The notes beneath the pieces were generated by a model. The model was not told where the DNA came from and made no database searches. It saw only the letters and a list, made by a program, of their open reading frames with translations. Of a stretch of DNA of 43,613 nt, positions 1-43,613 are shown in pieces; position 1 is the first letter of the stretch, and each line of letters starts with the position of its first letter. The stretch comes from Candidatus Nealsonbacteria bacterium (GTDB lineage Bacteria; Patescibacteriota; Minisyncoccia; Minisyncoccales; CSSED10-335), in the NCBI GenBank assembly GCA_019923605.1, contig JAHXGM010000003.1, forward strand, positions 1-43,613. Reading direction: 5' to 3'. The translations under genes were made by a program, and so were the position numbers.

Positions 1-51
1 TCAAGGAGTCTATCTGGCGATTCAAACGATAATTTATTATTGGTAATATCC

Positions 52-111
52 ATACACATATGGCGGTTTTTACTTCAAACCATTAAGGTAGAGGTAGGGG
101 TATATGTGTAT
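52..111. repeat. 10-bp perfect inverted repeat beside the transposase remnant
   Basis: ATACACATAT at 52-61 and its exact reverse complement ATATGTGTAT at 102-111 flank a 40-nt loop, ending 4 nt before the transposase start codon. It could be a remnant of element ends or a hairpin shielding the transposase start. I see nothing else in bases 1-115. Confidence 0.35.
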
Positions 112-115
112 AAAT

Positions 116-615
116 ATGCCAAAAACAATTAAAAAAGAAAGATTAAGATGGGTTATATTATCTATCTTCAATAGAGAGGTCAAATTAAAAGATATAATCA
201 AGGCATGCCCTAATGGGAAGAGAACGTTAGAAAGATGGATTTCTAATTATAGGAAGTATGTGAGATAGGAGTTGAACCAAAATCAACTAGACCTAAGACC
301 AATCCAAGTGAAACACCCATCCGAATAAAAGAAAGAATTATTGAATTAAGTGAAACTAATCTTTGTGCTAAAAAATTGTTTTGGAAGCTAGAAAAAAAGA
401 ATATAGTGGTTAATAAAAATACAATTCAAAAAATCATTAAAAAAGAGGGGTTAGTTAGAAAATATCGTATTAGAAAATTGAAGCATAAATATATTAAGAT
501 TCCACTGAAACAAGGAGAATTACAGAGATAGATGTAAAATATGTCCCAGATTTAATTAAAAATATTTGCTTTAATGCGAAACCCACGAATATACTTGTTG
601 GTATTCATTTACGAT
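116..615 (+). pseudogene. Degenerate IS481/rve-type transposase remnant
   Basis: Three reading-frame pieces in different frames together spell one transposase N-terminus. 116-268 gives a helix-turn-helix of about 50 residues starting MPKTIKKERLRW with GKRTLERW in the recognition region. From about 269 to 531 the next frame gives KSTRPKTNPSETPIRIKER and a second helical domain ending near KIPLKQGE. From about 520 a third frame gives TEIDVKYVPDL, which matches the opening of an rve/DDE catalytic core with its first Asp. Each frame change is explained by loss of one base (near 260 and near 525). The rest of the catalytic core is missing, so the element cannot encode active transposase. The family is inferred from the HTH plus rve order typical of IS481/IS3-like elements. 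Confidence 0.72.
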
Positions 616-646
616 TCCCTCCTTTCAATATTTAATTTGAAAAGAA

Positions 647-1804
647 CTAAAACCGCCTCTCGCCCAAAACCGCATTTAAAGTCAATTTATTGCCATTCCT
701 TAAAACTGTAAGGACAATTTCATCTCCCGGATAGTACTTCATTATTATTTTAGCTAAAGAATTAAATTTATCAATCCTTTGTGAATTAAATTCTAGTATA
801 ATATCGCCTTCTTGGAGGCCGGCATCTTCAGCCGCTGAATTTAATTCAACACCTCTCTCTCCCTGATTTCCTCTTTTAACCCAAGCTCCGTAATTAACAG
901 ACAGATTATTTTCTTGCTGAATTGATTCATTTAAAATAATATATCTAACGCCTAAAAAAGGATAAACTATTTCCCCGTAAGTCTCAATACTTTTCATCAT
1001 TCTTTTGGCCTTATTTATCGGAATACTAAAACCTATATTCTGAGCATCTAATGCCATTGCTGTGTTTATCCCAATAACCTCTCCCCTTAAATTAAGAAGG
1101 GGCCCTCCGGAATTACCTCGATTAATAGCCGCATCAGTTTGGATAACATCTTCTAATACCTGAACCGTACGGCCGTCAGTTGCTGATATTGATCTTCCAA
1201 GACCAGAAACAACTCCAACTGAAACCGTATTTCTAAATTCCCCCAAAGAATTACCAATGGCAACAACGGATTGCCCAATTCTTATCTTATCTGAATCTCC
1301 TAATTTTACTGTAGCAAATGGCTTATCGCTTTCAATTTTGATTATCGCAAGATCATTAATTGGATCCCGAGCTAATACCTTTGCTTCAAATTTGCTACCG
1401 TCATTTGTAAATACTAAGTATTTCGCATTTTCATTTTCTACAACGTGCCGATTCGTAAGAATAGTTCCATCATCAGAGATGATAAATCCGGTTCCTCCAC
1501 TAATTTCTTGTCTTTGTCGCGGCGATCTCAAACCAAAAAATCTATCAAATTCTGACAAGTTACTAGCTATATCTGTTTTTACCACAATGCTAACTACAGC
1601 AGGGGAAACGTTTTCAACTACACTTATTACTGTTTCTTCATGAGATAGGAAAGGTTGGTATTTTTCATCATTATCCTCTATGAGCAATAATTCAGCCTCT
1701 GTATCAAATATTTTTTTAACATTATCACTTAAAAGAACCCCTAAAGTAAGGGATAATAAGAAAATAGATAATAATATAAAAAAAGATGTTATTCTTTTAT
1801 TCAT
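647..1804 (-). CDS. HtrA/DegP-type membrane-anchored serine protease with PDZ domain
   Basis: Trypsin-like protease of the HtrA family (385 aa), predicted to degrade or refold damaged proteins on the outer face of the membrane. Residues 7-25 form one hydrophobic anchor after a basic N-terminus, with no clear signal cleavage site. The protease domain spans about 55-270. The catalytic triad is visible as His120 (TNRHVV), Asp151 (DPINDLAIIKI) and Ser232 (RGNSGGPLL). A single C-terminal PDZ domain covers about 280-385 (GLQEGDIILEFN). Length is usual for one-PDZ HtrA proteins. It lies 53 nt downstream of a histidine kinase and response regulator on the same strand, so it may be an envelope stress output of that pair. 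The neighbouring transposase remnant begins just beyond its stop codon. Confidence 0.93.
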   Translation of the reverse strand: MNKRITSFFILLSIFLLSLTLGVLLSDNVKKIFDTEAELLLIEDNDEKYQPFLSHEETVISVVENVSPAVVSIVVKTDIASNLSEFDRFFGLRSPRQRQEISGGTGFIISDDGTILTNRHVVENENAKYLVFTNDGSKFEAKVLARDPINDLAIIKIESDKPFATVKLGDSDKIRIGQSVVAIGNSLGEFRNTVSVGVVSGLGRSISATDGRTVQVLEDVIQTDAAINRGNSGGPLLNLRGEVIGINTAMALDAQNIGFSIPINKAKRMMKSIETYGEIVYPFLGVRYIILNESIQQENNLSVNYGAWVKRGNQGERGVELNSAAEDAGLQEGDIILEFNSQRIDKFNSLAKIIMKYYPGDEIVLTVLRNGNKLTLNAVLGERRF

Positions 1805-1857
1805 AATCTAAGGGAAAATCCTAAAAAGAGGAATTAATTATTTCAAAAATAAAATTA

Positions 1858-2226
1858 TTAAATATTGAGCCTGCCTTTTACTCTTTCCACTAATTCTTCC
1901 ATTTTCCACTCAGCTTTTACTAAGTAGTCATAGACTCCATATTCCATAACCTCTGCAATCTTTTCTGAATCACCAAGATTAGTAAGAAGAATTACCGGTA
2001 CATCTTTTCCCCAATCATACTCTCGAAGTCTCTTTAGCATCGTTATGCCATCCATCCTTGGCATAATAATATCTAAAAGAATAAGATCGGGTCTTTTGGC
2101 TAGGGCTGACTCTAGACCCTCTATGCCATCTTTTGCTTGTATTACTTCAAACCCCTCACCACTAAACTTAAGGTTCAGTGCTTCAAGCAATGATTTTTCG
2201 TCTTCGACTATAAGAATTTTTTTCAT
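1858..2226 (-). CDS. Single-domain response regulator (CheY-like receiver)
   Basis: A 122-residue receiver domain with no output domain. The acidic pocket is Glu8-Asp9, the phospho-acceptor is Asp52 (LILLDIIMP), and the conserved switch residues are Thr82 and Lys104. Its start lies 4 nt after the stop of the upstream histidine kinase, so the pair is almost certainly cognate. With no DNA-binding or enzymatic domain it must act by protein-protein contact. Its target is not visible; the next gene downstream is the HtrA protease. Confidence 0.93.
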   Translation of the reverse strand: MKKILIVEDEKSLLEALNLKFSGEGFEVIQAKDGIEGLESALAKRPDLILLDIIMPRMDGITMLKRLREYDWGKDVPVILLTNLGDSEKIAEVMEYGVYDYLVKAEWKMEELVERVKGRLNI

Positions 2227-2230
2227 ATTT

Positions 2231-3718
2231 TTATATTAACTCCTTACTTCCTTCTCTTCTTTTCATTCCACTTGTCGGAATTAAGACATAAAAGGTAGTT
2301 CCCTTGCCCTCTTCTGAATCAAACCATATTTTGCCTTGAAAACTATCTACAATTGATTTTACAATATAGAGTCCAAGGCCAGTACCTTCAGTATCTCTTT
2401 CCTTTACATTATCAGCTCTAAATAATTTAGTAAATATTTTTTCTTTTTGATGTTCTGGAATTCCGTATCCATCGTCAGATACTTTAATCAATATATGGTC
2501 TGAAAATTTTTCTTCAAGACCTAATCTTAACGACACCTTTCCATTCTCTGGGGTATATTTTATGGAATTTGATAAAAGATTTTGAAATATTATTCTAACT
2601 AACTTAGGGTCAGCATTAACTAATGGCAAATTTTTATCATATTCAGTCTCAATTTTTATCTTTCTTTCTTTAGACTGAACTTTTAATTCTTTAATTACGC
2701 TTTTAGCAATTTCTTTGAAATCAACCTCCTTTGGCTCAACAGCTAAAATTCCCATTTCAATACGAGAAACGTTAAGCAGAGCATTGACCAATTCTATCAT
2801 TCTTTTATTAGCATCGCAAATTTCTTGTATAAATTTTTTCTGGTTATCATTAAGATTTTCAGATTTATCCGTTTGAAGAATTTCAGTATACCAATTTATG
2901 CTTGAAAGAGGTGTTCTTAGTTGATGAGAGGCTAAAGACACAAACTCAGTTTTAGCTCTATCAATTTCTTTTATAGTAGTAATATCTCTTTCTATCCCCA
3001 CAAAAAACAATATTTCACCCGAATCATCTAGAACCGGGGAAATAGTCACTAAAGCATCGTAAACTTCACCATTCTTTCTCCTATTTTTTAATTCTCCGTG
3101 AAAAACATTCTTTTTGACCTTAATGGTTTCCCATAATTCTTGATAAAATTCTTTATCCATCGGATATTGCCAAAGATGACCAGCTTTTGTGCCCATTACT
3201 TCTTCGGGAGAATATCCGGTAATTCTTTCTGCCCCCCTATTGGCATATATAATAATCCCCCCTGGATTAGTTATAACAATATGATCTGATGCTCCATCTA
3301 CTGCTAATTTGAATTTTTGAAGATCTTTAGTGATTCTATCTGTTCTTTTCTTCTCTTCTTTAAGTTCTTGTAAAATGACATTTTTTTGATAAATTAAATT
3401 CTTAGTTTGCTCCTCTACTTTTGATTCTGCTTCCTTATTAGAATAAACAACACCATCAATTATCCTATTCAAAGCTTTTGGGACTTCTTCTCTTTCCTTC
3501 TTTGTTATAACTTTAAATATTAGAAAATAAAAAAAGGGGGTGGTTATAATAATTAAAAGGGCGCCATTAATCAATGCATGCTCAATGGGCCCAAGAAAAG
3601 GATATAGTTTCAAGACAAACATCATAATCAAGAATTCAGTTAAAAATATAAAGAACAAAACTATTATCAATAACGATGAGGCGGATATTTTTTTGTTATT
3701 AATCTTTAGTTTTTCCAT
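2231..3718 (-). CDS. PAS-domain sensor histidine kinase
   Basis: A 495-aa membrane kinase. Two hydrophobic segments at about 13-37 and 47-70 are joined by a short loop, so there is no sizeable extracellular sensor. A coiled coil at about 95-135 leads to one PAS domain (about 136-250, including NPGGIIIYANRGAERITGYS), which is therefore the likely cytoplasmic sensor. The HisKA box SLASHQLRTPLSS places the phospho-accepting His at residue 265. The HATPase_c domain has the N box (NLLSNSIKYTPENG), G1 (DDGYGIP) and an intact G2 (GTGLGLYIVKSI). The ATG follows a promoter-like -10 by 7 nt, so the message may be leaderless. The receiver gene follows directly. Confidence 0.93.
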   Translation of the reverse strand: MEKLKINNKKISASSLLIIVLFFIFLTEFLIMMFVLKLYPFLGPIEHALINGALLIIITTPFFYFLIFKVITKKEREEVPKALNRIIDGVVYSNKEAESKVEEQTKNLIYQKNVILQELKEEKKRTDRITKDLQKFKLAVDGASDHIVITNPGGIIIYANRGAERITGYSPEEVMGTKAGHLWQYPMDKEFYQELWETIKVKKNVFHGELKNRRKNGEVYDALVTISPVLDDSGEILFFVGIERDITTIKEIDRAKTEFVSLASHQLRTPLSSINWYTEILQTDKSENLNDNQKKFIQEICDANKRMIELVNALLNVSRIEMGILAVEPKEVDFKEIAKSVIKELKVQSKERKIKIETEYDKNLPLVNADPKLVRIIFQNLLSNSIKYTPENGKVSLRLGLEEKFSDHILIKVSDDGYGIPEHQKEKIFTKLFRADNVKERDTEGTGLGLYIVKSIVDSFQGKIWFDSEEGKGTTFYVLIPTSGMKRREGSKELI

Positions 3719-3725
3719 TGGACTT

Positions 3726-3754
3726 ATTCTATCTTAATTTTACAAAAAGACCAA
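3726..3754 (-). promoter_or_regulatory. Sigma70-like promoter for the kinase/regulator/HtrA unit
   Basis: On the minus strand TTGGTC (3749-3754), a 17-nt spacer and TAGAAT (3726-3731) lie just upstream of the kinase ATG at 3718. Only 7 nt separate the -10 from the start codon, so transcription would begin at or next to the A of the ATG. Confidence 0.55.
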
Positions 3755-3760
3755 TAATTA

Positions 3761-4396
3761 TTATGAACCCTTTGAAAGAGTGTATCCATAGATCCTTTTA
3801 ACACCCATTTTCTTTAAAGATGGAGCACAATTAATTATTTCAGACTCACTAAACCAACAATCATCCACTAACACTATCTTGGAAAAGGGAGAATTATTAT
3901 AGATAAAATGTTCTCCATTTCTTGATATCAAGGGAATAACATTAATATTTGATATCCTTCCGACTTCCCTGGCAATTACCTCATTTGTATCAAATCCCTT
4001 CTTTCTTCTCTCCCTTTTACTCGCTGGAATGTAAGTAATTAAATCACTGGAAATTAGAAATTCAAGAAAAGGATAATATCTCTTGTCATTGGTCATTATC
4101 TGAAACGATTCTTGGACAAGTTTTTTTAAAATATCAAAGCACCCGTCATCTTTGGCTTTAGATATTAATGATTTTATTAAAAATTCATGGTCCCAAAAAG
4201 AAACTAATCCATCTAAAGATGAATCTTTTCGGCACTTATTATGAGTCTTGCCATTATAATTAAACTTATGACATTCAGGACAAGATAACCTGGCCTCAGA
4301 CAAAAAGAGACTACATCTATCACAAACATACTTTCCCTCTTTCCTGCATCCAATGCAAAAAGATGGAAAAAAGATATCTATTATTTTATTAAACAT
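3761..4396 (-). CDS. ComF/ComFC family protein with altered phosphoribosyltransferase loop
   Basis: A 211-aa ComF-type protein. The N-terminal double zinc ribbon is clear: Cys14/Cys17, Cys25/Cys28, Cys39/Cys42 and Cys55. The family signature YIPASKRERRKKGFD follows at 122-136. The C-terminal loop that normally reads VDDVxTTGAT is VDDCWFSESE here (177-186): the two acidic residues remain but the Thr-Thr-Gly that holds phosphate is lost, so PRPP chemistry may be impaired. ComF proteins act in DNA uptake and homologous recombination during transformation. The start codon overlaps the stop of the preceding kinase gene (ATG/TAA at 4394-4396), so the two are co-translated. Cognate machinery in the window is ComEC (8952-10388) and the pilus genes. 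Confidence 0.85.
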   Translation of the reverse strand: MFNKIIDIFFPSFCIGCRKEGKYVCDRCSLFLSEARLSCPECHKFNYNGKTHNKCRKDSSLDGLVSFWDHEFLIKSLISKAKDDGCFDILKKLVQESFQIMTNDKRYYPFLEFLISSDLITYIPASKRERRKKGFDTNEVIAREVGRISNINVIPLISRNGEHFIYNNSPFSKIVLVDDCWFSESEIINCAPSLKKMGVKRIYGYTLSKGS

Positions 4397-4755
4397 TAAA
4401 AGCCCAATAATGGAATAACGTAAGGAAGAAATATTAATAATCCTATTAGCAAAGCTCCCAGACTGGCCAATAAAACTGCTCCGGCTGAAACATCTTTTAT
4501 GGCTCGGACTTTTTGACTAAGAGTTGGCTGAAGAATATCCAAAACATCTTCAATTTGAGAATTAATCATTTCAAGACTTAGAACTACTGTTATAGTCAAA
4601 AGAAGAACCGTTTTTTCAATAGAAGAAACTCCTAGATAAATCATTGAAATAATCACTAGTGAAGCAATGACTAAAAGTATTTTAATGGTTTGTTCTCTAA
4701 GAACATATTTCATTCCTCGGAAAGCATATTTGAAACTTTCTAAAAGTCTTAACAT
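4396..4755 (-). CDS. dgkA: Integral-membrane diacylglycerol/undecaprenol kinase (DgkA type)
   Basis: A 119-aa small trimeric-type lipid kinase that phosphorylates diacylglycerol or undecaprenol at the inner membrane. There are three hydrophobic helices (about 25-43, 47-65 and 92-114). The active-site pattern of E. coli DgkA is preserved with the same spacing: Glu62, Asn65, Glu69 and Lys87-Asp88 in KDVSAGAV. In Gram-positive-like cells this family usually recycles undecaprenol for cell-wall synthesis, which would suit the neighbouring glycosyltransferase. It sits 11 nt after the GT2 gene and overlaps comF, so one transcript is likely. Confidence 0.88.
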   Translation of the reverse strand: MLRLLESFKYAFRGMKYVLREQTIKILLVIASLVIISMIYLGVSSIEKTVLLLTITVVLSLEMINSQIEDVLDILQPTLSQKVRAIKDVSAGAVLLASLGALLIGLLIFLPYVIPLLGF

Positions 4756-4766
4756 ATAGTTAAAAA

Positions 4767-6323
4767 TTATTTTCTAAATTTTGGCGTTGGCCAAAAACCC
4801 ATATATTTACCAAGCATTAACCTGGTTTGAGCTTCAAGAGCAGGTAACGCACTAAAGAATATCATTGTAAATGGAATTACAAACCACTGAAGAAAAAATA
4901 TCACCGCCTTATGCTTACCATAACTGGGTGGCCTTGGAGGCAGAAGAGTCATACTTAAATATGCCGATCCAATTAAACCAAACATAGCCAAAGTCAAAAC
5001 ACGATTCAACATTATAGGCAGGTTATAAGAAATTACCATTTGAGTAAATTCTCCTCTACCGAATATTATCGGCAGCCAACCGAGGACATATATAAGAATT
5101 GGTGCTGTAGCCCATATTAATTGACCTTCAATTACCTCAAAGCCAAATATAAATTTTTTAGAAAAAGGTATTTCTTTATTCTTCCAAAATCCAAAAAGAA
5201 AATATGGTATATTTTCTGCTCCATAGGCCCAGCGTCTTTTTTGCTTATAAATATTTATCATGGTCTTGATAAATGTTGGCGCAGTATTGGCATCCATTGA
5301 AACCGGATAATAAATCGGATCTACTTTGTAGTCGCCGTTGAACTTGAGAAGGCATTGCCAAAAAACACGCGAATCTTCAGAAACAACATTAGTCTGCTTA
5401 AAACCAATATCTACTAATGCCTGAAAGCTCATAGAATGAGAAGAGAAAGTAATTAATTTTTCTGGACGCTCTTGATTTGAGGTGTGCCAAAAAGTAGACG
5501 AGAAAGCAAAGATACGAGATATAGCTGAGGCTTCCCAAATATTATTAATATACAATGGTATTGGCTGAAAACTAGTCCTAATTGGATTATCTGATTTAAG
5601 ATAGTAATAAGCTAAACAACTAAAATATTTTGGATAAACAAAAGTGTCTGAATCAAGAGATGTTAAGATAATATTTTTATAAGGAATCTTTAATGGGTCA
5701 ATGATTTCATCTTTGGCTACTTTTGTGCCCCAAGCTTCATTAGAGCTTTTGCCGGCAATTTCACCAGGAATATCTTTAGGATGAACCGTTATTAAAAATT
5801 TAAATAATTTGCTGCTGAATTCCTCCTTAACAAGGTTAGCCATATCACGAGCATCCTTACCCGCTCGCTCTTCAATGGCTAAAATTATAATCATTCGGTC
5901 TAAAGGATAATCATTTTCTATAATTGATGAGACAGTATTTCTTATAATATCTATTGACTCTTCATAAGTTGGTATAATTATCAATTGATAAATATCTCTC
6001 CAATCAGAAACTGGTAATGAATACTCTTCTTTGGGTAATAAGTTTAATTTATTTACCCAGTCCTCTTTTTCATTTTTTCTCATCATTTTATACCCACTCC
6101 TTAAGTGAAATGAGAAATATATGGATCTTAAAAACCAAAATATGGCAAAAACAATAATAAAAAGCGCCGCCCACAAGGGCACCATATAAGAAAAAAACGC
6201 CGCTGATATTAATACTGTCCAAGATAATAACCCAGGGAGCATTTCAAAGAATCTATAAATTATTCTTTCTTTTGGATCCTCTAGGTCCGTATATCTTGAC
6301 ACTTTAAGATAATAATTTTCCAT
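4767..6323 (-). CDS. Membrane glycosyltransferase, family GT2 (cellulose synthase-like)
   Basis: A 518-aa processive-type GT2 enzyme. Two hydrophobic helices (about 33-72) precede the GT-A domain and several more lie after residue 390. Catalytic and binding features are IIPTYEES (116-123), the DxD motif Asp-Ser-Asp at 224-226, the general-base region VSEDSRVFW (Glu-Asp at 316-317) and the acceptor-binding QKRRW at 361-365. These define a transferase that extends a polysaccharide or glycolipid across the membrane; the sugar cannot be read from sequence. A TTGACC -35-like element lies upstream, within the 120-nt gap after the GH1 gene. It heads a run GT2-dgkA-comF. Confidence 0.88.
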   Translation of the reverse strand: MENYYLKVSRYTDLEDPKERIIYRFFEMLPGLLSWTVLISAAFFSYMVPLWAALFIIVFAIFWFLRSIYFSFHLRSGYKMMRKNEKEDWVNKLNLLPKEEYSLPVSDWRDIYQLIIIPTYEESIDIIRNTVSSIIENDYPLDRMIIILAIEERAGKDARDMANLVKEEFSSKLFKFLITVHPKDIPGEIAGKSSNEAWGTKVAKDEIIDPLKIPYKNIILTSLDSDTFVYPKYFSCLAYYYLKSDNPIRTSFQPIPLYINNIWEASAISRIFAFSSTFWHTSNQERPEKLITFSSHSMSFQALVDIGFKQTNVVSEDSRVFWQCLLKFNGDYKVDPIYYPVSMDANTAPTFIKTMINIYKQKRRWAYGAENIPYFLFGFWKNKEIPFSKKFIFGFEVIEGQLIWATAPILIYVLGWLPIIFGRGEFTQMVISYNLPIMLNRVLTLAMFGLIGSAYLSMTLLPPRPPSYGKHKAVIFFLQWFVIPFTMIFFSALPALEAQTRLMLGKYMGFWPTPKFRK

Positions 6324-6443
6324 TCTTTTTCAATAATTTTTAGTGAATCCCATATCTCTGGTTAATTTCGTACGGTCAATAAATACTTATCAGCCAATGA
6401 GACCCCCGTAAAAATCAAATATTACAATAGCTAACCAAGACAT

Positions 6444-7604
6444 TTATTTCAGTATTTTATTCGTTTTACAAATCTCAGAATAATAGTCAGCGCTTGGACG
6501 TATTTTTCGCTCAAGAGTTTTATAATCAATTTCAACTAGCCCGAAACGTGGTTCAATTCCTTTGTCCCATTCAAAATTATCCATTAAAGACCAATGAAAA
6601 TAACCTCTGACATCCACCCCCTCTTCAATTGCTTGATGTGTCCAGACAAGATGGTCTTTAATAAAATCTTTTCTTAATTCATCACTCTTATCGGCTAATC
6701 CATTTTCAGTAATATAAATCGGGAGACCGTATTCTCCTAGCTCTAGTAAAACATCATATATCCCTTTTGGATAAATCTTCCATCCTAAATCAGAAACAGG
6801 GCCCTCTTCAGAAATATCCCTAAAGGGAAACTTTATTTTGCGATGGAAATAATAATTTAATCCTATAAAGTCCAAGTGCTTATCTATTTTATTTAAAAAA
6901 TACTCATTATTAATTGATTCGGCTAAAAAGACTGAGAATCTATCCAAAAATGATTTCTTGTTATTGGGCTCAAAAGAACAATTATTATTTGCAATTCCAA
7001 CTTTAACATTAGGATCAGTTTTATGAAAAAGACTAAAGATTTTTTTATGAGCCCTTATTTGATTTTGTGTAACTCTTCTAAAAGTAAAGATATTTTTCTT
7101 CTTCGGCGGCCAATTGCCGCTAAGAAATCCTTTTGATGAATATATCATCGGTTCATTAATGGTTATCCAGAAATCAATCAATTCTCTATACTCCTTTATC
7201 ATGGCTTGAGCAAAACGAACGAAATAAACAACATTTTTTGACTCAGACCAGCCACCCTTTTTAGAAAACCATAAAGGAACAGTGAAGTGGTGAAGCGTAA
7301 CCATAGCCTTAATGTTTTTGCTTTTCAATAATTGTAAAATATCACGGTAATAAGCTATTTCTTTTAAATCAAATTCACCTTCTCTTGGCTCTATCCTGGA
7401 CCATTCCAATGAAAAACGATAGGCATTCTGGCCTATCTTTTCCATTAGTTCAATATCTTCCCGATATTTATTATAGTGATCAGATGCTTTTCCTGCAGGA
7501 AAATCAACCGACCAATCGGAATTATCAATACCTCCTTCTATCTGATAAGAGGAAGTGGCTGTCCCCCACAAAAATTCTTTAGGAAAAGTAATCTTCTCTT
7601 GCAT
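6444..7604 (-). CDS. Glycoside hydrolase family 1 (beta-glucosidase-like)
   Basis: A 386-aa GH1 enzyme. The N-terminal signature FLWGTATSSYQIEGG is at 11-25, the acid/base Glu151 is in WITINEP, and the nucleophile Glu300 is in ITENG, so both catalytic residues are present. It is shorter than the usual 440-480 aa, mostly through trimmed loops between strands. No signal peptide is visible, so it is cytoplasmic and would act on imported or internal beta-glycosides. A -10-like TAAAAT at 7614-7619 stands 9 nt before the ATG. The neighbouring GT2 enzyme suggests a shared role in glycan turnover, but substrate specificity cannot be assigned. Confidence 0.92.
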   Translation of the reverse strand: MQEKITFPKEFLWGTATSSYQIEGGIDNSDWSVDFPAGKASDHYNKYREDIELMEKIGQNAYRFSLEWSRIEPREGEFDLKEIAYYRDILQLLKSKNIKAMVTLHHFTVPLWFSKKGGWSESKNVVYFVRFAQAMIKEYRELIDFWITINEPMIYSSKGFLSGNWPPKKKNIFTFRRVTQNQIRAHKKIFSLFHKTDPNVKVGIANNNCSFEPNNKKSFLDRFSVFLAESINNEYFLNKIDKHLDFIGLNYYFHRKIKFPFRDISEEGPVSDLGWKIYPKGIYDVLLELGEYGLPIYITENGLADKSDELRKDFIKDHLVWTHQAIEEGVDVRGYFHWSLMDNFEWDKGIEPRFGLVEIDYKTLERKIRPSADYYSEICKTNKILK

Positions 7605-7646
7605 AATGAGGTTATTTTAGCCTAAATCTATCTTTTTTTCCAGTCT

Positions 7647-8645
7647 TTATGATTTCTTTTCTTTTTCTAATTCCTCTATCTTTTTCTTAAGATCTACCAT
7701 CTTCATTTCTCTTCCCACGATTAACTTATTAAATTTCTCAAATTCCTCTACCTTTTTATTGAGCTCACTTGTCCTCTCTTCAATACTCTTTTCTAATCCA
7801 TCCCTCAATTCTTCTAGCTCTCTAGTTCTTGCGCGAACCTGAATCTCTAGGCTCATTCTTGATGTTTCAAGCTCATCTTGAACGTCAGTAAGACCTAGAA
7901 AATATTCCTGAATGCTACTAGTTACAAATATAACAATAACTATTATTACTGCTAAAAATACCATATCCGGCATTGGATGCAGGCGGACTATATGAGGGTA
8001 ATAAAAATAAAATAATATTAGATAACTTATCAAACTCGATATTCCTGCTATAAGGACTGTGGCTATATTTCTAAATATCCCCAGAAAAGCAATTATTGTT
8101 ACATACCCAACCATATGTGCACCGCGTACGTCTTGAGGAGCAATAACTAAAATAATGTGCCATAAGGCAATAAGAACGAAAGCTGCTAAAAACTTACCCA
8201 GAAAAGGTTTTTTCTTCCTTTCAATTGCCCCTGCCATAAAAAAAGAAACCAATGATAGAATCAAAAATATAATCCCAAAATGGTCCCATCTCAACCTCTC
8301 TTCACCAAAAACGGGAAGTATGGCTTGGATAAAGATAAAAATAAAAGCAAGTGTTGAGAAGAAAACTGTCAAGAAACGAACATCATCAATCTCTCTCCTT
8401 AAGAGGACACTATCTTTAAAACGTTCATCTTGTGAAACTATTTTTTTGCAAAACTTGGCTATCACTTCTTTCCCCCATTTAGAGTCAACGTTATACTTTT
8501 TTATAACACCCGAGAGAAGGATTGAGTCAATCACTCGCCCTCCTTTATCCCAAACAGCTTTAGAAAAAGTAGAAAAAAGAGAATGTGCAGAAAGAAGATA
8601 CCACTCAAAGCTAGGATATAGCACAGTTGTGGAAAAGACCAACAC
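7647..8645 (-). CDS. Membrane protein with coiled-coil tail, 3' part of a broken flavodoxin fusion
   Basis: This 332-residue frame is the larger part of a damaged gene whose start lies at 8950. Residues 1-70 (FSTTVLYPSFEWYLLSAHS onward, GGRVIDSILLSG) read as the C-terminal part of a flavodoxin-like fold that continues the upstream fragment. Residues about 110-250 contain five or six hydrophobic helices. Residues about 255-332 form a long charged coiled coil (ELEELRDGLEKSIEERTSEL). No kinase or other enzymatic domain follows, although the layout resembles the front half of a membrane signalling protein. The apparent start at 8645 lies inside the flavodoxin region, so translation from it would give a fold fragment. 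Confidence 0.5.
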   Translation of the reverse strand: MLVFSTTVLYPSFEWYLLSAHSLFSTFSKAVWDKGGRVIDSILLSGVIKKYNVDSKWGKEVIAKFCKKIVSQDERFKDSVLLRREIDDVRFLTVFFSTLAFIFIFIQAILPVFGEERLRWDHFGIIFLILSLVSFFMAGAIERKKKPFLGKFLAAFVLIALWHIILVIAPQDVRGAHMVGYVTIIAFLGIFRNIATVLIAGISSLISYLILFYFYYPHIVRLHPMPDMVFLAVIIVIVIFVTSSIQEYFLGLTDVQDELETSRMSLEIQVRARTRELEELRDGLEKSIEERTSELNKKVEEFEKFNKLIVGREMKMVDLKKKIEELEKEKKS

Positions 8646-8950
8646 GCTTACCTTTTAATCTTTCTAATTCTCTAATATATCTTCCCATCGAAAGAGAAAC
8701 TCTTGTCCATTTCGGACTTCCAAGAACAACAACATTATATTTTGAAACATCTTTTATTTTCGGCTCCTGAATCTCAACATCAGATTGAATAATACTAAGA
8801 TAATACTAAGATAAAAAGCTGTGATTTTTTATAGGTTTTATCTCTTCAATATCTACATGATGACGATCTTCTTCTAGAGTTCTTTTAATTTCTTCAGCGA
8901 CTCTTTTGGTTGCCCCTCCTCTTGAATGAAATGCTACTAATATTTTCATG
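8646..8950 (-). pseudogene. Flavodoxin-like N-terminal domain, interrupted by amber codon and frameshift
   Basis: Reading from the ATG at 8948-8950 gives MKILVAFHSRGGATKRVAEE, a flavodoxin opening with a Ser/Thr-rich FMN phosphate loop. After 47 codons there is an in-frame TAG (8806-8808). The same frame then resumes as a good flavodoxin middle (VVVLGSPKWTRVSLS, RYIRELERLKGKRVGLF). Near 8635 one frame change is needed to join the 7647-8645 frame. The ATG lies 1 nt after the comEC stop, so it belonged to the nrd-comEC run. With one stop and one frameshift it is either a decaying gene or carries assembly errors. Confidence 0.6.
8791..8812. repeat. 11-bp perfect tandem duplication inside the flavodoxin pseudogene
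   Basis: AATACTAAGAT occurs twice back to back (8791-8801 and 8802-8812). One copy contains the in-frame amber codon that breaks the flavodoxin frame. A slippage event here is a likely cause of the damage. Confidence 0.8.
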
Positions 8951-8951
8951 G

Positions 8952-10388
8952 TTATATTTTAGTAAATTTACTAAACATAAATGTTTCCCTTATTTTATCA
9001 AAATTACGTATTAAAAGAAAGATGAAAATAAAAATAAATAATGAACTGAAAAAATTAACCCCAATTGATGCTCCGGGAAAATTTGATAAGAAATAAACGA
9101 CATTAACTAAATAAATAAGCGGAATCCAAATTAACGGCACGAAAATAAGGCCTAGTGACCCAAGGGATATTAATCCTATTCCAAATATCATTATCCAATA
9201 AACAAAAGGTAGTATTAATAAATTAGTTAATGGAAAAATTAGAGACACTTCGCCAAAATAATAACTGATTAACGGAAAAGTAAAAAGATAGGCCGAAAAA
9301 GATGTTGCTAACGTTTCCTTCATCAATCCAGGCAAAGGTTTTAGTAATGATTTAAAGAAGTCTGAATAATTAATTATTCCAATTACTGCCATAAAAGAAA
9401 GTTGAAAACCAATATCATGTTTTAGGAGAAATGGGTTCATCAAGAGCATTATTGAAGCAACAAAAACAACAATTCTGTTACTATCACTCATTCTCCCCAA
9501 AAGTTGAGCAATAACTAAAGCTATTCCCATAATGCCGGCCCTCATCGCCGCAGGTTGACCACCAATCATTGCAATAAAAAGAAATATTATAAATATTGAT
9601 GCTACCGATGACCATTTTCGATTAACACCAACGCCTACTCCTAGACTTACTATCACCATTAGCAAAACTGTTATATGAAGACCAGATACAGATGTAATGT
9701 GTTGAACACCAGAAACACTTAACCTATTTTGCCATGAGTCGGGAATTGAATTATTGTCCCCCAAAATCAGTGCAGATAATATTGAAGCATGGGGTTCTGT
9801 AAAGTATCTATAAATTTTTTTTCGTGATTCTTCTTTAAAGCTTAATATTTTATCGAATAAAAAAGCATTTTCTTTACCTACAACTTCTATTTCTGGATAA
9901 AAAGAAAGAAGATATATTCCATCCTTAGCTAAATATCCGGGATAATCAAACCCTTCAAATGGTTCAGGCTTATGGAAGTCCCCCTTTATTGAGATTAAAT
10001 CATAATAGCCTCCATCAAAATACTTATCAGTTATCAAAAGGAACTTCTCGCCATCCGATGATCTTACTTTTAAATGAGCAGTATTTGTTTTAACTTCTGG
10101 CTCTTCAATAATTAACGCATCTAATTCATTATACCCAACAGCAAGAGTAGAAACATCTCGTAAATTAAAATAAGAATGCCAAAAAATGCCAAAAAATAAT
10201 GATATTAAAATTAGCCCATAAACTAAGGCTCTTCTAGGTTTAGTACTGCTTCCAAAAACAACCAATAATCCGGCTCCAAAAATAAAAAGAGCCGGCATAA
10301 TGATCCAGCCCAGAGGGAAATATGAATTTATAAAAATGCCTGCTATAAATGATATTAAGCAAAGATATATTGCGCGTGAATTGGTCAT
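8952..10388 (-). CDS. comEC: ComEC/Rec2-type DNA uptake channel, short form
   Basis: A 478-aa polytopic protein. The N-terminus has three membrane helices followed by a soluble DUF4131/OB-like region (about 80-160). The competence domain follows, with the signature SVSGVQHITSVSGLHITVL at about 226-244 and seven or more helices to the end. ComEC forms the inner-membrane pore through which single-stranded DNA enters during transformation. The C-terminal metallo-beta-lactamase-like nuclease domain of full-length ComEC (700-800 aa) is absent, so strand degradation would need another protein. The ATG is 3 nt downstream of the nrdG stop. Confidence 0.9.
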   Translation of the reverse strand: MTNSRAIYLCLISFIAGIFINSYFPLGWIIMPALFIFGAGLLVVFGSSTKPRRALVYGLILISLFFGIFWHSYFNLRDVSTLAVGYNELDALIIEEPEVKTNTAHLKVRSSDGEKFLLITDKYFDGGYYDLISIKGDFHKPEPFEGFDYPGYLAKDGIYLLSFYPEIEVVGKENAFLFDKILSFKEESRKKIYRYFTEPHASILSALILGDNNSIPDSWQNRLSVSGVQHITSVSGLHITVLLMVIVSLGVGVGVNRKWSSVASIFIIFLFIAMIGGQPAAMRAGIMGIALVIAQLLGRMSDSNRIVVFVASIMLLMNPFLLKHDIGFQLSFMAVIGIINYSDFFKSLLKPLPGLMKETLATSFSAYLFTFPLISYYFGEVSLIFPLTNLLILPFVYWIMIFGIGLISLGSLGLIFVPLIWIPLIYLVNVVYFLSNFPGASIGVNFFSSLFIFIFIFLLIRNFDKIRETFMFSKFTKI

Positions 10389-10391
10389 TTA

Positions 10392-11093
10392 TTATCTAAT
10401 CTTACAATCATCAAAAAGATGAGTAACTTTGTCAGCCATTTCTTTCAAAATAGCTTCTGGGTAAGGCTTTGTTTTAATCATTGAGGGATCCATATTCTTC
10501 TCGGCACGAAATCCTTGAAGATAATATTTTTTTGCTGGACCAATGCTCTTTGCAATACTTATAATATCTTCTTCTGTATGAAAGCCAGGAACAACAGTTG
10601 TTCTAAATTCATGGTCTATATCTGAACTTTTTAATAAATCAATACTTTCTTTTATTCTATCAATATCAACAAGAGTTCCGGTTGACTCATTATAGCGACT
10701 CCTTTCAAGAGGTGCTTTAATGTCCATTGCAACATAATCAATTAAAGAATCTTTAATTAAAAAGCTTAACATATCAGGATTAGATCCGTTAGTATCAAGT
10801 TTTACCAACAGCCCCGTTTCCTTGATCTTGGCAATAAATTCAGAAAGCTCTGGATAAAGCGTAGGCTCTCCTCCGCAAATAACGACTCCATCCAAAAGAT
10901 GCTTTCTTTTATTAATAAATTCAAAAAACAATGACTCTTCAAGAAATGACTGACGAGTTATTTTATCGGGAAGAACTAGTTCGGGTGAATAACACCATGG
11001 GCAACGAAAATTACAGCCAACCAAAAAAACCGTGCAAGCAACCTTACCCGGATAATCAATCAAGGTTGATTTTTGTAATCCTCCAATGTCCAT
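10392..11093 (-). CDS. nrdG: Anaerobic ribonucleotide reductase activase (radical SAM)
   Basis: A 233-aa radical SAM enzyme that makes the glycyl radical on NrdD. The [4Fe-4S] motif is Cys27-x3-Cys31-x2-Cys34 (GCNFRCPWC) in the N-terminal strand region, followed by an SAM-binding GGEPTLYPEL segment. It is longer than E. coli NrdG (154 aa) and belongs to the longer NrdG-like/pyruvate-formate-lyase-activase-like group. It sits 3 nt after the mini glycyl-radical gene and just downstream of nrdD, so its targets may be both proteins. Confidence 0.9.
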   Translation of the reverse strand: MDIGGLQKSTLIDYPGKVACTVFLVGCNFRCPWCYSPELVLPDKITRQSFLEESLFFEFINKRKHLLDGVVICGGEPTLYPELSEFIAKIKETGLLVKLDTNGSNPDMLSFLIKDSLIDYVAMDIKAPLERSRYNESTGTLVDIDRIKESIDLLKSSDIDHEFRTTVVPGFHTEEDIISIAKSIGPAKKYYLQGFRAEKNMDPSMIKTKPYPEAILKEMADKVTHLFDDCKIR

Positions 11094-11096
11094 CTA

Positions 11097-11357
11097 TTAA
11101 TCTTTCAAGCGATACTCTGTTTTATCTTTGTATTCTTGTTGCTTCCCAACATTGAACTGATTCACAGGCCTATGATACCCAACAATTCTGGTATAAACCT
11201 CACATTTTTGGAAATTAGTTAGGGCCGGGCTTTTTTCGTAGCAAGATTCACATTTGAATACTTTTATTCCTCCGTCGTATTCTAATAAGAATCCGCCTTT
11301 TATTTCGTCCCCCTCAACTAATATTTCTTTTTGACAATCATGGCATTTGTTTTCCAT
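11097..11357 (-). CDS. Zinc-finger mini-protein with NrdD-type glycyl-radical tail (possible spare radical domain)
   Basis: An 86-aa protein between nrdD and nrdG. The N-terminal half has a treble-clef or ribbon-like four-cysteine site: Cys5-x2-Cys8 and Cys36-x2-Cys39. From Cys52 onward it repeats the NrdD C-terminus: CEVYTRIVGYHRPVNQFN, with Gly60 at the place of the radical glycine. The corresponding DNA is 77/79 identical to the end of nrdD, but the N-terminal half is unrelated to NrdD, so it is not a simple fragment. By analogy with GrcA (YfiD), which replaces the damaged glycyl-radical part of pyruvate formate-lyase, it may rescue oxygen-cleaved NrdD. The function is inference; the sequence likeness is direct. 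It could instead be a regulator that competes for NrdG. Confidence 0.8.
   Translation of the reverse strand: MENKCHDCQKEILVEGDEIKGGFLLEYDGGIKVFKCESCYEKSPALTNFQKCEVYTRIVGYHRPVNQFNVGKQQEYKDKTEYRLKD
11126..11204. repeat. 79-bp direct repeat, copy 1 (mini-protein tail)
   Basis: Matches 11391-11469 at 77 of 79 positions; the two differences are at 11142 and 11150. Identity stops abruptly on both sides, at the Cys codon of CEVYTR and near the EYK codons. It marks a recent duplication or gene conversion of the glycyl-radical tail. Confidence 0.92.
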
Positions 11358-11364
11358 AAATTTT

Positions 11365-13467
11365 TTATTTTATTTTATATTCCTTCCTCTCTTTGTATTC
11401 TTGTTGTTTCCCAATATTGAACTGATTCACAGGCCTATGATACCCAACAATTCTGGTATAAACCTCACAGGGCTGTTGAATGGCACATTGTGGACAGGTA
11501 AAGTGTTCTCCTGAAATATAACCATGGGAAGGGCAGATTGAAAAAGTAGGGGTAAGGGTTACATAGGGCAAATGATAATTTTCAAATATCTTTTTAATTA
11601 AACCCTTAACTGCCTTCACATCGGAAAGTCTTTCTCCAAGGAAAAGATGAACAATGGTTCCTCCGGTATACGCACATTGTAATTCATCTTGATGATCAAG
11701 CGCCTCAAATAAATCGGTAGTATAATCAACTGGAAGATGGGTTGAATTTGTATAATAAGGCACCTCTTTAGTTCCAGCTGTAATAATATCAGGGTATTTT
11801 TCACGATCAGCCTTAGCTTGACGAAAAGATGTCCCTTCTGCTGGAGTCGCCTCTAGGTTATAAAGATTTCCTGTTATTTTTTGATAATCAACTAATTTTT
11901 CTCTCATAAATTCTAGAACTTCCATTGCAAACTTTTTACCCTTCTTGGTTCCAATACCTTCCCCCATAAAATTAAGAATTGATTCGTTCATTCCAATTAT
12001 ACCAATAGTTGAAAAATGATTGCCAAAATAACTTCCCCTAATGGTTTTAACTAAAGAAAGGTAGTGACGTGAATAAGGATAAAGACCTTTTTCAATGAAA
12101 TCATCTAAGGTCTTTCTCTTTATCTCAAGACTTTCTTTGGCAAGATCCATAAGCTCACTCAATCGGTTAAAATATTCGCTCTTGGTCTTAGATAAGTATC
12201 CGATTCTTGGAAGGTTAATTGTAACAACTCCGATTGATCCAGTAAGCGGTTGAGATCCGAAAAGACCTCCTCCTCTCTTAATTAATTCGGTATTATCCAG
12301 TCTTAAGCGACAGCACATAGAACGGAAATCTTCCGGATTCATATCAGATAGAATGAAGTTGGAAAATTGATTTATTCCATATTTAGCAGTAGCCTCCCAC
12401 ATTGTATCAAGAGCTGGATTATCCCAATCAAAGTCCTTACCGATTGATATTGTAGGAATAGGGAAAGTAAAAGGTCTTCCCTTTGAGTCACCTTCCATAA
12501 TGACCTCATAGAAGGCCTTATTTAGTATATCCATTTCTGGTTGAAAATCAGCGTAAGTTTCATCTTGGGACTTTCCTCCTATAACAACTGCTTGTTCTTT
12601 TAGAAATCCGGGAACCTTAATATCTAGTGAAACATTTATAAATGGTGTTTGAAAACCAACCCTAGTTGGAACCATGCAGTTAAAAAGAAACTCTTGCATT
12701 GACTGCTTAACTTGCTTGTAGCTTAAGTTATCGTATCTAATAAACGGAGCGAGAAGAGTGTCAAAGTTACTCATTGCCTGAGCTCCAGCTGATTCTCCCT
12801 GAAGAGTAAAAAAGAAATTTACTATCTGACCAAGAGCAGTTCTTAAGTGTTTTGGGGGAGTAGATTCTATTTTAGAAGGCACTCCGCCAAACCCCTTCAA
12901 GAGGAGATCATAAAGATCCCAACCACAACAATAGGAGGCCAAAGTATCAAGATCATGAATATGGAAATCTTGATCCCAAGCTGCTTTTCTTATAGCTTCA
13001 GGGTAAATTTTATTTAACCAATATTTTTTAGCAATTCTTGATATTGTGTATTGATTTAATCCTTGAAGAGAATAAGTCATATTAGCATTCTCATTGACCT
13101 GCCAATCAAGTTCCTGGATATATTTATCAATCATCTCAAGAGATTCATCAAAATTAATGACTGTTTCTCTAACTTCTCTTCTTTTCTCTCTATAAAGAAT
13201 GAACGACTTGGCAGTTTCTACCAGACCTTCAAGTATAAAAATTTCTTCAATAATGTCTTGAATTTGTTCAACGCTTGGCACTTCTTTTTCCTTGAATCTT
13301 CGAGACATAGTCTCAACTACTTTGTCAGTAATTTTTTGAGCTAAATCCTCTCCGCCCTGCTTTGTTGCTGTAAGAGCTTTAAAGATCGCCGAAAAGATTT
13401 TATCTTTATTAAAATCAACTATCTCTCTGTTTCTTTTTTGGACTTTGATAATCTCTGTTTTTTTCAT
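11365..13467 (-). CDS. nrdD: Anaerobic (class III) ribonucleoside-triphosphate reductase
   Basis: Makes deoxyribonucleotides without oxygen using a glycyl radical. The open frame extends to 13527, but I place the start at 13467 (MKKTEIIKVQKRN, 700 aa): the extra 20 residues do not belong to the family and a -10-like TACACT ends 9 nt before this ATG. An N-terminal ATP-cone (about 1-95) provides allosteric control. The barrel domain includes FNCMVPTRVGFQTPFINVS and the active-site cysteine region MCCRLRLDN. The C-terminal zinc site is CPSHGYISGEHFTCPQC plus a later Cys. The radical Gly is residue 675 in RIVGYHRPV. It is the first gene of nrdD-mini-protein-nrdG-comEC. Confidence 0.95.
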   Translation of the reverse strand: MKKTEIIKVQKRNREIVDFNKDKIFSAIFKALTATKQGGEDLAQKITDKVVETMSRRFKEKEVPSVEQIQDIIEEIFILEGLVETAKSFILYREKRREVRETVINFDESLEMIDKYIQELDWQVNENANMTYSLQGLNQYTISRIAKKYWLNKIYPEAIRKAAWDQDFHIHDLDTLASYCCGWDLYDLLLKGFGGVPSKIESTPPKHLRTALGQIVNFFFTLQGESAGAQAMSNFDTLLAPFIRYDNLSYKQVKQSMQEFLFNCMVPTRVGFQTPFINVSLDIKVPGFLKEQAVVIGGKSQDETYADFQPEMDILNKAFYEVIMEGDSKGRPFTFPIPTISIGKDFDWDNPALDTMWEATAKYGINQFSNFILSDMNPEDFRSMCCRLRLDNTELIKRGGGLFGSQPLTGSIGVVTINLPRIGYLSKTKSEYFNRLSELMDLAKESLEIKRKTLDDFIEKGLYPYSRHYLSLVKTIRGSYFGNHFSTIGIIGMNESILNFMGEGIGTKKGKKFAMEVLEFMREKLVDYQKITGNLYNLEATPAEGTSFRQAKADREKYPDIITAGTKEVPYYTNSTHLPVDYTTDLFEALDHQDELQCAYTGGTIVHLFLGERLSDVKAVKGLIKKIFENYHLPYVTLTPTFSICPSHGYISGEHFTCPQCAIQQPCEVYTRIVGYHRPVNQFNIGKQQEYKERKEYKIK
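11391..11469. repeat. 79-bp direct repeat, copy 2 (nrdD tail)
   Basis: Second copy of the 79-bp repeat at 11126-11204. It encodes the glycyl-radical motif RIVGYHRPV of NrdD and lies 187 bp from copy 1. Confidence 0.92.
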
Positions 13468-13476
13468 TTTTAGTTT

Positions 13477-13489
13477 AGTGTAAGTACAC
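13477..13489 (-). promoter_or_regulatory. nrdD -10 element overlapped by a perfect palindrome
   Basis: On the minus strand GTGTACTTACAC (13478-13489) is a palindrome with 5-bp arms, and it overlaps the -10-like TACACT (13477-13482) located 9 nt before the nrdD ATG. A repressor bound there would block RNA polymerase. The arm order (GTGT then ACAC) is the reverse of the published NrdR box, so NrdR is not indicated. Confidence 0.4.
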
Positions 13490-13514
13490 ATCATTATTTT
13501 AATAAAGATATTTT

Positions 13515-13549
13515 GAACAAAAAACAAGGCGAAAAACTATTACCTTGTT
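13515..13549 (-). terminator. Intrinsic terminator after ftsZ
   Basis: On the minus strand AACAAGG (13543-13549) pairs with CCTTGTT (13523-13529) around a 13-nt loop and runs into a T-rich tract (13516-13524). It lies 14 nt beyond the ftsZ stop and separates ftsAZ from nrdD. Confidence 0.7.
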
Positions 13550-13562
13550 ATGACTATGTTTT

Positions 13563-14498
13563 TTAAGTCTGAAACCCTGTCGCTACAATAGTAACCTTTA
13601 TTTCACCATTTTTCAACTTCTCATCTTGGACTGCTCCAAATATTATTTTAGCATCTGATGATACACGATCTTTGATAACTTTAGCTATTTCATCTATCTC
13701 AGCCAAGCTTATATCTTCACCTCCACTAACACTAAAAAGAACTCCTTTTGCCTTATTTGAAGAGACATCAATCAATGGAGAGTTAAGCGCGGCTAAAGCT
13801 GCTTCTTTTGCCCTGTTATCACCTTGAGCTCTTCCAATTCCAAATAATGCCGATCCAGAATTCTTTAAAATTGCCTTAACGTCAGCGAAGTCTATGTTCA
13901 CAATTCCTGGAAGAACAATAAGGTCTGAAATTCCTTGAACTGCCTGTCTTAAAACCTCATCACACATCCAGAAAGCGGAATCAACTGATGTCTTAGAGTC
14001 AATGAGCTTAAAAATTTTATCATTTGATACTGTTATTAAAGTATCAACTCTATCTCTTAATTTATCTACTCCCTTGCTAGCAATTAAAGACCTTTCCCTT
14101 CCTTCAAAAGAAAATGGAGTCGTTACCACTGCTACAGTTAATATTCCTAATTCTTTTAATATTTCAGCAATAACTGGCGCAGCCCCAGTTCCAGTTCCTC
14201 CTCCCATTCCGCAAGTGATAAACGCCAAGTCTGCACCCTTTAAGATATTTTTCAGATTCTCCCTATCTTCTTCTGCGGCGCTCTCGGCTCTTGCTGGATT
14301 CATACCAGTACCTAATCCATTTGTAATAGCTTTACCAATACTTATTTTTTGATCTGCCTTGGCGGTTTTAAGATCCTGAACGTCAGTATTTACCGCAATC
14401 AATTCAACTCCTTCAATTGAGCATTTAGCCATTCTCGAAACAGCGTTTGATCCTGATCCACCGACTCCTATTACTTTAATTCTTATGGTTTTTTCCAT
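13563..14498 (-). CDS. ftsZ: Cell division GTPase FtsZ, without C-terminal tail
   Basis: A 311-aa tubulin-like GTPase that forms the division ring. The nucleotide-binding loops GVGGSGSNAV (11-20) and GGGTGTG (99-105) are intact, and so is the synergy loop NIDFADV. The protein ends at GEIKVTIVATGF, the last strand of the globular core. The disordered linker and the conserved C-terminal peptide that normally bind FtsA are absent; typical FtsZ is about 350-400 aa. The stop is followed by a good terminator, so this is a true gene end, not a sequencing truncation. It follows ftsA by 7 nt. Confidence 0.96.
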   Translation of the reverse strand: MEKTIRIKVIGVGGSGSNAVSRMAKCSIEGVELIAVNTDVQDLKTAKADQKISIGKAITNGLGTGMNPARAESAAEEDRENLKNILKGADLAFITCGMGGGTGTGAAPVIAEILKELGILTVAVVTTPFSFEGRERSLIASKGVDKLRDRVDTLITVSNDKIFKLIDSKTSVDSAFWMCDEVLRQAVQGISDLIVLPGIVNIDFADVKAILKNSGSALFGIGRAQGDNRAKEAALAALNSPLIDVSSNKAKGVLFSVSGGEDISLAEIDEIAKVIKDRVSSDAKIIFGAVQDEKLKNGEIKVTIVATGFQT

Positions 14499-14505
14499 GG
14501 ATAAT

Positions 14506-15717
14506 TTAAGGTATCAATATTTTAATAATCTTTTTAATCTTTTTCATTAATTCCTTTCCAAAAACCGAGCTTCCTTGATCTTCTTCAATTTCACTTCCAT
14601 AGAAAGCCAATCCAGCCGCTACTGCGAATTTTGGATCCTCAATTATTGGATCCATATCGTTAGGAACACCAATACGGCAAGGTAGTTTTAAGTTTTTCTT
14701 AGCCAAGTCAGATATTTGAGGTAACATTGATCCTCCTCCCGTCAACACTACTCCGGCTGGCAATAGTCCGTTTTTAGAAACTTTCTTTAATTCTTCTTTT
14801 ACTAAATCAAAGATTTCAGATACGCGAGGCTCAATTATTTTTCTCAAAAAAACACGCGAAAAGATTACTGTTCTTCCGGACTCAATGGATTCTATTTTTT
14901 CTTTTTTAGTATCTCCTTTTCCGGGAAGACATGACCCAAATTCAAGCTTTACCTTTTCAGCGGTATCAATATCGGTCCTTAATCCAATGGCGATATCATT
15001 AGTAATATCATCTGATCCAATTGGAAAAACTGCGATATGTATTAGGCTACCTTCCTCAAAGACAGCTAGCGAACTAGTACTGGCTCCAATATCTAAAATT
15101 ACAGACCCTCTCTCTCTTTCTCTCCCAGTTAATACTGATCTTGCAGCTGCTAAGGGCCCAACAATAACATCGTTGACTTGCAGTCCTGCATCAAGCACAG
15201 CTTGTGTGACCCCCTTAAGGTAAGGAGAGAAACCCTCTACTATCAATACTTCGGCTTCAAATCTTATCCCATGCATATCAATCGGATCTTTGACTCCCTT
15301 GCTCCCATCAATGATGTATTCTTTGGGAAAGACTTCGAGTATTTCATAATTTTTAGAAAGCGAGAAGGTCTTCGCTGCCTGAATCACGCGATCAACATCT
15401 TCTGTTGATATTTTCTGATCTGCCCGTGACACAGACACCAGTCCCCTTGAAGTAGTTGAAAAAATATGACTGCCATTAATGTTAACATAGGCTCCTTCAA
15501 CTTTATTATTTACTTGAAGCTCAATGTCTTTTACACATTCTGCTATGGTTTGAGAAACTTTTTCAACACTATCTATTACTCCCTTTCTAACCCCTGCTAC
15601 TGATCGTTGAGAACGAGCCAAAATTTCAAAACCCTCATCATTAAACTTTTTTCTTATAGAAAGCATCTTTATTGAACTTGTCCCAATATCAATACCAGTT
15701 ATGATATTTTTTGCCAT
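14506..15717 (-). CDS. ftsA: Cell division protein FtsA (actin-like membrane tether)
   Basis: A 403-aa actin-fold protein that ties FtsZ filaments to the membrane. The phosphate-1 motif GIDIGTSSIKML is at 8-19, the SHS2/1C subdomain covers about 85-165, phosphate-2 is SVILDIGASTSSLAVF, and the adenosine motif is VVLTGGGSMLPQI. The last 18 residues (FGKELMKKIKKIIKILIP) form a basic amphipathic helix, the usual membrane-targeting sequence. It is the first gene of the ftsA-ftsZ pair and has a consensus-like promoter. How it contacts the tail-less FtsZ is unclear. Confidence 0.94.
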   Translation of the reverse strand: MAKNIITGIDIGTSSIKMLSIRKKFNDEGFEILARSQRSVAGVRKGVIDSVEKVSQTIAECVKDIELQVNNKVEGAYVNINGSHIFSTTSRGLVSVSRADQKISTEDVDRVIQAAKTFSLSKNYEILEVFPKEYIIDGSKGVKDPIDMHGIRFEAEVLIVEGFSPYLKGVTQAVLDAGLQVNDVIVGPLAAARSVLTGRERERGSVILDIGASTSSLAVFEEGSLIHIAVFPIGSDDITNDIAIGLRTDIDTAEKVKLEFGSCLPGKGDTKKEKIESIESGRTVIFSRVFLRKIIEPRVSEIFDLVKEELKKVSKNGLLPAGVVLTGGGSMLPQISDLAKKNLKLPCRIGVPNDMDPIIEDPKFAVAAGLAFYGSEIEEDQGSSVFGKELMKKIKKIIKILIP

Positions 15718-15739
15718 ATGGAAAATAATTATTTAACCC

Positions 15740-15768
15740 ATTATACTACCACCGAGATAAAATTGCAA
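15740..15768 (-). promoter_or_regulatory. Strong sigma70-like promoter for ftsAZ
   Basis: On the minus strand TTGCAA (15763-15768), a 17-nt spacer and a perfect TATAAT (15740-15745). The ATG of ftsA is 22 nt further, so the leader would be about 15 nt, without a visible Shine-Dalgarno sequence. Confidence 0.75.
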
Positions 15769-15772
15769 AATT

Positions 15773-16201
15773 CTAATTTCTAAGGACTAATGAAAGAAAA
15801 TATTCTTCTCTTTCCTTCATTTTTATTTCTTCTTTTTTAGAAATTTCGTGATCATAACCTAGAAGATGTAATAATCCATGAATTAAAATCCGTGCCAATT
15901 CTTCTTTGAAAGAAACCCCCTGCTCTTTGGCCTGTTGTTTTAATTGTAATGGACAAATAATAATTTCACCAAGCGAAGATGATACTCCTTTAAACCCTTT
16001 AACACTTTCTGGAAAAGAGAGAACATCAGTTACCTTATCCTTATTCCTATATTTTTTATTAATCTCTTTTATAAATTCCGAGTCAGAAAAAACAATAGAA
16101 ACATCGTCTTTATCTATCCCATCCAAAACCAAAAAAGAAACTTCTTTTACAAAATCCCTGTTAATATGAATACCACTTAAATTAGTTATTGATATTTCCA
16201 T
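15773..16201 (-). CDS. ybeY: Endoribonuclease YbeY (rRNA maturation, ribosome quality control)
   Basis: A 142-aa zinc-dependent RNase that acts on the 3' end of 16S rRNA and on defective 70S ribosomes. The zinc site is intact: His108, His112 and His118 in HGLLHLLGYDH. The conserved DVLSFPE block is at 59-65. The open frame runs to 16234, but the 11 extra residues are hydrophobic and unlike the family, so I choose the internal ATG (MEISITN), which has an AGGTG about 8 nt upstream. It is the last gene of the lepB-hisS-HIT-rpsU-yqeY run. Confidence 0.92.
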   Translation of the reverse strand: MEISITNLSGIHINRDFVKEVSFLVLDGIDKDDVSIVFSDSEFIKEINKKYRNKDKVTDVLSFPESVKGFKGVSSSLGEIIICPLQLKQQAKEQGVSFKEELARILIHGLLHLLGYDHEISKKEEIKMKEREEYFLSLVLRN

Positions 16202-16242
16202 AAAAAAAACACCTAAAAAGGTACATAGTAACAAAGATAAGA

Positions 16243-16710
16243 TTAAGAAAGAAGTCCTTTGGCAATTCTTATAACATCTCCTCCGTCAGCCCGGCCTTTG
16301 ACCTTTGACATAACTGCAGACATCACCTTTCCTAATTCTTTTTGATCTTTTACGCCCATCTCCTTTATGACCTCTTTTATAATATCTATGAGATCATCCT
16401 CACTTACTGGCTCTGGAAGATAATCAGCCAATATCTTTAATTCTGCTTCTTCTTTCACAACTAAGTCTTCTCTTTGTCCTGCACGAAATTCTTTGATTGA
16501 CTCTCTTCTTTTTTTTGCCTCAGAAGTTATTATATCAATTACTTCTTCTTCAGATAAAAAAACCTCTTCGTTGTTTAAAGAGAGCTCATATTTCTTCTTC
16601 TTTTCCTTGTCTTGAAGAGACGCCCAAAGCATTCTTAAAACCGAGACCTTTTCTTTGTCTCCTGATTTTAAAGCACCATCTAGGTCTTTTTTTATTTTTT
16701 CCTGAAGCAT
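16243..16710 (-). CDS. yqeY: GatB/YqeY domain protein
   Basis: A 155-aa YqeY-family protein, equivalent to the tRNA-binding tail domain of the amidotransferase subunit GatB. Recognised from EAKKRRESIKEFRAGQRED, LADYLPEPVSEDDL and the C-terminal VMSKVKGRADGGDV, all at their usual positions. YqeY is commonly encoded next to ribosomal protein S21, as here, with 3 nt between them. A role in charged-tRNA or amidotransferase handling is inferred from homology and has not been settled for the free-standing form. Confidence 0.92.
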   Translation of the reverse strand: MLQEKIKKDLDGALKSGDKEKVSVLRMLWASLQDKEKKKKYELSLNNEEVFLSEEEVIDIITSEAKKRRESIKEFRAGQREDLVVKEEAELKILADYLPEPVSEDDLIDIIKEVIKEMGVKDQKELGKVMSAVMSKVKGRADGGDVIRIAKGLLS

Positions 16711-16713
16711 TAT

Positions 16714-16932
16714 CTATTTATTAAGGCCGAGTTTTTCTTTCTTCTTGAACTCCTCTCTTAACCTCTCTTTCCTTAAGGCGGCATCTTTTTTAGATCTCTG
16801 ACTTAAAGGTCTTTGAAAAAACCTTCTTCTTCGAGCTTCCTTCAAAATACCACTCTTTTTGATTGCTTTTGAAAATCGGCGAATCAATCCTTGAGTGCTT
16901 TCTCTTTCTTGTTTTAGAATTTCTAAAGGCAT
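16714..16932 (-). CDS. rpsU: 30S ribosomal protein bS21
   Basis: A 72-aa, very basic protein. The N-terminal ILKQERESTQGLIRRFSKAI and the Arg-rich KEARRRRFFQRP are the S21 signature. bS21 sits by the anti-Shine-Dalgarno region of 16S rRNA and aids mRNA selection. This form is slightly longer than the 58-70 aa usual size, with an extra lysine-rich tail. Its presence is of interest because Shine-Dalgarno sequences are scarce across this window. Confidence 0.92.
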   Translation of the reverse strand: MPLEILKQERESTQGLIRRFSKAIKKSGILKEARRRRFFQRPLSQRSKKDAALRKERLREEFKKKEKLGLNK

Positions 16933-16959
16933 ATTTGATAATTATTTATTTATATATTC

Positions 16960-17316
16960 CTAAGGCATGTTTGGAATATCTCTATCTCTAGCATTTTTCC
17001 AGCCTCCTAGCAAGTGTATATGAAGATGAAAGACTTCCTGGCCTCCTGCTCGACCAACATTAACCGCAAGCTTATACCCCGAATCTATTCCTTGTTCAGC
17101 AGCTACTTTTTGAGCCACTAAAAAAAGATGTCCAATTAACTTCTTATCATTTTCAACAATATGATCAACAGATATGATATGTTTCTTGGGAACTACTAAA
17201 AGATGAACCGGTGCCACCGGATTAATACTTTTAAACACTACTGAATACTCATCTTCATAAAGAATGTCAGCCAGAGCTTCATTTCGGACTATTTTACAAA
17301 ATATACAATCTGACAT
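16960..17316 (-). CDS. HIT family nucleotide hydrolase
   Basis: A 118-aa histidine-triad protein of the HinT/PKCI type. The triad His97-x-His99-x-His101 (HLHIHLLGGW) is at the C-terminus, and CIFCKIV near the start supplies the Cys pair seen in many bacterial forms. These enzymes hydrolyse purine nucleoside phosphoramidates, such as AMP-lysine made as a side product by aminoacyl-tRNA synthetases. It lies 3 nt downstream of hisS, which fits that housekeeping role. Confidence 0.93.
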   Translation of the reverse strand: MSDCIFCKIVRNEALADILYEDEYSVVFKSINPVAPVHLLVVPKKHIISVDHIVENDKKLIGHLFLVAQKVAAEQGIDSGYKLAVNVGRAGGQEVFHLHIHLLGGWKNARDRDIPNMP

Positions 17317-17319
17317 ATC

Positions 17320-18600
17320 TTATTGATCTTTTAATCTTTTTTTAACCTCAGCGGTTGCATCAACAATCTTAACTGTATCTTGTTTGCCAGTATCCATATC
17401 TCTTATGATAACTGATTCATCTAATGCTTCTTTTTGGCCGACTATTAGGGTGTATTTAGCTCCGACTTTTGCAGCTCGTGCCATTTGTATTTTTAACGAA
17501 TCCTTTCCAAATGACTCACTTACTGATATTTTTGCTTTTCTAAACTCTTCAACCATTCCTAGAGTCTTTTTTCTTCCCATATCTCCTAATTGAGCTAAAA
17601 ATATTCGTTCTTTTGGCTTTTTTTGTTCTTTAAAATTTCCCCCTTTAATTATTTGAATGATCCTCTCTACGCCAAATGCTCCGCCGATTGCAGGAACATC
17701 TTTACCGCCGATAAGTTTGACTAATCCGTCATATCTTCCACCACCACCAAGCGCTAGACTCTTTCCCTCAGGGCCAGTGGTAAAAAATTCAAAAACCGTT
17801 CTGTTATAATAATCAAGTCCTCGAACTAAATGCGGACTGAGGTGATAGGGAAGTTCTATTTCGTCCAAATACTCTAAAACTTTCTTAAAATGCTGATGAC
17901 ATTGAAGACAGAGATGATCTATCATCTGAGGAGCCTCTTCTTTAATTTTTTGACATTTCTCTTGTTTGCAATCAAGAACTCTTAGCGGATTTTCTTTCAC
18001 TCTCTTCTTGCAATCGACACAAAGAGAAGAAGCTTTAGACTTCAAGTATTTAACTAATACTTTCCTATAGGCTGGCCTGCATTCCTTATCTCCAATACTG
18101 TTTATTTCAATAGAAACATTTTCAATTTTTAAATCTGCTAAAATTCCATAAAATATTTGTATTAACTGAGCATCAGCAATGGGATTGTCTTCTCCAAAGA
18201 CTTCTAGTCCATATTGCCAAAACTGTCGATATCGTCCGGCCTGTGGGCGTTCATAGCGAAAGAATGGGCCAAAATAATATAACCGTATTGGTTGAGGTCG
18301 ATTCATCATGCCATGCTCAATATATGCCCTGACAATAGGCGCAGTGCCCTCAGGTCTTAATACCAAATGATCTCCACCCTTAGTTTTTAGGGCATACATT
18401 TCTTTTTGAGCAATATCAGTATCTGCTCCCACACCTTTTACAAAAAGCTCAGCCTCTTCTATGATAGGCGTGTCTAATTTACCAAACCCATAGAACTCGG
18501 CCACATCATCTAATATATCACTTACCTTTTTAAAGTATTTTTGATCAAAAGGGAGTATGTCATGTGTACCAGTTGCTCTTTGAAATTTTATTTTTTTCAT
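17320..18600 (-). CDS. hisS: Histidyl-tRNA synthetase
   Basis: A 426-aa class II synthetase that charges tRNA-His. Motif 2 (YFGPFFRYERPQAGRYRQFW), the histidine-binding GLDYYNRTVFEF and ALGGGGRYDGL, and motif 3 with GAFGVERI are present in order. The C-terminal anticodon-binding domain starts near residue 330. A mid-domain segment (about 190-235) contains five Cys in CxxC-like pairs (CVDCKKR, CLQCHQH), a possible extra zinc site seen in some family members. It follows lepB by 7 nt. Confidence 0.96.
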   Translation of the reverse strand: MKKIKFQRATGTHDILPFDQKYFKKVSDILDDVAEFYGFGKLDTPIIEEAELFVKGVGADTDIAQKEMYALKTKGGDHLVLRPEGTAPIVRAYIEHGMMNRPQPIRLYYFGPFFRYERPQAGRYRQFWQYGLEVFGEDNPIADAQLIQIFYGILADLKIENVSIEINSIGDKECRPAYRKVLVKYLKSKASSLCVDCKKRVKENPLRVLDCKQEKCQKIKEEAPQMIDHLCLQCHQHFKKVLEYLDEIELPYHLSPHLVRGLDYYNRTVFEFFTTGPEGKSLALGGGGRYDGLVKLIGGKDVPAIGGAFGVERIIQIIKGGNFKEQKKPKERIFLAQLGDMGRKKTLGMVEEFRKAKISVSESFGKDSLKIQMARAAKVGAKYTLIVGQKEALDESVIIRDMDTGKQDTVKIVDATAEVKKRLKDQ

Positions 18601-18607
18601 ATTTTTA

Positions 18608-19153
18608 TCAATAGTTTGGGATCTCGGCTTTTTGAAACCTATTTATTGGCAAAAGCCTTATAGCAAACCTGCCTATTATGTTTTCTCGAGACAATGGACC
18701 CCATTTCCTAGAGTCAAAAGAAACGGGCCGATTATCTCCCATAACAAAATATTCATCTTCTGCTAACAATATTTCAACGTCTCCATATACCCTATCTAAA
18801 TTCAAGTAAGATGATTCATTTAGTGATATTAATTCTCCTTTGTAGTCTTTAATGGCTATCCCTTCTCCTCTTGTTATTATAGTCTCGCCAGGAAGACCAA
18901 TAATCCTCTTGATGTGACGAAAACTAGGATTTTCTGGATATCTAAAAACAACTATTTCTCCTCGTTCTGGCTCCCTAAAACGAAATGATATTTGATCAAC
19001 TATTAGATAGTCACCGTGCGCAAGATTAGGCTCCATTGATTGACCACTAACAATAAATGGCTGAAACAGAAAAAAGCGGATAGGAATAACTATCAATAGA
19101 GCAATAACAACTACTTTCGCAGTTTCTATAATAAAGTTGAGAATATCTTTCAT
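18608..19153 (-). CDS. lepB: Signal peptidase I
   Basis: A 181-aa type I signal peptidase that removes signal peptides on the outer face of the membrane. There is a single N-terminal membrane helix (about 10-31). The catalytic Ser39 is in SGQSMEPNL and the general-base Lys82 in RHIKRIIGLPGE, with the conserved GDNRPVSFDSR at 139-149. Length is typical of Gram-positive-type SPases. It heads the lepB-hisS-HIT-rpsU-yqeY-ybeY run and is divergent from pth. Confidence 0.95.
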   Translation of the reverse strand: MKDILNFIIETAKVVVIALLIVIPIRFFLFQPFIVSGQSMEPNLAHGDYLIVDQISFRFREPERGEIVVFRYPENPSFRHIKRIIGLPGETIITRGEGIAIKDYKGELISLNESSYLNLDRVYGDVEILLAEDEYFVMGDNRPVSFDSRKWGPLSRENIIGRFAIRLLPINRFQKAEIPNY

Positions 19154-19162
19154 ATTGAGTAT

Positions 19163-19190
19163 ATTTTAACAGAATTTTGTTTTTTTACAA
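19163..19190 (-). promoter_or_regulatory. lepB operon promoter
   Basis: On the minus strand TTGTAA (19185-19190), a 16-nt spacer and TAAAAT (19163-19168); the lepB ATG follows after 9 nt. It interleaves with the divergent pth promoter. Confidence 0.55.
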
Positions 19191-19204
19191 TAGAACGCTA
19201 TAAT
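19177..19204 (+). promoter_or_regulatory. pth promoter
   Basis: TTGTTT (19177-19182), a 16-nt spacer and a perfect TATAAT (19199-19204); the pth ATG follows after 9 nt. The GAGGA at 19206-19210 would lie at the very 5' end of such a transcript and too near the ATG to act as a normal ribosome binding site. Confidence 0.6.
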
Positions 19205-19213
19205 AGAGGAAAT

Positions 19214-19744
19214 ATGATAATTATAGGCCTTGGCAATCCAGGTCCAAAATATAAAAATACCCGCCACAACATAGGATTTGAGGCACTGGAAAGAATAAGG
19301 AAACACTATGAGCTCCCCCCTTTTTCTTTTTTTAAAAAACTTGATGCTGAAATATCAAAAGGAAAGATAATACTAGCCAAGCCATTAACTTTTATGAACC
19401 TCTCGGGTCAAGCTGTTAGGAAAATACTTAAAAAATATTACCTATCTCCTTTGGACCTCATAGTAATACAAGACGATATTGATATTAATCTCGGAGAAGT
19501 TAAAGTATCTAAGAATAGAGGATCTGCGGGACATAAGGGAATTAATTCAATTATAAGCGAAATTGGAACCAAGGACTTTACCCGAATAAGAATTGGCATA
19601 CTTTCTGATGATAAAAAAACAATCGCCGTAGAAAGATTTGTAATCCAGAAATTTTCAGAAGAAGAAAAGCTAATAGTAGAAGAAGTGCTTAAGAAAACAA
19701 TTGAAATAGTTGATGAGATTATAAAAAAAGAAGCTGAGAATTAA
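19214..19744 (+). CDS. pth: Peptidyl-tRNA hydrolase
   Basis: A 176-aa enzyme that frees tRNA from stalled peptidyl-tRNA. The signature GLGNPGPKYKNTRHNIGF starts at residue 5, with Asn8 and the catalytic His18. The second signature VIQDDIDINLGEV and GSAGHKGINSI follow in the middle of the protein, so the substrate-binding and catalytic residues are all in place. Length is slightly shorter than the usual 185-195 aa. Its stop codon lies in the loop of a hairpin that probably terminates the transcript. Confidence 0.96.
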   Translation: MIIIGLGNPGPKYKNTRHNIGFEALERIRKHYELPPFSFFKKLDAEISKGKIILAKPLTFMNLSGQAVRKILKKYYLSPLDLIVIQDDIDINLGEVKVSKNRGSAGHKGINSIISEIGTKDFTRIRIGILSDDKKTIAVERFVIQKFSEEEKLIVEEVLKKTIEIVDEIIKKEAEN

Positions 19745-19765
19745 ATCTCGGCTTTATGGTTTTTA
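19731..19765 (+). terminator. Terminator hairpin overlapping the pth stop codon
   Basis: AAGCTGAGA (19731-19739) pairs with TCTCGGCTT (19746-19754, one G-U pair) around a 6-nt loop that contains the stop codon. A T-rich stretch follows with a short interruption. Confidence 0.55.
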
Positions 19766-19831
19766 TAAACAGCTACATTATCAATCTCTTGCTGTTGCTT
19801 TTTTTCTTAGTATGCTGTAATCCTATACCTT

Positions 19832-21970
19832 ATGAAATTAATTATCGTTGAAAGTCCAACAAAATCAAAAACTATCCAAAAATTCTTAAAGAGCGGATAC
19901 AAAATCGTATCTTCATATGGTCATGTCCGAGATTTACCAAAATCTAAATTAGGAATAGATCCGGAAAAAGATTTTGAAATGAAATATGTTGTACCGACTA
20001 AAGCTAAGAAAGTTGTTAAAGAATTAAAAGAACTATCAAAGAAAGCTGACCTCATACTTCTAGCAACCGATCCGGATCGTGAAGGAGAGGCAATATCTTG
20101 GCATATCGCCCAAGCATTAGACTTATCAGAAGATAAGTTTAAAAGAATTGTTTTTCACGAAATAACTGAAAGTGCAATTAAAGAATCTTTAAACCACCCA
20201 AGAGAAATAGATATTGACTTGGTAAATGCTCAACAAGCAAGAAGAGCTCTAGATCGTATTGTAGGATACAAGCTATCCCCTTTCCTTTGGAAGAAAGTTG
20301 TTCGCGGACTTTCAGCTGGAAGAGTTCAGTCTGTAGCGCTAAGATTTGTTGTTGAACGCGAAAGAGAAATTGAGAAATTTAAAGAAGATGAATTTTGGAC
20401 AATTGATGCAAATTTTAAAGCTCAAGAAAAAGAGATTACTGCAAAATTAGTTGAGATAAGGGGCGAAAAGCTAAAAAAACTAGACATTAAAAACAAAGAA
20501 GAAGCTAATCAAATTTCTGAAGAAATGAAGAAGGAGTCTTATAGCATCGCTGATATCAAAAAAAAGGAAACCAAGAAAAATCCGCTTCCCCCATTTACAA
20601 CAAGCACTCTTCAACAAGAAGCATACAAAAAATTGGGGTTTTCTTCTAAGATGACTATGAGAACTGCTCAACAACTTTATGAAAAAGGATATAGCACCTA
20701 CCATAGAACTGATTCCCTTAATATTTCCGCTCAAGCAATTTCCGAAGCCAAGGCTTTTATTATTGAAAAATATGGCGAACAGTACTGGGAATCAAGAAGG
20801 TATAAAACTAAGTCAAAGGGAGCACAAGAAGCTCATGAAGCAATTCGGCCCTCCTATCCAAGCAGGTCCCCGGAAAACTCAAAAGATCTAGATAAACGCC
20901 AACTAGCTCTCTACTCTTTAATTTGGAAAAGGTTTATGGCTTCCCAAATGGCCTCAACTATTCTTGACCAAACAAGTATTGATATAAAATCAGAAAGTTT
21001 CTCTCTAAGAGCGTCGGGACAAATCATTAAATTTGATGGATTCCTAAAAGTATATGGAGGAAAGCTTGAGGAAAAAGAATTGCCTAGTCTATCAATTGAT
21101 GAAATTTTAGAATTAATTGAAGTTATTCCTTCTCAACATTTCACTCAACCACCAGCTAGATATACAGAAGCTTCTCTAATTAAAATACTGGAGGAAAAAG
21201 GAATCGGAAGGCCATCTACATATGCCCCAACCCTTTCAGTTATTCAAGAAAGAAATTATGTCCAAAAAGATGATAATAAGCGATTCTATCCGACACAAAT
21301 TGGAACTCTTGTAAATGATTTATTAGTAAAGCATTTCTCTAAAATCGTTGATCCTGAATTTACGGCCGGGATGGAAACAGATTTAGATAAAATATCTGAG
21401 GGAAAAATTAGCTGGACATCATTAATAGCTGAATTCTATGAACCTCTTGAAAAATTGATAAAAGAAAAAGAGTTAGAGATAAATAAAAAAGATATTACTG
21501 AACGAAAAAGTGATGAAATTTGTGAAAAGTGTGGATCGGAGATGATAATAAAGTTGGGACGCTTCGGAGAATTCTTTGCCTGCAATAATTATCCGGATTG
21601 TAAAACTACAAAGCCCATAGAAGAAACTCCCGAAGAAAAAGAAAAGACCGAACCTTGTGAAAAGTGCGGATCGGAGATGAAATTAAAAAGAAGTCGGTTT
21701 GGTGTTTTTTGGGGATGCTCCAATTATCCAGAATGTAAAAATATTAGGAAAATAGAAATATCTACTGGAGTTAATTGTCCAAAATGCAAAAAAGGCGAGA
21801 TTGTTCAAAAAAAATCAAAAAGAGGACGCCATTTCTACGGATGTTCAAGTTATCCCGACTGTGACTTCATATTAAATCAAAAACCCACTGGGGAAATCTG
21901 CTCTAAATGTAGTTCACTCTTAGTATTAGATAAAAAAGAAACAAAGTGCTCAAACAAAGAATGCTCTTAA
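19832..21970 (+). CDS. topA: DNA topoisomerase I (type IA)
   Basis: A 712-aa enzyme that relaxes negative supercoils. The Toprim domain opens with IIVESPTKSKTIQKFL and has the metal-binding DPDREGE near residue 80. The catalytic tyrosine is Tyr290 in TYHRTDS. The QQARRALDRIVGYKLSP block and the RPSTYAP motif are present. The C-terminus carries three topoisomerase C4 zinc ribbons, each of the form CxxCGS-(15-17)-CxNYPxCK, plus a last partial ribbon. TGTAAT 10 nt before the ATG may be its -10. It ends overlapping tgt by 4 nt in convergent orientation. Confidence 0.96.
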   Translation: MKLIIVESPTKSKTIQKFLKSGYKIVSSYGHVRDLPKSKLGIDPEKDFEMKYVVPTKAKKVVKELKELSKKADLILLATDPDREGEAISWHIAQALDLSEDKFKRIVFHEITESAIKESLNHPREIDIDLVNAQQARRALDRIVGYKLSPFLWKKVVRGLSAGRVQSVALRFVVEREREIEKFKEDEFWTIDANFKAQEKEITAKLVEIRGEKLKKLDIKNKEEANQISEEMKKESYSIADIKKKETKKNPLPPFTTSTLQQEAYKKLGFSSKMTMRTAQQLYEKGYSTYHRTDSLNISAQAISEAKAFIIEKYGEQYWESRRYKTKSKGAQEAHEAIRPSYPSRSPENSKDLDKRQLALYSLIWKRFMASQMASTILDQTSIDIKSESFSLRASGQIIKFDGFLKVYGGKLEEKELPSLSIDEILELIEVIPSQHFTQPPARYTEASLIKILEEKGIGRPSTYAPTLSVIQERNYVQKDDNKRFYPTQIGTLVNDLLVKHFSKIVDPEFTAGMETDLDKISEGKISWTSLIAEFYEPLEKLIKEKELEINKKDITERKSDEICEKCGSEMIIKLGRFGEFFACNNYPDCKTTKPIEETPEEKEKTEPCEKCGSEMKLKRSRFGVFWGCSNYPECKNIRKIEISTGVNCPKCKKGEIVQKKSKRGRHFYGCSSYPDCDFILNQKPTGEICSKCSSLLVLDKKETKCSNKECS

Positions 21971-23148
21971 GATGAATACTTCTTAAGGATTTTCTTTTTA
22001 AATTCTTGGAAGCTACCTTCTTTTATTGAGATTCTAATTTCTTTCATTAGATTCTGAATCCAAAATAAATTATGTTCAGCCAAAAGAATCATTCCATATA
22101 TCTCCTTCTCTCTTAGAAGATGATGGATATAGCTCAAGGAATAACTCTGACATACAGGACAGCCACAGTCCTTATCAATAGGGCTTTTTTTCTTTAAAAA
22201 TTTTGCAGCTCTTAAATTAACTCTCCCTTTTGAAGTAATCGCTGCTCCATGACGAGCCCAACGAGTAGGTATAACACAATCAAAAAGATCAATTCCTCTT
22301 TCTACTGATTCTAGGATATCATCAGGCTCCCCAATGCCAAGCAGGTGGCGTGGTTTTGATTCGGGCAATAAAGGAATGACTTCATCTAAGACCGAATGCA
22401 TACTCGGCTTACTATCACCAAATGAGCCGCCAAATGAGCCGCCAATTCCAAATCCAAAAAAAGGAAGACTACCAATAAATTTAGCCGATTCTTTTCTCAA
22501 ATCTTTATAAGGCCCACCCTGAATAATACCGAGCATAGCTTGATTCTTTCCCTTAAAAGAATTTATGCATCTTATGGCCCACTTATTAGTTCGATATAAA
22601 GACTCTTTAGTATATTCATAAGAATCTAAAGGAGAAGTACACTCATCGAAAGCAAAAATGATATCAGCACCCAGTTTTTCTTGAACTTTAATAGATATTT
22701 CAGGATTCATTCTTAAAAGGTTACCGTTGTATGGAGAAAAAAAAGAAACTCCGTCATCATCAATTGAAACCATATTATTCTTTTTCTTCTTCCCCGTATT
22801 ACCGCCTGATGCTAATTTCCCCACTCCATATTCCCATCCTGATCCAAGACTAAAAACCTGAAACCCTCCACTGTCAGTCATTAAAGGATAACCTTCAGAC
22901 ATAAAACTATGAAGGCCACCAGCCCGAGATACTTCCTTGTATCGATCATTGCAAAAAAAATGGAAAGTATTGACCATAAATATCTGCGCGCCAAAAGAAG
23001 CCACCTTCTTAAAAGCAGGGCCTTTTAGGGCCCCTTTGGTAGCTACCGGAACAAAGCAGGGTGTATCTATCTTTCCGCTCGGAGTCTTTAAAGTTCCACG
23101 CCTAGCTCGACTCTTATTATCTTTTGAAGAAATCTTGAATTCAAACAT
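21967..23148 (-). CDS. tgt: tRNA-guanine transglycosylase
   Basis: A 393-aa enzyme that exchanges guanine-34 of certain tRNAs for a queuosine precursor. Substrate-binding TDSGGFQVFSLG, the nucleophile region LFDCVIPTRWARHG and the zinc site CGCPVCQSYSLSYIHH (three Cys plus His) are all present. A lysine-rich insertion (GKKKKNN) lies between the two catalytic blocks and accounts for the slightly greater length than the usual 370-380 aa. No queuosine synthesis genes are visible in the window, so the base may be salvaged. Confidence 0.96.
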   Translation of the reverse strand: MFEFKISSKDNKSRARRGTLKTPSGKIDTPCFVPVATKGALKGPAFKKVASFGAQIFMVNTFHFFCNDRYKEVSRAGGLHSFMSEGYPLMTDSGGFQVFSLGSGWEYGVGKLASGGNTGKKKKNNMVSIDDDGVSFFSPYNGNLLRMNPEISIKVQEKLGADIIFAFDECTSPLDSYEYTKESLYRTNKWAIRCINSFKGKNQAMLGIIQGGPYKDLRKESAKFIGSLPFFGFGIGGSFGGSFGDSKPSMHSVLDEVIPLLPESKPRHLLGIGEPDDILESVERGIDLFDCVIPTRWARHGAAITSKGRVNLRAAKFLKKKSPIDKDCGCPVCQSYSLSYIHHLLREKEIYGMILLAEHNLFWIQNLMKEIRISIKEGSFQEFKKKILKKYSS

Positions 23149-23290
23149 TTAAACTAATGTGATTAGAAAAATAACCCCAGTACTACCAGTGGCAAGTGTA
23201 ATGGCAACATCAATAAGATTAACTCTTGTCCTTAATGCTATTTCCGGTAAATTTGGTAAAAACTTAAATTATTTTAAGATCCATAAAGTC

Positions 23291-23296
23291 ATTATA
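23291..23296 (-). promoter_or_regulatory. Candidate -10 box upstream of tgt
   Basis: A perfect TATAAT on the minus strand, 142 nt before the tgt ATG. No convincing -35 is visible. The transcript would carry a 39-codon frame (23149-23268) directly abutting the tgt start. Confidence 0.3.
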
Positions 23297-23352
23297 TCTT
23301 TTTTTTATAAAAACAAAAAACTACAACCAGCTAGTCGCAACTCCTTAATAAT

Positions 23353-23712
23353 TTATAATAATTCCTCTACTTCCTTCACTGTCTCTTCTGGAGTATAATG
23401 GGCTTTAATTAAATGCTTCTCAACCCGTAGTTGTTGCTGAATTCTTTTGCTATCGTCTTCTGAATTTGAAAGAACTACAACCCTTGCATCTTTTCTTTCT
23501 TTGCTATTTCTTATTTCCCTTAATACATCCCATCCATCCATTTTAGGCAAAATAATATCAAGCATTATAATATCAAAAGGTTCTCTTAGAGCACACTCAA
23601 GAGCTTCTTCTCCATCTTTTGCTGAAGTTACATTGTAACCACGTTTCTCAAACTTTGTGACATATATATCTATTAGAAAAGGATCATCTTCTACAATAAG
23701 TATTTTTTTCAT
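23353..23712 (-). CDS. Single-domain response regulator, divergent from the pilus kinase
   Basis: A 119-aa receiver-only protein. Glu8-Asp9-Asp10 form the acid pocket, Asp52 (IIMLDIILP) is the phospho-acceptor, a Ser in VVVLSNSEDD replaces the usual Thr, and the switch Lys is in HLIKAHY. It has no output domain. It is transcribed away from the histidine kinase gene at 23811, and the 98-bp gap holds AT-rich inverted repeats. Its partner kinase is unknown; the divergent kinase is the nearest candidate. Confidence 0.92.
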   Translation of the reverse strand: MKKILIVEDDPFLIDIYVTKFEKRGYNVTSAKDGEEALECALREPFDIIMLDIILPKMDGWDVLREIRNSKERKDARVVVLSNSEDDSKRIQQQLRVEKHLIKAHYTPEETVKEVEELL

Positions 23713-23719
23713 AAGAATA

Positions 23720-23744
23720 TTATTATTTCTTGATAAAATAATAA
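23720..23744. repeat. 9-bp inverted repeat between divergent regulatory genes
   Basis: TTATTATTT (23720-23728) and AAATAATAA (23736-23744) are exact complements around a 7-nt spacer, placed between the start of the response regulator and the promoter of the kinase. It may be an operator, but AT-only arms arise easily by chance in this genome. Confidence 0.3.
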
Positions 23745-23774
23745 CATTTTATTTGTTAAAAAACAAACGTAATC

Positions 23775-23803
23775 TTGATAAAGATTGTTTCTTATACTAA
23801 AAT
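23775..23803 (+). promoter_or_regulatory. Promoter of the kinase-regulator-pilus unit, probably leaderless
   Basis: TTGATA (23775-23780), a 17-nt spacer and TAAAAT (23798-23803). Seven nt separate the -10 from the ATG at 23811. The promoter position rules out a TTG start at 23775, which is itself the -35 box. Confidence 0.6.
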
Positions 23804-23810
23804 AATACTA

Positions 23811-24758
23811 ATGGGAAAAGAACGAACGACATCTCAATTTAATGTAATACAAAATTGTCGTAACTATGACATCCCTTTATGGCAATGCCCTCAGTTCTTA
23901 TTTATTATTATGGGCTTGGTTATGATAGGAGCCATCATGCTTAGTTCGTTTATAGGAACAAAATATCTTATGGGTCCTGAAATAATAGTGCTTGCCACAA
24001 TTAGCATTACTATCTTCCTTTTTATCATCGCTTTTATCATAGTTCAAAGTTTTGAAAAAATGGCTGAGGCAAACAGAATGAAAACTGAATTTATTAATAT
24101 TGCCTCACATCAACTGCGAACTCCGCTAACCAATATAAAGTGGGGGTCTGATGCAATAATTAACGAAAACCTTAATAAAGACCAAGCTGATAGCTTGAAA
24201 ATAATTCAAATAAATATAGAGCGAATGGCAAAGCTGATATCAGGCCTGTTAATGGTTTCACGAATCGAACAAAAAAGACTAACTCGAAATGATGAACTCT
24301 TTTCTTTAGAAGAGATGGCACGTCAAATAATTGCAGAAAGTAAGTTCCACTCTGACGGTCGCAAAATTAATGTTAACTTTGTCGCTAATGATAATTTGCC
24401 TAAAATCATGGGCGACCCATTTCAAATAAAAACGGTTTTTGAAAACCTTCTAAACAACGCTTTGAAACATAGTCCTGAAAATACAACAATAAATGTTTCT
24501 TTGGCACGAAAAGGAAAATCAGCTTTGCTTGAAATATCAGATAATGGCATTGGTATACCAGAAGAAGATCATAAATATATTTTTCAGAAATTCTTTAAAG
24601 CAAAAAATGTAATGAAAACAAATACGGAAGGAACGGGACTAGGACTTTTCATTTGTAAGTCAATAATAAAAAGTATGGGCGGAGATATAAATTTCAAGAG
24701 TGCTGTTGGTAAGGGAACAACTTTTTGGTTTACCCTACCCTTAATAAATAAAAAATAA
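23811..24758 (+). CDS. Membrane histidine kinase heading the pilus cluster
   Basis: A 315-aa kinase from the ATG at 23811. Two membrane helices (about 28-48 and 56-79) are joined by only a few residues, so it has no outside sensor domain and no PAS domain. It may sense the membrane itself or a partner. The HisKA box NIASHQLRTPLTN places the phospho-His at residue 100. The HATPase_c N box (NLLNNALKHSPEN), G1 (DNGIGIP) and G2 (GTGLGLFICKSI) are intact. The response regulator and pilB follow on the same strand within a few nucleotides, which implies pilus-related signalling. Confidence 0.92.
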   Translation: MGKERTTSQFNVIQNCRNYDIPLWQCPQFLFIIMGLVMIGAIMLSSFIGTKYLMGPEIIVLATISITIFLFIIAFIIVQSFEKMAEANRMKTEFINIASHQLRTPLTNIKWGSDAIINENLNKDQADSLKIIQINIERMAKLISGLLMVSRIEQKRLTRNDELFSLEEMARQIIAESKFHSDGRKINVNFVANDNLPKIMGDPFQIKTVFENLLNNALKHSPENTTINVSLARKGKSALLEISDNGIGIPEEDHKYIFQKFFKAKNVMKTNTEGTGLGLFICKSIIKSMGGDINFKSAVGKGTTFWFTLPLINKK

Positions 24759-24781
24759 TAACTGACCTTGATATAAAATCA

Positions 24782-25174
24782 ATGTCAGATAAAAAAATGC
24801 AAAAGATACTATTCATTGAAGATGAATCAGCGCTTCAAAGGACTCTAGGTAAAAAATTAGAATTGGCTGGCTATACAATAATAGAAGCTATGGACGGAGA
24901 AAAAGGAATTGAATTAGCAAAGTCCGAAAAGCCAGACCTTATCTTGCTTGACCTTATTCTGCCTAAAAAAAATGGTTTTGATGTACTAAAAGAAATAAGA
25001 TCTTTTGAGAAAACTAAAAACATTCCCGTAATTATCTTAACCAATCTAGATGGAACTAAAGAGGTTGAAAAAGCACTTGAATTTGGCGCAACCACTTATT
25101 TGGTAAAAATTAATTATAGTCTTGAAGACGTAATAGAAAAGATCGGAAAAATACTTAGCAAGAATGAAAATTGA
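24782..25174 (+). CDS. Single-domain response regulator overlapping pilB
   Basis: A 130-aa receiver-only protein with the acid pocket Glu13-Asp14 and phospho-acceptor Asp57 (LILLDLILP); the Thr and Lys switch residues are in VIILTNL and TYLVKIN. Its last 11 bases overlap the start of pilB, which suggests coupled translation and matched amounts of the two proteins. With no output domain, it may act directly on the pilus motor, in the manner of the PilG/PilH regulators, though this is inference. Confidence 0.92.
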   Translation: MSDKKMQKILFIEDESALQRTLGKKLELAGYTIIEAMDGEKGIELAKSEKPDLILLDLILPKKNGFDVLKEIRSFEKTKNIPVIILTNLDGTKEVEKALEFGATTYLVKINYSLEDVIEKIGKILSKNEN

Positions 25175-26876
25175 GAATCAACAATTAAGATCTTTCCTAA
25201 TTGGTGCTGATATAATAACTGAAGAACAGTTTAATCAAATTAGTCAAAGGGCTGTAAAGGAGAATAAAAAAATATCAGATATTCTTGTAGCTGAAAAGTT
25301 TATCTCTGAAGAGAATCTAATAAAAATGAAGGCCTATATCTTGGGCATTCCTTTTATTAATTTAGAAGAAAAGAAAATTGATGCAAACATATTAAAAATC
25401 ATACCCGAACCAATAGCACGCTCACATAATATTATTGCCTTTAAACAAGAAAACAAAAAACTAGAGGTAGCCATGACTGACCCTGAAGATTTAGGAACGA
25501 TTGATTTCATTAGAAAGAAATCTGGTCTAACAATTCTCCCCCGACTAACCACCATGGAGAGTATTAAAAAATCTCTCAGGCAATATCATCAATCACTTGA
25601 AACTGAATTCGGAGATATAATTAAAAAAGAAGAGAAAGAAGCTGAAGTGCTTGAAAAAGTAGCCGAAGAAGTATCGGTTGTAAGAATAGTTGACACCTTA
25701 ATAAAGCACGCTACCCTTCAAGGGGCTTCAGATATCCATATTGAGCCACAAGAAAAAGAATTAATTGTGCGATACAGAATAGACGGAATATTAAGAGATG
25801 CGATGGTATTGCCTATAAACATTGCTCTTGGCGTTGTAGCTAGAATAAAGGTTCTCTCTAATTTAAAACTTGATGAGCATAGACTTCCCCAAGATGGAAG
25901 ATTTAAAGTTAATTATGAAGATTCCCATTATTCATTAAGAGTATCTATCCTGCCTGTCTCTTATGGAGAAAAGGTTGTTATGCGTCTCCTTCCAGAAACT
26001 ACAGAAATACTAACACTCGAAGAAATTGGACTGAAAGGAGATTCATTAGAAAATGTAAAAGAAGCACTTAAAAAAACAACTGGAATGATTCTTGTTACCG
26101 GTCCAACCGGATCAGGCAAAACTAGTACCCTCTATACAGTAATAGATATGCTTAACACTCCTCGAGTTAACATTTCTACCGTAGAAGACCCGATTGAGTA
26201 TCAAATAAAAAGAGTGGCCCAAACCCAAGTTAATCCGAAAATTGGACTGACCTTTGCTACCGGATTAAGATCATTAGTCAGACAAGATCCTGATATTATC
26301 ATGGTTGGAGAGATAAGAGATGAGGAAACAGCTAGCCTAGCAGTTAATGCTGCACTAACTGGTCACTTGGTGCTATCAACTCTCCATACTACAAGCGCTG
26401 CCGGAGCTGTATCTAGATTAATGGATATGGAAATTGAATCATTCTTAATATCCTCCACATTAAACATAATTATCGCTCAAAGACTTGTAAGACGTCTGCA
26501 TAAAAGTAAAAAAGAATATCGATTAGAAAAAAGCGACATAGAAAGTTTGAAAAAATATTTTGATATAAACAGACTGACTGATCTGTTAATAAAAGAAGGG
26601 ATTATTAGTAAGGGGCAAAGCATTCAAGATGTGCCATTTTTTAAGCCCGGAAAGACAAAGGATTGTCCTGATGGATATCAGGGAAGAGTCGGTATCTTTG
26701 AAGTACTAAAAGTTAGTGATAATATTAGGAAAATTATTACAAAAAAACCTGACTCAATGGAGATTCATAAGGCTGCCCAAGAAGAAGGAATGGTATCATT
26801 GATGGAATCGGGATTTATAAAAGCTGCTCAGGGAATTACTTCAATCGAAGAAGTACTAAGGGTAATAATCGAATAA
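25164..26876 (+). CDS. pilB: Type IV pilus extension ATPase PilB/GspE
   Basis: A 570-aa hexameric motor that powers pilus assembly. An N-terminal MshEN-like domain (about 1-145) is followed by the GspE core. Walker A is GPTGSGKT at 313-320; the Asp box (STVEDPIEYQ), Walker B (DPDIIMVGEIRDEETA) and His box (LVLSTLHTT) follow in order. The zinc-binding tetracysteine that most PilB proteins have before GRVGIFEVL is reduced to a single Cys (KDCPDGYQGR), so this zinc site is missing. The start overlaps the response regulator by 11 nt, and pilC follows after 1 nt. Confidence 0.96.
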   Translation: MKIENQQLRSFLIGADIITEEQFNQISQRAVKENKKISDILVAEKFISEENLIKMKAYILGIPFINLEEKKIDANILKIIPEPIARSHNIIAFKQENKKLEVAMTDPEDLGTIDFIRKKSGLTILPRLTTMESIKKSLRQYHQSLETEFGDIIKKEEKEAEVLEKVAEEVSVVRIVDTLIKHATLQGASDIHIEPQEKELIVRYRIDGILRDAMVLPINIALGVVARIKVLSNLKLDEHRLPQDGRFKVNYEDSHYSLRVSILPVSYGEKVVMRLLPETTEILTLEEIGLKGDSLENVKEALKKTTGMILVTGPTGSGKTSTLYTVIDMLNTPRVNISTVEDPIEYQIKRVAQTQVNPKIGLTFATGLRSLVRQDPDIIMVGEIRDEETASLAVNAALTGHLVLSTLHTTSAAGAVSRLMDMEIESFLISSTLNIIIAQRLVRRLHKSKKEYRLEKSDIESLKKYFDINRLTDLLIKEGIISKGQSIQDVPFFKPGKTKDCPDGYQGRVGIFEVLKVSDNIRKIITKKPDSMEIHKAAQEEGMVSLMESGFIKAAQGITSIEEVLRVIIE

Positions 26877-26877
26877 A

Positions 26878-28080
26878 ATGAAATATAAATACGTTGCCAT
26901 AGATAATAATGGAGAGCGAACCAAAGAAGTGGCGAATTTTGAAAATGAAACTGAACTTTCAAAATACCTTCACTCTAAAGGTCTCTTCCTTGTTTCTGCA
27001 GAACCAGTCAAATCTTCTAAAAAAGCATCTATTAGTTTTTTTAAAAAGGTTTCTCTTTCCGAGAAGATGTTTTTTATTAGACATCTAAAAGTAATGATAT
27101 CAGCAGGACTTTCCCTCTCTAAGGCCCTTGATGCTCTTGAAAAACAAACTAAAAATAATTTCCTAAAAGAAGCCGTCATTACAATAAAAGATGATGTAAA
27201 AAGTGGTAAAAGATTTTCAGAAGCACTTTTAAAACATCCTGCAATCTTTTCTGAATTTTTCTATAACATGATTAGGGCTTCAGAAGAATCTGGAACAACC
27301 GAAGAAGTATTAGGAATTCTTTCTGATCATATAGAAAAGGAGTATTCTCTAAAATCAAAAGTAAAAGGAGCGCTAATTTATCCTGCAGTAATCATTTCAG
27401 CCATGCTTGGGGTCGGAGTAATCATGTTAGTCTTTGTTATTCCTCAATTGGCTCAGACCTTTAAAGAAATGGAACTTGAGCTGCCCAACTCAACTCAGGC
27501 GATAATAAGTATCGGTGGCTTTCTTGCTAATAACTTAATTCTTATCCCCGTTGCTATTATTGGAATAGCCTTTTCTACGACCCTATTCCTTCGAACAAAA
27601 ACCGGAAAAAGAGTTTTTAGCTGGATATCACTTAAAATACCTCTCATAGCTACTTTTACAAGAAACACGAGTTCAGCACATATTAGTCGTACACTTAGTT
27701 CTCTTCTTAATTCAGGTACCTCTATTACAAGAAGCCTAGAGATTGTTACAAACACTTTAGGTAACCTATATTTCCAAGATGCAATAGCGGCAACTTCGGA
27801 AAAAGTGAAAAAAGGGGAAAAGCTCTCTAAGGCGCTAAGCCAATATGATGACATTCTCTCACCACTCATTATTCAAATGGTGGAAGTCGGAGAAGAGACT
27901 GGAGAAACATCAAGCCTTTTATTGAAAGCAGCTGAATTCTTGGAAGAAGAAGTTGAAGCCACAACTAAAAACTTAACATCAATAATTGAGCCGATTTTAA
28001 TGATTCTTATCGGTGTGGCTATAGGATTCTTTGCAATTTCTATGCTTCAGCCAATGTATTCAATGTTGGGAGCATTTTAA
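26878..28080 (+). CDS. pilC: Type IV pilus inner-membrane platform protein PilC/GspF
   Basis: A 400-aa platform protein on which PilB acts. After an N-terminal cytoplasmic region (MKYKYVAIDNNGERTK) there are two homologous GspF repeats, each starting with a helical bundle (FIRHLKVMISAGLSLSKAL and ISRTLSSLLNSGTSITRSL) and each followed by membrane helices (about 165-190, 215-235 and 370-395). The SGTTEEVL and GEETGETSSLL turns are diagnostic. Its position after pilB and before the pseudopilins is classical. Confidence 0.96.
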   Translation: MKYKYVAIDNNGERTKEVANFENETELSKYLHSKGLFLVSAEPVKSSKKASISFFKKVSLSEKMFFIRHLKVMISAGLSLSKALDALEKQTKNNFLKEAVITIKDDVKSGKRFSEALLKHPAIFSEFFYNMIRASEESGTTEEVLGILSDHIEKEYSLKSKVKGALIYPAVIISAMLGVGVIMLVFVIPQLAQTFKEMELELPNSTQAIISIGGFLANNLILIPVAIIGIAFSTTLFLRTKTGKRVFSWISLKIPLIATFTRNTSSAHISRTLSSLLNSGTSITRSLEIVTNTLGNLYFQDAIAATSEKVKKGEKLSKALSQYDDILSPLIIQMVEVGEETGETSSLLLKAAEFLEEEVEATTKNLTSIIEPILMILIGVAIGFFAISMLQPMYSMLGAF

Positions 28081-28090
28081 GATTAATAAA

Positions 28091-28570
28091 ATGAAAAAAG
28101 GATTTACATTAATTGAACTTCTTATCGTCATTAGTGTTGTAATGATATTGGTAGCAATATCATTTCCTATGTTTTCTTTTTTTCGAAAAGAATCTGAATT
28201 AAATAGTGCTTCTGAAGAGATAATAAGTATTCTAAGAATTGCGCAAAATAGAACCATATCCTCAAAGCAAGCAAATAGCTGGGGAGTATATTTTAACAGG
28301 ACGACATCTCCAGAAAGCATAACCCTCTTCAAGGGAAAAAGTTACGCCACCCGAGAAAGTGGCGAGGACAAGAGAGCATTACTTCCCCTATCAGTTGAAA
28401 TGTTTGAAATTGATTTTCAAAATATAGGGTCCGAGGTGATATTTGAAAGGATAACCGGAAAGGCTATTCAGGTTGGCCACATAGCCATACGAATAATTAA
28501 TGACCCCAGAAAAGAAAGATTAATCTGTATAGGGCCATATATAATTGGACTTTGCCAAGGATATGAATAA
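28091..28570 (+). CDS. Type IV pilin-like prepilin 1
   Basis: A 159-aa prepilin. The short leader MKKG is cut before FTLIELLIV, with the +5 Glu typical of prepilin peptidase substrates. A hydrophobic helix reaches to about residue 29, followed by a globular head with two Cys near the end (LICIGPYIIGLCQ) that could form a disulphide. The ATG at 28091, 10 nt after the pilC stop, is chosen because the longer frame overlaps pilC and puts 20 foreign residues before the leader. It could be a major pilin or a GspH-like minor one. Confidence 0.9.
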   Translation: MKKGFTLIELLIVISVVMILVAISFPMFSFFRKESELNSASEEIISILRIAQNRTISSKQANSWGVYFNRTTSPESITLFKGKSYATRESGEDKRALLPLSVEMFEIDFQNIGSEVIFERITGKAIQVGHIAIRIINDPRKERLICIGPYIIGLCQGYE

Positions 28571-29039
28571 AATAAAAAACAATAAAGGAATGACGATCGT
28601 GGAGGTTTTAGTAGCTATTGGGGTTATTGTAATAATCTTTGGAATTATGTCTGGGCTATCCATATTCTCTCTACGAATCACAAATTTAGCCAAAGAAACC
28701 TCTCAAGCAAACCATTTAGCCACAGAAGCAATGGAGGCTGTTAGGTCATTTAGAGATGGAACTGATTGGAATATTAATGGTTTAGCCTCACTAACGCTAG
28801 CCCCTCAGGAATATCATCCGGAAATAATTAATGACTCTTGGGCTCTAGCGCCCGGTGACCAGGAAATAGATGGTTTTAATCGAAAAATAATAATCAATGA
28901 AGTAAGAAGAAATATTTCGGGAAATATTATTGAATCTGGCGGATCAGTAGATCAAGATAGCAGAAAAATAACTGTTATAGTTTCCTGGAAAGATCAGGAG
29001 GTTAAAATCATCAGCTACTTAACTAACTGGAGACAATGA
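28563..29039 (+). CDS. Type IV pilin-like prepilin 2 (PilV/GspI-like)
   Basis: A 158-aa prepilin with the leader MNKIKNNKG before MTIVEVLVAIG (Glu at +5), then a hydrophobic helix. The head has AMEAVRSFRDG and a long acidic loop. VEVLVA and the following AMEAVR are typical of the PilV/GspI class of minor pilins. The start at 28563 is preferred to 28545, which would add residues before the leader. It overlaps the previous gene by 8 nt. Confidence 0.88.
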   Translation: MNKIKNNKGMTIVEVLVAIGVIVIIFGIMSGLSIFSLRITNLAKETSQANHLATEAMEAVRSFRDGTDWNINGLASLTLAPQEYHPEIINDSWALAPGDQEIDGFNRKIIINEVRRNISGNIIESGGSVDQDSRKITVIVSWKDQEVKIISYLTNWRQ

Positions 29040-29542
29040 AAAATATAAGAAAAAGAGGATTTACCCTAATAGAGGTGCTAACCTATATAAGCATCTTGAT
29101 AATTGCTACTTTGGCAATTTCATCTTTCCTTATCTGGATGATACGGTTCAATATCAATATGAAAACCTTAAGAGAGACACAGCACTATACCGAAAGAGCG
29201 ATGAGAATTATGAATAACGAAATAAAGTTCTCTACTATGATAATCGATGATAATAGTAATTTCAATAATCATCCAGGAAAAATATCTATTAAAAGTTCTG
29301 ACGGATCTATTACAGATTTCTTTCTTTACGACGGTCTTCTTTATATAGAGAAAGAACTGGATAAAACGCCGTTATTTCCAGACTATATTACGATAACTAA
29401 TTTAATTTTCAGAAAAATCACCAATAAGGAAAGAAATTCGATTCAAATAGAAATGACAGCGGAACATAAGGGACCAATCAATCGTCCTGAATATCAATCA
29501 GTAATTAATATGAGGTCAACGACTTCATTAAGAATATATTAA
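29036..29542 (+). CDS. Type IV pilin-like prepilin 3 (PilW/GspJ-like)
   Basis: A 168-aa prepilin with the leader MKNIRKRG followed by FTLIEVLTYISILI. The head has RETQHYTERAMRIMNNEI, the helical stretch common to PilW/GspJ minor pilins. It overlaps the previous gene by 4 nt. Minor pilins of this kind prime pilus assembly and form the tip; the exact class is inferred from gene order. Confidence 0.85.
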   Translation: MKNIRKRGFTLIEVLTYISILIIATLAISSFLIWMIRFNINMKTLRETQHYTERAMRIMNNEIKFSTMIIDDNSNFNNHPGKISIKSSDGSITDFFLYDGLLYIEKELDKTPLFPDYITITNLIFRKITNKERNSIQIEMTAEHKGPINRPEYQSVINMRSTTSLRIY

Positions 29543-29543
29543 T

Positions 29544-29915
29544 ATGAAAAGACAAAAAGGATTTGCTACAATACTTGTTGTTATAATGGCACTATCCATA
29601 TTTATAATTATAAGTATGAGCCTTTTCATAACGACCTTAAGTCAGCAAGTAATCGCTAATAACAATGTCAGATCCAGTCAAAGTTATTATGTAGCCGAAG
29701 CTGGAATTGAAGATGCTCTCCTAAGACTATTAAAAGACCCCTCTTTTCTAGGTTCTTATGAACTAACTGTTGGCGATAAAAAATCCCAAGTGGAAATAAA
29801 TCCTATTGGAACATCAAGAAGGGTTTTATCAACAGGAAATGTTTCAAGACGCATAAGAAAATTAGAAGTAATATATTCAATATCTAATGTAGCTAGCTGG
29901 AGAGAAATTAAATAG
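29544..29915 (+). CDS. PilX-like minor pilus protein
   Basis: A 123-aa protein with a short leader (MKRQKG) and a hydrophobic helix (FATILVVIMALSIFIIISMS) lacking the +5 Glu. The motif SQSYYVAEAGIEDALLRLL after the helix is the hallmark of the PilX N-terminal family. It starts 1 nt after the previous gene. It closes the pseudopilin set before pilM. Confidence 0.85.
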   Translation: MKRQKGFATILVVIMALSIFIIISMSLFITTLSQQVIANNNVRSSQSYYVAEAGIEDALLRLLKDPSFLGSYELTVGDKKSQVEINPIGTSRRVLSTGNVSRRIRKLEVIYSISNVASWREIK

Positions 29916-29941
29916 AAAGATAAGCTATCGTATGTTATAGT
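29913..29941 (+). promoter_or_regulatory. Internal promoter before pilM, probably leaderless
   Basis: TAGAAA (29913-29918), a 17-nt spacer and TATAGT (29936-29941), then 7 nt to the pilM ATG. It would let pilMNO be made apart from the pilin genes. Confidence 0.45.
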
Positions 29942-29948
29942 AAATAAT

Positions 29949-31037
29949 ATGCTAGAACGATTAACATTAAATCCGTCATCATTTGGCCTTGATCTTTCCG
30001 ATTCTTCAATTAAGATAATCAATCTTGAAAAAAGGAAGGGGGGGCCATATTGTTCAGCTTGGGGTGAAATGAAGCTTGAGCGCGGAATAATAGAGGCTGG
30101 GGAAATAAAAAATGAAGATGCTTTAGTTCAGGCCATTAAAAACGCGGTTTCAAACATTTATGGTGAAAAAATAAAGACAAAGCATGTGGTAGCTTCTCTT
30201 CCAGAAGAAAGATCATTTCTTCAAGTTATCCAAATGCCTAAACTTTCTGAAGAAGAAATGGTAAGCTCAATTCATTACGAAGTAGAAAACTATATCCCTT
30301 TATCAATAGATAATGTTTATTTTGATTTTCAATTGATAAGACCAGCGGGGCATAACATTAACCACGTAGATGTTTTAATTAATGCAATCCCCAGAGAAAT
30401 AATAGATCCATATGTAAGATGCATTAAAAGAGCTGGCTTAATTCCGGGAGCACTTGAAATAGAGTCTCAGGCCATAACTCGTGCTTTAATAAATAAAAAT
30501 AGGAGTGATATCCCAACTCTCATAGTTGATATTGGTGAAAATAAAACTATTTTCATCATATTCTCTGGAACTAGCTTAAGATTTACGTTCTCCTTCCCCT
30601 TCTCATCAAGTAAAATAACTCAGTCTATAGCAGAAAAATCAGCTGTTGATATGGAGACAGCAGAAGACATTAAAAGGAAATATAATTTACAAGAAGGCGG
30701 ACGTGATCCTGAATTAAAAGATGTATTTGAAGCAATTAGGGAAAATCTTATTGACTTAACTCAAGAAATGAAAAAACATCTGGAATTTTATAAAACCCGT
30801 ACAACTCATGAACATTTACCAAATTCAACTGGAGAAGTGGGCAAAATAATTCTTTGTGGAGGTGGATCAAACCTTAGAGGAATAGATAAGTTTGTTGAGG
30901 AAAGAGTTGGAGTAATCACCGAGATTGGAAATCCATGGACAAATGCCTCTAATGTTGTCACAAAAAAAGACTCTTTAAGTTTAGAGAAATCGTTAGGCCT
31001 TAGCACGGCGATAGGATTAGCATTAAGAGATTTTTAA
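29949..31037 (+). CDS. pilM: Type IV pilus assembly protein PilM (actin-like ATPase)
   Basis: A 362-aa FtsA-like protein that binds the cytoplasmic tail of PilN and links the motor to the membrane complex. The phosphate-1 region is FGLDLSDSSIKIINL near residue 13, a central shared block reads IHYEVENYIPLSIDNVYFD, phosphate-2 is LIVDIGENKTIFIIF, and the adenosine site is IILCGGGSNLRGI. The PilN-type partner starts 1 nt after its stop. Confidence 0.93.
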   Translation: MLERLTLNPSSFGLDLSDSSIKIINLEKRKGGPYCSAWGEMKLERGIIEAGEIKNEDALVQAIKNAVSNIYGEKIKTKHVVASLPEERSFLQVIQMPKLSEEEMVSSIHYEVENYIPLSIDNVYFDFQLIRPAGHNINHVDVLINAIPREIIDPYVRCIKRAGLIPGALEIESQAITRALINKNRSDIPTLIVDIGENKTIFIIFSGTSLRFTFSFPFSSSKITQSIAEKSAVDMETAEDIKRKYNLQEGGRDPELKDVFEAIRENLIDLTQEMKKHLEFYKTRTTHEHLPNSTGEVGKIILCGGGSNLRGIDKFVEERVGVITEIGNPWTNASNVVTKKDSLSLEKSLGLSTAIGLALRDF

Positions 31038-31038
31038 A

Positions 31039-31578
31039 ATGATTAATTTACTGCCACCAAAAGAAAAGAAGAATCTTTTAGATAAAAAAATTGAGAAGCT
31101 GATTACTATTATAGGCAGTATAACTTTATTCTTCTTGATTTTTTATCTCTTTTTATTGTTATCCATAAATATGTATGTAGAAACTATTCTAGAATCAGAA
31201 TTGATATCGCTGGAGCAATTACAAAAAGATCATTTAAGCTCGGATTCATACCAATTACAAGAATCAATTGATAAATATAATAAGAAATTTTCACAGGCAA
31301 GAATGTCCTACGAAAATCAAACTTTTTTCACAAATGGCATTGAACAAATTACTTCACTTAAGCCAGGAGGTGTTTTTTTTAGAAATATTTCCCTAAAGAA
31401 AAGTGATGCTGGAATATTTTTTTCTATTTCAGGTTTTAGCAGAACAAGAGCTAATTTAATCAACTTTAGAGATAATTTAGAAGAAGCTGAAAAAATATCT
31501 GACGTTAATTTCTCACCGTTAAGCTGGGTTCGACCAAATGATATTGATTTTCAACTAGCCTTTGAATTGAAGCGATGA
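31039..31578 (+). CDS. pilN: PilN-like pilus alignment protein
   Basis: A 179-aa bitopic protein. The cytoplasmic tail starts MINLLPPKEKKNLLDKK, which is the conserved PilM-binding motif. One membrane helix (about 23-47) and an extracytoplasmic coiled-coil and ferredoxin-like domain follow. It overlaps the next gene by 4 nt, typical of the PilN-PilO pair, which form a heterodimer. Confidence 0.9.
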   Translation: MINLLPPKEKKNLLDKKIEKLITIIGSITLFFLIFYLFLLLSINMYVETILESELISLEQLQKDHLSSDSYQLQESIDKYNKKFSQARMSYENQTFFTNGIEQITSLKPGGVFFRNISLKKSDAGIFFSISGFSRTRANLINFRDNLEEAEKISDVNFSPLSWVRPNDIDFQLAFELKR

Positions 31579-32099
31579 ACAAAATAAAAAAACCTTATAT
31601 ATTAATAGGATTATTCTTACTTACCGCTATTATATTAATAAGGATGTTTATATTTCCCACAGTAGAAAAAATTGAAAAAGGATCTAGGAGAATCATTGAA
31701 ACTCAAAGAGAATCATTACGATTAGTAACGCAAACAATGGAGCTAACAAAATTTGAAGAATCACTGGATCAATATCAACCCGATCTAGATAGAATTGACT
31801 CACTTTTTATTGACAGTCATTCACCCCTTACATTTATTCAATTCCTAGAAACAACTTCTCTAGAAACAAATACCGAGCTTGAAATTTCATCAATTATCAC
31901 TCCAACAACTGAAACCAATAATTGGATACCGTTAACATTTAATATTATTCTAGATGGCTCTTTTAACGATGTAATGAAATTTCTAGAAAAGGTGGAACTT
32001 AGTGACTATTTAGTTCAATCAGAAAATCTAATAATGGCACTGGATTTAGATGAGGAAGTTATAAGAATGACCTTATCGCTAAAATTATTGACCCAATAG
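31575..32099 (+). CDS. pilO: PilO-like pilus alignment protein
   Basis: A 174-aa bitopic protein. A short basic N-terminus is followed by one membrane helix (about 8-27), a coiled coil (about 30-60) and a C-terminal ferredoxin-like domain (from PLTFIQFLETTS to the end) with a typical PilO feature, PLTFNIILDGSFNDVMKFLEK. Identity is low, as is usual for PilO; the position after pilN supports the call. Confidence 0.8.
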   Translation: MNKIKKPYILIGLFLLTAIILIRMFIFPTVEKIEKGSRRIIETQRESLRLVTQTMELTKFEESLDQYQPDLDRIDSLFIDSHSPLTFIQFLETTSLETNTELEISSIITPTTETNNWIPLTFNIILDGSFNDVMKFLEKVELSDYLVQSENLIMALDLDEEVIRMTLSLKLLTQ

Positions 32100-32100
32100 A

Positions 32101-32646
32101 ATGAAGAAGGAAATTAATATTAATTCAATAGTAAAGAGTTTAAAAAAGACTAAAAAAATAGCCTGGTGGATAGGTGCGCATGTTTTCCATAGTGTTATGA
32201 TAACGGTAATTATAGGCGTGATATTAGGATATATATTTTTTCACAGAAGTGTTATCTCAAATGATAGATTAATTTCTCAAATAGAACCAGTAATCTTATT
32301 CCATAAAGCTAATTATCAAGAAACTGTACGGATATGGGAAACAAATAACACAAAAAGGATTAAAATAGCACAAAAAATATATACTAACCCCTTTGAAGAG
32401 AGGATAGATTCTCCCGATAAAGACATTGAAGAAAGTGAAATAGAGAAGGAAGACCCGATTATCGATGATAAGAACTTTATCATCCACACAATAGTGCCTG
32501 GTGACAATCTTTGGATACTTGCAAAAAGATATCTTGGTTCAGGATTTAGATGGGTTGAAATAACCGACCTTGACGGTAACCCCTATCCCGATTGGAGGGC
32601 TAATATCTTAAGTATAAATGAGCAAGTAAAAATACCTACTAGATAA
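32101..32646 (+). CDS. Membrane-anchored LysM protein in the PilP position
   Basis: A 181-aa protein with one membrane helix (about 30-45) after a basic N-terminus, a mostly charged linker (about 90-125, EERIDSPDKDIEESEIEKED) and a C-terminal LysM domain (about 130-178: IVPGDNLWILAKRYLGSG). LysM binds peptidoglycan or chitin-like glycans. It stands where diderm clusters have PilP, the lipoprotein that reaches the outer-membrane secretin. Here it may anchor the pilus complex to the cell wall, which is inference. A strong terminator follows at once. Confidence 0.85.
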   Translation: MKKEININSIVKSLKKTKKIAWWIGAHVFHSVMITVIIGVILGYIFFHRSVISNDRLISQIEPVILFHKANYQETVRIWETNNTKRIKIAQKIYTNPFEERIDSPDKDIEESEIEKEDPIIDDKNFIIHTIVPGDNLWILAKRYLGSGFRWVEITDLDGNPYPDWRANILSINEQVKIPTR

Positions 32647-32679
32647 CAAAAGAACCCTAAAAAGGGTTCTTTTGTTTTT
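32645..32679. terminator. Strong bidirectional terminator
   Basis: AACAAAAGAACCC (32645-32657) and GGGTTCTTTTGTT (32664-32676) form a perfect 13-bp stem with a 6-nt loop, and a T run follows on the plus strand. On the minus strand the end of the stem is itself T-rich, so it may also terminate the RRM gene. Confidence 0.92.
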
Positions 32680-32694
32680 AGAATTAATCCGTGA

Positions 32695-33000
32695 TTAGAA
32701 ATCTCTCTTTCCTCCGAAATCTCTTTCTCGGCTTCCTCCGTTGTCTCTTGGAGTCATTGGTTTTGCTTCACTAACGATAAGATTTCTTCCGTCAACTTCT
32801 TTTTCGTTGAACATTTCGATAGCTTTAGTAGCTTCTTGGTCTGTTGACATTTCAACGAAACCAAAACCTCTTGATCTTCCTGAAAACTTGTCTTTAATAA
32901 CATTAGCAGACTCTACATTACCTGCTTCAGAAAAAATGCTTTTAAGCTCTTCGTCTGTGGTAGAGTAAGATAGGTTGCCGATGTATAACTTCTTGGCCAT
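32695..33000 (-). CDS. RRM-type RNA-binding protein
   Basis: A 101-aa protein with one RRM domain. RNP2 is LYIGNL at 5-10 and RNP1 is RSRGFGFVEM near 42-51. A short Gly/Arg/Asp-rich tail follows (RDNGGSRERDFGGKRDF). Such small RRM proteins occur in cyanobacteria and CPR bacteria, often as cold-responsive RNA chaperones. It is unusual here in having a long structured leader and a textbook promoter, so it is probably strongly and post-transcriptionally controlled. Confidence 0.93.
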   Translation of the reverse strand: MAKKLYIGNLSYSTTDEELKSIFSEAGNVESANVIKDKFSGRSRGFGFVEMSTDQEATKAIEMFNEKEVDGRNLIVSEAKPMTPRDNGGSRERDFGGKRDF

Positions 33001-33121
33001 TGTTTTTATTTTGAATTTTAATAACGACCTTTCCCCTAACCCTCTCTTTGCTCTAGGTCGTAAAAACAGCCTTGAAAGCTTACGAGAATGGTTCTCTGGG
33101 CTAAGTTCAATAAATTGAACT
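33001..33121 (-). ncRNA. Structured 5' leader of the RRM gene (candidate cis-regulatory RNA)
   Basis: Between the predicted start of transcription (about 33120) and the ATG lie three hairpins on the minus strand. GTTCAA/TTGAAC with a 4-nt loop is at 33105-33120. GAGAA/TTCTC is around 33084-33096. ACGACCT (33055-33061) pairs with AGGTCGT (33024-33030) around a purine-rich loop with GAGAGGGTTAGGGG. The loop could base-pair elsewhere or bind the RRM protein itself. No known riboswitch class is recognised. Confidence 0.5.
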
Positions 33122-33127
33122 AACTTC

Positions 33128-33155
33128 AGTATATTCTAAAACAAATAATTGTCAA
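33128..33155 (-). promoter_or_regulatory. Consensus promoter of the RRM gene
   Basis: On the minus strand a perfect TTGACA (33150-33155), a 16-nt spacer and TATACT (33128-33133). It is the best sigma70-type promoter in the window and implies a leader of about 120 nt. Confidence 0.8.
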
Positions 33156-33156
33156 T

Positions 33157-33312
33157 TCAGAACAGCAAATGCAAAAACAATGACCTTATCCGGTCCTCTA
33201 GTTTGCCTCCAATATCAACCCGTTTAAAATAATATGCTCTTATTATGCTCAACTCTTCCTTGTCCCAAAGGTTAATCTCTTCTACTTCTATCAGTTTCAT
33301 TTTATTTTCCAT
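33157..33312 (-). CDS. Small hypothetical protein downstream of ychF
   Basis: A 51-aa frame starting MENKMKLIEVEEINLWDKEE and ending RSLFLHLLF. The composition is half acidic, then basic and hydrophobic, and no family is recognised. I start it at 33312 because a TTGACA at 33340-33345 and a TACAAA about 19 nt on stand directly before this ATG; the open frame extends upstream to 33348 across those elements. It ends 1 nt before the -35 of the RRM promoter. It may be real but could be chance coding. Confidence 0.35.
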   Translation of the reverse strand: MENKMKLIEVEEINLWDKEELSIIRAYYFKRVDIGGKLEDRIRSLFLHLLF

Positions 33313-33357
33313 AAATCTTTGTAATTTAAAAAAGGGGATTTGTGTCAACTAATAATT

Positions 33358-34425
33358 TTAAGCGTTGTGCTTGATTTCTATAACGTCTCCGTCACAAACT
33401 ATATAGTCTTTCCCCTCAATTCTTATCAGACCCTTCTTCTTAGCCTCTTGAAAGCCCCCTACCTCTATTAATTCTGTCCATTTTATAACTTCCGCTTTAA
33501 TGAAGTGTTTTTCAAATTCACTATGAATTTTTCCTCCAGCTTCAGGTGCTCTAGAGCCTTCTTTTATCTTCCATGCCCGAACTTCTTCTGGTCCTGCAGT
33601 AAAAAATGTTACAAGTCCTAAAAGTTCATATGACCTTCTAATTAATTCATCTATCTTAGATAACTCTGGAAGACCAAGTGCAATACGTTCATCATGTGTA
33701 AAACCCGCCGTTTCATGCTCCTCTAAGAGATCAATGACTAAAAAAAGAACTCCTTTTTTATTGAATTTTTCCACCAAATCAGGAGAAAGATCTGAGTCTT
33801 TTCCATTTAGAAGATATAGTCTTGGTTTTAAGGTTAAAAGTTGATAAGGTAAAAGAATTTTCTTTTCGTCTTTTTCAAACTCTCCTTGATAAAGAAATTT
33901 TCCTTCCTCTAGCATTTCCTTGGCTTTTTTAAGAACCGCTACTTCAACAATTGCTTCTTTCTTTTGAGCCCTAACTTCCTTTTCCAGGCCATGTATTCTT
34001 TTCTCAAGCGTCTCAATATCTTTTAGTCCAAGTTCTGTGTCTAAGAGATTCTGCTCTCTTAAAGGGTCAATTTCATTTCTAACGCTAATGATATTATCAT
34101 CCTTGAATAACCTTAAAACGTAAACTATTACATCTGTTTCTCTGATATTAGCTAAAAACTTATTGCCTAGTCCCTCGCCTTTACTAGCCCCTTCAACTAT
34201 TCCAGCAATATCTATAAATTCCACTGTAGAATAGGTTTTCTTTTTAGGCTCTATAACTTTGGCTATTTCCTCTAAACGATCATCGGGAACAGAAACAACC
34301 CCAACATTGGGGTCGATAGTACAAAATGGATAATTAGCACAATCCACTTGCTTCTTTGTAATGGTTTGAAATAAAGTTGACTTTCCGACATTCGGAAAGC
34401 CAACAATTCCGATAGAAAGAGACAT
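33358..34425 (-). CDS. ychF: Ribosome-binding ATPase YchF
   Basis: A 355-aa Obg-like P-loop protein that binds the ribosome and hydrolyses ATP. The G1 loop is GFPNVGKST at 8-16, G3 is DIAGIVEGASKGEGLGN, a coiled-coil insertion spans about 130-165, and the C-terminal TGS domain starts at about 270 (LVTFFTAGPEEVRAWKI). The G4 motif is not the NKxD of GTPases, as expected for YchF. It has its own promoter inside the end of the preceding gene. Confidence 0.95.
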   Translation of the reverse strand: MSLSIGIVGFPNVGKSTLFQTITKKQVDCANYPFCTIDPNVGVVSVPDDRLEEIAKVIEPKKKTYSTVEFIDIAGIVEGASKGEGLGNKFLANIRETDVIVYVLRLFKDDNIISVRNEIDPLREQNLLDTELGLKDIETLEKRIHGLEKEVRAQKKEAIVEVAVLKKAKEMLEEGKFLYQGEFEKDEKKILLPYQLLTLKPRLYLLNGKDSDLSPDLVEKFNKKGVLFLVIDLLEEHETAGFTHDERIALGLPELSKIDELIRRSYELLGLVTFFTAGPEEVRAWKIKEGSRAPEAGGKIHSEFEKHFIKAEVIKWTELIEVGGFQEAKKKGLIRIEGKDYIVCDGDVIEIKHNA

Positions 34426-34455
34426 TTTTTTACTTAATCACATTTACACCAGAGC

Positions 34456-34484
34456 AGTATACTCTTTTATCTATTTTTTTTCAA
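34456..34484 (-). promoter_or_regulatory. ychF promoter
   Basis: On the minus strand TTGAAA (34479-34484), a 17-nt spacer and TATACT (34456-34461). The leader would be about 24 nt. The elements overlap the last codons of the upstream eRF1-like gene. Confidence 0.6.
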
Positions 34485-34973
34485 TATCTTTTTTACGGTC
34501 TCACTAATAATACTAGGTCTCTTCTTATCTATCTCTCTTTTTATCTTTTTTAAAAGATCAAAAGGATGGACTTCTGTAAAATTACCATTCAAAGAAAGAA
34601 CTATTTTCGATTGCATTTCTTTTGATAATGAATCTCGAAGATCATTCTTCATATAGTCAGGAGAGAAAACATAAATATTTTCGGGCTCTTTTTCTTTAAA
34701 ATTTTTATCAATTAAAACCCTTAATTCTTTTAAAAATTTATGAATAAATTCTTGCTTGTTCTCTTCAAGCGTGCCACCATAACCAAAATTCATTCCCTTT
34801 CCTCCTCTAGCAAAAAATCCTTCGTTGTCGGAATATTTTAAATTTTCGAATTTAAAAGAGTCGAGTTTATCAATCATCCCTTTGTGAACAAAATATATTT
34901 CAGCAGACTGACCTCCTGTAACAATAATGAGCGATTTTTTTGTGAATTGTGGTAATTTTTCAGATATTTGCAT
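34467..34973 (-). CDS. Possible eRF1/host-attachment-type (baeRF-like) protein
   Basis: A 168-aa soluble protein. The opening strand SLIIVTGGQSAEIYFVHKG, a Gly-rich middle (FFARGGKGMNFGYGG), and the late pattern ENIYVFSPDYMKNDLRDSL then SLNGNFTEVHPFDLLKKI resemble the bacterial/archaeal eRF1-like and host-attachment protein group, in which an RNase-H-like core follows this order of strands. The Gly-rich segment sits where release factors of this group carry their catalytic loop, but no GGQ is seen there. It lies between RNase R and ychF in one transcript. The family is tentative. Confidence 0.45.
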   Translation of the reverse strand: MQISEKLPQFTKKSLIIVTGGQSAEIYFVHKGMIDKLDSFKFENLKYSDNEGFFARGGKGMNFGYGGTLEENKQEFIHKFLKELRVLIDKNFKEKEPENIYVFSPDYMKNDLRDSLSKEMQSKIVLSLNGNFTEVHPFDLLKKIKREIDKKRPSIISETVKKILKKNR

Positions 34974-34997
34974 ATTATTTTTAAATTATCTTATTGA

Positions 34998-36929
34998 TTA
35001 TTTAGCAAAAACATAATCTAACCTTTTCTGCTCTACATCTCCTCCCTTAACTTTGAAGTTAACCTTATCTCCTAGTGCATATTTCTTTTTCGTTCTTGAC
35101 CCAATAATAGCAAAGTTCTCTTTATCAAAGACATAAAAATCATTTTTCATCTCTTTTAACCTAACCATCCCCTCAGATCTAGTCTCAATATCTTGAATAT
35201 ATACTCCCCAATCAGTAACCCCGGAGATTATACCCTTTCTGGACTCTCCAATTCGTTGCAACATATACTGAGCTTGTTTGAAAGCAACCGATTCTCGCTC
35301 GGCAGATGATATTTCTATCTCTATCTGAGAAAGTGATTCGGCTGTTTCTTTGTAAAAAATTGTCTCACTCTTAGTGGAGGGCTTACCCTCTAACTTCTTC
35401 ATCAATGACCTATGCACAAGAAGGTCTGCATACCGTCTTATGGGAGAAGTAAAATGCGCGTAATTCTTGATAGCTAAAGCAAAATGTCCCTTGTTATCAA
35501 TAGAGTATATTGCCTTCGGCAATGATCTAACAAGAACTGATTTTGCTAAAAATTCTTCATCTGTATCTTTAATATCGGCTAATAAATCATTAAGATCCTT
35601 TGAAGTAGCGCTTGTTCCTTGAATTTTTAGGTTATGTCCAAGCTTTCGCAGAAACAAAAAGAGATTATCTAGTGCGTCCTTGTCAGGCTTATCATGTATT
35701 CTGTAAATACAGACGCGCCCCTTCGCCCTATCACTTAACACGTTGGCCACTTGATTATTAGCAAGAACCATTAATTCCTCAATCAAATTTTGAGTTGGAA
35801 TTCCCTTCTTTGTATAAATTTTTGATGGTAGTCCCAAACTATCAAACTCTATCTTTATTTCTTCTTGACCAATTTCTAGCGAACCACTCTCCGTTCTTTT
35901 CTTATGAAGCTTTTGAGTCAACTGAAGTAACTCAATCAATTCATTGAAATAATCTCCTTTTCTTTGATCTATTGATTCTTGAGCCTCTTCATAATTGAAT
36001 CTTTTATCTGAATTTATGACGGTTTTACCAATCCAAGTATCTTTTATTTCGCCTTCAGGAGTTATTTTAACTATTACTGAAAAAGTTAGTTTGTCTTCAT
36101 TTGGATTCAAGCTACAAACATCATTGGAAAGAACCTCGGGAAGCATAGGTATGGTTCGATCAGGAAGATAAATAGAAAATCCACGCTTTCTTGCTTCTTC
36201 GTCAATGGGGCTTTTTTCTTTTACCCAATGAGAAACGTCAGCAATATGTATTCCAACTTCATAAAGATCATCTGATAGTTTTTTGTACGATATAGCGTCG
36301 TCGAAGTCTTTTGCATCAACTGGGTCAATGGTAATAGTCAACGCGTCTCGAGTATCCCTTCTTTTTCGAAACCCTCTTTCCATTTCGGTAGGATGCATTC
36401 TTTTAATTTCAGCTGCTTCTTTGTCAACTTCTTCAGAAAAAGATATTTCAAAACCTTTTTCTATTACAATCGACTCCATCTCAACATCATTATCTCCCTT
36501 TTCTCCAATTATCTTAATAATTTCACCGACTGGATTTTTCTTTGAGTCTTTCCATTCTATAATTCTAACTAAACATTTTATATTATCTTTAACTCCCTTT
36601 GGAGTATTAGGTATAAAAATATCTACATACATCTTCGGGTCATCGGCGATAAGGAAAGAGAATTTCTCTTTTTTCTTTCTTTCAATTGTTCCCACAAACT
36701 TTTCCTTCTTCCTCTTTGTGATAGCTATTACTTCACCCTTTTGTCTTTCACCGGTAACTGCAGGTGATAAAACAATCTCCACTCGATCGCCATTTAATGC
36801 AGTATTTAAAAATTGAAAAGGTATAAAAATATCTTCTTCTAAAAAATCCGTAGCAACATAACCGGATCCAAGTGATGTTATAGTTATGACTCCTTCTATA
36901 ATTGTTCCACTGTCTATTTCTTTTTTCAT
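34998..36929 (-). CDS. rnr: Ribonuclease R (RNB-family 3'-5' exoribonuclease)
   Basis: A 643-aa processive exonuclease that digests structured RNA and broken rRNA. An N-terminal pair of cold-shock/OB domains (about 5-140) precedes the RNB domain. The metal-binding aspartates keep RNase R spacing: Asp202, Asp208, Asp210 and Asp211 (DPVDAKDFDDA). SPIRRYADLLVHR is the family signature near 500. The C-terminal S1 domain (about 560-640) is followed by no basic tail, so it is shorter than E. coli RNase R (813 aa). It starts 1 nt after the upstream kinase gene. Confidence 0.95.
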   Translation of the reverse strand: MKKEIDSGTIIEGVITITSLGSGYVATDFLEEDIFIPFQFLNTALNGDRVEIVLSPAVTGERQKGEVIAITKRKKEKFVGTIERKKKEKFSFLIADDPKMYVDIFIPNTPKGVKDNIKCLVRIIEWKDSKKNPVGEIIKIIGEKGDNDVEMESIVIEKGFEISFSEEVDKEAAEIKRMHPTEMERGFRKRRDTRDALTITIDPVDAKDFDDAISYKKLSDDLYEVGIHIADVSHWVKEKSPIDEEARKRGFSIYLPDRTIPMLPEVLSNDVCSLNPNEDKLTFSVIVKITPEGEIKDTWIGKTVINSDKRFNYEEAQESIDQRKGDYFNELIELLQLTQKLHKKRTESGSLEIGQEEIKIEFDSLGLPSKIYTKKGIPTQNLIEELMVLANNQVANVLSDRAKGRVCIYRIHDKPDKDALDNLFLFLRKLGHNLKIQGTSATSKDLNDLLADIKDTDEEFLAKSVLVRSLPKAIYSIDNKGHFALAIKNYAHFTSPIRRYADLLVHRSLMKKLEGKPSTKSETIFYKETAESLSQIEIEISSAERESVAFKQAQYMLQRIGESRKGIISGVTDWGVYIQDIETRSEGMVRLKEMKNDFYVFDKENFAIIGSRTKKKYALGDKVNFKVKGGDVEQKRLDYVFAK

Positions 36930-36930
36930 A

Positions 36931-38721
36931 TTAAACTATTAATTCATTTTTACCTTCAACTTCCTTCATCTCTGCCAGGGGTATGGTGAAATAAAAGACT
37001 GAGCCTTTTTTCTCATCCTCTATTTGAGGGTTAGGAGATTCAAACCAAATCTCACCATCACAATTATTGATTATTGACTTAATAATATAAAGATCTAATC
37101 CTGCTCCATATATTTCTTTGTTCTTTATATTGCTGGCTCTAAAGAATTTAGAAAATATCTTATTTTGATCTTCTCCTGGTATTCCGTACCCATTATCAGC
37201 AATTTTAAAATGAAGAGCTTGATCTTTAATACCAACTTCTATCCAAATTTTACCACCTGGGTCATTATATTTTATAGCATTTGACATTAGCCCTCTCAAG
37301 ATAACACTAATAAGCTTTTTATCCGCCTTAATCTCTGGCATATTAGCTGGATATTTTTTATCTATAGTGACTCCTTTATCTTTCATCTCCTCACTAGCTT
37401 CTTCCAAGATTGATTCTACCGATTTTAAGAAATCCATCCTTTGAGGAGATATACTTAAGATTCCTAAGTCCAAGGTTGTAACATTAAAGAATGCATTAAT
37501 CATTTTAATTATTTTCTTACTTGATTCGTATATCCTAGATACGTACTTGTTTTGCTCCTCATTCATTTCACCAACACCCCCCTCAAGAAGCATAATTGAG
37601 CACCATCTAATTACTGATAAAGGCGTTCGTAATTGATGGGAAGAGACAGAGATAAACTCAGATTTTATCTTATCAATCTCCTTGGCTGGAGTTATGTCAC
37701 GACTTACAGCGAGAACAGTTCTAACCTCCCCCTTCTTGTTTAGCTCTGGTATTAAGCGAATATTATAATACTTTCTTCCATACAAAGCTGACTGTTCCAT
37801 ATAAATTGTCTTTTCCTTTCCACTGCTAAAAACTGATTCCAAAGATTCCTTCCATATTCCAACATTTTCTTCACTTAAACCAACTTCGCCAATTCCTTTC
37901 CAAAAAAAACTTCTAGCTGGAAAGCCTAATTCTTTTTCTACTGCGGGATTAATATAAATATAGCGAAGTTCCCTATCGAAACGAGAAATTATGTCTGGAG
38001 ATCGTTCTACTAATATTCTAAATTCTTGCTCTCTTTGATGAAATATATCTTCAACCTGTTTTCTTTGAGTTATATCTCTTATAATAATTAAATCTGCTCC
38101 CTTGCCTTCATACTCGATTGTTCCTGCATTTAATTCAACATTTATTCTTCCACCAATCTTATGTTTTAAAAGAGTCTCATAAATTGAAGGGACACTTTTT
38201 CCCGTCATCCTTATTTTATATCGATCGATAATAGGTAATGCACTCTTATCGGCCATATAATCACTAAGCTTTGTTCCAATTACTTCAATAGCTTTATAGC
38301 CAATAATCCTTTGAATTCTAGGATTAGCATACTTTATAATACCGTCCTGATTAATCACTATTCCATCATTGGCCCTTTCTACAAGATTACGATACTTTTC
38401 CTCGCTCTCTTTAAGTCCCCTAATTATCATTCTCATACGCTGGGTCAAAAATACCGCTAAAATATATATCAAAGAGCCAAAAAATATCTCTATTAGTATT
38501 ATTGATGCAATTTTATTAGTAGTAAAAAAAACTGTAGCCCCTACTATAGCTATAGATAAGAAGCCTCCAAAAAAACCAAAAAGAAAGGTTGATATAACAA
38601 CCAGGGCCATACCGAAAACTAAAATAAAGGAATGCAAAAAGCTAAAACAAGTCACTAAAAAAAGGCCAAAGACGATAAAGAGAAGGGAATATTTTAAAAG
38701 TAGTTGCTGTTTTTTTGTCAT
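36931..38721 (-). CDS. Histidine kinase with membrane helices and two PAS domains
   Basis: A 596-aa sensor. There are three or four membrane helices in residues 10-95 with almost no outside loops, then PAS 1 (about 108-225: IVINQDGIIKYANPRIQ) and PAS 2 (about 230-348). The HisKA box VSSHQLRTPLSV has the phospho-His at residue 362. In HATPase_c the N and G1 boxes are normal (NAIKYNDPGG, DNGYGIPG), but G2 reads GAGLDLYIIKSI with Asp for the third Gly of GxGLGL, which may weaken ATP-lid closure. TATAAT ends 6 nt before the ATG. No response regulator is adjacent; rnr follows after 1 nt. Confidence 0.92.
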   Translation of the reverse strand: MTKKQQLLLKYSLLFIVFGLFLVTCFSFLHSFILVFGMALVVISTFLFGFFGGFLSIAIVGATVFFTTNKIASIILIEIFFGSLIYILAVFLTQRMRMIIRGLKESEEKYRNLVERANDGIVINQDGIIKYANPRIQRIIGYKAIEVIGTKLSDYMADKSALPIIDRYKIRMTGKSVPSIYETLLKHKIGGRINVELNAGTIEYEGKGADLIIIRDITQRKQVEDIFHQREQEFRILVERSPDIISRFDRELRYIYINPAVEKELGFPARSFFWKGIGEVGLSEENVGIWKESLESVFSSGKEKTIYMEQSALYGRKYYNIRLIPELNKKGEVRTVLAVSRDITPAKEIDKIKSEFISVSSHQLRTPLSVIRWCSIMLLEGGVGEMNEEQNKYVSRIYESSKKIIKMINAFFNVTTLDLGILSISPQRMDFLKSVESILEEASEEMKDKGVTIDKKYPANMPEIKADKKLISVILRGLMSNAIKYNDPGGKIWIEVGIKDQALHFKIADNGYGIPGEDQNKIFSKFFRASNIKNKEIYGAGLDLYIIKSIINNCDGEIWFESPNPQIEDEKKGSVFYFTIPLAEMKEVEGKNELIV

Positions 38722-38771
38722 AGCTGAATTATAACCTTTTTTTATAATATAAAAAATGAAATATATTAACC

Positions 38772-39521
38772 TTATTCAAAGTTTTTCACTGCTTCTCGGT
38801 ATTTACAAAAATCACAATCCTCTCCTGATGAGGGGATTTCATCTGAATTAAGACATTCGTAAAGAGAAAAAATAGTTTGCTCAATCCAAGATATGTCGCC
38901 TGTATAAGGAATGATCTTAATATCAAACTCCAACTTGCCATCAAAGGCTTCCCTGTCCGTTTCACCATTGCAATAAACAAAGTATCCAGTTTCAGAAACT
39001 TTAAAATCATTCTTAATAAAAAGCCATTGGTATATCTCCATTTGTCTTTTATAGGCTATTTGCCAATCAGCATCTATTCCGACTTCTCCAGTCTTTGAGG
39101 TGGCCTTGTAATCAACAATAATCAATTTACCTTCGGGATCAACCCAAACATCATCAACTCCTCCAGTAATCATTAAGTTGGTTGGCTTATGTAAATATGT
39201 TATTCCAGCTCTTAGGGCATCTCTCCATACCTCCATTTTTTCATGCCAAAAAGGAACCGCATCTATTCCATAGGTCTTCATTAGGGGGTGCGCTGTATTG
39301 TTAGTTCTATGAATATCAAACTCTTTCTTTAAAAGAATATCTACTGCTGAATTTAACGAAAATGGATACCCTGGAGGCTGACTAACTCCTAGTCTTCGAT
39401 CTAAATAAAAGCACCTTGGGCAGTTCAAAAAAAGATCGATTTTGCTTCGACTTAATCTAAAGGGTTTTTGGGATCCAGGAATATATATATTGGATCTTTG
39501 TGGATTATAATATTTAGACAT
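38772..39521 (-). CDS. PD-(D/E)XK nuclease with 2+2 cysteine Fe-S cluster (Cas4/RecB-like)
   Basis: A 249-aa RecB-family nuclease. The motif-II/III core is DDVWVDPEGKLIIVDYKAT, giving the Asp and the D-x-K typical of PD-(D/E)XK enzymes. A later QMEIYQWLF is the conserved QxxxY helix. Cysteines come as CPRC (34, 37) near the N-terminus and CDFC (236, 239) near the C-terminus, so they probably hold a [4Fe-4S] cluster; Cas4 and AddB usually have one plus three. No CRISPR array or other cas gene is visible, so a role in recombination or DNA uptake is as likely as one in defence. Confidence 0.82.
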   Translation of the reverse strand: MSKYYNPQRSNIYIPGSQKPFRLSRSKIDLFLNCPRCFYLDRRLGVSQPPGYPFSLNSAVDILLKKEFDIHRTNNTAHPLMKTYGIDAVPFWHEKMEVWRDALRAGITYLHKPTNLMITGGVDDVWVDPEGKLIIVDYKATSKTGEVGIDADWQIAYKRQMEIYQWLFIKNDFKVSETGYFVYCNGETDREAFDGKLEFDIKIIPYTGDISWIEQTIFSLYECLNSDEIPSSGEDCDFCKYREAVKNFE

Positions 39522-39527
39522 TCTTTT

Positions 39528-39848
39528 TTAATATTTAGATAATGCTCTATCTCTTACCTTTATATCATATTTATCAGAAAGTCTGGCATTTATTTCCAAG
39601 ACATAAAGAACCGTCTTTGCTGGAAAAAAAGATTAAGGACAAGCATTGGGAGAAACATCTTTCTCTATGTGAACAACTATTAAGTTCTCATCGAGCTAAA
39701 TAATATCGATAAGAAAATTCATTCCCTTCATCTAAATTCCATAACCTCCTTGCCTTATGTTCAAAAAGCATCCCCGCCTGAAAATATAGCAAATCTCTAT
39801 GTGAAAGACCCAACTCCTCCTAAAAGGCTTATAAGTATAGTCTAGCAT
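39528..39848 (-). pseudogene. DUF192-family pseudogene with several frameshifts
   Basis: Reading backward from 39848, fragments in different frames line up as one DUF192 protein. QAGMLFEHKARRLW is in one frame. GYGI and then MKGMNFLIDIIWLDENLIVV are in another, close to the family pattern FWMKGMxFPLDIIWLD. HIEKDVSPNACP, an in-frame stop, and then FFPAKTVLYVLEINARLSD, DIKVRDRALSKY follow. At least two frame changes and one stop are needed. DUF192 proteins are small secreted or periplasmic proteins of unknown role. It abuts the nuclease gene, 7 nt away. Confidence 0.75.
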
Positions 39849-40047
39849 TTTTTTCAGTTTTACGCCCACCATATCTGCGTCCGTTTGTGTCGGCCCGAGG
39901 TATAAATGCAATGTGGCCTGTACTAGGGGGCAGACAAATCAATATGTGCTTGGCCCACCCACCTAGTCCACACACGACCATTCCAACTGTTTTAAAGAAA
40001 TATTATAAAAGGTAAGAACTCTTTTAACAATTATATAAATTCAGATT
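39849..40047. other. GC-richer intergenic block with strong hairpin
   Basis: This stretch is visibly richer in G and C than the flanking genes. ACTAGGGGG (39922-39930) faces CCACCTAGT (39959-39967) as a 9-bp arm with one mismatch. A 50-codon frame on the minus strand (39829-39981) has no recognised family. It could be a structured RNA, an element end or decayed coding DNA; I recognise no tRNA or known RNA family. Confidence 0.35.
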
Positions 40048-40905
40048 TTACGGATTGCAGTGCCCGCAATATTTTGGATCTGCGAGGTCACCGTATTTTG
40101 TGACAGGTTTTTGGGTTGAGAAACCACACTTTTCACAATGATATATGTCATAAATTGGCAAATCGGTGGGAATCTTACATAAAGAGCACGGCAAACCTTT
40201 TTCAAAATCAACAGCAACAAATCCTGGCGTTTTACATTCTGGGCAAACTGATTGAATATTTTTAAGTAAATCTATTGTCGCTTTTTCTATAGCTTTCATT
40301 CGAATTGGATTTTTATGTGCTCGCATGTCTGTTTCAATGAAAATCTTTTTTACAAAAGGTCTGGAAAGCATTTTCTTTGCCCGATAGGAAAGCTCGTCTA
40401 ATGTAGAAATGTTTTTATATATTTCAAATTTACTTTTCTTCCCAGATTTCAAAATAATTCCAAATTCAGGAAAATTATGTTTTATAGCAAAATTAACAGC
40501 TTCATCGACACTTGTTACATATGCCCCGTCCATATTTGTTTCAGATGTTCGATGATGTCCTCTAATTTCAAGCGTATTTTTCTTATCAATAAACAAAATG
40601 AGTTCGAGATTTGATTGAATAAACGGAATGGAAGGGTGTGCACCAAAACTTCCCTCACTTGCTATTGCCATGTCGGTATTTGTTAATTTCATTGCCGCAT
40701 ATGCTTTCTTTTTTGCTACCTCAAGCTGATTTCCAGCTCTTTTTATTTCTCCAGAAAAAGTCCCGAATTTATCGGTGTTTAGATCATCAGCAATAACGGC
40801 CGTGACGCCGAGTTGTTCTTCAAGCAATGGGGCAATAACACGATCTTTTTTGTGCATTGTGGCGATAACAATTTTTCTTCCCGCAAAAAGTTTTTTACTG
40901 GTCAT
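40048..40905 (-). CDS. DUF6671-like protein with C-terminal zinc ribbons
   Basis: A 285-aa protein. The first 200 residues read GRKIVIATMHKKDRVIAPLL, DLNTDKFGTFSGEIKRAG, MAIASEGSFGAHP and LEIRGHHRTSETN, which I take for the DUF6671 family; the family's role is not known to me. The last 70 residues hold four CxxC pairs (CPEC, CSLC, CEKC, CGHC), probably two zinc ribbons. Base composition is richer in GC than most of the window. TAAAAT ends 9 nt before the ATG (40915-40920). The gene lies in a small island with a DUF1861-like gene and an IS66-type element, which suggests transfer. Confidence 0.65.
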   Translation of the reverse strand: MTSKKLFAGRKIVIATMHKKDRVIAPLLEEQLGVTAVIADDLNTDKFGTFSGEIKRAGNQLEVAKKKAYAAMKLTNTDMAIASEGSFGAHPSIPFIQSNLELILFIDKKNTLEIRGHHRTSETNMDGAYVTSVDEAVNFAIKHNFPEFGIILKSGKKSKFEIYKNISTLDELSYRAKKMLSRPFVKKIFIETDMRAHKNPIRMKAIEKATIDLLKNIQSVCPECKTPGFVAVDFEKGLPCSLCKIPTDLPIYDIYHCEKCGFSTQKPVTKYGDLADPKYCGHCNP

Positions 40906-40940
40906 AGGATAGTTATTTTAAAAACTCATCGCTTAATACT

Positions 40941-41022
40941 CCCAACGCTTGGGCTATTTTTTAAAATGGTAGCAAGCGTCGGGTTACCTTTGCCTGCCTA
41001 CTAAAACCTTGGCGCAGGTAAA
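40941..41022. repeat. Two tandem hairpins between the DUF1861- and DUF6671-like genes
   Basis: Hairpin A pairs CCCAACGCTTG (40941-40951) with CAAGCGTCGGG (40973-40983), 10 of 11 matched, with an inner ATTTT/AAAAT stem. Hairpin B pairs TTTGCCTGC (40989-40997) with GCAGGTAAA (41014-41022) with one G-U pair. The two are 5 nt apart. They may be a terminator region or a dispersed palindromic repeat. Confidence 0.6.
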
Positions 41023-41054
41023 TTACTAATTTTATGAACGTTAGCGAACAAAAT

Positions 41055-41987
41055 TTATGGACACACATGTGCAGAAAAAGGGTCTTTAATAGGACGTCGC
41101 GCAACATCTACATCATTTAGCCCCACGTAAATCATTGCCGTGCCATCACCTAGGCGAACAAGACCGCCTGGATAAACAACATTTTTTAAGTCGGCTCGCT
41201 TTGATTTTCCCGGGGGGAAATCTCCTCGGGACGCGATCTGCTCAACAGCTGATCTTTTTTGGGTCAGCGGATTATAGATGAATGCTGTCGCAACATAATG
41301 TGCTCCATCTTCATCTCGGCTTGCCTTATGTGCAAGTACCCCGTGGCATTCACAGTTTTCAGAAATATTCGCATACACAGCGTTCACGCCCTCCCATTCA
41401 TCTTCTTCAAACCGATCCTCAAGCAAACACCCTCCTACTATATTCTCTGGGTTAAGTTCGTCCAGAGAGTCTAGTATTTTATAACAGATCTTTCCGCGAC
41501 CATACTCGCCATTTTGTGGCCGCGTATAAACACCAATTTTTCCATCTGAAAGTCCAACAAGATGTATGTTTTTCATTCCTTCGGGGCCTTTTGTAAATTC
41601 CTGAAGTTCTTCCGGAGACTTACCACGATAAAAGATTTGCCTTAGACCAAGCAGTTTTGTCGGGTCTGTCTTATCCCAATCGGCCTGCACCATACTTAAT
41701 ATAAGCTCATCGCCTATACGAACAAGGTCGGGGTCTTCGCCATCAAATTTCGGCAACCGATCAACAACCCGAAATGTCCCTAAAGTACTCTCGGTAAAAA
41801 ACATAATTCTGGCATCGGTGGCGTTTTGCCTAGATTCAACTCGTGCTGCCAACAACAAACTCCCGTCAGAATTCTCTAACACCGCCGGGTTATAAACATC
41901 CCTGTCTTCCGACAACCCTTCAAATTTAAGAATGATGCCTTTCTCTCTTTCCCACATCTCGTATGTTTTTTCCTTATTTAAATTCAT
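41055..41987 (-). CDS. DUF1861-like five-bladed propeller protein
   Basis: A 310-aa protein. YNPAVLENSDGSLLLAARVE near the start, DPDLVRIGDELILSMV, FYRGKSPEELQEFTKGPEGM and NVVYPGGLVRLGDGTAMIYVG are shared with DUF1861 and with beta-propeller glycosidase/phosphorylase folds of the GH43/GH130 kind, so a carbohydrate-related role is likely but unproven. The open frame continues to 42014, but a TGGACA/N16/TATAAT promoter occupies that region and the ATG at 41987 starts 9 nt after the -10. No signal peptide is seen. The composition is GC-richer than the core genes. Confidence 0.68.
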   Translation of the reverse strand: MNLNKEKTYEMWEREKGIILKFEGLSEDRDVYNPAVLENSDGSLLLAARVESRQNATDARIMFFTESTLGTFRVVDRLPKFDGEDPDLVRIGDELILSMVQADWDKTDPTKLLGLRQIFYRGKSPEELQEFTKGPEGMKNIHLVGLSDGKIGVYTRPQNGEYGRGKICYKILDSLDELNPENIVGGCLLEDRFEEDEWEGVNAVYANISENCECHGVLAHKASRDEDGAHYVATAFIYNPLTQKRSAVEQIASRGDFPPGKSKRADLKNVVYPGGLVRLGDGTAMIYVGLNDVDVARRPIKDPFSAHVCP

Positions 41988-41996
41988 AACTAGTTT

Positions 41997-42024
41997 ATTA
42001 TACAAAATTAACAACTAATGTCCA
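41997..42024 (-). promoter_or_regulatory. Promoter of the DUF1861-like gene
   Basis: On the minus strand TGGACA (42019-42024), a 16-nt spacer and a perfect TATAAT (41997-42002), 9 nt before the ATG at 41987. The -35 lies in the end of a truncated coding fragment. Confidence 0.6.
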
Positions 42025-42118
42025 TTGCCCACACAGGAGTGCGGGACAAAACCTTTTCACCACTGCGAATGTTGCGGATCTCGTTGAGCAGTTCCTTCCA
42101 GTAATTGCCTCCGCCCAG
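42008..42118 (-). pseudogene. C-terminal fragment of a gene cut off by the IS66-type element
   Basis: A 36-codon open frame runs from the element edge to a stop at 42008-42010: LGGGNYWKELLNEIRNIRSG, then EKVLSRTPVWAMDISC. It has no start codon at its upstream end and stops at the IS boundary, so the rest of the gene lies beyond the element or is lost. The EIRNIRSGEKV stretch recalls the conserved block of RhuM-type virulence proteins, but the likeness is too short to name it. Confidence 0.45.
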
Positions 42119-42119
42119 G

Positions 42120-43599
42120 GTAACCCCTCACACTTAAATGTGGATAACTGAAAAGAAATTCTTGCAAAATAATGGTAAAATATGGATATGTCCAGAGTTG
42201 AATTATCTAAAACAGAGATTAAAAAACGTCTAATTCGTCTCCGAAACATTGAATTTCTGTATGAAAAACAAAGATTAAAGATCCGGCATCTACGGGATGA
42301 AAATAGAGAACTGAGGCAAGAAATCAAGAGACTTAATGTCATTGTGGCTGATCAACAGAAAACCATCGATGATATGAAGCTCCAAATCGAAGAGCTTCGA
42401 GTGATGGTTTTCGGGAAGAAAAAGAAATCAAAAGAAATCGATGACAACGATCTAACTCCTCCGACAGAGAAAGTGGAAAGAACTAGTGACTCATTCAAGA
42501 GACCAATACCGACAGAAGTGACGGAAATTAAGAATCATCCGCTCAACCAATGTGCCTGCGGAGCAAAGACAAGTAAAAAGAAAACAGTCATTTTTTACGA
42601 AGAAGATATTCCAATACCAGCTAAAAAGATTGTATTGAAACATATTGTGGAAAAAGCTTACTGCACAAATTGCAAAAAATGGAGTACGGGTATTCCGCTC
42701 CCGTCTGCTAAAGTAATTCTCGGACCGAATGTCCAAAAATACACCTGTTACCTATCCACCATCTGCAGGCTTTCTTTTTCTCAAATCCAGGAAATACTGC
42801 AAGACACCTACCAGATTCATATCTCAGAGGGAGAAATTGCCAAAATATTAAACCGAGAAGCAGTCAAGTTGAGGCCTTTCTATGAACAGTTGAAAGTGAA
42901 AATCCGGGGAGAACCGGTCATTCATTTAGACGAGACTAGCTGGAAAATATTCATGGGAGACGGATACACTCCATATTCTTGGGTGATGAGTGGCAGCATT
43001 TCCAAAGAGAATGTTTTTCTGGTTGGAAAATCAAGGGGTAAAGGCAATACGGAACATTTAATCGGAGAAGACTTCAACGGTGTTGTGGTGTCCGATGATT
43101 ACGGAGTCTACCGAAAACTGAACAAGCATCAGCTGTGCTGGGCTCATTTAATCAGGAAGTTCAGAGATTTAGCCAAGTCCGGAGAACTGGATGAAAAAAC
43201 TAGACTGCATTGTAAAAATGAATACCAAAAATTGTGTTTGATTTACGAGGATTTGAAACAAAATCGAAAGATTGAAAAATATGCGGGATTTTCTGAAAGA
43301 TTGACTAAACTTTCCCGCCTTAGAAAACTTGATCCGCAAAAACTGATTCGCGTGAAAACAACACTCGTTAAAAACATTCCTAAATATCTGACCTGTCTTT
43401 CTGATTCCAGAATTCCGCTCACCAACAACCAAGCCGAGAGATCGTTGCGGCATCTTATCTTAAAACGCAAAATATCTTTCGGCTCTTTGACTAAAAGAAC
43501 GGCGGACAATCTAGCAATACTGCTCTCTGTTTTGATGTCGCTCAGGCAACGATTTCAATCCAATTTCTTTTTAGAGTATTTGAGGGTGTGAGGGGTTAC
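42120..43599 (+). mobile_element. Complete IS66-type insertion sequence (single-gene, tnpC only)
   Basis: A 1,480-bp element bounded by 14-bp perfect inverted repeats, GTAACCCCTCACAC at 42120-42133 and its complement at 43586-43599. The transposase stop lies inside the right repeat. It has no tnpA or tnpB, like the ISBst12-type members of IS66. The 8 bp next to each end (CGCCCAGG and GTTTAAAG) do not match, so no target-site duplication is seen, as when flanks have been rearranged or deleted after insertion. Confidence 0.82.
42182..43591 (+). CDS. IS66 family transposase (TnpC)
   Basis: A 469-aa DDE transposase. A coiled coil (about 30-85, ENRELRQEIKRLN) is followed by a basic stretch, a zinc-finger-like CACGAKTSKKK...CTNC pair and the IS66 catalytic core. 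The core has HLDETSWKIF, VVSDDYGVYRKL and NNQAERSLRHL, which supply the two Asp and the Glu of the active site. The frame is intact, so the transposase may be active. M3 at 42188 is an alternative start, with TAAAAT 6 nt upstream. GC content is higher than in the core genes. Confidence 0.92.
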   Translation: MDMSRVELSKTEIKKRLIRLRNIEFLYEKQRLKIRHLRDENRELRQEIKRLNVIVADQQKTIDDMKLQIEELRVMVFGKKKKSKEIDDNDLTPPTEKVERTSDSFKRPIPTEVTEIKNHPLNQCACGAKTSKKKTVIFYEEDIPIPAKKIVLKHIVEKAYCTNCKKWSTGIPLPSAKVILGPNVQKYTCYLSTICRLSFSQIQEILQDTYQIHISEGEIAKILNREAVKLRPFYEQLKVKIRGEPVIHLDETSWKIFMGDGYTPYSWVMSGSISKENVFLVGKSRGKGNTEHLIGEDFNGVVVSDDYGVYRKLNKHQLCWAHLIRKFRDLAKSGELDEKTRLHCKNEYQKLCLIYEDLKQNRKIEKYAGFSERLTKLSRLRKLDPQKLIRVKTTLVKNIPKYLTCLSDSRIPLTNNQAERSLRHLILKRKISFGSLTKRTADNLAILLSVLMSLRQRFQSNFFLEYLRV

Positions 43600-43613
43600 G
43601 TTTAAAGATAAAT

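Follow-up and report, generated by a model that had tools for sequence, protein, structure and literature searches.

Ribosomal-protein leaders are examples of autogenous control by RNA-binding proteins, and the Chlorobi-RRM RNA is placed upstream of genes for proteins with an RNA recognition motif (RRM). To our knowledge, few experiments have addressed how Patescibacteria regulate their genes. In the available part of its description the Chlorobi-RRM RNA (RF01697) is presented as a candidate structured RNA of Chlorobi that was named for the RRM (PMC2864571). For cyanobacterial RRM genes the accessible text reports conserved cold-response boxes in the 5' untranslated region (UTR) and a requirement for Rbp1 in the cold (PMC9333190). 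For Bacteroides thetaiotaomicron RbpB the portion of the study available describes a CLIP-seq site on the protein's own rbpB mRNA, "implying the potential for autoregulation" (PMC11697453).

The leader considered here precedes an RRM gene in a 43,613-nt stretch of a Candidatus Nealsonbacteria genome (contig JAHXGM010000003.1), which is referred to as the window. The reading that we favor as a whole, with a probability of about 0.55, is that of a structured leader specific to the RRM gene, probably used for autogenous translational control, of which the window copy is a derivative. Like the Chlorobi-RRM RNA, the Patescibacteria element is an RRM-linked candidate structured RNA, and in the window it likewise lies upstream of an RRM gene, but the two come from different phyla. 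The Chlorobi-RRM model reached its cut-off in none of 20 genomes (the window's own genome and those of relatives) and gave no match in the own genome at E-values up to 1; the 14 listed matches under the threshold all lie elsewhere than at an RRM leader, and such matches were also obtained in 3 of 14 control genomes. As far as the accessible part of the source shows, cyanobacterial rbp 5' UTRs resemble the Patescibacteria leaders in having conserved elements on single-RRM genes and differ in that their boxes are described for the cold response, the two being set side by side here by description and not by sequence (PMC9333190). RbpB, in the part of its study available, and ribosomal-protein leaders share with the Patescibacteria element a gene-specific leader or own-mRNA site of an RNA-binding protein; binding of RbpB to its own message rests on CLIP-seq, whereas the Patescibacteria element is known from comparative sequence alone (PMC11697453).

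Searches with Rfam 15 at the cut-off identified no family in the window and, tRNAs apart, nothing in the loci of 18 relatives. With an E-value limit instead, all matches in window positions 32950-33200 stayed below the cut-off, and 20 further loci searched at E-values up to 0.5 yielded one tRNA plus three matches below the cut-off. No description of the Patescibacteria RRM-leader element was found in the open-access literature, a body of text that leaves out most subscription journals. With this element, structured leaders on bacterial RRM genes would be known from a second lineage.

The window RRM gene (33000..32695, minus strand, 101 codons) encodes a protein of 101 amino acids with a single RNA recognition motif (PF00076/RRM_1, E-value 4e-23), and no second RRM match was found in the 559-kb genome. 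The top-scoring solved relatives of the protein are poly(A)-binding protein, nucleolin, and the chloroplast ribosomal protein cS22. The features of its upstream region to which the text refers are as follows:

33155-33150, minus strand: -35 hexamer TTGACA, from a promoter scan; a promoter with 9-11 of 12 consensus matches is present in 5/5 members of the window's family
33133-33128, minus strand: -10 hexamer TATACT, 16 nt from the -35 hexamer; a transcription start at about 33121 is predicted from it
33001..33121, minus strand: 5' leader of about 121 nt, as predicted from the distance to the promoter
33121-33104, minus strand: hairpin 1, AGUUCAA-UUUA-UUGAACU, in the minimum-energy and centroid folds and absent from the family consensus structure
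33093-33084, minus strand: 5' strand of a long helix, AACC-A-UUCUC, in the minimum-energy fold; its UUCUC is like the conserved 5' strand of stem P2 in relatives
33046-33038, minus strand: 3' strand of the long helix, GAGAGGGUU, in the minimum-energy fold
33054-33031, minus strand: purine-rich stretch AGAGCAAAGAGAGGGUUAGGGGAA, a candidate RRM target judged from the sequence
33029-33025, minus strand: GGUCG core, 29 nt before the ATG
33061-33055, minus strand: ACGACCU, 5' arm of the third hairpin (segment c) by complementarity, competing for AGGUCGU
33030-33024, minus strand: AGGUCGU, 3' arm of the third hairpin (segment d) by complementarity
33029-33023, minus strand: GGUCGUU, which the minimum-energy fold pairs with AAUGGCC at the start codon
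33068-33061, minus strand: UGUUUUUA, possible segment b, by eye complementary to 33008-33001
33008-33001, minus strand: UAAAAACA, possible segment e, directly 5' of the ATG and by eye complementary to 33068-33061

The long leader of the window RRM gene is real. The initial annotation had placed a consensus promoter about 120 nt upstream of the ATG, and this was borne out: the promoter matches the consensus at 11 of 12 positions and is the strongest of seven promoter-like sites within 2.5 kb (8.5 expected by chance), its -10 box ends 127 nt before the ATG, which puts the leader within the range of roughly 100-200 nt, the predicted start lies at about 33121, and the promoter is conserved in all five family members. 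The same annotation had spoken of a genome of near-leaderless messages, which could not be established, since the promoter-like sites that stand 7-38 nt before the start of ten window genes are weak (only 9-10 of 12), a quality that occurs at chance density where this was checked.

Upstream of the promoter, a small open frame on the minus strand (33157-33348; 63 codons from a TTG, 51 from the ATG at 33312) fills the gap between a YchF gene and the RRM promoter, with its stop abutting the -35 box; a Pfam search with this frame gave no match. The YchF-type GTPase gene (33358-34425, minus) is on the same strand as the RRM gene, and two terminator-like hairpins are predicted within its coding sequence (34404-34376 and 34315-34296, minus). 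Further upstream lies a gene for an RNB-domain exoribonuclease with cold-shock domains (34998-36929, minus).

Across Patescibacteria a widespread feature of RRM leaders is the GGUCG core. Altogether 227 RRM leaders were collected, of which 216 remained without repeats, 182 were from Patescibacteria (including seven placed there by judgement: L043, L056, L061, L064, L069, L070, and L072) and 179 were long enough. Scored as GGTCG between -130 and -15 relative to the ATG of the RRM gene, the core was present in 131/179 leaders, as compared to 11.3 expected from shuffles, to 485 of 7318 other 115-nt segments of the same loci (6.6%), and to 4 of 34 RRM genes from other organisms. The window, with GGUCG 29 nt before its ATG, belongs to the leaders with the core. 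Among the 48 Patescibacteria leaders without GGTCG, 13 have AGTCG. Extra RRM copies (L250-L257) have GGTCG upstream in seven of eight cases, the exception being L253; this count refers to eight inspected copies, and some other genomes hold further extra copies.

In the relatives the core is part of an element located at the transcript 5' end that consists of a stem P1 (GUAAG:CUUAC, with the compensated form GUAGG:CCUAC), an internal loop with GGUCG, and a stem P2 (UUCUC:GAGA). Its two strands are a segment a at the inferred transcript start, GUAAG-(0-4 nt)-UUCUC, and a segment d near the ATG, GAGA-GGUCG-N-CUUAC, which leaves GGUCG in the 3' strand of the internal loop. In 50 of 75 leaders segment a follows 4-16 nt after the end of a promoter with at least 9 of 12 matches (mean in shuffles 2.9, maximum 6), and the median distance from the -10 box to the ATG in those 50 leaders is 122.5 nt.

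Pairing between a and d (the distal stem) was stronger within leaders than between them, with a score of 13.63 for 126 differing leaders as compared to 12.56 when permuted (sd 0.21; 0/2000). In 40 of 63 leaders the 5-mer before UUCUC is fully complementary, counting G-U, to the one that follows GGUCGN; neither side was picked for pairing, and 63 of the 126 leaders were left out for want of a usable UUCUC. In 5000 permutation runs the mean was 25.4 and the maximum 33. The count of 40 alone is no proof of compensation, since among 35 variant leaders, G-U again counted, the a arm could pair with CUUAC 18 times and with its own partner 17 times. The case for compensation in P1 rests instead on type counts and on an alignment of 52 leaders. 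With words for a, c, and d chosen from lists of observed types, the 126 leaders comprised 41 with GUAAG/CUUAC, 13 with GUAGG/CCUAC, three crossed, and 69 not typed on both sides, and the corresponding counts for c against d were 25, 5, and 5 crossed, four of the crossed cases being a G-U pair. In the alignment of 52 leaders, which were selected on segment a from 67 rows, 78.0% of P1 cells were paired as compared to 72.2% after shuffling (0/500), and the covariation score was 0.280 as compared to 0.180 (0/500). Of the 15 rows left out, 14 had neither a GUAAG-like nor a UCGU-like word at segment a; the other was leader L055, which has GUAGG with CUUAC. Column pair 18:186 of this alignment is A-U in 36 leaders, G-C in 13, and another combination in three. 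Slid controls fell below P1 in both paired cells and covariation, one of them having seven double-change pairs vs. six; further P1 pair types in the 52 leaders were not exceptional (75/500 shuffles). On the best RRM tree, which is weak, 8-9 independent P1 changes were counted, and one on supported branches. P2 (UUCUC:GAGA) also covaries, with 11.25 as compared to 10.07 (0/5000, n = 91), in a test that placed segment a by how well it complements d and made no use of P2 in doing so.

Two further pairings were supported, the first of which competes for the 3' arm of the distal stem. The proximal stem between c and d scored 13.59 as compared to 11.45 permuted (126 leaders, sd 0.25; 0/2000), and the pairing of interior segment b with the start-proximal segment e scored 16.58 as compared to 14.33 (n = 124, sd 0.22; 0/2000), whereas a control pairing of the interior with codons was reached in 101 of 2000 permutations. 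When the interior of each leader was shuffled, the values for c:d, a:d, and b:e were each reached in 0/100; the codon control likewise exceeded every one of the 100 shuffles, though less clearly (15.91 vs. 15.14), and part of the pairing excess is therefore due to composition. In single-sequence folds arm d is paired with c in 45 of 126 leaders and with a in 24 of 126.

Several other arrangements were considered and discarded. As parts of a switch, b:c pairing was weak (111/5000) and a:b pairing was absent (4216/5000). Pairing of GGUCG with the start codon had a probability above 0.5 in only 1/126 leaders, which argues against it as a general mechanism, and core-to-start pairing is hence not a conserved feature. 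Masking of Shine-Dalgarno sites was discarded as such sites are only slightly raised in number (25/179 leaders, 17.8 in shuffles, sd 3.8), and control by an intrinsic terminator as no terminator-like site is listed in the window leader.

The association of the element with RRM genes was examined using R1, a covariance model of the c:d hairpin subtype. For this, subsets of 20 (the seed of R1) and 14 sequences took the place of a MAFFT alignment of 37 hairpins; the subsets were chosen for complementarity, so that pair counts within them are not independent evidence. At E-values up to 0.01 the model gave 23 matches in 21 of 383 genomes of the class, 13 of them seed sequences and 10 from outside the seed. 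All 23 precede an RRM gene, 22 of them by no more than about 100 nt and one, in genome G293, by 272 nt. R1 matched none of the 160 genomes that lack an RRM match at E-value 1e-20. R1 covers one subtype, with 21 genomes matched as compared to 223 of 383 with an RRM match at E-value 1e-20. Over 379 genomes of the phylum it gave four matches in three genomes, two of which were already in the class sample; in the third (G481, from another class) the match is also upstream of an RRM gene. With lax thresholds in the fetched loci, weak matches appeared off the leader or on the opposite strand, at E-values from 0.4. A pattern combining a, P2, the core, and P1 gave nine matches in the 383 genomes, eight directly upstream of an RRM gene and the ninth at a contig end, and its reversed control gave none. 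The leader lineage thus appears to be attached to the single-RRM gene in Patescibacteria, no other gene having been found at the thresholds used.

In the G293 locus (L186, positions 692-729), the element 272 nt upstream of the RRM gene is separated from it by sequence with an inverted repeat seen by eye, possibly an insertion. A direct DNA similarity search of 100 genomes with the window leader gave, besides the leader itself, one 23-nt A/T-rich match (query positions 141-163), which was taken as chance. A candidate second copy of the core in the window's own genome, a single mismatched site within an open frame that by eye resembles initiation factor 2, was likewise dismissed as chance because two sites were obtained with the reversed control pattern as well.

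The predicted fold of the 122-nt window leader (-28.0 kcal/mol) is more stable than all 200 of 200 dinucleotide shuffles (z -2.57), an excess that is gone when 61 nt of coding sequence are added (z -1.09, 29/200 shuffles as good). The three hairpins of the initial annotation were recovered in part: the first (33121-33104) is clear, and the third can be drawn, with a purine-rich loop of 24 nt, but is absent from the minimum-energy fold, where it is replaced by the long helix and the pairing of GGUCGUU over the start codon. In that fold UUCUC (33088-33084) pairs with GAGAG, not immediately beside GGUCG. For P1 the best partner in the window leader is only a 5-bp stretch with one G-U pair and the lowest score listed. 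The best interior-to-start pairing of the window leader scores 17; as 14.5% of cross-pairings are equal or higher, its b:e pairing is unremarkable on its own.

Within the window's own family, i.e., the window and four relatives, the best promoter scores are 11, 10, 11, 11, and 9 of 12 and the -10 boxes end 127, 126, 86, 96, and 117 nt before the ATG, respectively. Each of the five leaders has GGTCG at 29-30 nt from the ATG and a purine run ahead of the core, and GG..AAAGGTCG is invariant among them. No hairpin covariation was detected in the five leaders (RNAalifold consensus energy -2.5 kcal/mol; the covariation term, at +1.08, is unfavourable). The compensatory changes by which the initial annotation was to be checked in orthologous leaders were hence seen for P1 and P2 across Patescibacteria and not in this five-member family. 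A UUCUC:GGGGA helix is possible in the family, each of its five pairs forming in three to five of the five leaders. R1 gave no match to the window leader with filters off and E-values up to 10, nor to the leaders of L003 and L004 at E-values up to 10, and weak matches at the leaders of L002 (15.1 bits, E-value 1.9) and L005 (13.2 bits, E-value 5.5). The window leader is treated here as a derivative of the Patescibacteria leader rather than as a proven case of the structured element, on the grounds that it keeps the promoter, the length, the core, the purine run, and the UUCUC that pairs with GAGAG and lacks P1 and a match to R1. The window copy would then be eroded, with P1 remodelled or lost, and its predicted fold would occlude the start codon by another route.

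The finding of the conserved structure only before the RRM gene in the genomes searched suggests that the RRM protein probably controls its own production. One state of the leader would be the a:d pairing (P1 and P2), for which covariation in relatives argues. In the other, segment c, a second GUAAG-like word, would take arm d into a local hairpin with GGUC in a purine-rich loop, and upstream segment b would pair with e, the bases just before the ATG, as the cross-species complementarity suggests. The a:d pairing would be mutually exclusive with c:d plus b:e, and the second arrangement may bury the start region. The RRM protein could bind GGUC and its purine neighbourhood, shift the balance between the two, and so set its own level, the outcome most simply being negative feedback on translation. 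The autoregulation by binding of a purine-rich loop that the initial annotation had put forward is thereby supported in part, being favored by the RRM-only matches and by the purine-GGUCG stretch in all five family leaders, on comparative grounds. A more far-reaching version, in which segments a to e would make up a phylum-wide five-part RNA switch specific to RRM genes and a new class in Patescibacteria, with GGUCG read by the RRM protein to toggle between the two arrangements and the window family rewired so that the core covers the start codon, is in our view rather doubtful. A covarying leader before one gene for an RNA-binding protein would be a concrete and testable regulatory RNA in Patescibacteria, and it names both a likely protein partner (the RRM protein) and a candidate binding site (GGUCG).

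Other explanations were weighed against autogenous control by the RRM protein. For the window family it may be that the structure has decayed and that the purine-GGUCG stretch serves as a single-stranded contact site for a protein or the ribosome, with no switch. The shared purine-GGUCG core, ATG distance, and promoter of the five leaders would fit such a decay, as would the missing R1 match of the window leader; the weak R1 matches at L002 (15.1 bits) and L005 (13.2 bits) and the UUCUC:GGGGA pairs, each still formed in three to five of five leaders, speak against it, and we consider it unlikely. An incidental fold, in a leader that is long and untranslated but has no regulatory role, is given very little credence; the window fold with coding sequence is indeed no better than shuffles (z -1.09), but conservation and covariation in the relatives are hard to reconcile with this explanation.

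Regulation of another kind would also be conceivable. The initial annotation had offered a temperature switch as in cold-shock genes. Through such a switch the RRM protein would be made in the cold, with or without feedback, and the accessible text on cyanobacterial RRM genes, with their 5' UTR cold-response boxes and an Rbp1 needed in the cold, lends this some plausibility (PMC9333190). The alternative gained no support from the window itself, where the predicted fold stays nearly the same from 10 to 45 °C, with a mean openness around the start of 0.55-0.64; no Rfam family reached the cut-off in the window or, tRNAs apart, at the loci of the 18 relatives, and the element was not found before another gene in the genome searches, so that a temperature switch is regarded as quite unlikely. 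Just as improbable is an element that senses another ligand (a metabolite, an ion, or a different protein) and thereby controls RRM expression: a conserved internal loop in a covarying helix is typical of ligand-binding leaders too, but a general ligand would be expected to act on other genes as well, and the R1 matches at E-values up to 0.01 are all on RRM genes.

Some leaders depart from the common layout. The leaders of L013, L022, L023, L261, and L262 form a subclass with a TCGTGCT-like word upstream and AGTAGGTCG before the ATG, in which the 5' partner departs from the GUAAG rule. Outside Patescibacteria, a CGGGC...GGTCGCCCG hairpin precedes the RRM gene in leader L103 (a Spirochaetaceae record), as a chance occurrence or a distant parallel. 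Leaders L239 and L048 have two copies of GGTCG each, those of L239 being separated by a GC-rich hairpin-like insert.
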